This document shows positions 1 to 46,070 of a stretch of 46,070 bases of DNA, one piece after another. A model generated the notes under the pieces. It worked only from the letters and a program-made list of their open reading frames with translations. It was not told the origin of the DNA and did no database searches. Position 1 is the stretch's first letter. Each line of letters begins with the position of its first letter. Both the position numbers and the translations under genes were made by a program. The stretch spans positions 1 to 46,070 of the forward strand of contig DWUY01000314.1 of the NCBI GenBank assembly GCA_019120515.1, written 5' to 3'. This stretch comes from Candidatus Blautia avicola (GTDB lineage: Bacteria > Bacillota > Clostridia > Lachnospirales > Lachnospiraceae).

Positions 1-28
1 CGGACCCACATATGATACAATATGAATC

Positions 29-128
29 CTCTTATTGTTCGATTTATTCGCTCAGGTTGGCACCTTCCGCATAGCGGGGTTGCCGTGACTTCACAGTTCC
101 TATGTAACTCCATCACTCTGAATAAGAG
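29..128 (-). ncRNA. SAM-I (S-box) riboswitch, controlling a gene off the left edge
   Basis: The minus strand reads CTCTTATTCAGAGTGATGGAG...GGAACTGTGAAGTCACGGCAACCCCGC...GAAGGTGCCAACCTGAGCG...AATAAGAG. It has the S-box blocks CAGAGTGATGGAG, TGAAG..ACGGCAACC and AAGGTGCCAA. A perfect 8-bp P1 pairs CTCTTATT (128-121) with AATAAGAG (36-29). Confidence 0.85.
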
Positions 129-199
129 AAATAATATCCTTTGTTCAATTTTCGAATACTACATTAACGCTTTTTCCTCTCTGCGTCAAGTACTATTTT

Positions 200-1498
200 T
201 TATCCAACCCGAAGCTGGAATTTTTTAATCTCTTTTTCACTGGAAACTTTTTCAATCTCTGCACCCAAAGCTCTCAGTTTTTCTTCAAAACGCTCGTATC
301 CTCTCTGGATATAAACGATATCATCTACAATAGTGATCCCCTCTGCCGCAAGTCCGGCAATAACCAGAGCCGCCCCTGCCCGAAGGTCCGGAGCGCTGAC
401 CTGGGCTCCTGTCAGTTTTTCTACGCCATTGACAATGGCCGTATTGCCTTCCACTTTGATATCTGCGCCCATGCGCACCAGCTCTGCCACATATTTAAAA
501 CGGTTTTCAAAAATACTTTCTGTAATGATACTTGTCCCTTCTGCCAGAGTCAGCGCTACAGCAAACTGAGGCTGCATATCCGTAGGATATCCGGGATAGG
601 GCATAGTTTTTACATTGGTCCGTTTCAGCCGTTTATTGGCAACCACCCGGACTGCATCGTCAAACTCTTCAACCTGACATCCGATTTCTTCTAGTTTCGC
701 CGTTGTGGCTTCCAGATGTTTCGGGATCACATTTTTCACCATCACATCTCCCATAGTAGCGGCTGCAGCGCACATAAAGGTGCCTGCCTCGATCTGGTCC
801 GGAATGATCGAATAGCTGGTGCCGTGAAGTTTTTCCACGCCTCTGATACGAATCACATCAGTACCTGCCCCTTTGATATTAGCTCCCATACTGTTCAGAA
901 AATTGGCCACATCTACCACATGGGGTTCTTTGGCCGCATTTTCGATGGTAGTATAGCCGTTTGCCATAGCTGCCGCCATCATAATATTAATGGTGGCGCC
1001 TACAGAAACCATGTCCAGGAAAATATGTTTTCCTCTCAGTTCCTCAGCTTTTGCAACTACAGCTCCGTGGATAATATCCACAGATGCTCCCAGAGCACGA
1101 AATCCCTTCAGATGCTGGTCGATAGGACGGCTGCCGATATTGCAGCCTCCCGGAAGAGGGACCTCTGCATTTTTATATTTGCCAAGAAGAGCTCCCAGAA
1201 GATAATAGGAAGCCCGGATCTTCTTTATATATTCATACTCGACAGTAATATTTCCAATTGTAGCTCCTACGATCCTTACTTCTGTAGGACTGATACGCTC
1301 CACAGTCGCACCGATCTCTCTGATAGCCTCCAGCAGGACATTAATATCCCGCACATCCGGCAGATTCTCAATATGCACAGCCTCGTCTGTCATGATCGCT
1401 GCTGCCAGGATAGCCAGAGCCGCGTTCTTTGCACCGCCTATCTCTACTTCTCCTACTAAAGGATTTCCGCCTTTGATAATATACTGTTCCATATACAC
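200..1498 (-). CDS. murA: UDP-N-acetylglucosamine 1-carboxyvinyltransferase (MurA)
   Basis: 432 aa. EPSP-synthase-like fold sequence (MEQYIIKGGNPLVGEVEIGGAKNAALAILAAAI..., PGYPTDMQPQF). Confidence 0.96.
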   Translation of the reverse strand: MYMEQYIIKGGNPLVGEVEIGGAKNAALAILAAAIMTDEAVHIENLPDVRDINVLLEAIREIGATVERISPTEVRIVGATIGNITVEYEYIKKIRASYYLLGALLGKYKNAEVPLPGGCNIGSRPIDQHLKGFRALGASVDIIHGAVVAKAEELRGKHIFLDMVSVGATINIMMAAAMANGYTTIENAAKEPHVVDVANFLNSMGANIKGAGTDVIRIRGVEKLHGTSYSIIPDQIEAGTFMCAAAATMGDVMVKNVIPKHLEATTAKLEEIGCQVEEFDDAVRVVANKRLKRTNVKTMPYPGYPTDMQPQFAVALTLAEGTSIITESIFENRFKYVAELVRMGADIKVEGNTAIVNGVEKLTGAQVSAPDLRAGAALVIAGLAAEGITIVDDIVYIQRGYERFEEKLRALGAEIEKVSSEKEIKKFQLRVG

Positions 1499-1570
1499 AC
1501 CTCTTATTTTGGCTTATGCCTGTCTATATTTAACTGCCTGTCCCAAAAGACAGACCCTTATACTCCATTT

Positions 1571-1710
1571 GCCCCTGTAATACAATCCGCCCCATAAGGC
1601 AATCCTGAAAACATTCGCACTCCGGCCTACCGGCCTTCCTGCTCATGTTTTGCGGGTCCTAAATCCATGGTTTTTCATGCAAGCATGAAACCCTTGGCTT
1701 TTGGACCCTT
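1571..1710 (-). ncRNA. Structured leader element upstream of murA (apical TTCATGC-NN-GCATGAA hairpin plus AAAACAT...ATGTTTT hairpin)
   Basis: Outer stem GGGTCC 1654-1659 / GGACCC 1703-1708 with apex TTCATGC(AA)GCATGAA 1674-1689. Second hairpin AAAACAT 1608-1614 / ATGTTTT 1645-1651 encloses GGCC(tacc)GGCC 1624-1635. Same layout as the leader of the S1-domain gene. Confidence 0.65.
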
Positions 1711-1821
1711 GGTATCATTTTATGACTTAACCATAATATTATAACAGATAAATGTTTTTGTAAACAAAAATTAAAATTTTACCCTTCTTCTTTTCACCTG
1801 AATTTTATTTTAATTCTGTAA

Positions 1822-2328
1822 CTATTGAAGGATTTCCAGTATTTTCTGCAAAGTTCCCTCTGCATCGGTTTTTTTCTCATCAATTATATGATCCGCGTAT
1901 TTTTCATAAAGGGGGACTCTTTCTTCGTAAAGGTCTTTTAGTGTCTGTCCTTTTCTCAGGACCACGCCTCTTCCGATCAGATTGCTGAGTCTTCGGTTCA
2001 GGATCTGATAATCCAGTTTCAGATACAGAACTGTCCCGATCTTTTTCAGATGTTCCATGGCCTCCTGACAATATACCACACTGCCGCCTGTGGCGATCAC
2101 GGATTTTTCTGTGTCGATGGACTTATTTACACGATTTTCGATTTTCAGAAAGCCTTCCTGTCCTTCTTTTGCTATGATATCCTTCAGCAGTTTTTTTTCT
2201 TCCTTCTGGATCAACAGGTCGGAATCCACAAAAGTATAACCCAGGACTTTAGCAAGGATTACGCCTACCGTACTTTTCCCGGATCCCGGCATACCGATCA
2301 GCACTATATTTTCTTTCTGGTCTTTCAT
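1822..2328 (-). CDS. aroK: Shikimate kinase
   Basis: 168 aa with Walker A GMPGSGKSTVG, FVDSD and ATGGSVV motifs. Confidence 0.92.
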   Translation of the reverse strand: MKDQKENIVLIGMPGSGKSTVGVILAKVLGYTFVDSDLLIQKEEKKLLKDIIAKEGQEGFLKIENRVNKSIDTEKSVIATGGSVVYCQEAMEHLKKIGTVLYLKLDYQILNRRLSNLIGRGVVLRKGQTLKDLYEERVPLYEKYADHIIDEKKTDAEGTLQKILEILQ

Positions 2329-2909
2329 CTCTTCTGTTTCTTTTTTCTCCTTTTTTTGATACTGTATCCGAATGTTCCCAGCTTTCTGCCCAGGCCATAG
2401 TATTCTCCATGGGAATATACAATAGGACGAGCCAGCGCCAGATCAAATTTTCCCTTCTCATCCATATATTCTTTGTCCACATGGACAGCCAGCACATCCG
2501 CGGTAAATACCCGGTGGCTTCCGTAATCCTTTTCTTCCCGGACCCTGCACTCTATAGATACCGGAGACTCCTTGATCATCGGAGCTCCCACATGGGCGGC
2601 AGGTTCCCTGGTCAGTCCTGTTTCCAGAAACTTATCCACATCTCTTCCGGATCTTACTCCGCAGTAGTCTGTGGCAAAAGCCAGTTTTTCTGTGGTAAGA
2701 TTGATCACAAATTCTCCGGTCTCATGGATCATAGGGTAAGTATAACGCTCAGGTCTCACGGAAATTGACACCATAGGCGGGTTCGTACATACTGTGCCGG
2801 CCCATGCCACTGTGATAATATTGTCATGGCCTTCTTCATCCGCCGCCGTTACCATGACCGCTGGTAGCGGATACAGCATATTTCCCGGTTTCCATTCTAT
2901 TTTACTCAT
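2325..2909 (-). CDS. Flavin reductase family protein (flavoredoxin-like)
   Basis: 194 aa; 'VMVTAADEEGHDNIITVAWAGTVCTNPPMVSISVRPERYTYPMI' is typical of FMN-binding flavin reductase-like proteins. Confidence 0.88.
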   Translation of the reverse strand: MSKIEWKPGNMLYPLPAVMVTAADEEGHDNIITVAWAGTVCTNPPMVSISVRPERYTYPMIHETGEFVINLTTEKLAFATDYCGVRSGRDVDKFLETGLTREPAAHVGAPMIKESPVSIECRVREEKDYGSHRVFTADVLAVHVDKEYMDEKGKFDLALARPIVYSHGEYYGLGRKLGTFGYSIKKRRKKKQKR

Positions 2910-2929
2910 ATCTGTCCAGTCTCCTTATC

Positions 2930-4588
2930 TCAGCTGTTGTTCTGCTGAAGAGTTCCGATAAAAGCAGGGATCAGCTGTTTCTTTCTGGAAACGACTCCAG
3001 GAAGCAGATAGCCCCCGTCTTTCTCCTTGACTTCAAAAGATTCTTCCACCAGTCTTCCGCTGCCGTCTCCATAGCAGAGGATTTCTGAAGATTCCTCCAG
3101 GATATTGGTAAGCATAAAGAACACCATGGAAACTCCGTTCTTTCCACATTCATGCTTCATAACCGGCAGGATCCTCTTCTTCAGATCCTTCAGTTCCTGG
3201 GCGCTCATAGAACTGATCTGTCCTACGCCAAAGTTTACCTTATCCGAAGTAAAACGCTTAAAGTCCTGATAAAAGATAACTTCAATAGTTTTCCCCTTCA
3301 GATTGCTGCCTGCGGTGAACATCTCTTTTGCAAACTCTTCTATATTAATTCCTGCAATAAGAGCCAGCGCCCCCGCCGCCATCTTGTCGGAAGAGGTGCA
3401 GGTAGGCGACCGGAACATAAGAGTATCCGAGATAATCGCCGCGCAAAGCAACCCTGCGATCTGAGGGCTGATCTCCAAGGATTTTTCCACATACATCTGG
3501 TAGAGGATCGTTGCCGTACATCCCACCGGCTGATTGCGGAACATAATAGGCTGGAGAGTCTCCAGGGAACCCAGCCTGTGATGGTCGATGATCTCCAGGA
3601 TCTCCGCGGAATCAATGTTGTCCACTGCCTGTGTCTTTTCATTATGGTCTACCAGGATCAACTGTTTTTTCTTCATTCCCAGAAGATTTCTCCTGGACAC
3701 GGTTCCGATATACTTGCCATGCTTATTCACTACAGGGAACGCCCTGTGGCGGTTTTTTACCATAATGTCCTTAATATTGTCTGTATAATCATCGGTCTGG
3801 AAAGTGATCAGATTGTCCTTCTTCATAATGTGTTTCACCGGGATACTCTGATTGATCAGCCTTGCCACACTGAAAGTATCCAGAGCAGACTGGATGATCA
3901 CACATTGGTTTTTCTCCGCCGCATCTTTAATATCCTGTTCAACCTCTGTATGGTTGCAGACAATGATACAGCTTACATTCTGCTCTATGGCGCAGAGATG
4001 ATCCTCATGCCGGTCACCCAGGATAACCAGATCATCTTCCTCCAGGAACTCTCCCATTTTATCCGGGTGGGCTGCTCCGATGACCACCTTTCCCCTTACA
4101 AAATATCCATGGGGATTTCCGGTAACTACCCTCCCTTCTACAGTATTGGCAATACTTCTGTACTGGGTTTTTGCATTCGAAAGAAAATAATTGTCATGAG
4201 CATCCATATAAGATTTGGCAATATCCCCTGTTGTGATCAGGCCTTCCAGTTTCCCGTCCTCCTTGGTGATCGGCAGGGTCACCGCACTGGTCTGCTTCAT
4301 AATAGCCCAGGCGTCCTTAATAGAAATACTGTTCTCCACACCCGGCGTCTCCCGGATCTCCATATCCTTCACCTGAGTCCCTACATCCGAAAGATATCCC
4401 GGTGCCTCCACGCCAAACCTCTTCAGCACATACTCCGTCTCCTCATTTATCTGCCCGGCCCTCTTCGCCGCATACTTACTTCCTTTATTCAATCGGTTCT
4501 TAAAATCCGCATAGGCAATCGCGGAACAAATAGAATCCGTATCCGGATTCTTATGCCCGATAATATAAATTTTCCTCTGCTTCGCCAT
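2930..4588 (-). CDS. ppaC: Manganese-dependent inorganic pyrophosphatase with CBS and DRTGG domains
   Basis: 552 aa; DHH motifs (GHKNPDTDSICSAIAYA, DHHRLGS) with a CBS/DRTGG insert. Confidence 0.93.
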   Translation of the reverse strand: MAKQRKIYIIGHKNPDTDSICSAIAYADFKNRLNKGSKYAAKRAGQINEETEYVLKRFGVEAPGYLSDVGTQVKDMEIRETPGVENSISIKDAWAIMKQTSAVTLPITKEDGKLEGLITTGDIAKSYMDAHDNYFLSNAKTQYRSIANTVEGRVVTGNPHGYFVRGKVVIGAAHPDKMGEFLEEDDLVILGDRHEDHLCAIEQNVSCIIVCNHTEVEQDIKDAAEKNQCVIIQSALDTFSVARLINQSIPVKHIMKKDNLITFQTDDYTDNIKDIMVKNRHRAFPVVNKHGKYIGTVSRRNLLGMKKKQLILVDHNEKTQAVDNIDSAEILEIIDHHRLGSLETLQPIMFRNQPVGCTATILYQMYVEKSLEISPQIAGLLCAAIISDTLMFRSPTCTSSDKMAAGALALIAGINIEEFAKEMFTAGSNLKGKTIEVIFYQDFKRFTSDKVNFGVGQISSMSAQELKDLKKRILPVMKHECGKNGVSMVFFMLTNILEESSEILCYGDGSGRLVEESFEVKEKDGGYLLPGVVSRKKQLIPAFIGTLQQNNS

Positions 4589-4674
4589 TCCACATATCCT
4601 TTCTCAAAGGTCATTTCCACTTCTTTTTTTATACTATCACACTTCTAATTTCCTGGCAATTATGATATGATACT

Positions 4675-4930
4675 AGGGGCGAAAGCTCAGATATTTCATG
4701 CTTGCATGAATATATCTGAATTTGAGCCCCGTTAAAACATGAACATGTAGCCCGATAGGGCGGAATGTGAATGTTTTTCTGAATTGTGGGAGCCCAAAGG
4801 GCGGAACAATTCAGGGAGTATTATTAAACTTGAGGGTGAGACCCGCTAAAAACATGAGCATGGAAACCGTTAGGTTGGAATGCGAATGTTTTCTGAATTG
4901 CGGGAGCCGAAGGCGGAGCAATTCTGGGGG
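4675..4930 (+). ncRNA. Structured leader of the S1-domain gene: CATGC-apex hairpin followed by two tandem copies of a two-hairpin module
   Basis: Hairpin GGGGC...TTTCATGC(TT)GCATGAA...GCCCC (4676-4730). Unit 1 hairpin A 4734-4777 and hairpin B 4779-4814; unit 2 hairpin A 4848-4892 and hairpin B 4893-4924. Stems are conserved between copies by compensatory changes. Confidence 0.75.
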
Positions 4931-4977
4931 ATAGCATTTCCCCGAATTTTAAACTGTATTTAAAGGAGGAGCGAATT

Positions 4978-5685
4978 ATGTCAGAAGAAACAAAGAAACC
5001 GGAAACCATGGAAGATTACATGAATGAGATCAACGCATCCTTTTCTAATTTCCGGGATGACGATATGCTGATCTGGGACAAGCTGACCCAGATGAAAGAG
5101 GATAAAGAAGCTTTTGAAGTTACGGTAGAAGGTATCGTAAAGGGCGGTGTGATCGCCTATGTGGAAGGTATCCGCGCCTTTATCCCGGTATCTCAGCTGG
5201 CTCTTCACTATGTGGAAAATCCCGAGGATTATTTAAAGAAAACCCTTACTGTCAGGGTGATCGAAGTGGATGAACAGGAAAACCGCCTGGTACTTTCAGC
5301 CAAAGAGGTACAAAGAGAAAAGGCTCAGGAAGAAAAGCTGGAAAAGATCCAGAATATTAAAGTAGGAAGTATCGTGGAAGGAACCGTAGAGTCCCTTCAG
5401 ACTTACGGCGCATTTGTTGACCTGGGGGATCATATTTCCGGCCTGGTACATGTTTCCCAGATCTCCGAAAAAAGGATCAAATCTCCAAAGGCTGTGCTCT
5501 CCGTAGGAGACCATGTAAAAGCGAAAGTTATTAAAAATGAAGACGGAAAGATCAGCCTGAGTATAAAAGCCCTTGCTCAGCCTCAGGAAGAAAAAGACGA
5601 AGAACCGGATTTTGAGATTCCCAAAAGCGAAGAGATCTCCACATCTTTAGGTTCTCTTCTGAAAAATATAAAGATCAACGGTTAA
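4978..5685 (+). CDS. S1 RNA-binding domain protein (two S1 domains)
   Basis: 235 aa; 'GGVIAYVEGIRAFIPVSQL' and 'GSIVEGTVESLQTYGAFVDLGDHISGLVHVSQIS'. GGAGGA ribosome-binding site upstream. Confidence 0.92.
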   Translation: MSEETKKPETMEDYMNEINASFSNFRDDDMLIWDKLTQMKEDKEAFEVTVEGIVKGGVIAYVEGIRAFIPVSQLALHYVENPEDYLKKTLTVRVIEVDEQENRLVLSAKEVQREKAQEEKLEKIQNIKVGSIVEGTVESLQTYGAFVDLGDHISGLVHVSQISEKRIKSPKAVLSVGDHVKAKVIKNEDGKISLSIKALAQPQEEKDEEPDFEIPKSEEISTSLGSLLKNIKING

Positions 5686-5698
5686 TAGGAGAATACAG

Positions 5699-6757
5699 GT
5701 GAAGAAAATATTAAACCGGATTTTTATTGAAGGCCTTGGCGGAATGGCTTACGGCCTTTTTGCCACTCTGATCATTGGCACGATCATCCAGCAGATCGGC
5801 AATCTGGCCGGGGGACCCTGGGGCGCTTTGCTCTATCAGTTCGGAAAATTTGCCGCAGCTATGACCGGCGCCGGGATCGGCGCCGGCGTCGCCTGCCGTT
5901 TTAAAGAAAGCCCGCTGGTCGTCCTCTCCGCCGTTACTGCAGGTATGGTAGGGGCTCATGCCGGAAACATTTCCGCCGGAGCAGTTTTTACCGAAGAAGG
6001 CGCCCTGCTTCTGTCCGGTCCCGGTGAGCCTTTGGGGGCTTTTATCGCCTCCTATGCTGCTATCGAACTTTCCAGACTTCTTGCAGGAAAGACCAAACTG
6101 GATATTATCCTTGCTCCGATGGCGGGCATTCTGGGCGGCTCTGTTGTAGGGATCTTAGTGGGTCCCCCTATCAGCCGGCTGATGAACCAGCTTGGAGCGA
6201 TGATCAACTGGGGCACCGAACAGCAGCCTTTCCTTATGGGTATTGTGGTATCTGTCCTCATGGGCATGATCCTGACTCTGCCTATCAGTTCTGCCGCCTT
6301 AGGAGTGATCCTGAATCTTTCCGGTCTTGCCGCCGGAGCCGCTACGATCGGCTGCTGCTGCAATATGGTAGGCTTTGCGGTAGCAAGTTATAAAGAAAAT
6401 GGTATATCCGGCCTTCTGGCCCAGGGGATCGGAACCTCCATGCTCCAGGTCCCCAATATTATGCGCCATCCTCTGATATGGCTGCCTGCTATTATTTCCA
6501 GCGCCATTTTAGGTCCTGTGGGAACTCTGCTGGCCGGTATGACCAATAATGCTACCGGTTCCGGAATGGGTACAGCCGGTTTTGTCGGTCAGATCATGAC
6601 CTGGCAGACCATGACCGCCACAGAGGATCCGGTGATCGTATTGATAAAAATCCTTCTCCTGCATTTTATCCTGCCCGGTATATTGTCACTGGTGATCGCA
6701 GACAACATGCGGAAGCTGGGATTGATAAAGGACGGTCAGATGAAGCTGGATATGTAA
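5699..6757 (+). CDS. PTS EIIC-like (PTS_EIIC_2 type) membrane protein
   Basis: 352 aa, hydrophobic, GTG start; typical 'RIFIEGLGGMAYGLFATLIIGTI...' sequence. Confidence 0.8.
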   Translation: MKKILNRIFIEGLGGMAYGLFATLIIGTIIQQIGNLAGGPWGALLYQFGKFAAAMTGAGIGAGVACRFKESPLVVLSAVTAGMVGAHAGNISAGAVFTEEGALLLSGPGEPLGAFIASYAAIELSRLLAGKTKLDIILAPMAGILGGSVVGILVGPPISRLMNQLGAMINWGTEQQPFLMGIVVSVLMGMILTLPISSAALGVILNLSGLAAGAATIGCCCNMVGFAVASYKENGISGLLAQGIGTSMLQVPNIMRHPLIWLPAIISSAILGPVGTLLAGMTNNATGSGMGTAGFVGQIMTWQTMTATEDPVIVLIKILLLHFILPGILSLVIADNMRKLGLIKDGQMKLDM

Positions 6758-6812
6758 CTATCCGATGGACTTATCAGGAAAGAATCTGTATACAGAGAAA
6801 GCTGTTAAACTT

Positions 6813-6841
6813 TTGACTAAATGCCGCTTTTTTGCTATACT
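6813..6841 (+). promoter_or_regulatory. SigA-type promoter for the (p)ppGpp synthetase gene
   Basis: TTGACT (6813-6818), 17-nt spacer, TATACT (6836-6841). Confidence 0.75.
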
Positions 6842-6855
6842 GTAGAAAAGCGGCA
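6822..6855. repeat. 10-bp inverted repeat flanking the -10 element; possible operator or terminator of the upstream gene
   Basis: TGCCGCTTTT (6822-6831) / AAAAGCGGCA (6846-6855), followed by GTTTTTG. Confidence 0.6.
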
Positions 6856-6857
6856 GT

Positions 6858-6928
6858 TTTTGTGCGAATGCCCGGCAAGCGTCTGCCGTGCTTGCATGAA
6901 CAGGCATTTACCGGGCATCAGCACAAAA
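6858..6928 (+). other. Long hairpin in the relQ-like leader with a TGC-TT-GCA apex
   Basis: TTTTGTGC 6858-6865 / GCACAAAA 6921-6928 and ATGCCCGG 6868-6875 / CCGGGCAT 6911-6918, enclosing GTGCTTGCATGAA. Confidence 0.7.
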
Positions 6929-6959
6929 TCATATTTTCCTAAAAGGAGGTGAAGCATGG

Positions 6960-7631
6960 TTGGAAAATTCTCCAAATCTGAACCTTTATGAGGATGTAGA
7001 CAGCTGGGAAACTCTCATGTTCCTTTATAATGCCGCATTAAAGGAGATCAATACCAAAATTGAAATACTCAACGATGAGTTTCAGCATGTGCATCACTAC
7101 ACCCCCATAGAACATATTAAATCCAGGATCAAAACAGCGGAAAGTATTGTTAAGAAGCTGAAGAAAAACGGTTATGAAGTCAACGTCCAAAATATGGTAA
7201 AACATGTCCGGGACATAGCCGGAGTCCGGATCATCTGTTCCTTTACTTCAGATATCTATCTTATCGCAGATATGATCGCCAAGCAGGGAGATCTGAAGAT
7301 CATTTCTCTCAAAGATTATATCAAACATCCCAAAGACAGCGGTTATCAGAGTTATCATATGCTGGTATCTGTTCCCATCTATCTGTCCGGAGGATTTGTA
7401 GATACTAAAGTAGAGATCCAAATACGGACTGTGGCACAGGATTTCTGGGCCAGCCTGGAACACAAGATCTATTACAAATTTGAGGGCAATGCGCCTGATT
7501 ATATCAGCCGCGAACTTCAGGAATGCTCCAAGATCGTGGAAAAACTGGACGCCCGGATGCTCTCTTTAAATAAGACGATTCAGGAATTCAGCGGAAAAAG
7601 GACAGGAGACATCCTTCCTTCAGAAGCGTAA
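6960..7631 (+). CDS. relQ: Small alarmone (GTP pyrophosphokinase) synthetase, RelQ/YjbM-like
   Basis: 223 aa RelA/SpoT synthetase domain (RIKTAESIVKKLKK, VRDIAGVRIICSF, KDYIKHPKDSGYQSYHMLV, VEIQIRTVAQDFWASLEHK). TTG start. Confidence 0.88.
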   Translation: MENSPNLNLYEDVDSWETLMFLYNAALKEINTKIEILNDEFQHVHHYTPIEHIKSRIKTAESIVKKLKKNGYEVNVQNMVKHVRDIAGVRIICSFTSDIYLIADMIAKQGDLKIISLKDYIKHPKDSGYQSYHMLVSVPIYLSGGFVDTKVEIQIRTVAQDFWASLEHKIYYKFEGNAPDYISRELQECSKIVEKLDARMLSLNKTIQEFSGKRTGDILPSEA

Positions 7632-7632
7632 G

Positions 7633-7678
7633 AAGAGGCTGCAGCTCTACACAGACAGGGCTGCAGCCTCTTTTCTCT
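7633..7678 (+). terminator. Rho-independent terminator after relQ
   Basis: AAGAGGCTGCAG 7633-7644 / CTGCAGCCTCTT 7661-7672, followed by TTCTCTTATTT. Confidence 0.85.
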
Positions 7679-7791
7679 TATTTACGCCTACTCCTGACCT
7701 GCAGAAGTTCTTACCTTACATGTCTGTTTTCGGGAATTCAACCCGGTTGATCAGCTTGCTGTCTGTCAGCCATATATCCTCCGTCTATGTC

Positions 7792-7820
7792 TTGTATTCT
7801 TTTTCCTGTTTTGCTATAAT
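7792..7820 (+). promoter_or_regulatory. Candidate SigA-type promoter for the beta-mannosidase gene
   Basis: TTGTAT (7792-7797), 17 nt, TATAAT (7815-7820). Confidence 0.6.
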
Positions 7821-7996
7821 TCAGACAAAATTTTTGAAAACACTATATACCCGGAAATTCTGATCGCTGTTCTTCTGTATCTAAATCATTTTTCATAGAA
7901 AGGATCCCCTGGAACTCCTTCTTCAAAGATATAGATCAGACAGAAGGAAAAGCCATCATAGAATGGCCATGTTTATCCCTGCAGGAGGTACGATAA

Positions 7997-10486
7997 ATGA
8001 TCAAACAAAATCTGAATACTGACTGGACCCTGAGAAGAGCAGACGCTCAGGAGTCCTTCCCTGCTTCCGTCCCCACCAGCGTCTATACGGTGCTGGCCGC
8101 CAACAAAAAAATACCGGAGCCTTACTGGAAAGGAAATGAAGATCTCGTCCGTGATGAGATCGACCATGACTTCATTTACACCCGGGAATTCAATGCGGAT
8201 CCCGGCCTTTTGGATCAGGATCAGGTACTTCTCCGCTTTGACGGCATCGATACTATAGCCGACATTTATTTAAATGGTACTCTGCTGGGGCAAACCTTTA
8301 ATATGCACCGTACCTGGGAATTTTCCGTAAGCGGCATATTAAAACCAGAAGGAAACAAATTGGAAGCAGTGTTGCATTCTCCCCTGAAAGCTGCTGCTGA
8401 TGCTTTTGCCAAATGCCCTACCAGGGGAAGCGAAGACGCCTGGGACGGATTCAGCCATATCCGAAAAGCCCACTATATGTACGGCTGGGACTGGGGCGCT
8501 CATCTGCCCGACGCCGGGATCTTCCGGGATGTGACGCTTCTCGGCATCCGGAAAGCCCGTATTGACTCCGTATATATCACCCAGGAACACCAGGAAGGCA
8601 AGGTGACTCTTCACTTTGCGCCTTCCTTTTACAGCGCAAAAAAATATACAAAAGAACAGACCCTTCAGGAGCTTTCCGCTGGGGAAGAAGCCTCTTCCTA
8701 CGCTTATCGGGTACACATAACAGATCCTGAGGGTGGTTCTTTTACTTTAGAAAATAGCCCGGAGTCCGCAGAAATTTCCAATCCCCGGCTTTGGTGGCCC
8801 AATGGCTTGGGTAAACAGCCTTTATACCAGGTTGCTGTAGATCTTCTTTACAAAGGAGAAATCCTTGACAGCTGGAGCCGCAGGATCGGCCTGCGCACCA
8901 TGACCATGTCCGTAGAAAAAGACCAGTGGGGAGAATCTTTCGCTCCTATGGTAAACGGAGTAAATTACTTCGCCATGGGAGGAGACTACATTCCAGAGGA
9001 GCATCTTCTTGGAAGGATCCGCTCCCGGAAACGCCGCCGTCTCCTGGAAGACGCCAAACTGGCCAATTTCAACAGTATCCGTGTATGGGGAGGAGGGTAC
9101 TATCCTGACGATGAGTTTTATGACCTCTGCGATGAGCTGGGTCTGGTAGTCTGGGAGGACTTCATGTTCGCCTGCTCTGTCTATGAACTGACAACCGAAT
9201 TTGAAGACAATATTACCCGCGAGTTTATAGATAATATCAAACGTCTCCGTCATCACGCCAGCCTGGGCCTGTGGTGCGGAAATAACGAAATGGAGTCTTT
9301 TGTTAAAGATGGAGAATGGGTTTCCAAACCTTCTGAAGTCCGGGATTATCTGTTCATGTATGAACGGATCATTCCCAAAGTTCTCCGGAAATACGATCCT
9401 GTGACCTTCTACTGGCCCTCCAGCCCATCTTCAGGAGGATCCTTTGACGAGCCTCAGGATCCAAACCGGGGAGACGTGCACTTCTGGCAGGTATGGCATG
9501 GAAATAAGCCTTTCTCCGAATATCGGAAATATGGTTTCCGTTATCTTTCCGAATTCGGCTTCCAGGCCTTTCCTTCTGTGAAAACCGTAGAAGAAGGGAT
9601 CAGTGATGATCCTCAGGACTGGAATATTTTCTCCTATGTCATGGAGAAACATCAGCGAAACAATGCCGCTAACGGAAAGATCATGAATTATCTCCAGCAG
9701 ACATATAAGTATCCCTATGATTTTTCCTCTCTGGTATATGCCTCTCAGCTCCTCCAGGCGGATGGTATCCGCTACGGCGTAGAACATTTCCGGAGAAACC
9801 GGGGAAGATGTATGGGAGCCGTTTACTGGCAGTTAAATGACTGCTGGCCGGTGACTTCCTGGTCTTCTATTGACTATTACGGAAGATGGAAAGCCCTCCA
9901 CTATTACGCAAAACGTTTCTTCGCTCCGGTGATGATCTCCTGCGAGGAGCAGAACTGGATGACTGCCTCCGCAGATATGAACCGGCAGCACTTTGCATTT
10001 GAAAAATCGATCCGCTTAAATGTAGCCAACGAGACTATGGAAGAAAAACATCTTACCGTAAGATGGGCTCTGCGAAAAGCAGACGCTTCTGTGATCCGGG
10101 AGGAATCCCAGGAGATCACGGTAGCTCCTCTCTCTGCTTACTGGCTGGATAAGGTCCTCCTTCCAGATGCAGGCCTTTTTGATGAGTATGTCAGCTATCA
10201 GGCGGAAGAAAACGGAAAAGTCCTTTCTTCCGGGACCGTGATCTTCTCCTATCCGAAATACTTCCGTTATGTGGATCCCCGGCTTCAGGTAGAAGTGGAT
10301 GGCAACGAACTGGTGGTAAAGGCTTCCGGTTATGCCAAGAGTGTAGAAATCCTCAATGAAAAGGAAGACCTGATCCTGGAGGATAACTACTTTGATATGA
10401 ACGGCGGCGAGAGAAGAGTGAAGATCTTAAGAGGAAAACCTGTCGGACTTAAGGTGCGCAGCGTGTATGATATCGGAAGAAATTGA
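7997..10486 (+). CDS. Glycoside hydrolase family 2 protein, beta-mannosidase-like
   Basis: 829 aa; 'WDWGAHLPDAGIFRDVTL', 'IRVWGGGYYPDDEFYDLCDELGLVVWEDFMFACSVY', 'GAVYWQLNDCWPVTSWSSIDYYGRWKALHYYAKRFFAP'. Confidence 0.92.
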   Translation: MIKQNLNTDWTLRRADAQESFPASVPTSVYTVLAANKKIPEPYWKGNEDLVRDEIDHDFIYTREFNADPGLLDQDQVLLRFDGIDTIADIYLNGTLLGQTFNMHRTWEFSVSGILKPEGNKLEAVLHSPLKAAADAFAKCPTRGSEDAWDGFSHIRKAHYMYGWDWGAHLPDAGIFRDVTLLGIRKARIDSVYITQEHQEGKVTLHFAPSFYSAKKYTKEQTLQELSAGEEASSYAYRVHITDPEGGSFTLENSPESAEISNPRLWWPNGLGKQPLYQVAVDLLYKGEILDSWSRRIGLRTMTMSVEKDQWGESFAPMVNGVNYFAMGGDYIPEEHLLGRIRSRKRRRLLEDAKLANFNSIRVWGGGYYPDDEFYDLCDELGLVVWEDFMFACSVYELTTEFEDNITREFIDNIKRLRHHASLGLWCGNNEMESFVKDGEWVSKPSEVRDYLFMYERIIPKVLRKYDPVTFYWPSSPSSGGSFDEPQDPNRGDVHFWQVWHGNKPFSEYRKYGFRYLSEFGFQAFPSVKTVEEGISDDPQDWNIFSYVMEKHQRNNAANGKIMNYLQQTYKYPYDFSSLVYASQLLQADGIRYGVEHFRRNRGRCMGAVYWQLNDCWPVTSWSSIDYYGRWKALHYYAKRFFAPVMISCEEQNWMTASADMNRQHFAFEKSIRLNVANETMEEKHLTVRWALRKADASVIREESQEITVAPLSAYWLDKVLLPDAGLFDEYVSYQAEENGKVLSSGTVIFSYPKYFRYVDPRLQVEVDGNELVVKASGYAKSVEILNEKEDLILEDNYFDMNGGERRVKILRGKPVGLKVRSVYDIGRN

Positions 10487-10518
10487 TAAATAAAAGAAAA
10501 AGGCAGATTACCTTCCCG

Positions 10519-10799
10519 GCAAAGGAACCAAAGAAGAAATGGCTCTTATGAATGTAACCGCTCATGTCACAGAGAATTTCCCTCCGGTCTTTCTTATGAC
10601 CGCTTCCGGAGATTTTCTTAAAGAACAGGCCCTGCTCATGGCCTCAGCCCTTACCAAGCATAACGTGCCTTTCCTCTACCGTTTTTACGGAGACAGTCAG
10701 AATCTCCTGCCCTATGTATTCCACTGCGACATGCGCTCTGAAGATGGAAAACAGTGTAACCAGGATGAATGTGACTATTTCCTGAAGTTTTGCAAATAA
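10519..10799 (+). pseudogene. C-terminal remnant of an alpha/beta-hydrolase (esterase/lipase-like)
   Basis: Reads GKGTKEEMALMNVTAHVTENFPPVFLMTASGDFLKEQALLMASALTKHNVPFLYRFYGD...FHCDMRSEDGKQCNQDECDYFLKF. This resembles only the C-terminal third of such enzymes; no catalytic nucleophile region is present upstream. Confidence 0.7.
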
Positions 10800-10845
10800 G
10801 CAAAATAACCAAAGTGAATTTTGGAAGGCTATATAAAGACAAAGA

Positions 10846-10893
10846 TCCCCGCAGAGGTCTCTCGTTTGTATAATTCAAAGACCCCTGCGGGGA
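10846..10893. terminator. Inverted repeat between convergent genes; probable (weak U-tract) terminator
   Basis: TCCCCGCAG-a-GGTCT ... AGACC-c-CTGCGGGGA. Confidence 0.55.
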
Positions 10894-10916
10894 ATATTTC
10901 TCTGTCTATAAAAATC

Positions 10917-13220
10917 TTATCGGTTATCTGCCGCTGCCTGAAGTTTTACGATCAGTTCCTGGATCTCTTCTGTGCTCATTCCCATAAAGCTTCTCATGGA
11001 ACGGAGAGGGGAGTTCTCCATCATCTTCAGGGACATTTCTTTACTGATGGCCTGGGAAGCTGCACTTTCTTCTTCCTCATCGGAGGAACCGCCCATATGC
11101 TGGATAAGGCTCTCTGTCATTCCTTCGATCACAGCTTTTGTCCTTGGATTTTCCGGCAGTTCTCCGATGGTTGTATTCATATGTACATGAAGAGGCAGTT
11201 CTGTAGTACTCTCTACATATACGGTTTTCTTTAACCGGATATCTCTGGAAGAAGCGGCCGCCAGGATCTCATATTCTCCGGAAGCTGCATACCAGTCATG
11301 GATCCGGGTATTGTACCAGGCAAAGCTTCTCTTATCCAGTTCCATTTCCACAGTCTTCTCTTCCTGCGGCTGCAGCTCTACCTTCACGAAGTTTTTCAGC
11401 TCTTTTACAGGACGGCTGGCGGATCCGGTCTTGTCAGCCACATAAAGCTGCACCACTTCTTTTCCGGCTCTGTCTCCTGTGTTCTTCACCTTCAGAGTTA
11501 CCTTTAAGGTATCGGTATCTTTGATCCTGTCTGCGGAAAGCTGAAGATCGCTGTACTCAAATGTAGTATAGCTCAGTCCGTATCCGAAAGGATAGCGCAC
11601 AGGCATTTCCTTGGTGTCGTAATACCGGTATCCTACAAATACACCTTCTTTGTATTCTACTGTCTGCCCGTCTCCCGGGAAGTTCAGATAGGAAGGATTG
11701 TCGGAAAGCTTGTAAGGAATGGTTTCTGCCAGTTTTCCGCTGGGATTCACTTTTCCGAAAAGTACATCCACTTCCGCCTGTCCTACGGCCTGTCCGCCCA
11801 GATAAGCCTCCAGGATTCCTTTTACCTGGTCTGCCCAGGGCATTTCTACAGGGGAACCATTGTGAAGGACTACCACTACATTTTCCTGTACCTTTGCGAT
11901 CTCAGAGATCAGCGTATTCTGGCACTGGGGCATTCTCATATGGCTTCTGTCATATCCTTCTGATTCAAAGGCATCCGGAAGTCCCGCAAAGATCACGGCC
12001 GCATCTGCCTCTTTTGCCGTCTGCACCGCCTGATCCAGCATAGCCTGATCCACCACATCTTCCTTCACATCATATCCCTGGGCGTAAGTAACCTGAACCA
12101 CATCTTTCACCGCTTCCAGAGCGCTGGTGGTCTTAAAAGAATGAATGTGTGAGCTTCCTCCTCCCTGGAATCTGGGGGCTTCTGCGAATTTTCCGATAAA
12201 CGCAATCTTTTTTCCCTGGGCAGAAAGAGGAAGAATATCTTCATTTTTCAGAAGGACCATAGACTCTGCCTCAATCTTCGCAGCCAGCTTATGGTCTTCT
12301 TCTTTATCAAATTTCCCTTCCTGGCGGTTATCCGCAAACTTGAAGACAATGTTCAGGATCCTTTCCACAGCCCTGTCCAGAACTGCTTCGTCCAGTTCTC
12401 CCTTTTTTACCGCTTCTGCGATCTCTTTATCTGTATGACCGCCGCTTCCCGGCATTTCCAGTTCCAGTCCTGCCTTTAAGCCTTTTACGCGGTCATTTAC
12501 AGCACCCCAGTCGGACATTACATATCCCTCAAATCCCCACTCATCTCTCAGGACTTCTGTGAGAAGCCAGTGGTTCTCTGAAGCAAATTCCCCGTTGATC
12601 CGGTTATAGGAACACATAACCGTATCCGGCTTTCCTTCTTTAACGGCAGTCTCAAAAGCTGCCAGATAGATCTCTCTTAAGGTTCTTTCATCTACCTCTG
12701 AAGAACAGGACATTCTTCTGTGTTCCTGATTGTTTGCCGCAAAATGTTTAATGGAGGTTCCCACATTTTTGGACTGTACTCCTTTGATATGGGAGGCGGC
12801 CATCTGAGAAGCCAGGTAGGGATCCTCTGAAAAATACTCAAAGTTTCTTCCGCAGAGAGGAGAACGTTTGATATTTACCGCCGGCCCCAATATTACAGAA
12901 ACATCTTCCGCCTGGCATTCATCGCCGATCCGCTCTCCCATTTTCTCCAGCAGGTCTCTGTCAAATGAGCAGGCTGTTGCGCAGGCTGTAGGGAAACACA
13001 CTGCCTGAATACTTTCATTCAGTCCCAGATGATCCGCCTCTGCCGCCTGTTTCCTGAGTCCGTGAGGTCCATCGCTGACCATAACCTCCGGGATCCCCAG
13101 TCTTTCTACCCCCTTTAAATGCCAGAAGTCTTTTCCTGAGCACATACCGGCCTTTTCTTCCAGGGTCATTTCCTTAACAATCGCTTTTACGTCACGTTTC
13201 ATTTTATCGCTCCTTTGCAA
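10917..13220 (-). CDS. Glycoside hydrolase family 3 protein (beta-glucosidase-like)
   Basis: 767 aa; '[11 protein letters not shown]', '[32 protein letters not shown]' (catalytic Asp), fibronectin III-like C-terminus. Confidence 0.93.
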
Positions 13221-13287
13221 TCTCTTTATGGCTTAACGCTATCACAAATCCCGCAGAAAAAATATCAGGATCCTGCTGATTTTATCA

Positions 13288-13316
13288 TTGAAATGCTGAC
13301 ATTTTTCCTGTATACT
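13288..13316 (+). promoter_or_regulatory. Candidate SigA-type promoter for the AraC-family gene
   Basis: TTGAAA (13288-13293), 17 nt, TATACT (13311-13316). Confidence 0.65.
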
Positions 13317-13317
13317 A

Positions 13318-13390
13318 GCCGCAAAGCGGCGGATTGCCGCCGATCTCCAAGTCAAATGGACATGCCCGCATGTCCGCTTGGCTCGTTGCC
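13318..13390 (+). other. Structured leader of the AraC-family gene with overlapping alternative hairpins and a CATGC-CC-GCATG apex
   Basis: GCCGC(aaa)GCGGC 13318-13330; CGGCGG(attg)CCGCCG 13327-13342; CCAAG 13347-13351 / CTTGG 13377-13381 enclosing GGACATGC(cc)GCATGTCC 13358-13375. Confidence 0.65.
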
Positions 13391-13420
13391 CGCGGGAATA
13401 AATAGAGAGAAGGAAAATCG

Positions 13421-14169
13421 ATGAATATTTTTGAGAAGGATAATTTTGATTTTTTAGATAAGAAAACAAGACAGATCCTGCTGGCCTCCAGAGAATCCTT
13501 TGTGCCCCATACGCCCTATCGTTATGAAAAAGATATGCTGGAGGCTGTACGCCAGGGGGATCTGGCTCTGGCAGGAAATGTATGGAAATCCTGGATAAAA
13601 CAGGGCAGGCTGGGAAACTCAGTCCCAACCCTCTGCGTCAGTCCCAGATCATTTTCATTTCCTATATCACCCAGATCACCAGAGCCGCCATGGACGGAGG
13701 AGTGGAAGAAGATCTGGCCTATGCTATGAGTGACAGCTACATCCAGACATCTGAAAAATGCACTGCCCTTTCCCAGATAGACAGGCTGCGGACCCGGGCA
13801 TTAATGGATTTCACCAACGCTGTAAGACACAAAAAGGATTCTCCCCCTTATTCCAAAGCTGTCCGCAGAGCCATAGGCTATATCCGCAGTCATGTCAAAG
13901 AAAAAATCTCTCTCTCCCAGATTGCCCTGGCCTCAGGGCTGAGCAGCGGAAGATTTTCCCACCTCTTCCGGGAAGAAACAGGAATGACGCCTTTTGCCTA
14001 TGTAAAAAAAGAACGGCTGGAAACAGCCCGATCCATGCTGATCTACACTGATCGTCCTATTTCCGAGATCAGCGCGGCTTTATGCTTCTCCAGCGAAAGC
14101 CATTTTATCCAGGCATTCCGGGAATATACAGGAAAGACTCCCGGCAAATACCGGAAGTCTCAACACTGA
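13421..14169 (+). pseudogene. AraC-family transcriptional regulator, frameshifted
   Basis: N-terminal ORF 13421-13729 and C-terminal ORF 13582-14169 overlap in different frames. The second frame (ILDKTGQAGKLSPNPLRQSQIIFISYITQITRAAMDGGV...) continues the first after ...LALAGNVWK, then runs into an AraC helix-turn-helix domain. Confidence 0.75.
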
Positions 14170-14255
14170 CCTTCTGTTTTTTTTCAAATCCTCTTTCCGT
14201 TTTCCTGTTCGTCATAGGAAATCTCTGTATTTCCAAGAACGCCCGAAGCGTACGG

Positions 14256-15869
14256 TTATCTGTCGTAAGAAAGAAGATGATCTACCGCCGCCCGTTCGAT
14301 AGCCAGGCCTTCTTTATATCTTACCATAAATTCATCAAAGCCTTTTACATCTTTCTCGTCAGGCTGTACCTCTACGCCTTCCTGTCCGGCAAAGACTTTA
14401 TTGTCCAGATACTCTTCCAGAGTCTCTCCTTCTTCTTTGTTGATCATATAAGAAGCCAGTACGGCAATACCCCAGGCGCCTCCTTCTCCTGCTGTTTCCA
14501 TAACAGTTACAGGTGTGTCAATAGCTGCCGCCAGGATATTCTGTCCCACGCCTTTGGTCTTGAAAAGGCCTCCATGGCCCAGGATCTTGTCCAGTTTTAC
14601 CCCTTCTTCTTTCAGAAGGATATCCATACCGGTCTTTAATGCTCCCAGAGCAGTAAAGAGGTTGACTCTCATAAAGTTTGCCAGATTAAACCTGCTCTCC
14701 GGTGTGCGGACAAAGAGAGGACGGCCTTCTTCAAATCCAGTGATATGCTCTCCGGAAAAATAGTTATATGCCAGCAGTCCGCCGCAGTCTGCGTCCCCTT
14801 CCATGGCTTTTCTGTAAAGGGTGCCAAAGAGCTGGTTCATATCTACCTGAATGCCCATGGCTTCTGAAAATTCTTTAAAAATCCCTACCCAGGCATTCAG
14901 ATCTGAAGTACAGTTGTTGCAGTGTACCATAGCCACCAGATTTCCTGTAGGGGTAGTTACCAGATCGATCTCCGGATATACTTTGGACAGTTCTTTCTCC
15001 AGGACTACCATGGCAAATACAGAGGTTCCGGCAGATACATTTCCGGTTCTCTTGGCAACACTGTTGGTAGCGACCATTCCCGTTCCCGCATCTCCTTCAG
15101 GCGGGCAGAATGGGATGCCTGCTTCCAGCTTTCCGGTAGTATCCAGCAGCTTTGCCCCTTCTTTCGTCAGACGGCCGGCTTCTTCTCCTGCCAGAAGGAC
15201 TTTTGGAAGGATCTTATGGAGTTTCCAGGGATATCCATAGGGAGCAGCCAGCTTTTCAAACTGTTCCATTCTCTTTTCATCATAGTTCTTAATATTCATA
15301 TCTACCGGGAACATACCGGAAGCCTCTCCTACTCCCAGAACCTTCTCGCCTGTCAGTTTCCAGTGTACATAGCCTTCCAGTGTTGTCATAAAGGTAATAT
15401 CTTTTACATGCTCTTCCTTATTCAGCATAGCCTGATACAGATGGGCGATGCTCCATCTCTGGGGAATATGATAGGCAAAAAGTTCTGTCAGTTCCTCGCT
15501 GGCCTGCTCTGTCATGGTGTTTCTCCAGGTACGGAAAGGTACCAGGAGCTTGTCCTCTTTGTCAAAAGGCATATAGCCGTGCATCATCGCGCTGAATCCA
15601 ATGGCGCCCAGCTTTGTGATCTCCACTCCGTATTTTTCTTTCACATCTCTGGCCATATCCTGATAGCTGTCCTGGATACCTGTCCAGATAGCTTCTTCGC
15701 TGTAGGTCCAGATATTGTTCACATACTGGTTTTCCCACTCATGGCTGCCTGAAGCGACAGGCTGGTTCTTCTCGTTGACCAGCACTGCCTTGATCCTGGT
15801 AGAACCCAGCTCGATGCCCAGTACTGCCCGGCCTTCCTCAATGATTTTCTTGTTCTCTTCTGCGCTCAT
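14256..15869 (-). CDS. FGGY-family carbohydrate kinase
   Basis: 537 aa; '[32 protein letters not shown]', '[16 protein letters not shown]', '[28 protein letters not shown]'. Substrate not assignable. Confidence 0.88.
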
Positions 15870-15970
15870 ATAAATACCCTCCTGATTTTTGTTTTATCCA
15901 TAGTTCTGATGGACCTTTTACGTTTTATTAACATTCTAATTTACATTATATAGCTTGTATGCTTGTTATT

Positions 15971-17206
15971 CTACTTGTTTTTTCTTCTTCTGATCTTATG
16001 TGAGATCCCGGCAAGGATATATGCAGCCAAAGTCACCGCAAAATACAGGGAACCTCCCAGAAATACCATAGCCCCAAAGACTTCTCCCGCATCCCGGTTT
16101 CCCAACAGGGGAGTATAGGCGTCTGTCATAAGCATGATAAACTGGCTTGCCGTTATCCCCAGACTGTATATTATGTGGATCCTCCATCTGGAATAGTATT
16201 TCAGAAGCCAGTGATAACCCCAGTAAAGCCCGGCGATCACCAGCACCAGGAGAAAATAAAACCAGTCATTGTCGTCGGTTGCCCGCATAAGACTTCTGAG
16301 CAGCACCAGAACTGCCACAAAAATTCCTGCGCCGATCTGATATCTATGGCGCTTTTTCCCGAACCTGCAATGTTCATTCAGGATATGATAAAGCTTTCTT
16401 GCCCCGGGCTTTAGCTGCTCCGGCTTATACTCCCGCATGTGGTATTCTCTGGCAAAAATGTCGTAAACTTCCCGTTTCAGCCGGGTATTTTCCAGGATCC
16501 GGCAGACTCCTTCCACACACTCAGGCAGAAAAAGCACTTCCTTGTACTCCTCTTTGGCAAAAAACTCCTCATAAGATTTCAATCTGTGCCGCCTGGAAGA
16601 AGTATTTACGATAAGTTCCAGGTCTTTTAAAGCCGCCGCTATAAGCGCTTTATCTTTCAGCTTTTTCTCTTCCCGGGCCTTCCACTCTATTTTTTCAAAA
16701 TCCAGCTCTTCTCTGGCCTTTCGGTATTCTTCCTCCTGGATCTTCCTGCGGTACTCCTCTTCCCTCTGTCTGGCTCTGCGGTACTCCTCTTCCTGCTGTC
16801 TTTTTCTCAGTTCCTCCTGCTGCTGTCTTCTCTCCTGCTCTTCCTGCTGTCTTCTCTTCCAGGCTTCCTCATCCTTGTCCAGGGATTCCCAGGCATCCTC
16901 CCAGTCATCCCCGGGCTGTTTACCCCTGCTTTCTTCTTTCTGCTCCTGCTCATCCTGCCATTCTTCTTTCTTCCGGAAGCCTTCATTTTCTGAAAAAGCT
17001 CCCTCCGAAAATCCATCGTTTCCAGATCCTTCTCCCGGAAATCCCCCCTTGTTCAGAGTCTCATAGGCTTCCTGGATCTTCTGGAATTCCTCTGGATAGT
17101 CCTCCGGATGATACATACGCAGCATAGCCGCATAGGCTTTCTTGATCTCTCTTTTGGAAGCTTGCGGATGGACTCCCAGGATCTTCTGCGCTGTTAATTT
17201 GTCCAT
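15971..17206 (-). CDS. J-domain membrane protein with a charged coiled-coil linker
   Basis: 411 aa; N-terminal J-like domain (KILGVHPQASKREIKKAYAAMLRMYHPEDYPEEFQKIQEAYETL), Glu/Arg/Gln-rich middle, several C-terminal transmembrane helices. Confidence 0.85.
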   Translation of the reverse strand: MDKLTAQKILGVHPQASKREIKKAYAAMLRMYHPEDYPEEFQKIQEAYETLNKGGFPGEGSGNDGFSEGAFSENEGFRKKEEWQDEQEQKEESRGKQPGDDWEDAWESLDKDEEAWKRRQQEEQERRQQQEELRKRQQEEEYRRARQREEEYRRKIQEEEYRKAREELDFEKIEWKAREEKKLKDKALIAAALKDLELIVNTSSRRHRLKSYEEFFAKEEYKEVLFLPECVEGVCRILENTRLKREVYDIFAREYHMREYKPEQLKPGARKLYHILNEHCRFGKKRHRYQIGAGIFVAVLVLLRSLMRATDDNDWFYFLLVLVIAGLYWGYHWLLKYYSRWRIHIIYSLGITASQFIMLMTDAYTPLLGNRDAGEVFGAMVFLGGSLYFAVTLAAYILAGISHKIRRRKNK

Positions 17207-18996
17207 TTTTTACTAAACTCCATAAAATCTAAATCTTCTTCCGGTTTCTCCTCCTGCTCCTGTTCTTCTCCTTCTTCCTGGCCGCCGTAGATCTCTCCCC
17301 AGAAATCGAAATCATCAAAAAGCTCCCGGTCAGAAAAATTGGCAATGCTCTTCTGGATCTGTTCCCGGCATCGTTTGATCTTTCTGGGGTCCTGATCCTC
17401 CAGCGTCTTTTCAAACAGAGCGATCAGACCGGCGAAAAATTCCCGGTCCTTGGGAGAACTTTCTTCGCACAGGGTCATAAGCCGGTTCAGCAGAAGCTTG
17501 TTTTCTGTAACCTCCCTGGGATGTACCTTCAGTTTTTCCAGTTCTTTCATCCTGGCCTGGAGTCTCTCGTCATCTACTGTCTGAGATACTACGCTGCTGA
17601 TAGTATGTCCTGTAGACACGACCCGGATATCTGCCAGCAGGATACCGTCAATATCGTAGGTAAACCGGACGTCCACTGCTTCCTGTCCTGCAGGTCCATC
17701 GGGAACCGCCAGGGTATATTCTGCCAGTTTCCGGTTATCTCTGGCATAGACATGTTCTCCCTGGAGCACAGGGAAAGTCACCTGCCGCTGATGGTCGTCC
17801 GCCGTATAAAAACGATGTACTCTGGAACAGGGAAGGACCGTGTTCCGGGGAATGATAGGCGTAAAATAAGGATTGCTGATGTCACTGGCATTCCTGGTGG
17901 CAGTTCCCAGAGAAAAGGGACAGATATCCGTAAGGACATAATCCTTTACCGACTGGTCCCTGGCTTTCACTCCGCAGAGATACCCCAGTCCACGGACGAT
18001 CATCTCATCACTGTTCAGGTTCAGCGCCGGCTCCCGGTGGAAAAGATGGGCCACATAGGAGTTTACCACCGGCATTTTACTGGACCCTCCCGCCATTACG
18101 ATACCTGATAGATCTTCCGGAAGGATCTGGGCGCTTTTCACCGCATTATTCAGCACTTCCTTGATCTTATAAAAAATCCCCGCGCTTTCCTCTACCAGAC
18201 GGCGGTTGGTATACACACTGGTATATTCCCTGTCTCTGATCCAGGCGGTCATTTTTCCTTCTTCCTGACTGCTCAGCTCCCGCTTGCATTTCTCTGCCTG
18301 TCTGGCCAGCACCGCCAGATCCTTCCGGGACAGATCCCTTTTGGAAATTTCATGCTCCTTTAAAAAGGAATCCACCATGACCTGGTGAAAATCATCCCCT
18401 CCCAAATGGTTGTTTCCTGCCACAGCTTCGATCTCTACCACATTTTCAAAACAGTCTACCACAGATACATCCAGAGTTCCCCCGCCGAAATCAAAGACCA
18501 GAAAAAGCTGCTCTTCCCCGTTATCCAGGTAAGAAGCCAGTGCCGCCGCGCTGGGCTCGTTGATCAGCCTGTGAACCTGGACGCCGGCCAAAAGTCCTGC
18601 TTTTTTGGTAGCATACCGCTGTTTATCATGGAAATAGGCAGGAACTGAAATGATCACCTCTTCGATTTTCTCTCCCAGATAGGCCTGGGCGTCCTCTACG
18701 ATCGAGCGGACTACGAAACTGGACAATTCTTCCGGGGTAAAGTTAAGACCTCCCAGATGAAAAGTCTTCTCTTCTCCCATATATCTTTTAAAAGAGCTGA
18801 CTGTTCTGTCCGGAGCCGTGATCAGCCGCTCCCTGGCGATCTCTCCTACAATGATCTCCTGATCTTCGTCTACACTCACCACGCTGGGCGTAAGATAGGA
18901 ACCATAGCGGTTGGGGATCAGCTGGATCCTTCCATCTTTGTATACACAGCCCAGGGAATTAGTAGTTCCCAGATCAATTCCTAACAGATAAGACAT
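17194..18996 (-). CDS. Hsp70-family chaperone (HscC-like)
   Basis: 600 aa; 'LLGIDLGTTNSLGCVYKDG', 'INEPSAAALASYL', 'FDFGGGTLDVSVV', 'VMAGGSSKMPVV'. Confidence 0.93.
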   Translation of the reverse strand: MSYLLGIDLGTTNSLGCVYKDGRIQLIPNRYGSYLTPSVVSVDEDQEIIVGEIARERLITAPDRTVSSFKRYMGEEKTFHLGGLNFTPEELSSFVVRSIVEDAQAYLGEKIEEVIISVPAYFHDKQRYATKKAGLLAGVQVHRLINEPSAAALASYLDNGEEQLFLVFDFGGGTLDVSVVDCFENVVEIEAVAGNNHLGGDDFHQVMVDSFLKEHEISKRDLSRKDLAVLARQAEKCKRELSSQEEGKMTAWIRDREYTSVYTNRRLVEESAGIFYKIKEVLNNAVKSAQILPEDLSGIVMAGGSSKMPVVNSYVAHLFHREPALNLNSDEMIVRGLGYLCGVKARDQSVKDYVLTDICPFSLGTATRNASDISNPYFTPIIPRNTVLPCSRVHRFYTADDHQRQVTFPVLQGEHVYARDNRKLAEYTLAVPDGPAGQEAVDVRFTYDIDGILLADIRVVSTGHTISSVVSQTVDDERLQARMKELEKLKVHPREVTENKLLLNRLMTLCEESSPKDREFFAGLIALFEKTLEDQDPRKIKRCREQIQKSIANFSDRELFDDFDFWGEIYGGQEEGEEQEQEEKPEEDLDFMEFSKKWTN

Positions 18997-19011
18997 AAAA
19001 TCCCCCCTTTT

Positions 19012-20541
19012 TTAATCTTCCAGCAGATCCTCTTCTTTTCTGCACTCTTCCAGAAGCTTTTCTTCCTCCTGCCTGTAGAGAAGCTTTTCGCTCCACTTCA
19101 GATACATGGGGCTTTCATGGACCGTAAGAAAATCCATGGCTTTGTCATCCTGAGTCAGACCGGATACAAAAAGGACCATCTCCTGGCTGTCCCCAAAAGC
19201 CTCTTCCAGAAACTGAAAGGCTTTTTCCGTCTGATCCAAAAGTTCTCGGATTTCCTGTTCCCTCTCCTGGAGCTCCCCCTGAAAATATTCTTTGATCCTT
19301 TCAAAGCCCTGGTCTGCTTTTCGTATATGGTCTTTTTTCAGGTCCAGGTCATATTCCTCCAGTTTTCTGATCACCCAGTTTTCTTTTTGGATTTCTTTTT
19401 CTCTGAGGAGTCCCGCTTCGATCTTGACCTCCAGGCTGTTTTTCCGGTTCTGGATAAACCCATGGATATCCTGGATTTCTTCATGATCCTGAATATACTT
19501 TTTCAGGTAGCCCAAAGCCTCGTGAAGGCAGATCCGTCTTTCTTCCTTTCCGGCAAACAGGGAAAAGCCGGTGTGCAGGGCTCCCAGTACCAGGTTTACC
19601 ACCGTAAACCGCTCCTCAAAGCTTCCCTTTCCTGCCATTTCAGTCTTTTCTTTATAAGCCTCAGAAGAAAGGCTCCCTTCCAGTATCCGGGTGATCCCGT
19701 AATCTGTGCCGTATTTCCGGTATAGCTGATAATAGGCGGCAAAATCCCGGGCAGTTTCTTCTTTTTGAAGGTATTCTTCTACCAGGCTTTGCGTCACGGG
19801 GATCTGAAACTCTTCGTAACTTTTCAGGATCTCTGACAGATCCTCCCAGCCTCTGGCCGTAACAAAAAATTTTCCGTCTACTGTATTTTCCACACAGTAA
19901 AAATTGTCTTTTTTGATCCGCAGATAGGACAGGATGGCCTCGTGGACTTCCTGCCTGCAGGCATATTCCATCCATACATCACAGTCTGCTTCCACGTCGA
20001 TCTTCCGGACTCTGTCCAGGGTCACGATGTCAAATTCCCGGACAGATTTATTATACTGAGGGGGATTTCCCGCCGCCACGATCACCCATCCTCTTGGTAC
20101 TTTATGGCTTCCGAAGGTTTTATTCTGCAGAAACTGGAGCATAGTAGGGGCCAGGGTCTCTGACACACAGTTGATCTCATCAATGAAAAGGATCCCCTCT
20201 TTTTTCCCGGTCTCTTCCATACACTGATAAACCGAAGCAATGATCTCGCTGAGAGTATATTCTGTAACGCTGACTTCTTTTCCCTGATACACTTTCGTCT
20301 CAATATGAGGAAGGCCGATAGCGCTCTGACGGGTATGGTGGGTAATGGTATAAGCTACCAGCCCTACGCCGCATTCCCGGGCTGCCTGTTCCATAATAGC
20401 GGTCTTCCCGATCCCCGGAGGCCCCATAAGAAGAATAGGCCGCTGTCTTACCAGAGGAAAAGTATAACATCCCTGGTCGTCCTTCCTGTTATATGCTCGG
20501 ATAGTATTGATGATCTCTGTTTTTGCCTCTTTTATATTCAT
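19012..20541 (-). CDS. MoxR-type AAA+ ATPase with a helical C-terminal extension
   Basis: 509 aa; Walker A GPPGIGKT, Walker B ILFIDEIN, 'APTMLQFLQNKTFGSHKVPRGWVIVAAGNPP'. Confidence 0.88.
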   Translation of the reverse strand: MNIKEAKTEIINTIRAYNRKDDQGCYTFPLVRQRPILLMGPPGIGKTAIMEQAARECGVGLVAYTITHHTRQSAIGLPHIETKVYQGKEVSVTEYTLSEIIASVYQCMEETGKKEGILFIDEINCVSETLAPTMLQFLQNKTFGSHKVPRGWVIVAAGNPPQYNKSVREFDIVTLDRVRKIDVEADCDVWMEYACRQEVHEAILSYLRIKKDNFYCVENTVDGKFFVTARGWEDLSEILKSYEEFQIPVTQSLVEEYLQKEETARDFAAYYQLYRKYGTDYGITRILEGSLSSEAYKEKTEMAGKGSFEERFTVVNLVLGALHTGFSLFAGKEERRICLHEALGYLKKYIQDHEEIQDIHGFIQNRKNSLEVKIEAGLLREKEIQKENWVIRKLEEYDLDLKKDHIRKADQGFERIKEYFQGELQEREQEIRELLDQTEKAFQFLEEAFGDSQEMVLFVSGLTQDDKAMDFLTVHESPMYLKWSEKLLYRQEEEKLLEECRKEEDLLED

Positions 20542-21863
20542 AGCTCTTCCTCTTGTTTCTCTGTTCTTGCCGGAACGATCAGCTTATAAGCCCAGTCCGG
20601 CACCATATCCATTCTGGCTGTCTTTTCCAGAAATACAAAAGCCGTCTCATAATCCGGTTTACTCTGAGGATAGATCCCGTCCCCGTCTGTAAAATAGATC
20701 AGGGCTTTCAGGTTCCGGATCTCTTTTTTCTCCTGCTGCTGGCTGATATATTGAAACACAGGGCGGAAGTCTGTGCCGCCTCTCCCCTGTATCTTAATAT
20801 TTTTGCTGTAAGCCTTCCACTCTTCCTCGGAATGGATCACCTTCACATTCTGGATACAGCAGTCGCACTGGATCAGATATACCTTCATCTTCCGGAAAAA
20901 GTTTTCCTTTTCCTCCAGGATCCGGTAGGTCTCTCCCAGAAATCCCCGGACGGTTTCCGAAGAACAGGAACTGGAAGTGTCAATGGCGATGACCAGTTCT
21001 TCCAGACGGTTCACTTCTTTATATTCTAAGGGCTCGATAAGAGGGGTGTTCCCATACCGCTCCATGCCCAGATTATAAAAGATATAATCAAAGCTCTCTG
21101 TGTCCAGTTCCACTTCTTCTCTGGGCACCGCAAACCTTTTGAGAAATTTCCGGTAATCAAATTTTCCCTGGGGCCTGGCTTGCATATCTTCTTCGGAACT
21201 TCCCCGGTGGGTTCCCGCCCGTTTCTTTTTCTGCTGCTTTTTCTGCCCTGTAAGCAAACGGAGTTCTTCCCATTTCTTCCGTGTCCCTGCTCCCCGTTTT
21301 TCCTGTTTTATTTTTTCCCAGAACCTGTGGTCGTCAAAGGCAAATGCCTTTTTCAGCACCTCTCTGGTATAGGGAAATCTGCCGCCTGTCAGCATATAAT
21401 AGATCTTTTCTGCCGAAAGGGACGGATCCCTCATGATCCAGAAACACTGTTCCCGGACCGGATCCCTGCCTGTGGAAAGTCCCGGCATCTGCTCTCTTTC
21501 TATGATCTCCTCCACCCACATATCGCAGGCCAGATCCCACAGATCCTTATCCTTCTTTCCCCCGCCGAAAAAAGACTCTCCATAAAAAGGATGAAGGTAC
21601 AGACAGTGGAGGAGCATGTGAAGGTATCCGCTCCGGACAAGGCGGGGATCTTCTTGGTAGGCTCTGATCAGAAATACCGGCGAAAAATACAGGAATTCTC
21701 CGTCCGTCCCTATGGTCTTAGCATCCTCCTTGGGACAGTATCGAAGTCCTGCAAAAGCGCCGTCCAGATAGGGAAAATAAGAATACAGCTCATTCTGACT
21801 GTTCTGGAGGATCCGCATCCCCAGATTTTCCCGGTGTTTTTGTTTATCTTCCATATTCCTCAC
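20538..21863 (-). CDS. VWA-like (DUF2201-type) protein
   Basis: 441 aa; C-terminal MIDAS motif IDTSSS...GRGGTDFRPVF...IYFTDGDG; N-terminal metallopeptidase-like helix LHMLLHCLYLHPF. Confidence 0.85.
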   Translation of the reverse strand: MRNMEDKQKHRENLGMRILQNSQNELYSYFPYLDGAFAGLRYCPKEDAKTIGTDGEFLYFSPVFLIRAYQEDPRLVRSGYLHMLLHCLYLHPFYGESFFGGGKKDKDLWDLACDMWVEEIIEREQMPGLSTGRDPVREQCFWIMRDPSLSAEKIYYMLTGGRFPYTREVLKKAFAFDDHRFWEKIKQEKRGAGTRKKWEELRLLTGQKKQQKKKRAGTHRGSSEEDMQARPQGKFDYRKFLKRFAVPREEVELDTESFDYIFYNLGMERYGNTPLIEPLEYKEVNRLEELVIAIDTSSSCSSETVRGFLGETYRILEEKENFFRKMKVYLIQCDCCIQNVKVIHSEEEWKAYSKNIKIQGRGGTDFRPVFQYISQQQEKKEIRNLKALIYFTDGDGIYPQSKPDYETAFVFLEKTARMDMVPDWAYKLIVPARTEKQEEEL

Positions 21864-21869
21864 CTGCCT

Positions 21870-22298
21870 TTACAGAGAAAAATCCCGGTCTTTGAATCCA
21901 TATTTTTCTTTTTTCAGATGAAGGAGCCACACCAGAGCGGCATTTTTCTGCCCCTGTCTGGCGATCCGGATAAACACATCTATATTTTTCTCTTCCAGCC
22001 AGCCAAGGGACTCCAGTATTTCCAGCTTTTCCACCTGGTCTTCATCGATCAGCGCCTCCATGGCCGGGCGGATCCGGCTTTTTAAATACCTGCCGTAGGC
22101 CTCTTTTTCCTCCTCTTTGGTCTGGGGAAGGAAAAAACCTCTCAGGGCCACAGCCAGCCGCACCGGTTCCTGCCTGGTCTGGACAAATTTCTTATAAAGG
22201 CTTTTGGCCTCTTCTTCAGGTTCTCTCACCCCGGCCTGTTCCTTCAGGGCTTTTGAGACTACTTCTACATTTTTCTGAAATTTTTCCTTATCCTCCAT
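21870..22298 (-). CDS. Small alpha-helical protein of unknown function in the MoxR/VWA cluster
   Basis: 142 aa, immediately upstream of and co-directional with the VWA gene. Confidence 0.7.
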   Translation of the reverse strand: MEDKEKFQKNVEVVSKALKEQAGVREPEEEAKSLYKKFVQTRQEPVRLAVALRGFFLPQTKEEEKEAYGRYLKSRIRPAMEALIDEDQVEKLEILESLGWLEEKNIDVFIRIARQGQKNAALVWLLHLKKEKYGFKDRDFSL

Positions 22299-22377
22299 GA
22301 TTCTCTCCCGCTCCTCTGTATCCAGCTCTCCTGATGTATTCAGACAACTGCCGTAAATCCGCTCCCGGCCATTGGCT

Positions 22378-22734
22378 TCAATGATTTTCGAGGCGCTGTA
22401 CTAGTATCTCTTCCAGCATCTCCCGGCAGACCTCCAGTACCTGGCGGATCCCTTCTTTACTCAGATTTTCGTAGTGAATGCCGCATTCTACCCACACAGG
22501 GATTTTCCAGGACCGGTATAGTTCTTCAGCCCATTGCGCCGCCAGGTTCCCTTCCCTATGTCCGGGAAACTCTATGTCCACCGGCTCCTGTCCCGGAACT
22601 CTTCCGCTGACTGCGCCGATATGGGATTTTTCCCCTCCTGTGAGAAGGACATTCAGCCCCTCGTCCAGAAACTGAAGCCTTGCGGTGATCTTTCTTCCCA
22701 GAAGGCTTTTTTCAATCTCTTTGTAAGATTCCAT
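22378..22734 (-). CDS. LpdD-like (gallate/4-hydroxybenzoate decarboxylase D-subunit type) protein
   Basis: Probable start MESYKEIEKSLLGRKI (22734). Small protein overlapping the end of ubiX, with 'LLTGGEKSHIGAVS' and 'FPGHREGNLAAQWAE'. Confidence 0.65.
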   Translation of the reverse strand: MESYKEIEKSLLGRKITARLQFLDEGLNVLLTGGEKSHIGAVSGRVPGQEPVDIEFPGHREGNLAAQWAEELYRSWKIPVWVECGIHYENLSKEGIRQVLEVCREMLEEILVQRLENH

Positions 22735-23347
22735 CTGTTTCCATACCCTCCCATCTCTTAAAGGGTCTGTATTCCACGCCAAACTGATCCAGGACCTTTC
22801 CTGCCAGGTGCCGGGCGGCATCCTGGAGATTCTCCGGTTTATTGTAATAACTGAGCATCAGAGGAAGTATCACAGCTCCCATGGAAGAAAGTTCATACAT
22901 ATTCCGAAGGTGGATGGTGCCAAAAGGGCACTCCCGCACAGCCAGGACCAGTTTTCTCCGCTCTTTTAAGGCAACATCTGCCGCCCGAAGGAGAAGGCTG
23001 TCGCTATAGCCGCTGTGTATTCCAGCCAGGGTTTTCATGCTGCAGGGTACAACGATCATTCCCATATTCCGAAAACTGCCGCTGGCAGGCGCTGCCCCGA
23101 TATCACGGTTATCATAGACCACATCCGCCAGAGCCTTCATTTCTTCCAGGGAACCGGGGGCTTCCTGCCCGGCCGTCAGTTCTCCTCCCCGGCTGATCAT
23201 CAGATGGCTTTCCACTCCTGCCTCCTGGAGACCTTTCAGCACTTCCAGAGCCACCGGGATCCCTGAAGCTCCGGAAATCCCTACCAGGATCCGTTTTCTT
23301 TCGCCCTCTGTTTTCTCCTTGTTTTCCTGTCTGCGATCTAAAGCCAT
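22712..23347 (-). CDS. ubiX: UbiX-family flavin prenyltransferase
   Basis: 'ILVGISGASGIPVALEVLKGLQEAGVESHLMISRGGE', 'VVPCSMKTLAGIHSGYSDSLLLRAADVALKERRKLVLAVRECP'. Likely start MALDRRQEN at 23347, overlapping the upstream stop. Confidence 0.88.
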   Translation of the reverse strand: MALDRRQENKEKTEGERKRILVGISGASGIPVALEVLKGLQEAGVESHLMISRGGELTAGQEAPGSLEEMKALADVVYDNRDIGAAPASGSFRNMGMIVVPCSMKTLAGIHSGYSDSLLLRAADVALKERRKLVLAVRECPFGTIHLRNMYELSSMGAVILPLMLSYYNKPENLQDAARHLAGKVLDQFGVEYRPFKRWEGMETDGILQRD

Positions 23348-23730
23348 TTTTCCGGATCTTCCGCCAGATGGACCACCTCCTGACACAGAGGCTTCTTATC
23401 TGTTACCACAGGCTGAACAGGATTTTCCGCACATCTGCATAAAAGCTTTCCCAGATCTTCCGGCTGCGTATCGAGGAGGGCAGCTACCCTTTTCCTGCTG
23501 GCCAGAAGTCCGATAGCTACTTTCGCTCCCGGATGGCCCTTCACATTTTCAAATATCATGGCAGGACCTTCTTTCGTAGGCCGCATAACCGTTCCTCCTG
23601 CTCCTACATGGCGGTACACACCGGCCAGTTCCGCCATAGGATCTACTTCCACCTTGGTAGTGATCAACTGTCCCGGCATACTTTCCAGCCGTCTAAGGGC
23701 GCTTCTTAAATCTCTCACTTTGTCTGTCAT
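23338..23730 (-). pseudogene. ubiD: UbiD-family decarboxylase, N-terminal fragment only
   Basis: 130 aa (MTDKVRDLRSALRRLESMPGQLITTKVEVDPMAELAGVYRHVGAGGTVMRPTKEGPAMIFENVKGHPGAKVAIGLLASRKR...EVVHLAEDPEKWL*). Full-length UbiD proteins are about 450-500 aa. Confidence 0.8.
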
Positions 23731-23799
23731 TTTCTTGTCACCTCACATTAAGTCTTCTATCCTATAGTTTAACTTCTTTCCAGTAGAGAATCAATTTAA

Positions 23800-23857
23800 A
23801 AATAAAAGGAGACTGCCGCATCATGCAAAACTTTCCGTATGCATCCATGCGACAGTC
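23800..23857 (-). terminator. Rho-independent terminator after the DnaJ-type gene (upstream of... reading minus strand)
   Basis: GACTGCCGCATCATGCA / TGCATCCATGCGACAGTC (23811-23857); on the minus strand the stem is followed by TCCTTTTATTTTT. Confidence 0.8.
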
Positions 23858-23867
23858 CCCTTATCAT

Positions 23868-24953
23868 TTACGCTGCGCTCCCTCTCCCGGAGCTGTGCCT
23901 TCCACAGGCCCTGTCAAATTCTTTCAGTTTTTCCTTTGCCTCCCGGCTTACATGCTGGGGAACCTGGATCTCGATCCGGGCGTACTGATCTCCTTTTACA
24001 GAAGGATCCTTCATAGAGACAATTCCCTTTCCTCTCAGACGGATCTTGGTCCCTGACTGTGTGCCTTCCTTTATCTTACATACCACATTTCCGTAAAGCG
24101 TAGGCACTACCGCTTCGCCGCCCAGAACCGCTGTGGTAAAAGGTATCTTAACCGTAGTGTAAAGATCCATGCCCTTTCTTTCATAGCCGGGTTTTTCTTC
24201 TACTGTCACCTGGAGGAGAAGATCTCCGGCCTGGCCGCCCTTTGCTCCCGGCATCCCTTTTCCTCTCAGACGGATGCTTTTTCCAGTCTCAATACCTGCC
24301 GGGATCCGGACTTCCAGAGACTGGACAGTACCCGTGGCAGGATCTTTCAGGCTCAGAACTTTCTTGCAGCCAAAAGCCGCTTCCTCAAGGCTGATGATCA
24401 CAGAAGCCGTCATATCCGCTCCCTTCTGAGAGCCGTAACCGCCGAAACCTCTTCCATAACTTCCTCTGCGGCCGCCTCCGAAGTCTCCTCCGAAACCGCT
24501 TCCGCCGAAGCCGCCTCCAAAGCTGCCGCTGCCGCCAAAGCCCCTTCCCGAGAAACCGCTTCCACCCCGTTGTCCATGGAACATATCCCCGAAAATATCT
24601 TTAAAGATATCGTCCATGTCTCCCGGATCGCCCTGGAAATGATATTCCCGGTATCCGCTGCCCGGCCCGCCGTAGCCATAGCTGTATGCGCCTGAACCGC
24701 CGGGGCCTCCCTGTGAAGCGCCGCCGTCAAAAGCCGCATGGCCAAATTGATCGTAAAGTTTTCTCTTTTTCTCGTCGCTCAGCACATTATACGCTTCTGT
24801 AACTTCCTTAAATTTCTCCTCAGCCTGGGGATTTCCCGCGTTTGTATCCGGATGATATTTCTTTGCCAGTTTCCTGTAAGCTTTTTTTATGGCATTGGCA
24901 TCTGCGTTTCTGTCAATGCCCAGAACTTCATAATAATCTCTTTTTTTATCCAT
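23868..24953 (-). CDS. DnaJ C-terminal domain protein (CbpA-like, no zinc finger)
   Basis: Start [17 protein letters not shown] (24953). Canonical KYHPDTN, Gly/Phe-rich region, DnaJ C-terminal beta domains; no CxxCxGxG repeats. Confidence 0.9.
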
Positions 24954-25266
24954 TATAACCACCCTCTGATATAAACCTGTTATATGAAGCGCCTCCTTTT
25001 GGAACCAAAGATTCAAAGGGAGGCGCACCGTCTTTCTGTTTCTGTTTGAAAAAGCCTCTCTGACAGACCATTCATTGTTCTATTTGTAATATAACACTTC
25101 ATTATTAATGTGTCAAGGGCTGTTTCTTTTGTTATTAATTTAACATCTTTTTCTCCTGATTGTTCTCTTTTTTGATCTCCAAAAAACGATACTTATACAG
25201 ATTTTGTATAAATTTTCCTTTTACCTATACTAGACTTTTTTTGTTAAAATTTTATTCAAAAAAGTA

Positions 25267-25295
25267 TTGTGTTAAAAAAATAACGGTGCTATAAT
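25267..25295 (+). promoter_or_regulatory. Promoter of the alcohol dehydrogenase gene with a Rex-like inverted repeat in the spacer
   Basis: TTGTGT (25267-25272), 17 nt, TATAAT (25290-25295); TGTTA-AAAAAA-TAACG lies across the -35/spacer. Confidence 0.6.
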
Positions 25296-25348
25296 CAAAT
25301 CGTTAAAAGAATCACAACAAAACTCGAAAACTTAAAGGAGTGACTGAT

Positions 25349-26530
25349 ATGAGCAGATTTTGTTTACCAAGAGATATTTATCACGGAAAGGGCTGTCTGG
25401 AAGAACTGAAGAATTTAAAAGGCAGCAAAGCTATGCTGGTCGTGGGCGGCGGATCTATGAAACGCCAGGGATTCCTGGATAAGGCCGTAAACTACTTAAA
25501 AGAAGCCAACATGGAAGTTCAGGTATTTGAAGGGGTAGAACCGGATCCTTCTGTAGAAACTGTTATGAAAGGAGCCGAGGCTATGAGAGCTTTCCAGCCG
25601 GACTGGATCGTAGCTATGGGCGGCGGTTCCCCTATTGACGCGGCAAAGGCTATGTGGGCCTTCTACGAATATCCGGAAGTCACCTTCGAAGATTTATGTA
25701 AACCTTTCAATTTCCCGGAATTAAGACAGAAAGCAAGGTTTGCGGCAATCCCCTCTACTTCCGGAACTGCAACAGAAGTAACTGCTTTCTCTGTTATTAC
25801 CAATTATCAGACAGGTGTAAAATACCCTCTGGCAGATTTTAATATTACCCCGGATGTAGCGATCGTAGATCCTGACCTGGTATCCGGCCTTCCTGTAAAG
25901 CAGGTTGCCTACACCGGAATGGACGCCCTTACTCATGCCATCGAGGCTTATGTGTCTACCCTTCACGGACCTTTCACGGATCCTCTGGCTCTTCAGGCCA
26001 TCGAAATGGTCCTGGACTATCTGCCCGCATCCTACAACATGAATATGGATGCAAGGGAGCAGATGCACTATGCCCAGTGTCTGGCAGGAATGGCATTTTC
26101 CAACGCACTTCTGGGAATTGTCCATTCTATGGCTCATAAAACCGGAGCTGCCTTTTCCACAGGCCATATTCCTCACGGATGCGCAAACGCCATCTATCTG
26201 CCTTACGTGATCCAGTACAATGCAAAGAACCCGGAAGCTGCCGAAAGATACGCAGAAATAGCCAGGAGAATGGGGCTGGACGGTAATTCCAGGCAGGCGC
26301 TGATCAACAGTCTGCGGAAAAAGATCCAGGACTTCAACAGACATATGAACATTCCTCTTACTCTGAAAGACTTCGGCATCCAGGAAGATGAATTTAAAGA
26401 TAAACTTCCAAAGATCGCCGAACTGGCTGTAGGAGACGCCTGCACAGGCTCTAACCCAAGAGAGATCACCCCTGCGCAGATGGAAAAACTCCTCACCTGT
26501 ACCTACTATGGAACTGAGGTAGATTTCTAA
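25349..26530 (+). CDS. Iron-containing alcohol dehydrogenase
   Basis: About 393-396 aa; 'DWIVAMGGGSPIDAAKAMW', 'AIPSTSGTATEVTAFSVI', 'GIVHSMAHKTGAAFSTGHIPHGCANA'. Start at 25340 (TTG) or the ATG near 25349; the latter has GGAGTG upstream. Confidence 0.92.
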   Translation: MSRFCLPRDIYHGKGCLEELKNLKGSKAMLVVGGGSMKRQGFLDKAVNYLKEANMEVQVFEGVEPDPSVETVMKGAEAMRAFQPDWIVAMGGGSPIDAAKAMWAFYEYPEVTFEDLCKPFNFPELRQKARFAAIPSTSGTATEVTAFSVITNYQTGVKYPLADFNITPDVAIVDPDLVSGLPVKQVAYTGMDALTHAIEAYVSTLHGPFTDPLALQAIEMVLDYLPASYNMNMDAREQMHYAQCLAGMAFSNALLGIVHSMAHKTGAAFSTGHIPHGCANAIYLPYVIQYNAKNPEAAERYAEIARRMGLDGNSRQALINSLRKKIQDFNRHMNIPLTLKDFGIQEDEFKDKLPKIAELAVGDACTGSNPREITPAQMEKLLTCTYYGTEVDF

Positions 26531-26595
26531 TACTGATAGGATAGGGGAAGATTCCTTCCCCTGCCGGATCATCGTGATACCTTGCGTATTGCGTC

Positions 26596-26650
26596 AAAAA
26601 GCCAGTCTGGTCCGGAGCGCCCCGCGCTCCTGTCCCCGACTGGCTTTTTT
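26596..26650. terminator. Bidirectional rho-independent terminator
   Basis: AAAAAGCCAGTC...GGAGCG-ccccg-CGCTCC...GACTGGCTTTTTT. Confidence 0.85.
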
Positions 26651-26670
26651 GATCCTGTTTCTGATTATTT

Positions 26671-27204
26671 TTATTCTTCTGTTACAGCGCTGATCTCCAG
26701 AGAAGACACACTGTCTCCGTCAAGACCGATGGTCATTTCTGTATCACCTTTTTCATACACAAGAGAGCTGCTGGTCTCTTTGGCAGGTTCTCCATAAGCC
26801 TCTGTAACCTCATCTTTTGTACTTCCGATACTGATCCCCTCGTCTGTCTCGACTGTATCGTCCATAAAGTCCACAGAAAGCACATAGTCCTTATCGTCTA
26901 CCGGATAAGTGTTCAGATGAAATCCAGGATAGGTATAGACCTTATCCAGTCCTTCAAAGGCACAGCTTTCTGATTCAAAGTAATCATCCGGATCTCCCAG
27001 TTCCTCTACAACTTTGGAAGCATCCTCGTTCATTTCAATTTTTGTAGAACCGCTGGTAAAAGTAAATCCCCCTGATGAAGAGGCAGAAGAGCCTGAAGAA
27101 GAACTTCCTGAACTGGAAGAACCGCTGTCAGAGCTTCCGCAGGCTGCCAGACTCAGTCCCATTACTATTACTGCTGCTGCAAAAATACCTTTCATTTTTC
27201 TCAT
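26671..27204 (-). CDS. Secreted lipoprotein, last gene of the Dlt-like operon
   Basis: Start MRKMKGIFAAAVIVMGLSLAACGSS: signal peptide plus lipobox LAAC, Ser/Gly linker; C-terminal 'SIGSTKDEVTEAYGEP' repeat-like motif. Confidence 0.8.
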   Translation of the reverse strand: MRKMKGIFAAAVIVMGLSLAACGSSDSGSSSSGSSSSGSSASSSGGFTFTSGSTKIEMNEDASKVVEELGDPDDYFESESCAFEGLDKVYTYPGFHLNTYPVDDKDYVLSVDFMDDTVETDEGISIGSTKDEVTEAYGEPAKETSSSLVYEKGDTEMTIGLDGDSVSSLEISAVTEE

Positions 27205-27217
27205 GTGTTCCTTCCTC

Positions 27218-28285
27218 CTAATAACTGATGATCTCACCATATTTTTCCAGTTCCTCATACTGGGCTTCTTTCATATCCTCATAGAACTGGATCTTTTCCT
27301 CATAAACCTGCTTGTATTCCGGATCCTCCCGGTAATCTGTCAGGTCGTAGGTCTCTGTTAAATATTTTCCAAAGTATTTGGAGAGCTTCTCTGCTCCGCT
27401 TAAATTCAGATGAAGTCCGGCATCATAAGTGTCCGTATTATAGTCAATACCTATTTCATCTGCCAGTTTTTCATAGTTAAAATAATCCAGATCGTATTTC
27501 TCTGCATAATCTACGATCTGCTGATCCCACTCCTCATACCAGTATGGATAAAGGCTGGGGGATTTTACCAGGACAAATTCAATGCCATTGTCCTCACAGA
27601 GCCGGCGCATCTTGTCCAGATAGCTCATGGCATTGCTGCCTAATGTGTAATCCGCCAGGATTTCCGGGTCCGGAAAGCCTTCGGCGGGCCGGACATCTAC
27701 TCTCATGTAGTAGCCGTTATGAAAAAGCTTATCTTTGTGGAACATATACCGGAAGTCTTCCGAAGACAGTTCCGACCATCTGGAATGATAGCGGAGGATG
27801 GGGAAAATATAGTCCAGCATATTTTCTTTTTCTGTCATAGAAGACTGGATGGCTCCGATCTTTGCCTTGGACCATTTCATTCCGTCTATGCTCATCCGGT
27901 TGTAAGCCTCGCTCTGGGGCTCATTATATTTCAGTGCCAGAACATTAAACACCACCACCTTGGGCGTTTCATACCGAAGGGTATCCTCCAGCAGGTAATA
28001 AGACTGCCAGGCAAGCTGCTGGGCGGATCCCCGGATATAACTGGTGATCCCGTAATCCCGGTACATCTCAATAGGGGAAAAGTTCTCATAAACCTCGCAG
28101 TCCCCTACAAAGATCACTTCATGATCCGTAGTCTCCTGGTAATATTCTTCAACCAGATTTCCCTCTACAATATCTGACATATATTTTGGCATCAGCAGTT
28201 TCTGCAGAAGGAACAGTACCAGGATCAGCACCGCTGCCAGAACCGCCACGGCGGCAGGCCATTTAGGAAATTTCTTTGCTTTCAT
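27218..28285 (-). CDS. DltD/SGNH-like membrane-anchored protein
   Basis: 355 aa; N-terminal TM helix, 'EVIFVGDCEVYENFSP' at the SGNH block I position and 'DAGLHLNLSGAEKLSKYFGKYL' at block V. Confidence 0.72.
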   Translation of the reverse strand: MKAKKFPKWPAAVAVLAAVLILVLFLLQKLLMPKYMSDIVEGNLVEEYYQETTDHEVIFVGDCEVYENFSPIEMYRDYGITSYIRGSAQQLAWQSYYLLEDTLRYETPKVVVFNVLALKYNEPQSEAYNRMSIDGMKWSKAKIGAIQSSMTEKENMLDYIFPILRYHSRWSELSSEDFRYMFHKDKLFHNGYYMRVDVRPAEGFPDPEILADYTLGSNAMSYLDKMRRLCEDNGIEFVLVKSPSLYPYWYEEWDQQIVDYAEKYDLDYFNYEKLADEIGIDYNTDTYDAGLHLNLSGAEKLSKYFGKYLTETYDLTDYREDPEYKQVYEEKIQFYEDMKEAQYEELEKYGEIISY

Positions 28286-28300
28286 GATAAGTCCTTCCTC

Positions 28301-29896
28301 CTAAAACTGATTATAGATAAACTGGCTCTGGTCATAGCCAATGCCATAGGCGCCGAATACGATCACTACCAGCGTCATAACGCCGAAGATAATATACTTC
28401 CAGGCTGCCGGAGAAGCATAGATCAGATTTCTCACGCTGCCCTTTTGTTCCTCGGTAAGACTGACCGCCACTACAATGATCAGGCAGATAAAGAGCAGAA
28501 GGTAATCGGCTCCCGTAAGCCCCAGCCCCAGGAACGCTTCTCCCGTAAGAGCCGTGATATCAAAGTGAGTAAACATATTTCCAAACATCTTAAAGGTCAG
28601 GGGCACATCCCGGTAGCAGTCAAACATACGGATAGCGCTCATCAGCAGGATCGTCCGGATGATCTCAAAGGCGCCGTACCATTTCTTGTCTTTCACCTGG
28701 AACCGGTGGTGGAACTTTCTGTACAGAGGTTCCAGTTCCTGGGAGATCATGATCACCACGAAGTTCATAAGGCCCCAGACAATAAAGTTCCAGCTTGCGC
28801 CGTGCCAGATACCGGTGGTAAACCATACTACAAAAGAAGACAGGTATACCGGCACTCTTTTTCCCACTGCATCTCCGAATTTTGCCCGTGAAAACTTCGA
28901 GATCTTCAGCATCGGCTTGCACACGGAAATGGGATAGAAAATATAATCTGTAAACCAGGTACCCATGGTAATATGCCATCTTTTCCAGTATTCCTTAATA
29001 TTCTTGGAAAGATAAGGCCTGCGGAAGTTCTCTGTTACGGTAATTCCCATGGTCTGGGCAATACCTATGGTAATGTCAATACCTCCGGTAAAGTCTGCAT
29101 ACAGCTCAAAGGCGTAAAACATCATACCGACAAATACAAATCCGCCCTGATAAACATCAGGATTCTGAATGATCTCATTTACCGCCACCAAAATACGGTC
29201 GGCAATGACCACCTTCTTAAAATATCCCCACAAGATACGGTAAAGTCCATAGGATACTACCTTTGTGTCAAAGGAATGTTCCTCAAAAAGAGACTTTGCC
29301 AGGTCATTAAACCGGCTGATAGGACCCTGGACCAGCTGAGGGAAAAAGGATACGAACAGGGCCAGCTTAAACAGATTCCTCTCTGCCTTGCAGGTGCCTC
29401 TGTAAACGTCGATGATATATCCCATGGTCTGAAAGGTATAGAAGGAAATTCCCATTGGCAGGATCAGGTTTACAAAGGAAAGTTCCCTTGTACTGTGGAA
29501 GGCCTCCAGGATCCCGTTGATATTGGCAATGACAAAATTGGTATATTTCAGCACTGCCAGGATCCCCAGATTGAAAATAAGACAGACCAGAAGCCATTTC
29601 CACTGTTTTCCCTTCATCTTTGCTTTATAGGCTTTCTTCTCATCCTTGGTGATCTTTCCCTTATTTGCTTTTATGTAGGCGTCCTGCTCCGCCCTGATGC
29701 TTTCCAGCTTCCGGCTCACCAGATAGGTAGATACCGTAGTTGCCGCGATAAAGATCAGATAAGAAGGACTGGCGATAAAATAAAATATGTAGCTGGCGAT
29801 CAGCAGCAGCGGCCACTGACATTTCTTAGGCAGCACATAATACAGGATAAACACCGCCGAGATAAATCCGATGAAACTATATGATGTAAAAAGCAT
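28301..29896 (-). CDS. MBOAT-family O-acyltransferase (DltB/AlgI-like)
   Basis: 531 aa; 'EYWKRWHITMGTWFTDYIFYPIS' and 'GIWHGASWNFIVWG' (MBOAT His). Confidence 0.9.
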   Translation of the reverse strand: MLFTSYSFIGFISAVFILYYVLPKKCQWPLLLIASYIFYFIASPSYLIFIAATTVSTYLVSRKLESIRAEQDAYIKANKGKITKDEKKAYKAKMKGKQWKWLLVCLIFNLGILAVLKYTNFVIANINGILEAFHSTRELSFVNLILPMGISFYTFQTMGYIIDVYRGTCKAERNLFKLALFVSFFPQLVQGPISRFNDLAKSLFEEHSFDTKVVSYGLYRILWGYFKKVVIADRILVAVNEIIQNPDVYQGGFVFVGMMFYAFELYADFTGGIDITIGIAQTMGITVTENFRRPYLSKNIKEYWKRWHITMGTWFTDYIFYPISVCKPMLKISKFSRAKFGDAVGKRVPVYLSSFVVWFTTGIWHGASWNFIVWGLMNFVVIMISQELEPLYRKFHHRFQVKDKKWYGAFEIIRTILLMSAIRMFDCYRDVPLTFKMFGNMFTHFDITALTGEAFLGLGLTGADYLLLFICLIIVVAVSLTEEQKGSVRNLIYASPAAWKYIIFGVMTLVVIVFGAYGIGYDQSQFIYNQF

Positions 29897-29907
29897 GACG
29901 GCCTCTC

Positions 29908-30141
29908 TTATTCGTCTTCATCTTCCAGACGCTGGATCAGCTTGTACAGGGCCTGAGCGGAGTTAAAGTTCTCCGGAACAATGTCCTCTGCGGGAATTAC
30001 CACGTCATACTCATCATTGATCTCTGAGATAATGGTAACAATGTCAAAAGAATCGATGATCCTGTCATCAACCAGCGTAGTACAGGTTTCAAAGTCCACA
30101 TCCGGGTGAAGGTTCTTTAAGATTTCCATTAATGGTTCCAT
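29908..30141 (-). CDS. Acyl/aminoacyl carrier protein (DltC-like)
   Basis: 77 aa; phosphopantetheine Ser in 'IIDSFDIVTIISEINDEYDVVIP'. Confidence 0.85.
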   Translation of the reverse strand: MEPLMEILKNLHPDVDFETCTTLVDDRIIDSFDIVTIISEINDEYDVVIPAEDIVPENFNSAQALYKLIQRLEDEDE

Positions 30142-30143
30142 AG

Positions 30144-31697
30144 TTATTTTCTCCTTTTCTTTTCTTCACTGATTTGTTTTAATCTGTTTCTGTCGATCTT
30201 TCCATTAGCTGTCAGCGGCATCTGTTCCAGCGCATATACATGGTTGGGGATCATATACCTGGGGAGCTTCTTTTTCAGCTGAGTGATCAGTTCTCCGCTC
30301 TCCACATCTCCCACATAGAAAAGTACGATCTTTTCTTTTTCTTTATCATAAATGCAGCATGCGCTGCCAATGCCCTCGATCATGTTTACATGAACCTCGA
30401 TCTCTCCAAGTTCGATCCTGTGTCCCATATGTTTGATCTGAAAATCCTTCCTGGAGATAAAGACCAGCTCGCCTCTTTCATTGAGCTTTCCGATATCCCC
30501 GGTCCGGTAGATCAGTTCATGATAGCTGTGATTCAAAGGATTCTGTACAAAGACCTCGTCGGTCTTTTCCTGATTGTTGTAATAGCCCAGTGTAAGAGCG
30601 GTTCCCCGGATGCACATTTCTCCCGGTTCCCCCTGTTTGGGCACCTGGTTGTTTTCATCTAAAAGGATGATATCTGTATTCTTAAAGGGCCTTCCGATAG
30701 GGATCGGTTCCCCTTCCTGAAACTCTCTGTCCACTTCATAGTAGCAGCTCATTCCCGTGGCCTCTGTAGGACCGTAAAGATTGATAAATCTGGCGTTTGG
30801 CAGGGCCTTTCTCCAGAGATTGAACTGCTTGATAGGGAAGACCTCGCTTCCAAAGGCAACGGTATGGAGATACTTGGGCACTACCTTATCAAAGGTCTTC
30901 ATAGAGGAGATCATAGTAAGGGCCGATACTACCCAGCATACCGTATTGATCTTATATTCATTTAAAAATTCCACCAGCTTGATGGGGAACATAAACAATG
31001 CTTTAGGCACCAGATAGGTGGTAGCCCCGCATTTCAGGCTGGAAAAAAGTTCTTTTAAGCAGGCATCAAAATACAGAGGAGTCTGATTTGCCAGCACCGA
31101 ATCCTCATTTACTCCCAGCACCTCTATCAGACTTTCCACATAATCGATCACAGACCGGTGACAGGCTACCACCCCTTTGGGAATTCCGGTAGAACCTGAT
31201 GTGAACACTATGTAGATGGGGTCTGTGTCAATGGCCTTTCGTCTGATATCAGAAAGGGCCTGATCATTCACCGGATATCCGGCGATCTCATCATAAAGAA
31301 GGACCTCTCCTGTAAAATCTTCAAACTCCCGGATCTGCCCGCTGGTCGCTTCATCGCAGATCACCGCTCTTGGCTTCAGATTCTGGAAGATCAGCTCGAT
31401 CCGGAATTTTGGCATTTCCTCGTCAATAGGGACATAAAAACAACTGCTGTAAACAACTCCCCAGAAGGCCGCGATCATATGTGGGTGCTTGTGCATATAG
31501 ATCACAACCGGTTCCTTTTCATAGCCTTTCTCATGAAGACAGGTCCCAATACTTCTGGAAACCTGGTACACCTCCTGAAAAGTCATGCCCATCTTGTCAT
31601 TGGCAAAAGCAGTTTTCTGAGGATACTTCTGTACAGTATCCTCCAGATATTCTAATATATTTCTCTGCATTTTCTTATCTCCTAAAACATCCGGCAC
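30144..31697 (-). CDS. Amino acid adenylation enzyme (DltA-like, stand-alone A domain)
   Basis: 517 aa; A3 'YIVFTSGSTGIPKGVV', A5 'NLYGPTEAT', A7 'YRTGD', A8 'FQIKHMGHRIELGEIE', A10 'TANGKIDR'. Confidence 0.9.
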   Translation of the reverse strand: MPDVLGDKKMQRNILEYLEDTVQKYPQKTAFANDKMGMTFQEVYQVSRSIGTCLHEKGYEKEPVVIYMHKHPHMIAAFWGVVYSSCFYVPIDEEMPKFRIELIFQNLKPRAVICDEATSGQIREFEDFTGEVLLYDEIAGYPVNDQALSDIRRKAIDTDPIYIVFTSGSTGIPKGVVACHRSVIDYVESLIEVLGVNEDSVLANQTPLYFDACLKELFSSLKCGATTYLVPKALFMFPIKLVEFLNEYKINTVCWVVSALTMISSMKTFDKVVPKYLHTVAFGSEVFPIKQFNLWRKALPNARFINLYGPTEATGMSCYYEVDREFQEGEPIPIGRPFKNTDIILLDENNQVPKQGEPGEMCIRGTALTLGYYNNQEKTDEVFVQNPLNHSYHELIYRTGDIGKLNERGELVFISRKDFQIKHMGHRIELGEIEVHVNMIEGIGSACCIYDKEKEKIVLFYVGDVESGELITQLKKKLPRYMIPNHVYALEQMPLTANGKIDRNRLKQISEEKKRRK

Positions 31698-31738
31698 ATA
31701 AAACAGAAGGAAGGATCACTTCCTGGCTTTCCTTCCGC

Positions 31739-32455
31739 TTAATCAGCCAGCAGATTTTCATATTCTTTTTTCAGTTTTTTCCCGCAGCGCACAACAGACC
31801 GCTGGGCCAGGACTTCCATGGCGTCCAGATAATCTGTCCCCAGGGAATACTGTCTCTTTACAAGGGATAATTCTGTACATCCCAAAAGTATCACCTGGGC
31901 GCCCATATCCGTAAGCTGACGGGAAACTTCCCGGAACTTTTCCTCCTCCACCGGACGTCCCGCCTTCACATCCTGATAAATGATATCCATCACATATTTC
32001 TGGCGTCTCTCGTCGGGAAGAAGGACTTCCAGTCCCATATTTTCCAACTGATCCTGAAAGATCCGGCTCCGGATGGTGCCGTCGGTGGCCATAAGCCCTA
32101 CCTTTTCTATGTGGTTCTTCTGGATCTCCATCCCTGTCTCGTAGACCCCGTGGATGATCGGTACCGGTATGCCTTCTGACAGTTCCCGGTAAAAGTAATG
32201 AGCTGTCATACAGGGAACAGCAATACAGGACACCTGTTCCCTGGCCAGCTTCCGTCCGATCTCTATCATAGGTTTTACCGGGCTGTCCGGGGATCGTCCC
32301 AGAATATACGCAGTCCTGTCCGGAATACCGGGCGCGCTGTAAATGATCATTTCCAGGTGCTCCTGATCGCAGGACGCATCGGTCATCTTAGTCACCATTT
32401 CCAGAAAACAGGCTGTTGCCAGAGGCCCCAGTCCTCCGATCACTCCTAATTTCAT
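31739..32455 (-). CDS. Aspartate/glutamate racemase family protein
   Basis: 238 aa; 'MKLGVIGGLGPLATACFLEMV', the two catalytic Cys in 'AVPCMTAHYF' and 'ILLGCTELSL'. Confidence 0.9.
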   Translation of the reverse strand: MKLGVIGGLGPLATACFLEMVTKMTDASCDQEHLEMIIYSAPGIPDRTAYILGRSPDSPVKPMIEIGRKLAREQVSCIAVPCMTAHYFYRELSEGIPVPIIHGVYETGMEIQKNHIEKVGLMATDGTIRSRIFQDQLENMGLEVLLPDERRQKYVMDIIYQDVKAGRPVEEEKFREVSRQLTDMGAQVILLGCTELSLVKRQYSLGTDYLDAMEVLAQRSVVRCGKKLKKEYENLLAD

Positions 32456-32511
32456 ACCCTTCCTCCTGTTCTTTGGTACCGCAAGATCTCTTTTTCTTTT
32501 TGCCCGGAAGC

Positions 32512-34323
32512 CTATTCTATCGTAGAGTCCTCTGTAGGCGTAGCCGGATACAGACTCTGATCGAAGATATGGCTGTTATTATGAGAAGCCGAGTAACTGA
32601 GAAGTTCTTCGTCTGTCAGCATAAAGAACTCTCCTCCTCCTGTTCTGGGCGTGGTATCAAAATGGTACCAGCCGTCTCCGCAGTTGATCAGGCTCCAGTA
32701 ATGTCTGGAGTGGCTGGTATCGCTTTTTACTACGTCGATGTTTGGAATATCCGCTTCTGTCAGCAGAGCTTTCGCTGTGGAAAAGAATATAAAGCAGTCT
32801 CCCTGATGCTGGGTAAAGCCCTGGTGGGCGCCGTTAGTCCAGCTGTCTTTGTCAGATGTACTGATATAACCGATGTTTGCCCTGCACCAGTCATAAATTG
32901 CCCTGGCTTTTTCTTTCAAAGTCATATCATCTGTGGTGATCTCTGCCAGAACCTCATCTGCTTCCGCGTAAACCTCCTCCGGTTCTACATAATTATCCGG
33001 CTTTTCTTTCATGGTGATCGTGGTTTCCGCTTCGGCGGTGTTGCCTGCCTTGTCTGTAGCAGTATAACGGACATCATAAGTTCCCGGTGTTTCCGTATCT
33101 ACGTCGCTGTTGTCTACTTCCAGATCCACCTCTTTATCACAGTTATCCGTAACTGTGATCTCTGATTTGTAGGAAACCGGATCTCCGATAAATCCCTCCA
33201 GCGGGGCCACGCCGTCGATAACAGGAGGTTCTGTATCCACAATAACTTCTACCTCAGAATCAACTTCTGCGGTATTGCCTCCTTCATCTGTCAATATTAC
33301 AGTTACCGGTACCGTTCCCTCCTGGGAAAGATCCGGTTTTTCCTTAAAGCTGCAGGTAACATCTGTGGCATCGTCAATATCGGTCACAAGTTCATCTGCA
33401 GACAGATCGCCGTCTATATTGATCATAGCGGTCTCAGGCTGCGCCTTAGGGGCGGTAGTATCCTGGACCACCAGCGTGCTGGTCCTTTCCTTGCCCCCGG
33501 CGTCCAGGACTACCTTCTGCTCCCCTACATGAGAGGTATCCACCTGGGACATATCTGTGACAAATTCTGCGTCCACATCCCGCCTGAGAAAAGCGGCGGT
33601 CTGAAAATCCTGGGCGCCGGCCTCCACCGTTACAGTCCGCAGTACGGGATTGGAAAAGAAGAGACGGTATACGACAATGATCAGGATCACAGCGATCAGA
33701 CCTGCGCCTCCTCCCCGGACCATAAGTCTTCTGCGGCGGCGCTGGGCTTCTTCTTCTCTCCGTTTTCGCTCCTGTCTTTTTCTCTTTCTCTCCAGATATT
33801 CCTGGTAGTCTCTCTCATTTTCCTGTTCCAGGATCTCCAGTTCTTCCAGTTTCCGCCCGGCTCTTTCTCCTGCCCTGACAGAGCGGCTTCTCTCAACACT
33901 CCTGTAAGAAGGCTCCGAAACTCTTCTCCTTGCAGAGCCGGAACTGTGGGCGGTCCTGTTTCCTGTGGCGCCAGAGGAGGCTCCCGGAGTTCTGGTCCCG
34001 GAGGAACGGCGCCTTGTGGACGCAGTTCTCCCCCCTGCCGAAGGATATCCGGTCCTTCCCGTCTCAGATACGGATCTGCGGCGGGTCCCGGCAGCTGAAA
34101 TATTTTCACGGTTTGTAGTTTTTCTGCTTTTTGGAATATACTCTGCACGGTAAGTGCCTTGAGGCTGATGGGCTAAATCCCTGCTCTGAAATGTTCGGTT
34201 CTGGGAATGGGAAGTCTGCTCAGGCCGGCGGACTCTTCTTCTTTGGTCACTGCCCTGTCTGAAAACTTCTCCTGAGACTTGTCCGGTACCGGTTTTCCTT
34301 TTCTCCTGGTATTCGTTCATCAT
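32512..34323 (-). CDS. Transglutaminase-like membrane protein with Ig-like repeats and an Arg/Ser-rich N-terminus
   Basis: Probable start MMNEYQEKRK (34323 or 34320). One TM helix, DTTAPK/DTEPPVI bacterial Ig-like repeats, transglutaminase core 'HQGDCFIFFSTAKALL...HSRHYWSLI...WYHFDTTPR'. Confidence 0.85.
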   Translation of the reverse strand: MMNEYQEKRKTGTGQVSGEVFRQGSDQRRRVRRPEQTSHSQNRTFQSRDLAHQPQGTYRAEYIPKSRKTTNRENISAAGTRRRSVSETGRTGYPSAGGRTASTRRRSSGTRTPGASSGATGNRTAHSSGSARRRVSEPSYRSVERSRSVRAGERAGRKLEELEILEQENERDYQEYLERKRKRQERKRREEEAQRRRRRLMVRGGGAGLIAVILIIVVYRLFFSNPVLRTVTVEAGAQDFQTAAFLRRDVDAEFVTDMSQVDTSHVGEQKVVLDAGGKERTSTLVVQDTTAPKAQPETAMINIDGDLSADELVTDIDDATDVTCSFKEKPDLSQEGTVPVTVILTDEGGNTAEVDSEVEVIVDTEPPVIDGVAPLEGFIGDPVSYKSEITVTDNCDKEVDLEVDNSDVDTETPGTYDVRYTATDKAGNTAEAETTITMKEKPDNYVEPEEVYAEADEVLAEITTDDMTLKEKARAIYDWCRANIGYISTSDKDSWTNGAHQGFTQHQGDCFIFFSTAKALLTEADIPNIDVVKSDTSHSRHYWSLINCGDGWYHFDTTPRTGGGEFFMLTDEELLSYSASHNNSHIFDQSLYPATPTEDSTIE

Positions 34324-34399
34324 TTCTACCTTTATATAAGCTATTCTTTGATTTTTCGACTTTGTCATTAATTGTAACCTTGCCGGTTTTATTTGTCAA

Positions 34400-34460
34400 G
34401 AAACAATAAAACTGCCCCAAAGCCTTCATACATAGGAATATTTCCGGCTTCAGGGCAGTT
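34400..34460 (-). terminator. Rho-independent terminator of the ABC-ABC-MarR operon
   Basis: ACTGCCC 34411-34417 / GGGCAGT 34453-34459; on the minus strand followed by TTTATTGTTTC. Confidence 0.75.
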
Positions 34461-34481
34461 TTTGTCTTTTTTCTTTCCTGG

Positions 34482-34931
34482 TTATGATCTGTTTCCACAC
34501 TTTTTTACGTTCTGTTCTATTTTTTCAAGAGATCTGTACAGATCTTCCATCTCTTTTTCCTCCATATCTTCCCAGAGGATCTGATCCAGCCATTCAAACT
34601 GTTCCTGTACCTGTCTGGCTTTTTTCTTTCCCTCAGGCGTCAGGACGATCAGATGGGCTCTTCTGCTGGCAGGATTGATTTTCCGTATCAGCAGCCCTGC
34701 CTTTTCCATTTTGTCCAGAGTTCTGGACAAAGTCGTCACATCAAACAGACAGGCATCTGCCAGTTCCCGCTGACTCATTTCTCCCTGTTCCAGGAGACAA
34801 TTCAGGATCCTTGGCTGACCCTCTCCCACAGTCAGTCCTATCTTTAGGAATTTAGGCCGCATAAGCTGCCTCCGTTCCAGATCCAGCCGATGGAGGATCT
34901 TCCTGATATCCCTTTTTTCCATTTTTCTCAC
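34482..34931 (-). CDS. MarR-family transcriptional regulator
   Basis: 149 aa; 'MSQRELADACLFDVTTLSRTLDKMEKAGLLIRKINPASRRAHLIVLTPEGK'. Confidence 0.9.
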   Translation of the reverse strand: MRKMEKRDIRKILHRLDLERRQLMRPKFLKIGLTVGEGQPRILNCLLEQGEMSQRELADACLFDVTTLSRTLDKMEKAGLLIRKINPASRRAHLIVLTPEGKKKARQVQEQFEWLDQILWEDMEEKEMEDLYRSLEKIEQNVKKCGNRS

Positions 34932-36775
34932 TCCAATTCAAATTGCCCGGTATATAACTGATAATACCGTCCCTTTTGTTCCAGCAGCTCCTCGTGGCTT
35001 CCTCTCTCGATGATCTCTCCCTTTTCCAGGACCATGATGGCTTTGGAATTGCGTACTGTGGAAAGCCTGTGGGCAATGACAAATACCGTCCGTCCTTCCA
35101 TAATAGCGTCCATTCCCTTTTCGATAAGCTGCTCTGTCCTGGTATCCACAGAGCTGGTAGCTTCGTCCAGGATCAATACCGGGGGCTTTGCCACCGCCGC
35201 TCTGGCAATAGCCAGAAGCTGCCGCTGTCCCTGGGAAAGATTGCTTCCGTCACTGTAAAGCATGGTGTCATAGCCCTGGGGCAGTCTCCGTATAAAGGAG
35301 TCTGCATTGGCGATCCTGGCGGCCTCTTTCACTTCTTCCATAGAGGCGTTCAGATTTCCATATCGGATATTATCTGCGATGGTCCCTGTAAACAGATGAG
35401 TGTCCTGAATGACCATAGCCAGGGAACGGCGGAGATCGTCTTTTTTAATCTCCCGGATATCAATACCGTCATAAGTGATCTTTCCAGACTGGATCTCATA
35501 AAAACGGTTGATCAGATTGATGATGGTGGTCTTTCCGGCTCCTGTGGACCCTACAAAGGCGATCTTCTGTCCCGGTTTCGCATAGAGGGAAATCCCATTA
35601 AGGATCTTTTTCTCCGGCACATAGCCGAAGACCACATCCTGAAAGCGCACATCTCCTTTGAGAGGCACCAGCTTCCCGGATCCGGGCATCTTCCATGCAA
35701 ACTTTCCCGTATATCCTCCGGTCTCTTCCAGCTCGCCATGATGGTCCTGTACATTGCACAAGGTTACTTCTCCCTGATCCGGCTCCGGTTCTTCCTCCAT
35801 CATCTCAAAGATCCTTTCTGCTCCGGAAAGGGCCGCCAGAAGGAAGTTCACCTGCTGGGTAAACTGGTTCAGAGGCATGGCGCTCTGGCGCACATAAACC
35901 AGATAAGAAGCCAGGCTTCCCAGATCTAAAAGTCCCGCCAGAGTAAAAAGTCCTCCCGCACAGGCGGAAACTGCATAGTTTACATAAGACAGGCTTACGA
36001 TAGTAGGAACCATCATGCCGGAAAAAGTCAGGGCATTGGTGGATTCCCGGCGGAGCGCTTCGTTCATCTGGCAGAAAGTGTCAAAGTCTTTTTTCTCGTG
36101 ATTAAAAACTTTTTCCACTTTCAGTCCTGCAGTCATCTCCTCTACAAATCCATTGATCTTTCCTAATTCCTCCTGCTGCCTCTGGAAGTATTTTTTACTT
36201 CTTTTCCCGTTAAATTTAATAAAGGCAAACATGATCAGCAGGAAGACCACAACGATCAGAGAAAGCCGGAGACTTAGGACCATCATCATCACCACCGTAC
36301 CGAAAAGCATCATAAAGCTCTGTATGATCATGGCAAAACTGTTGTTCATAGCCTCCTGGACGGTATCCACATCATTAGTAAAACGGCTCATCAGTTCTCC
36401 GTGGGTATGGGCGTCGAAATATTTCAGAGGAAGCTTCTGGACATGAGCGAAAAGGTCCCGGCGGATCTCCTTTACTACCTTCTGGGCAGAACGGATCATC
36501 AGCTGGTTATAGCCCAGGGTAGCCAGGGCTCCGCAGATATACATCACAGCCATGCCGCCTACTGCCCAAAGGAGCCCCTCCTTATCTCCGGGAAGGATAA
36601 ACTTGTTGATCACCGGTTTTAAAAGATAAGTTCCCATAATATTGGCTCCGGCGCTGATGAGTACCAGCAAAGCCACCAGGGTAAAACTCCATTTATGCAT
36701 TCCCAGATACCTCAGCAGATGAAGAAGGGTCTTTTTTGTATTTTTCGGTCTTTTATATCCTACATATCTGGCCAT
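34928..36775 (-). CDS. ABC exporter half-transporter (ATP-binding/permease)
   Basis: 615 aa; 'VGSTGAGKTTIINLINRFYE', 'NLSQGQRQLLAIARA', 'LILDEATSSVD'. Confidence 0.93.
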   Translation of the reverse strand: MARYVGYKRPKNTKKTLLHLLRYLGMHKWSFTLVALLVLISAGANIMGTYLLKPVINKFILPGDKEGLLWAVGGMAVMYICGALATLGYNQLMIRSAQKVVKEIRRDLFAHVQKLPLKYFDAHTHGELMSRFTNDVDTVQEAMNNSFAMIIQSFMMLFGTVVMMMVLSLRLSLIVVVFLLIMFAFIKFNGKRSKKYFQRQQEELGKINGFVEEMTAGLKVEKVFNHEKKDFDTFCQMNEALRRESTNALTFSGMMVPTIVSLSYVNYAVSACAGGLFTLAGLLDLGSLASYLVYVRQSAMPLNQFTQQVNFLLAALSGAERIFEMMEEEPEPDQGEVTLCNVQDHHGELEETGGYTGKFAWKMPGSGKLVPLKGDVRFQDVVFGYVPEKKILNGISLYAKPGQKIAFVGSTGAGKTTIINLINRFYEIQSGKITYDGIDIREIKKDDLRRSLAMVIQDTHLFTGTIADNIRYGNLNASMEEVKEAARIANADSFIRRLPQGYDTMLYSDGSNLSQGQRQLLAIARAAVAKPPVLILDEATSSVDTRTEQLIEKGMDAIMEGRTVFVIAHRLSTVRNSKAIMVLEKGEIIERGSHEELLEQKGRYYQLYTGQFELE

Positions 36776-38502
36776 TACAGTTCCGCTCCTTCCTTCTGAG
36801 AATCATAGATCTGCCGGTAGATCTCATTTCTCTCCAGCAAAGTTTCATGGGTGCCTATATCGTTTACTTTCCCGTCGTCCAGAATGATGATCTGGTCTGC
36901 ATGCCGGACGGAAGAGATCCTCTGGGCGATAATGATCTTTGTCATATCCGGAAGATATTCTTTCATACGTTCCCTTATGCTGCCTTCTGTGGCTGTATCC
37001 ACTGCACTGGTAGAATCGTCCAGGATCAGGACCTTGGGCTTTTTCAGAAGGGCTCTGGCAATGCAGAGTCTCTGTTTTTGTCCTCCCGATACATTTACCC
37101 CTCCCTGGCCCATTTCCGTCTCGTAGCCCTGAGGCAGCCGGTCAATGAATTCATCGGCGCAGGCAATATGGCAGGCCAGTTCTACCTCCTCTTTAGAGGC
37201 ATTCTCATTTCCCCATTTCAGATTGGAAAGAAGGGTTCCGGAAAACAGGGTATTCTTCTGAAGGACCATGGCAATGGCGTCCCGAAGGTGTTCCATAGGG
37301 TACTCTTCCACCGGAATGCCGTCTATACAGATCCTTCCCTTTTCCGCCTCATAAAGTCTGGGGATCAGCTGTACAAGGGTAGTCTTGGCCGACCCGGTCT
37401 GGCCGATGATCCCTGCCGTCTGCCCCGGCTCTATGTGAAAGGAAATATCTGAAAGGACATACTCTCTGGCTTCCTTCTTATACTTGAACCATACATGATC
37501 AAAAGTGATCTCTCCCCGTTCTACCTGAATATCTCTGGCTTTCTCATCAGTAATATCCACTTTCTCATCAATGACCTCCATGATCCGGACTCCGGAAGCC
37601 ACAGAACGGGTCATCATAAGAAACACATTAGAGATCATCATAAGAGAATTCAGGATCTGGAGCACATAGCTTAAAAATCCTGTCAGTTCCCCTACTTCCA
37701 TTCCCCCGGTGTTGATCAGCTCCCCGCCAAACCAGAGGATGGAAAGGATGGTCCCGTACATGACAAACTGCATGGCAGGCATATTCAATGCCGCCAGACA
37801 AAAGGCCTGCTGTGACTGTTCCTTCAGGTTTTCATTTCCTTCTTCAAATTTCGCCTTTTCATAATCTCCTCTTACATAGGCCTTTACCACCCGGACCGCC
37901 GTAAGATTCTCCTGAATGATCCGGTTTACATTGTCAATAGCCCCCTGCATGGTCCCGTAAAGAGGACGCACCTTCATGGTAATAAGGAAAAGCAGGCAGG
38001 CCAGCAAAGGCAGAGCTACCAGAAATACCACCGCCAGCTCCCGGTTAATAGAAAAAGCTACTGCCGTAGCCGCCACCAGCATCACCGGACCCCGACAGAA
38101 GGGGCGCATGCCTGTGGAAACCGTGTTCTGAATGTTTGTCACATCACTGGTAAGCCTTGTCACCAGGGAAGAGACCCGGAAGTGATCAATGTTGGAAAAA
38201 GAATATTTCTGAAGCTTTTCATATTCCGCCTGCCGGAGCCGGGCTCCCAGTCCCTGGCCTGCCAGAGCCGCAAACCTGGCGCTTCCCACGCCCAGAAGCA
38301 GAGCGATCACGCCACAGATCACCATTTCCCCGCCTTTTTGGAAAATATAGGCCCTGTTCCCGGAAGCTACCCCTACATCAACCAGATCCGCCATGATCAG
38401 AGGGACCAGAAGCTCAAAGATAGACTCTGCCGCAATACAGAGCAAAGCAAGGAACCCATATTTTTTATACTGTCCCATGTAAGAAAACAGCCTTCGAATC
38501 AT
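36775..38502 (-). CDS. ABC exporter half-transporter (ATP-binding/permease)
   Basis: Start MIRRLFSYMGQYKKYG (38502) with GGAGG upstream; 'IGQTGSAKTTLVQLIPRLYE', 'NVSGGQKQRLCIARALL', 'LILDDSTSAVD'. Confidence 0.92.
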   Translation of the reverse strand: MIRRLFSYMGQYKKYGFLALLCIAAESIFELLVPLIMADLVDVGVASGNRAYIFQKGGEMVICGVIALLLGVGSARFAALAGQGLGARLRQAEYEKLQKYSFSNIDHFRVSSLVTRLTSDVTNIQNTVSTGMRPFCRGPVMLVAATAVAFSINRELAVVFLVALPLLACLLFLITMKVRPLYGTMQGAIDNVNRIIQENLTAVRVVKAYVRGDYEKAKFEEGNENLKEQSQQAFCLAALNMPAMQFVMYGTILSILWFGGELINTGGMEVGELTGFLSYVLQILNSLMMISNVFLMMTRSVASGVRIMEVIDEKVDITDEKARDIQVERGEITFDHVWFKYKKEAREYVLSDISFHIEPGQTAGIIGQTGSAKTTLVQLIPRLYEAEKGRICIDGIPVEEYPMEHLRDAIAMVLQKNTLFSGTLLSNLKWGNENASKEEVELACHIACADEFIDRLPQGYETEMGQGGVNVSGGQKQRLCIARALLKKPKVLILDDSTSAVDTATEGSIRERMKEYLPDMTKIIIAQRISSVRHADQIIILDDGKVNDIGTHETLLERNEIYRQIYDSQKEGAEL

Positions 38503-38518
38503 TTTCCGCACCTCCATT

Positions 38519-38562
38519 GTTGTATATACAACTATTGTATGCCGCAAGTTTTTTCCTGTCAA
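38519..38562 (-). promoter_or_regulatory. Promoter with overlapping palindromic operator for the ABC-ABC-MarR operon
   Basis: Minus strand TTGACA (38562-38557), 17 nt, TACAAT (38539-38534), then the perfect 14-bp palindrome GTTGTATATACAAC (38519-38532) at about +1. Confidence 0.75.
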
Positions 38563-38683
38563 TCTCTTTTGCTTTATCTTGTAAGATCTATCTGTATCTT
38601 ATAAAATGATGTTGAGGGCAAAAGCCCTATCTCATGGGAATGAACGACTTGTACCCGGCATTGTAAAAAGGAGGATTCATTAT

Positions 38684-39502
38684 ATGTATACCGTGGAATA
38701 CGACCGTTTATCGGAAGAACAGACAAAAAAATATCTGGAAAGGATCGGCCTTTCCTATCCTGCAGCTCCCACTCTGGAAACTCTGCATACTCTGATCTGG
38801 TCACATCAGTGCCGGGTCCCTTTTGAGGACATAGACACCAGTCTCCTGGCCTGTCCCGTCTCTCTCTCCACCCAGGATCTGTACCGGAAGATCGTAGAGG
38901 AACGCCGCGGAGGTTTCTGTTTTGAGCTTAACGGCCTCTTTCTCCTTCTCCTTAAAAGTCTGGGCTTTGAAGCCTATGCCTGTATGTGCAGGGTAGCCGC
39001 AGGATTTACCACCCTTCGGGCCCTGACCCACCGGGCCTCCATTGTCCGCTTAGATGGGAGAGCGTATCTCTGTGACGTAGGACTTGGAGGACCTATGGCT
39101 CCTTTCGCCGTCGAACTCTCCTCTAAGCCTCAGACCAGAAAAGGGGAAACCTATCGGATCACAGACACCGGCGACGGATGGAAACTTCTTCTCCGCCGGG
39201 AAGCAGAGGGCACAGACAGCCCTGTGATCATCTTTGCCACTGTGCCATTTCTGTCTGAAGATTTCACGCCTCTTATGGACGCCCTGCTGGCAAGGCCGGA
39301 CAATCTTTTTTCCAATCATCTGGTGATTAATCTCAGGACTCCTGACGGATACAAAAACTTCCGTGACGATACCCTGATCTGGCGCGCCGGCGGGGAGCGA
39401 AAAGAAATCCGGTACGCCCCAGAGGACATACCGGATATGATACAAAATGTTTTCGGCTTAAATTACCGCAAAGAACTCCTTGCCAAGAATCTGCATCTAT
39501 GA
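38684..39502 (+). CDS. Arylamine N-acetyltransferase
   Basis: Start MYTVEYDRL with GGAGG upstream; catalytic Cys in 'ERRGGFCFELNGLF', 'THRASIVRLDGRAYLCDVGLGG'. Confidence 0.9.
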   Translation: MYTVEYDRLSEEQTKKYLERIGLSYPAAPTLETLHTLIWSHQCRVPFEDIDTSLLACPVSLSTQDLYRKIVEERRGGFCFELNGLFLLLLKSLGFEAYACMCRVAAGFTTLRALTHRASIVRLDGRAYLCDVGLGGPMAPFAVELSSKPQTRKGETYRITDTGDGWKLLLRREAEGTDSPVIIFATVPFLSEDFTPLMDALLARPDNLFSNHLVINLRTPDGYKNFRDDTLIWRAGGERKEIRYAPEDIPDMIQNVFGLNYRKELLAKNLHL

Positions 39503-39895
39503 TCAGAATCTTACCGTCCTGGGCTCCTCTGTGAAAGAGGAAAAAACAGCCGTGCAGTCTTCCAGGGCAAATACCTGGGTATTGCCGTCGTCAGGCCGAT
39601 ACATTTTCTGGAGAGACGGATAGGCATCCAGCATATGCTTTCTGGCTTCGTATCTGTCATCCTCCAGGGCCCTGGCCGTCAGGCGGAGCCAGCGGCTGCC
39701 GTCAAAAGCGCAGATCTCAATCTTAGGATTTGCCATGATCTGTTTAGATACTTCTTTCACCTTTCCGGTCTGGATATAAAGCTTTCCTTCAAAAAGATCA
39801 ATGGTACCGAAAGCCCGGACTCTGGGCTGGTCTCCTTCTACAGTTGCCAGATAATAGGTTCCGCATTTTTTCAGAAATTCATATACTTCTTCCAA
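39503..39895 (-). CDS. Pyridoxamine 5'-phosphate oxidase family protein
   Basis: 130 aa; 'CGTYYLATVEGDQPRVRAFGTIDLFEGKLYIQTGKVKEVSKQIMANPKIEICAF'. Confidence 0.88.
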   Translation of the reverse strand: MEEVYEFLKKCGTYYLATVEGDQPRVRAFGTIDLFEGKLYIQTGKVKEVSKQIMANPKIEICAFDGSRWLRLTARALEDDRYEARKHMLDAYPSLQKMYRPDDGNTQVFALEDCTAVFSSFTEEPRTVRF

Positions 39896-39908
39896 AGTTT
39901 ATTCCTCC

Positions 39909-40913
39909 TTATTTTCCATAATGTTCTTTATTGAAACGATCGATCTCATCATCAATCGTCTTATCCACATTCGGATAAATGGCATAATCTTTTCCGCCAT
40001 AGGTCAGGCTTGGAATGAAATGTCCGCCGGGAGCGTACTCATCGCAGGCTCTTCTCACTTCCTGACGTATCTCGTCCTCTGTAGAATCCGCCCGGTCAAC
40101 AATGGCTGCGTCAATGCCTCCCATCAGCACCATCCTGCCATCCAGCTTTTTCTGCATAGCCGGAATATCATTGCTTGGAAGAACGCCCTGCCAGATATCA
40201 ATGCCGATCTCTGCCATATCTTCAACAATAGGCTCACAGTAAGAATCTGCATGGTGCATAACGATCACGCCATTCTCTTTCATGTATCCATAGATCCTCC
40301 TGTAATGTTCCTTAAAGAACTCTCTCCAGGTATCCGGGCTCATAAACAGGCTGGTCTTAGAACCCCAGTCATCATGAGACAGGATCACATCCGGATGAAG
40401 ATTGTCCACCAGCAGTTTTGCATAGGTAAAACGATATTCCGCAATAGCATCCACCAGTTCATGCATAGCCTCCGGTTCTGCCAGCAGGTTCATCAAAGCG
40501 TCCTCAAATCCCATAAGATAATGGCACTGCTCAAAGATACCGGTGCCCATAAAAGCCATGGCCAGATGTCCTCTTTCCCTGATCTCGTCTCTCAGTTTAA
40601 TCGTATCTTCCCAGCCTTCACTGCAGTTTGCTTTCAGATCCGGAACTTTTACATATTTTTTCCACTCCGTAACATCCGGGCATACCTTGTTTTCTTCCGT
40701 CACATGAGGCATAGGTCCCGGGGCGTCTTCCGGAAACAGGATACAGGTTCCCCACTTGTCATAGGAAGTAACCCCTCTTTTCCGGTTTCCTCTGCAATAC
40801 TGGTTGATGGGATCTGTCATGATCTGTTCAAAAGGCTCATACTGTTTCAGCAGTCTCTCCGGCTGCCCGTCCTTCTTTAAAAGCTCCATAAGAATTTCCT
40901 TTGCTGTACTCAT
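39909..40913 (-). CDS. Uroporphyrinogen decarboxylase/methyltransferase (URO-D/MtaA-like) family protein
   Basis: 334 aa; 'VILSHDDWGSKTSLFMSPDTWREFFKEHYRRIYGYMKENGVIVMHHADSYCEPIVEDMAEIGIDIWQG'. Confidence 0.85.
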   Translation of the reverse strand: MSTAKEILMELLKKDGQPERLLKQYEPFEQIMTDPINQYCRGNRKRGVTSYDKWGTCILFPEDAPGPMPHVTEENKVCPDVTEWKKYVKVPDLKANCSEGWEDTIKLRDEIRERGHLAMAFMGTGIFEQCHYLMGFEDALMNLLAEPEAMHELVDAIAEYRFTYAKLLVDNLHPDVILSHDDWGSKTSLFMSPDTWREFFKEHYRRIYGYMKENGVIVMHHADSYCEPIVEDMAEIGIDIWQGVLPSNDIPAMQKKLDGRMVLMGGIDAAIVDRADSTEDEIRQEVRRACDEYAPGGHFIPSLTYGGKDYAIYPNVDKTIDDEIDRFNKEHYGK

Positions 40914-41054
40914 ACAATTACCCTCCTGTTCTAGAAATATAATTGTCTGCTCTTTTCTTTCAATCCCCTGATGGTTTTGAACGTTTTATATATATAATTA
41001 TAATATTCAGAATTTATAAGTCAATCATGTTTTTTGCTTTTATGTTTATGGACA

Positions 41055-41099
41055 AAGATCCAGGGCCGGCCTCATTGACAAAGGCCGGCCCCGGATCTT
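41055..41099 (-). terminator. Strong hairpin downstream of the MATE gene, probable terminator
   Basis: AAGATCC-a-GGGCCGGCCT ... AGGCCGGCCC-c-GGATCTT. Confidence 0.65.
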
Positions 41100-41105
41100 A
41101 ACTTT

Positions 41106-42476
41106 CTATTTGATCTTTTTTAAATTTTCCATAGTCAGTATTTTCTTGATGTTGCACAGAAACAGGATACTTGCGATCACCGCTGAAGTAATATCTGCCA
41201 CCGGTTCCGCATAGTAAACGCCCATGACCCCGAAGAAATTGGGGAAGATCAGAGCCAGCGGCACCAGCAGGATCACCTTACGCAGAAGGGCGATAAAGAG
41301 GGATATCTTCGCCTGGCCCAGTCCCAGGAAAGTAGGCTGGATACCATTCTGGAGACCGAAGATCAGCATCCCCGCCATAAATACCGGCATGACTTTTCCC
41401 GTAAGAGCGATGAGATCACTCTCATTGGTAAACATCATAGCATAAAATTCCGGGAAGATCATGGCGGAAGCCGCTGTCACAAAGGAGATCAGAAAGCTTC
41501 CGAAGATCATATAGCGGTAGGTGGTCCGCACCCTGTCAAATTTTCCTGCGCCGAAATTATAGCTTACAATAGGCTGTACCCCCTGGGTATAGCCGCTTAA
41601 AGGCGCGGAAAAAAGCTGCATCACGCTCTGCATGATCGTGAGGGATCCTACATACAGATCCCCGCCGAACTTCTGGAGCTGATGATTCAGCACAATAGAG
41701 ATAAGGCTTTCCGTGGACCGCATGATAAATGGGGAGATCCCCAGAGAGAAGATCTGTCCGATGACCCGGATATCCGGGCGGATACAGGAAGGAACGATCT
41801 TCAGCACTGCTTTCTTATCCACCAGGGCTTTCACATTCCAGGCAGCGCTTACCGCCTGGGAGATGACTGTGGCAATGGCGGCGCCCTTTACCCCCATATG
41901 AAATACGAAAATAAAGATTGGATCCAGCACAATATTGATCACTGCTCCGATGACAATGGACATCATAGCTGTAGTAGATCTTCCCTGGGCAATGATGAAG
42001 GGATTCAGTCCCAGAGCGATCTCCACAAACACCGTTCCTATCAGATAGATCGTCAGATATTCCATAGCATAACCGATGGTAGCGTCGCTGGCTCCAAATG
42101 CATAAAGAAGGGGTCTCTGAAAGATGAGAAATACCGCCATCAGGATCAGAGAGAAGCACAGCAGCATAAACACTCCCGTACCCAGGATCTTCTCCGCATG
42201 TTTTTTGTCATTTTTCCCCATCCAGATAGACGCCAGGGGGGCTCCTCCGGAACCTACAAAAGCGGAAAAGGCGGAGATCAGAGTGATAATGGGAAAGGTA
42301 AGCCCCACTCCCGTAAGAGCGGCGGCTCCCACTCCCGAAATATGTCCTATGTAGATACGGTCTACAATGTTGTATAAAATATTGATGACCTGGGCAATGA
42401 CTGAAGGTATCGCCATCCGGACCATCAGGCTTGGGATCTTTTCCGTTCCCATAATCCGGTTATCTGCTTTTTCCAA
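41106..42476 (-). CDS. MATE family efflux transporter
   Basis: 456 aa; 'MAIPSVIAQVINILYNIVDRIYIGHISGVGAAALTGVGLTFPI'. Confidence 0.93.
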   Translation of the reverse strand: MEKADNRIMGTEKIPSLMVRMAIPSVIAQVINILYNIVDRIYIGHISGVGAAALTGVGLTFPIITLISAFSAFVGSGGAPLASIWMGKNDKKHAEKILGTGVFMLLCFSLILMAVFLIFQRPLLYAFGASDATIGYAMEYLTIYLIGTVFVEIALGLNPFIIAQGRSTTAMMSIVIGAVINIVLDPIFIFVFHMGVKGAAIATVISQAVSAAWNVKALVDKKAVLKIVPSCIRPDIRVIGQIFSLGISPFIMRSTESLISIVLNHQLQKFGGDLYVGSLTIMQSVMQLFSAPLSGYTQGVQPIVSYNFGAGKFDRVRTTYRYMIFGSFLISFVTAASAMIFPEFYAMMFTNESDLIALTGKVMPVFMAGMLIFGLQNGIQPTFLGLGQAKISLFIALLRKVILLVPLALIFPNFFGVMGVYYAEPVADITSAVIASILFLCNIKKILTMENLKKIK

Positions 42477-42546
42477 AATCTTTCCTCTTTTCTAATCATA
42501 ATCTGCCTGAAATTATCTCTCTGATCCGCAAAAAAGTCAAGATTTC

Positions 42547-43791
42547 TTATTTTTCTCCTTTTTTCACCGCTGCAGCAATAGATAAAGCGGGAGAATAGAA
42601 GGGGATCAGAGTGGACTGGAAAGCGTGGTACAGATCAGATTTTCCCGGCCATACTGTGCCGATCACCTGATTGTGCTCATCCAGTTGATGGAACCAGGAG
42701 CCGTTTACATGATCCAGTACCGTCTCATCCAGATACTTCATAAACTCTGCGTAATACCGGCCGTACTCTTCTTTTCCCGTAACATGGTACAGCACAGAGG
42801 AGGTATTGATAGCCTCTGCCAGCGTCCAGTGCATACGGTCATGGACCACCGGTTTTCCATTCCAGTCCGTCGTATATACGATACCCGGAGCCCCGTCTGC
42901 GTTCCATGCGTCTTTTACCGCCCGGTTAAAGAGGTTCTCTGCTGCTTCAATATATCTGGCCGCTCCCCGGGCGTCCTCTTTATAGGTGGAAAGGGACCAC
43001 TGAGTGATCAGCCTTGCCCACTCGATCCCATGACCCGGAGTAGCCCCGTATGGTTTAAACTGGTCTGCCGGCTGATCCTTATTGCATTCCAGATCCGGTG
43101 TCCAGTCTCTGGTAAAGTGCTCCGGGATCCTCCACTCATTTGCAGAAGCCCAGCCTAATACATGGTCAATGATCCTGCCGGCCCTTACCCGGTATTCTTC
43201 TTTTCCTGCAGCGTCAGCTACTGCCAGAAAAGCCTCTACCGTGTGCATATTGGCGTTCAGTCCCCGGTAATCGTCCAGCACTGTAAACTCTGTATTCCAG
43301 GTATCGCAGGAAAGTCCCTCTTCCTCATTCCAGAAACGAAGATCATAGAGTTTCAGCGCGTCTTCCAGAAGTTCTTCCGCTCCAGGCCGTCCTGCCAGAA
43401 GGGCCGATGTAGCTGCCAGGATCACAAAAGCGTGGGCATAACACTGCTTATTCGGTAAGATCTGGTTATCTGCTGTAAGCCCTGCGTACCAGCCTCCGTT
43501 TTGTGTGTCATGGAGTTCTCCCCGGAGGCCTTTAAGGCCTGCGTCTGCCAGTTCTTCACTGCCTGTATGGCCCCAAAAAGTGCCGATACTGTATACATGG
43601 GTCATCCTGGAAGTGATCCAGGTCTCCCGGCTTCTTTCCTTCCAGGGGGTTCCGTCATCTCCCAGATAATAGGAGCTTCCTCCCGGAGAAGGAAATCTGC
43701 GGCCGAAATTCAGCAGATTTTCCCGGATCTCCTCCTGAAATTTTCTGTTTTCTTCTGTACCGATCTGATATTTTTTCTGTAACTCGCTCAT
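42547..43791 (-). CDS. AGE family epimerase/isomerase, YihS-like aldose-ketose isomerase
   Basis: 414 aa; 'WITSRMTHVYSIG', 'DDYRGLNANMHTVEAFLAV', 'YGATPGHGIEWARL', 'IVYTTDWNGKPVV'. Confidence 0.87.
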   Translation of the reverse strand: MSELQKKYQIGTEENRKFQEEIRENLLNFGRRFPSPGGSSYYLGDDGTPWKERSRETWITSRMTHVYSIGTFWGHTGSEELADAGLKGLRGELHDTQNGGWYAGLTADNQILPNKQCYAHAFVILAATSALLAGRPGAEELLEDALKLYDLRFWNEEEGLSCDTWNTEFTVLDDYRGLNANMHTVEAFLAVADAAGKEEYRVRAGRIIDHVLGWASANEWRIPEHFTRDWTPDLECNKDQPADQFKPYGATPGHGIEWARLITQWSLSTYKEDARGAARYIEAAENLFNRAVKDAWNADGAPGIVYTTDWNGKPVVHDRMHWTLAEAINTSSVLYHVTGKEEYGRYYAEFMKYLDETVLDHVNGSWFHQLDEHNQVIGTVWPGKSDLYHAFQSTLIPFYSPALSIAAAVKKGEK

Positions 43792-43916
43792 TTTATTACC
43801 TCGCTGCTTTCTTTAACAATTCTCTGATTTGTGAGGGCTATTTTGAAATCCTCATTTTTTCCCTTATTATACTATCCTTCCTCCTGCGCTTCAATTGGCT
43901 TCTTTCTTGAAACAGT

Positions 43917-43947
43917 GAAAAAAGAGCGGATGTTCCTACATCCACTC
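43917..43947 (-). terminator. Rho-independent terminator overlapping the HAD-gene stop codon
   Basis: Minus strand GAGTGGATG-taggaa-CATCCGCTC-TTTTTTC; the stop codon TAG sits in the loop (43938-43936). Confidence 0.75.
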
Positions 43948-44745
43948 TCTGTACAGTTCTGCTATAGAACTAAATATATAATCCGGTCCGTAATCGCAGG
44001 CCTCCCCGTCTTCTCTTGTGGCCTCTCCTGTAAGGACAAGGGCAGTTTCCACCCCGGCATTATGACCGCAGAGGATATCTGTGTAAAGCCGGTCTCCCAC
44101 TACCAGGGTTTCCTCCCGGGAGAAATGGTTCAGCTTCAGAGCATAATCTACCATAGCGGTACCTGGTTTCCCAAGATATTTAGGCTTTCTCTTCACCGCG
44201 TGCTCCAGCATCTCACAGATAGCTCCGCAGTCCGGCACATAGCCGAATTCAATCGGGCACACATAGTCCAGATTGGTAGCCAGATAGTCCACCCTGCGGG
44301 TACTCAGTACCTGGCAGGTATCCTGGATCTTCTCATAGGTAAGCTGGTTGTCATAGGAAACCAGGACACAGGCGATATCCTCATCCATACAGTCTGTTGT
44401 CACACGGATCTTGTTCTTCTTCAGCTCCCGTAGGAAAGATTTTGTCCCCATCACATAGATCAGCTTCCCGTCATAATGCTTTTTCAGATACTGGACCGTA
44501 GCAAAGGAAGCTGTGATAAAATTGGTATAGTCCGTCATAACTCCCAGTTTCTGAAAGGACAGGATATAATCCTCGATACTCCTTGTAGAATTATTGGTAA
44601 TAAAGACAAACTGCCCGCCGCTGTTTTTTACTGCTTTTAAAAATTCTCTGGTGCCGTCGATCAGCCTCTGCCCGATACATACCGTGCCGTCTATATCCAG
44701 GAGGAACAGGCGTTTATCCTTTATAAATCCTTTATCCTGCCGCAT
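43936..44745 (-). CDS. HAD-IIA family hydrolase (NagD/AraL-like)
   Basis: 269 aa; 'LFLLDIDGTVCIGQRLIDGTREFL', 'VFITNNSTRS', 'LGKPGTAMVDYAL', 'VVGDRLYTDILCG'. Confidence 0.92.
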   Translation of the reverse strand: MRQDKGFIKDKRLFLLDIDGTVCIGQRLIDGTREFLKAVKNSGGQFVFITNNSTRSIEDYILSFQKLGVMTDYTNFITASFATVQYLKKHYDGKLIYVMGTKSFLRELKKNKIRVTTDCMDEDIACVLVSYDNQLTYEKIQDTCQVLSTRRVDYLATNLDYVCPIEFGYVPDCGAICEMLEHAVKRKPKYLGKPGTAMVDYALKLNHFSREETLVVGDRLYTDILCGHNAGVETALVLTGEATREDGEACDYGPDYIFSSIAELYREWM

Positions 44746-45472
44746 TTTCCACCTGCCTTCTCACCGAAAGGGCCGTATCCGGATAATTGGTGATCACCGC
44801 TTCCAGATCTTCCTCTATGAATTTTTTCATATCTTTTTCTTTATTCACTGTCCAGACCCGGACTTTCAGGCCGCTGGCCTTGTATTTTTCCAGAAAATCT
44901 GCCATATACAAATGGTAAACTGCCGGATGTAATCCACATACGCCGGTATTTTTTGCATACTTTTCCACATCCAGCAGCACGTCACTGTATAAATAGGCAG
45001 TTTCCGCTTTTTCGTCAAGGCTCCGGATCTTCTGTACACTGTAATGGTTAAAGGAAGAATAGATCACCCTGTCCTCCATTCCTGCGTTTTTCACGATCTT
45101 CATAGTCTTCTCTTCAATGCCCGGATACCAGAAGATCCCGGTCTTTAATTCAATGTTTACTTCCATTCTCCCCGGTTTTACCAGTTCCAGAACTTCTTCT
45201 AACGTAGGGATCTTTACTCCTTTATATTTTTCCATATGATTATGGAAGGAAAATTTTTTCAGTTCCTCTAAAGTATAATCCCTTACATACCCTTTTCCTG
45301 TGCTTGTACGGTCAATAGCCTCATCATGGATCACTACCACTTGGCCGTCTTTTGTAAGCTGTACGTCCAGCTCGATCCCGTCTGCTCCCTGCTCCTGGGC
45401 CAGGCTGAAAGCCTGAAGAGTATTTTCCGGCGCATAGCCGCTGGCGCCTCTGTGTGCAAATACTTTTGTCAT
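44732..45472 (-). CDS. Glycerophosphodiester phosphodiesterase
   Basis: 246 aa; 'VFAHRGASGYAPENTLQAFSLAQEQGADGIELDVQLTKDGQVVVIHDEAIDRTSTGKG'. Confidence 0.95.
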   Translation of the reverse strand: MTKVFAHRGASGYAPENTLQAFSLAQEQGADGIELDVQLTKDGQVVVIHDEAIDRTSTGKGYVRDYTLEELKKFSFHNHMEKYKGVKIPTLEEVLELVKPGRMEVNIELKTGIFWYPGIEEKTMKIVKNAGMEDRVIYSSFNHYSVQKIRSLDEKAETAYLYSDVLLDVEKYAKNTGVCGLHPAVYHLYMADFLEKYKASGLKVRVWTVNKEKDMKKFIEEDLEAVITNYPDTALSVRRQVENAAG

Positions 45473-45707
45473 GATCTTTTCCTTCTTTCCGATTTTTTCT
45501 TTGACTGCTGTCCTTCCAGGTCAAAGGTGCAAAGAAAGGGCTGCCCCATTAATCAGATTCAAGGATATTCCTGACATATGACTAATGTGACAGCTCCCTC
45601 ATTTACCTGTCTATGGCTATTATAGCATGGCGTCTCCAATGCGCAAGGTTCTGAATAACCAAATCCCTATGGAGATCACCTACTGCTGCTCTGACATTCT
45701 CTCAGGA

Positions 45708-46070
45708 TCAGCCATTTACCAGGTTATATTCTTCAATGGACTTATTAATGGTGTCGGCCATATTGGAAACGGCCTCATCTACATCCACCTCGCCGTTTAA
45801 CATACTCTCGATCTCAGATTCTACCGTATCTCTCGCCTCAGAGAATACGCTTAACAGCGCGCCTACATATTCCGGTGAAGAATCATGGAGCTGATCGATA
45901 GCTGTCTGGAACTGAGGATACTGGGCGATGTTATCTTTAAATACCTGCTCTTCCTGAGCTGCAACAGTTACAGGGAAGTATCCGGTCTGTGCGTTCCAGT
46001 AAGCCTGAGATTCCGGAGAGATCAGGAATTTTACAAACTCCCAGGTAGCTCTTAACTTCTTAGGATCGTT
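45708..46070 (-). CDS. ABC transporter extracellular solute-binding protein, C-terminal part (runs off the right edge)
   Basis: Minus-strand translation: NDPKKLRATWEFVKFLISPESQAYWNAQTGYFPVTVAAQEEQVFKDNIAQYPQFQTAIDQLHDSSPEYVGALLSVFSEARDTVESEIESMLNGEVDVDEAVSNMADTINKSIEEYNLVNG*. Confidence 0.85.
   Translation of the reverse strand, partial: NDPKKLRATWEFVKFLISPESQAYWNAQTGYFPVTVAAQEEQVFKDNIAQYPQFQTAIDQLHDSSPEYVGALLSVFSEARDTVESEIESMLNGEVDVDEAVSNMADTINKSIEEYNLVNG

Follow-up and report, generated by a model that had tools for sequence, protein, structure and literature searches.

In Escherichia coli, the S1-domain protein gene rpsA is preceded by an autoregulated hairpin leader, and ribosomal protein S1 controls its own synthesis. 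Clostridiales-1 RNA (Rfam RF01699) was described as a probable RNA that is neither cis-regulatory nor a riboswitch, with no function given (Weinberg 2010; PMC2864571); Rfam gives its type as 'Gene; sRNA', not as a mobile element. The BOX element of Streptococcus pneumoniae is an interspersed intergenic MITE with terminal inverted repeats, whose RNA folds stably and whose boxB units vary in number (PMC3049150). Prokaryotic MITEs more generally, in the accessible part of one account (PMC10969869), are short and geneless, with terminal inverted repeats, direct repeats of AT-rich targets, transcripts that form stable stem-loops, and deletion derivatives.

We analysed a window of 46,070 nt from Candidatus Blautia avicola (contig DWUY01000314.1, positions 1 to 46,070), in which a sequence-only reading had singled out tandem hairpin modules in the leader of an S1-domain protein gene and had recognised no named class. 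A named class exists: both S1-leader modules, together with a copy upstream of a murA-like gene, match RF01699, scoring 123.3, 61.7 and 68.3 bits, respectively, all above the gathering threshold of 48 bits. The family itself is already known, and the S1-leader hairpins belong to it as a catalogued but unexplained RNA; no text describing mobility of Clostridiales-1, or explaining it, was found in the searchable literature (subscription papers lie outside it). Copy 1 (4668..4823, forward strand; E 8.2e-28) has the complete RF01699 architecture of P1, P2 and hairpins A and B. Its P2 is a long hairpin with a GCUUGC loop (4676..4730), identified from sequence, folding and the RF01699 alignment; hairpins A (4734..4777) and B (4779..4814) are further supported by ortholog comparison. 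In copy 2 (4825..4933, forward strand; E 2.8e-11) nearly all of P2 has been deleted and only a short stem is left; hairpins A (4849..4892) and B (4894..4924) are recognisable from sequence, the RF01699 alignment and ortholog comparison. Sequence and leader comparison identify a terminal hairpin, GGGG-GATAGCATTT-CCCC (4926..4943); its 5' side is formed by the former P1 3' arm, which in genome G011 pairs with TATCCCC. All of these features are on the same strand as the downstream gene (4978..5685, forward strand), which encodes a 235 aa protein with two S1 domains (PF00575, E 4.4e-28, two stretches). The third copy (1578..1717, reverse strand; left flank TAAAA, of the form T...A) lies upstream of a MurA/EPSP-synthase family gene (200..1498, reverse strand; PF00275, E 1.7e-110). 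Elsewhere in the window, a SAM riboswitch (RF00162, 74.6 bits) lies at the edge (29-128, reverse strand), and a 498-aa open frame (3152-4648, forward strand) wholly antisense to a DHH/CBS gene (2930-4588, reverse strand) is probably mechanical.

Direct reading of the sequence bore out the hairpins and their positions. The region 4640-4960 has a minimum free energy (MFE) of -119.9 kcal/mol, compared with a mean of -82 (sd 5.6) for shuffled sequences (z -6.8), and none of 100 shuffles gave an equal or better value. The earlier description of two ~90-nt copies needs one correction: copy 1 is a full 156-nt element that includes P2. The paired changes between the two modules, from GCCC/GGGC to AACC/GGTT and from T-A to C-G, were confirmed; nonetheless, two copies at the S1 locus cannot by themselves prove compensation, because modules have been exchanged or multiplied within the locus.

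The window's own genome has 20 RF01699 copies. Matches were found in 23 of 61 relatives, at 1 to 35 per genome and often in tandem (21 in G001, 13 in G011, 31 in G014 and 30 in G021), and some close relatives have none. Across the class, eight of 291 genomes have strong matches, seven from the same family and one from the same order. The genes that follow the copies are mutually unrelated, and include murA and genes for a PLP enzyme, a phosphorylase, SerRS, guanylate kinase, LGT, BacA, GalT and a PheT-like protein. This patchy dispersal beside unrelated genes indicates that the S1-leader element is one instance of a dispersed repeat. At one pair of orthologous loci, L001 and L044, genomes G000 and G014 are 96.5% identical, as compared with mostly 82-92% at other orthologous loci, which suggests that DNA around an element copy was recently exchanged by horizontal transfer. 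We found no match indicating carriage on a plasmid. Element-like matches also occur in 16 unannotated faecal 'Bacteriophage sp.' records of 4-11 kb (including MT837314.1 and MT837121.1), which could be bacterial DNA or could reflect carriage by phage-like elements.

The S1 gene was found in 20 genomes of the genus, and its leader, which follows a conserved promoter region, differs widely among them. At least ten of these genomes have no module, including at least eight with short element-free leaders (G002, G003, G006, G007, G010, G012, G013 and G016) as well as G005 and G018; five others have between one and four modules: G011 has a single module, G000 has two, G019 has two and an additional P2 hairpin, G001 has three and G014 has four (these counts leave out G017, where the contig ends, and G004, G008, G009 and G015). 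Comparison of these orthologous loci shows that modules have multiplied at the S1 leader. In the 12 A+B modules of the five loci, pairing is nearly perfect throughout while the tips differ, with GCTC/GAGC as a further tip and a stem pair changed from G-C to A-T; exchange of modules could contribute to these paired differences. The sequence-only reading had proposed an autoregulatory or ligand-sensing leader, in which binding of the S1 protein, or of a ligand, to the tandem hairpins would regulate synthesis of the protein. Such a dedicated leader would fit the retention of the fold and of the GGA-bearing internal loops in all 12 modules, and the position of the element, which lies 45 nt upstream of the S1-gene start codon. 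We nonetheless consider it highly unlikely, since the same element precedes many unrelated genes, with no consistent association with a gene or pathway, and S1 orthologs within the genus have anywhere from zero to four modules. Moreover, no expression platform was seen: a simple scan of the S1 leader found no terminator-like hairpin, and MFE folding found no paired or occluded Shine-Dalgarno sequence.

Inspection of the flanks of more than 70 copies showed that the element extends beyond the Rfam model. Many copies are followed by an extra hairpin, GTTGGGGGC...GCCCCCAAC, and by ATCA, so that the complete unit reads TGAT...ATCA, is about 195-212 nt long (up to 249 nt in a few cases) and contains no gene. 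Its ends are imperfect terminal inverted repeats of about 13 bp, TGATRCCAGGGKC...GMCCCCRACATCA. Exact 5-bp direct repeats flank 16 of 35 units, compared with 1.4 expected by permutation of flanks (maximum of 8 in 10,000 permutations). An independent set of 32 copies was assembled by exact right-end search of public genomes, which gave matches in Blautia, Mediterraneibacter, Lachnospira rogosae, Lachnospiraceae bacterium GAM79 and others, and by leaving out the genomes already used. Exact 5-bp repeats, which read T(A/T)(T)(A/T)A, flank 19 of the 32 (3.7 in permutations), and exact 6-bp repeats flank six (0.36 in permutations), giving 25 copies with target duplications of 5-6 bp and the form TNNNA, where about 4 are expected. 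The left border follows the T...A rule in 27 of 33 copies with a right end and in 26 of 38 TGAT-type copies without one, the latter compared with 4-13 at neighbouring positions and including both the S1 copy (TGATA) and the murA copy (TAAAA).

We searched sister genomes for empty sites by joining the flanks of each unit without the unit and one target copy, and alignments revealed uninterrupted DNA with a single copy of the target. The site of L014 is empty in six genomes (G001, G011, G017, G019, G018 and G005) and that of L083 in G000, the flanks sharing an overlap of 5 nt; that of L091 is empty in G011, G001 and G000. The family transposes, as the target duplications and empty sites show. 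Together with deletion derivatives of 71-137 nt that keep both ends, several of them with a visible target duplication, they identify RF01699 as a MITE-like mobile element. There is further variety within the family. Seven loci in G022 (L105, L106, L108, L109, L111, L112 and L114) belong to a second subfamily with ends TGAGCCAAGGGAC...GTCGGGCAACTCA (TGAGCC...AACTCA), which likewise produces a 5-bp T...A duplication; it does not begin with TGAT, yet its initial bases still form an inverted repeat. In the right flanks of L003 and L017, a different hairpin, GAGGTCAAATTC-TATTTGACCTC, replaces GTTGGGGGC...GCCCCCAAC, suggesting that right ends may be exchangeable. At L007:1501-1721 in G000, another palindrome (GGCGCTAAACGTCC...GGACGTTTGCTTAGCGCC) interrupts a Clostridiales-1 copy, a nested repeat insertion.

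End-pattern searches of draft genomes G021, G027 and G014 and of the complete genome of GAM79 found no autonomous partner with the same ends and no pair of ends that encloses a transposase; the single pair at a spacing of 4.2 kb proved to be separate element fragments. The transposase would presumably act in trans. Imperfect hairpins in multiple intergenic copies, often at gene ends, are also what would be expected of a REP/BIME-type repeat moved through single-stranded hairpins by a RAYT (Y1 transposase). That reading is largely refuted and barely credible, since no Y1_Tnp match (PF01797) was found in the copy-rich genomes G001, G011, G014 and G021, and Clostridiales-1 makes 5-6 bp duplications, whereas Y1 transposases are not known to make target duplications.

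The suggestion that the fold rather than the sequence is under selection is borne out by the wider family. In 43 diverse copies, two-sided changes occur at 19 of the 23 pairs called by RNAalifold, and the internal loops of purines (GA/GA, GAA/GGA and GGGA/GGA) are conserved. Across 55 non-redundant loci, 32 distinct 5' arms are seen in the outer stem P1, and the two arms are complementary in 49 loci, compared with a mean of 17 and a maximum of 27 when arms are swapped between loci. Such wide variation of the outer-stem arms among older copies would be odd if they served purely as transposon ends. The sequence-only reading had set its proposal against a decayed mobile element; the element is mobile, but its fold has been maintained rather than decayed.

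Copies tend to be oriented with the genes around them. Based on simple ORF calls for the stronger hits of chosen genomes, with some loci orthologous, such that the counts are indicative, 42 copies without a right end are co-oriented with both neighbours and seven are antisense to both; among copies with a target duplication, the corresponding numbers are 11 and one. Random insertion followed by selection for sense orientation was sought as a contrast between young and old copies, which did not differ significantly (Fisher p 0.29), so that insertion bias and selection are inseparable. On the same indicative counts, many copies start no more than a few bases from an upstream stop codon; in eleven, that stop is the first triplet of the element itself. 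L134, L138 and L143 in G021 are gene-end insertions of this kind, with TGA or TAA as the first triplet, and when the unit is removed a stop once more follows the target directly.

Strong covariation regardless of neighbours would also be compatible with a free, multicopy small RNA gene that acts in trans and has spread by duplication, in line with the family's Rfam type and its listing as not cis-regulatory (Weinberg 2010; PMC2864571). We regard this as unlikely: target duplications and empty sites show that the copies have spread by transposition, the strong co-orientation with neighbours suggests that the RNA works, or is tolerated, inside mRNAs, and the window copy has no terminator of its own. 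Rather, sense bias and covariation point to a role in host mRNA, which may be stabilisation, insulation or protein binding, these being indistinguishable on the present data.

At both window loci, S1 and murA, the right-end hairpin and the right target copy are missing, so that insertion there rests on homology and the left footprint; target duplication is seen at the level of the family, and none is visible at the S1 copy, where the right end has been lost. From homology, the left footprint and the absence of the element in element-free relatives, we infer that the S1 copy arose by transposition. The footprint, TGATA (4663..4667, forward strand), lies directly 5' of the element and fits the left-border T...A rule, and the same 5-mer occurs at the -10 position of element-free relatives such as G007. 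The DNA upstream of the element, up to GGCAATTATG(A/T)TA, is common to these relatives, whose -10 sequence is TATACT or TATAAT. Comparison with them suggests a putative -10 box, TATGAT (4666..4671, forward strand), that is half host (TA) and half element (TGAT); G007 has TATACT where the element's TGAT completes TATGAT. Transcription usually begins 6-7 nt downstream of such -10 boxes. If it does so here, the S1 RNA would begin at P2, and the P1 5' arm would be part of the promoter at this locus.

We consider it likely that the window feature represents one copy of a mobile, MITE-like element found in Lachnospiraceae, with Clostridiales-1 as its inner part, and that it has the following history at the S1 locus and a role in mRNA. 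The element inserts at TNNNA, duplicating 5 and sometimes 6 bp, presumably by means of a trans-acting transposase. An ancestral copy may have inserted at TGATA, within the -10 box of the S1-domain gene, and the first bases of the element, TGAT, would have rebuilt the box as TATGAT; we propose that promoter activity was consequently retained and that the element came to serve as the 5' leader. The A+B module could then have multiplied to between one and four copies through subsequent recombination or slippage. The folded sense-strand RNA may make insertions tolerable or useful within transcripts, for example by stabilising or insulating the mRNA or by binding a host protein, which would account for the retention of copies in sense orientation and for their beginning at upstream stop codons; gene-specific sensing would not be needed. 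It is possible, though doubtful, that Clostridiales-1 goes further and is a transposable element with an RNA fold as its cargo, a portable leader or intercistronic device (perhaps an antiterminator, an mRNA stabiliser or a recruiter of a host protein) that lets operons go on working once it has inserted, has its outer-stem arms rebuilt anew at every site and, at some loci, is tuned through the number of modules. If so, gene regulation would be spread by the transposition of a structured RNA.

With our analysis, an orphan Rfam family acquires a biological identity, that of a mobile element in gut Lachnospiraceae and not of a fixed sRNA gene or riboswitch candidate, and its boundary is corrected. 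It is unusual for the RNA fold of a transposable element to be under strong selection after insertion, and loci distinguished solely by their number of modules, the S1 leader among them, offer a way to test how structured RNAs come to be spread among unrelated operons. The mobile identity, the longer true boundary and the retention of the fold after insertion all appear to be undescribed in the searchable literature.

The RF01699 model has the same sequence and four-helix fold as the window copies, but it stops at the P1 3' arm, short of the right-end hairpin and the ATCA terminus by which the mobile unit is defined. The E. coli rpsA leader differs in that Clostridiales-1 is not tied to S1 genes, and the window protein is a two-domain protein of 235 aa, not ribosomal protein S1. 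REP/BIME sequences are likewise intergenic hairpin repeats that often adjoin gene ends; unlike those associated with RAYT, Clostridiales-1 has 5-6 bp target duplications, and several copy-rich genomes have no Y1 transposase. Clostridiales-1 shares the general features of prokaryotic MITEs, with RNA covariation of a strength not described for MITEs in the accessible part of that account (PMC10969869). Its nearest functional parallel, by analogy of architecture, appears to be pneumococcal BOX. Both have variable internal tandem modules, boxB in the one and A+B in the other; the folds are unrelated and the host groups differ, and Clostridiales-1, unlike BOX, combines P1 arms that are locus-specific yet complementary with a strong bias towards the sense strand.
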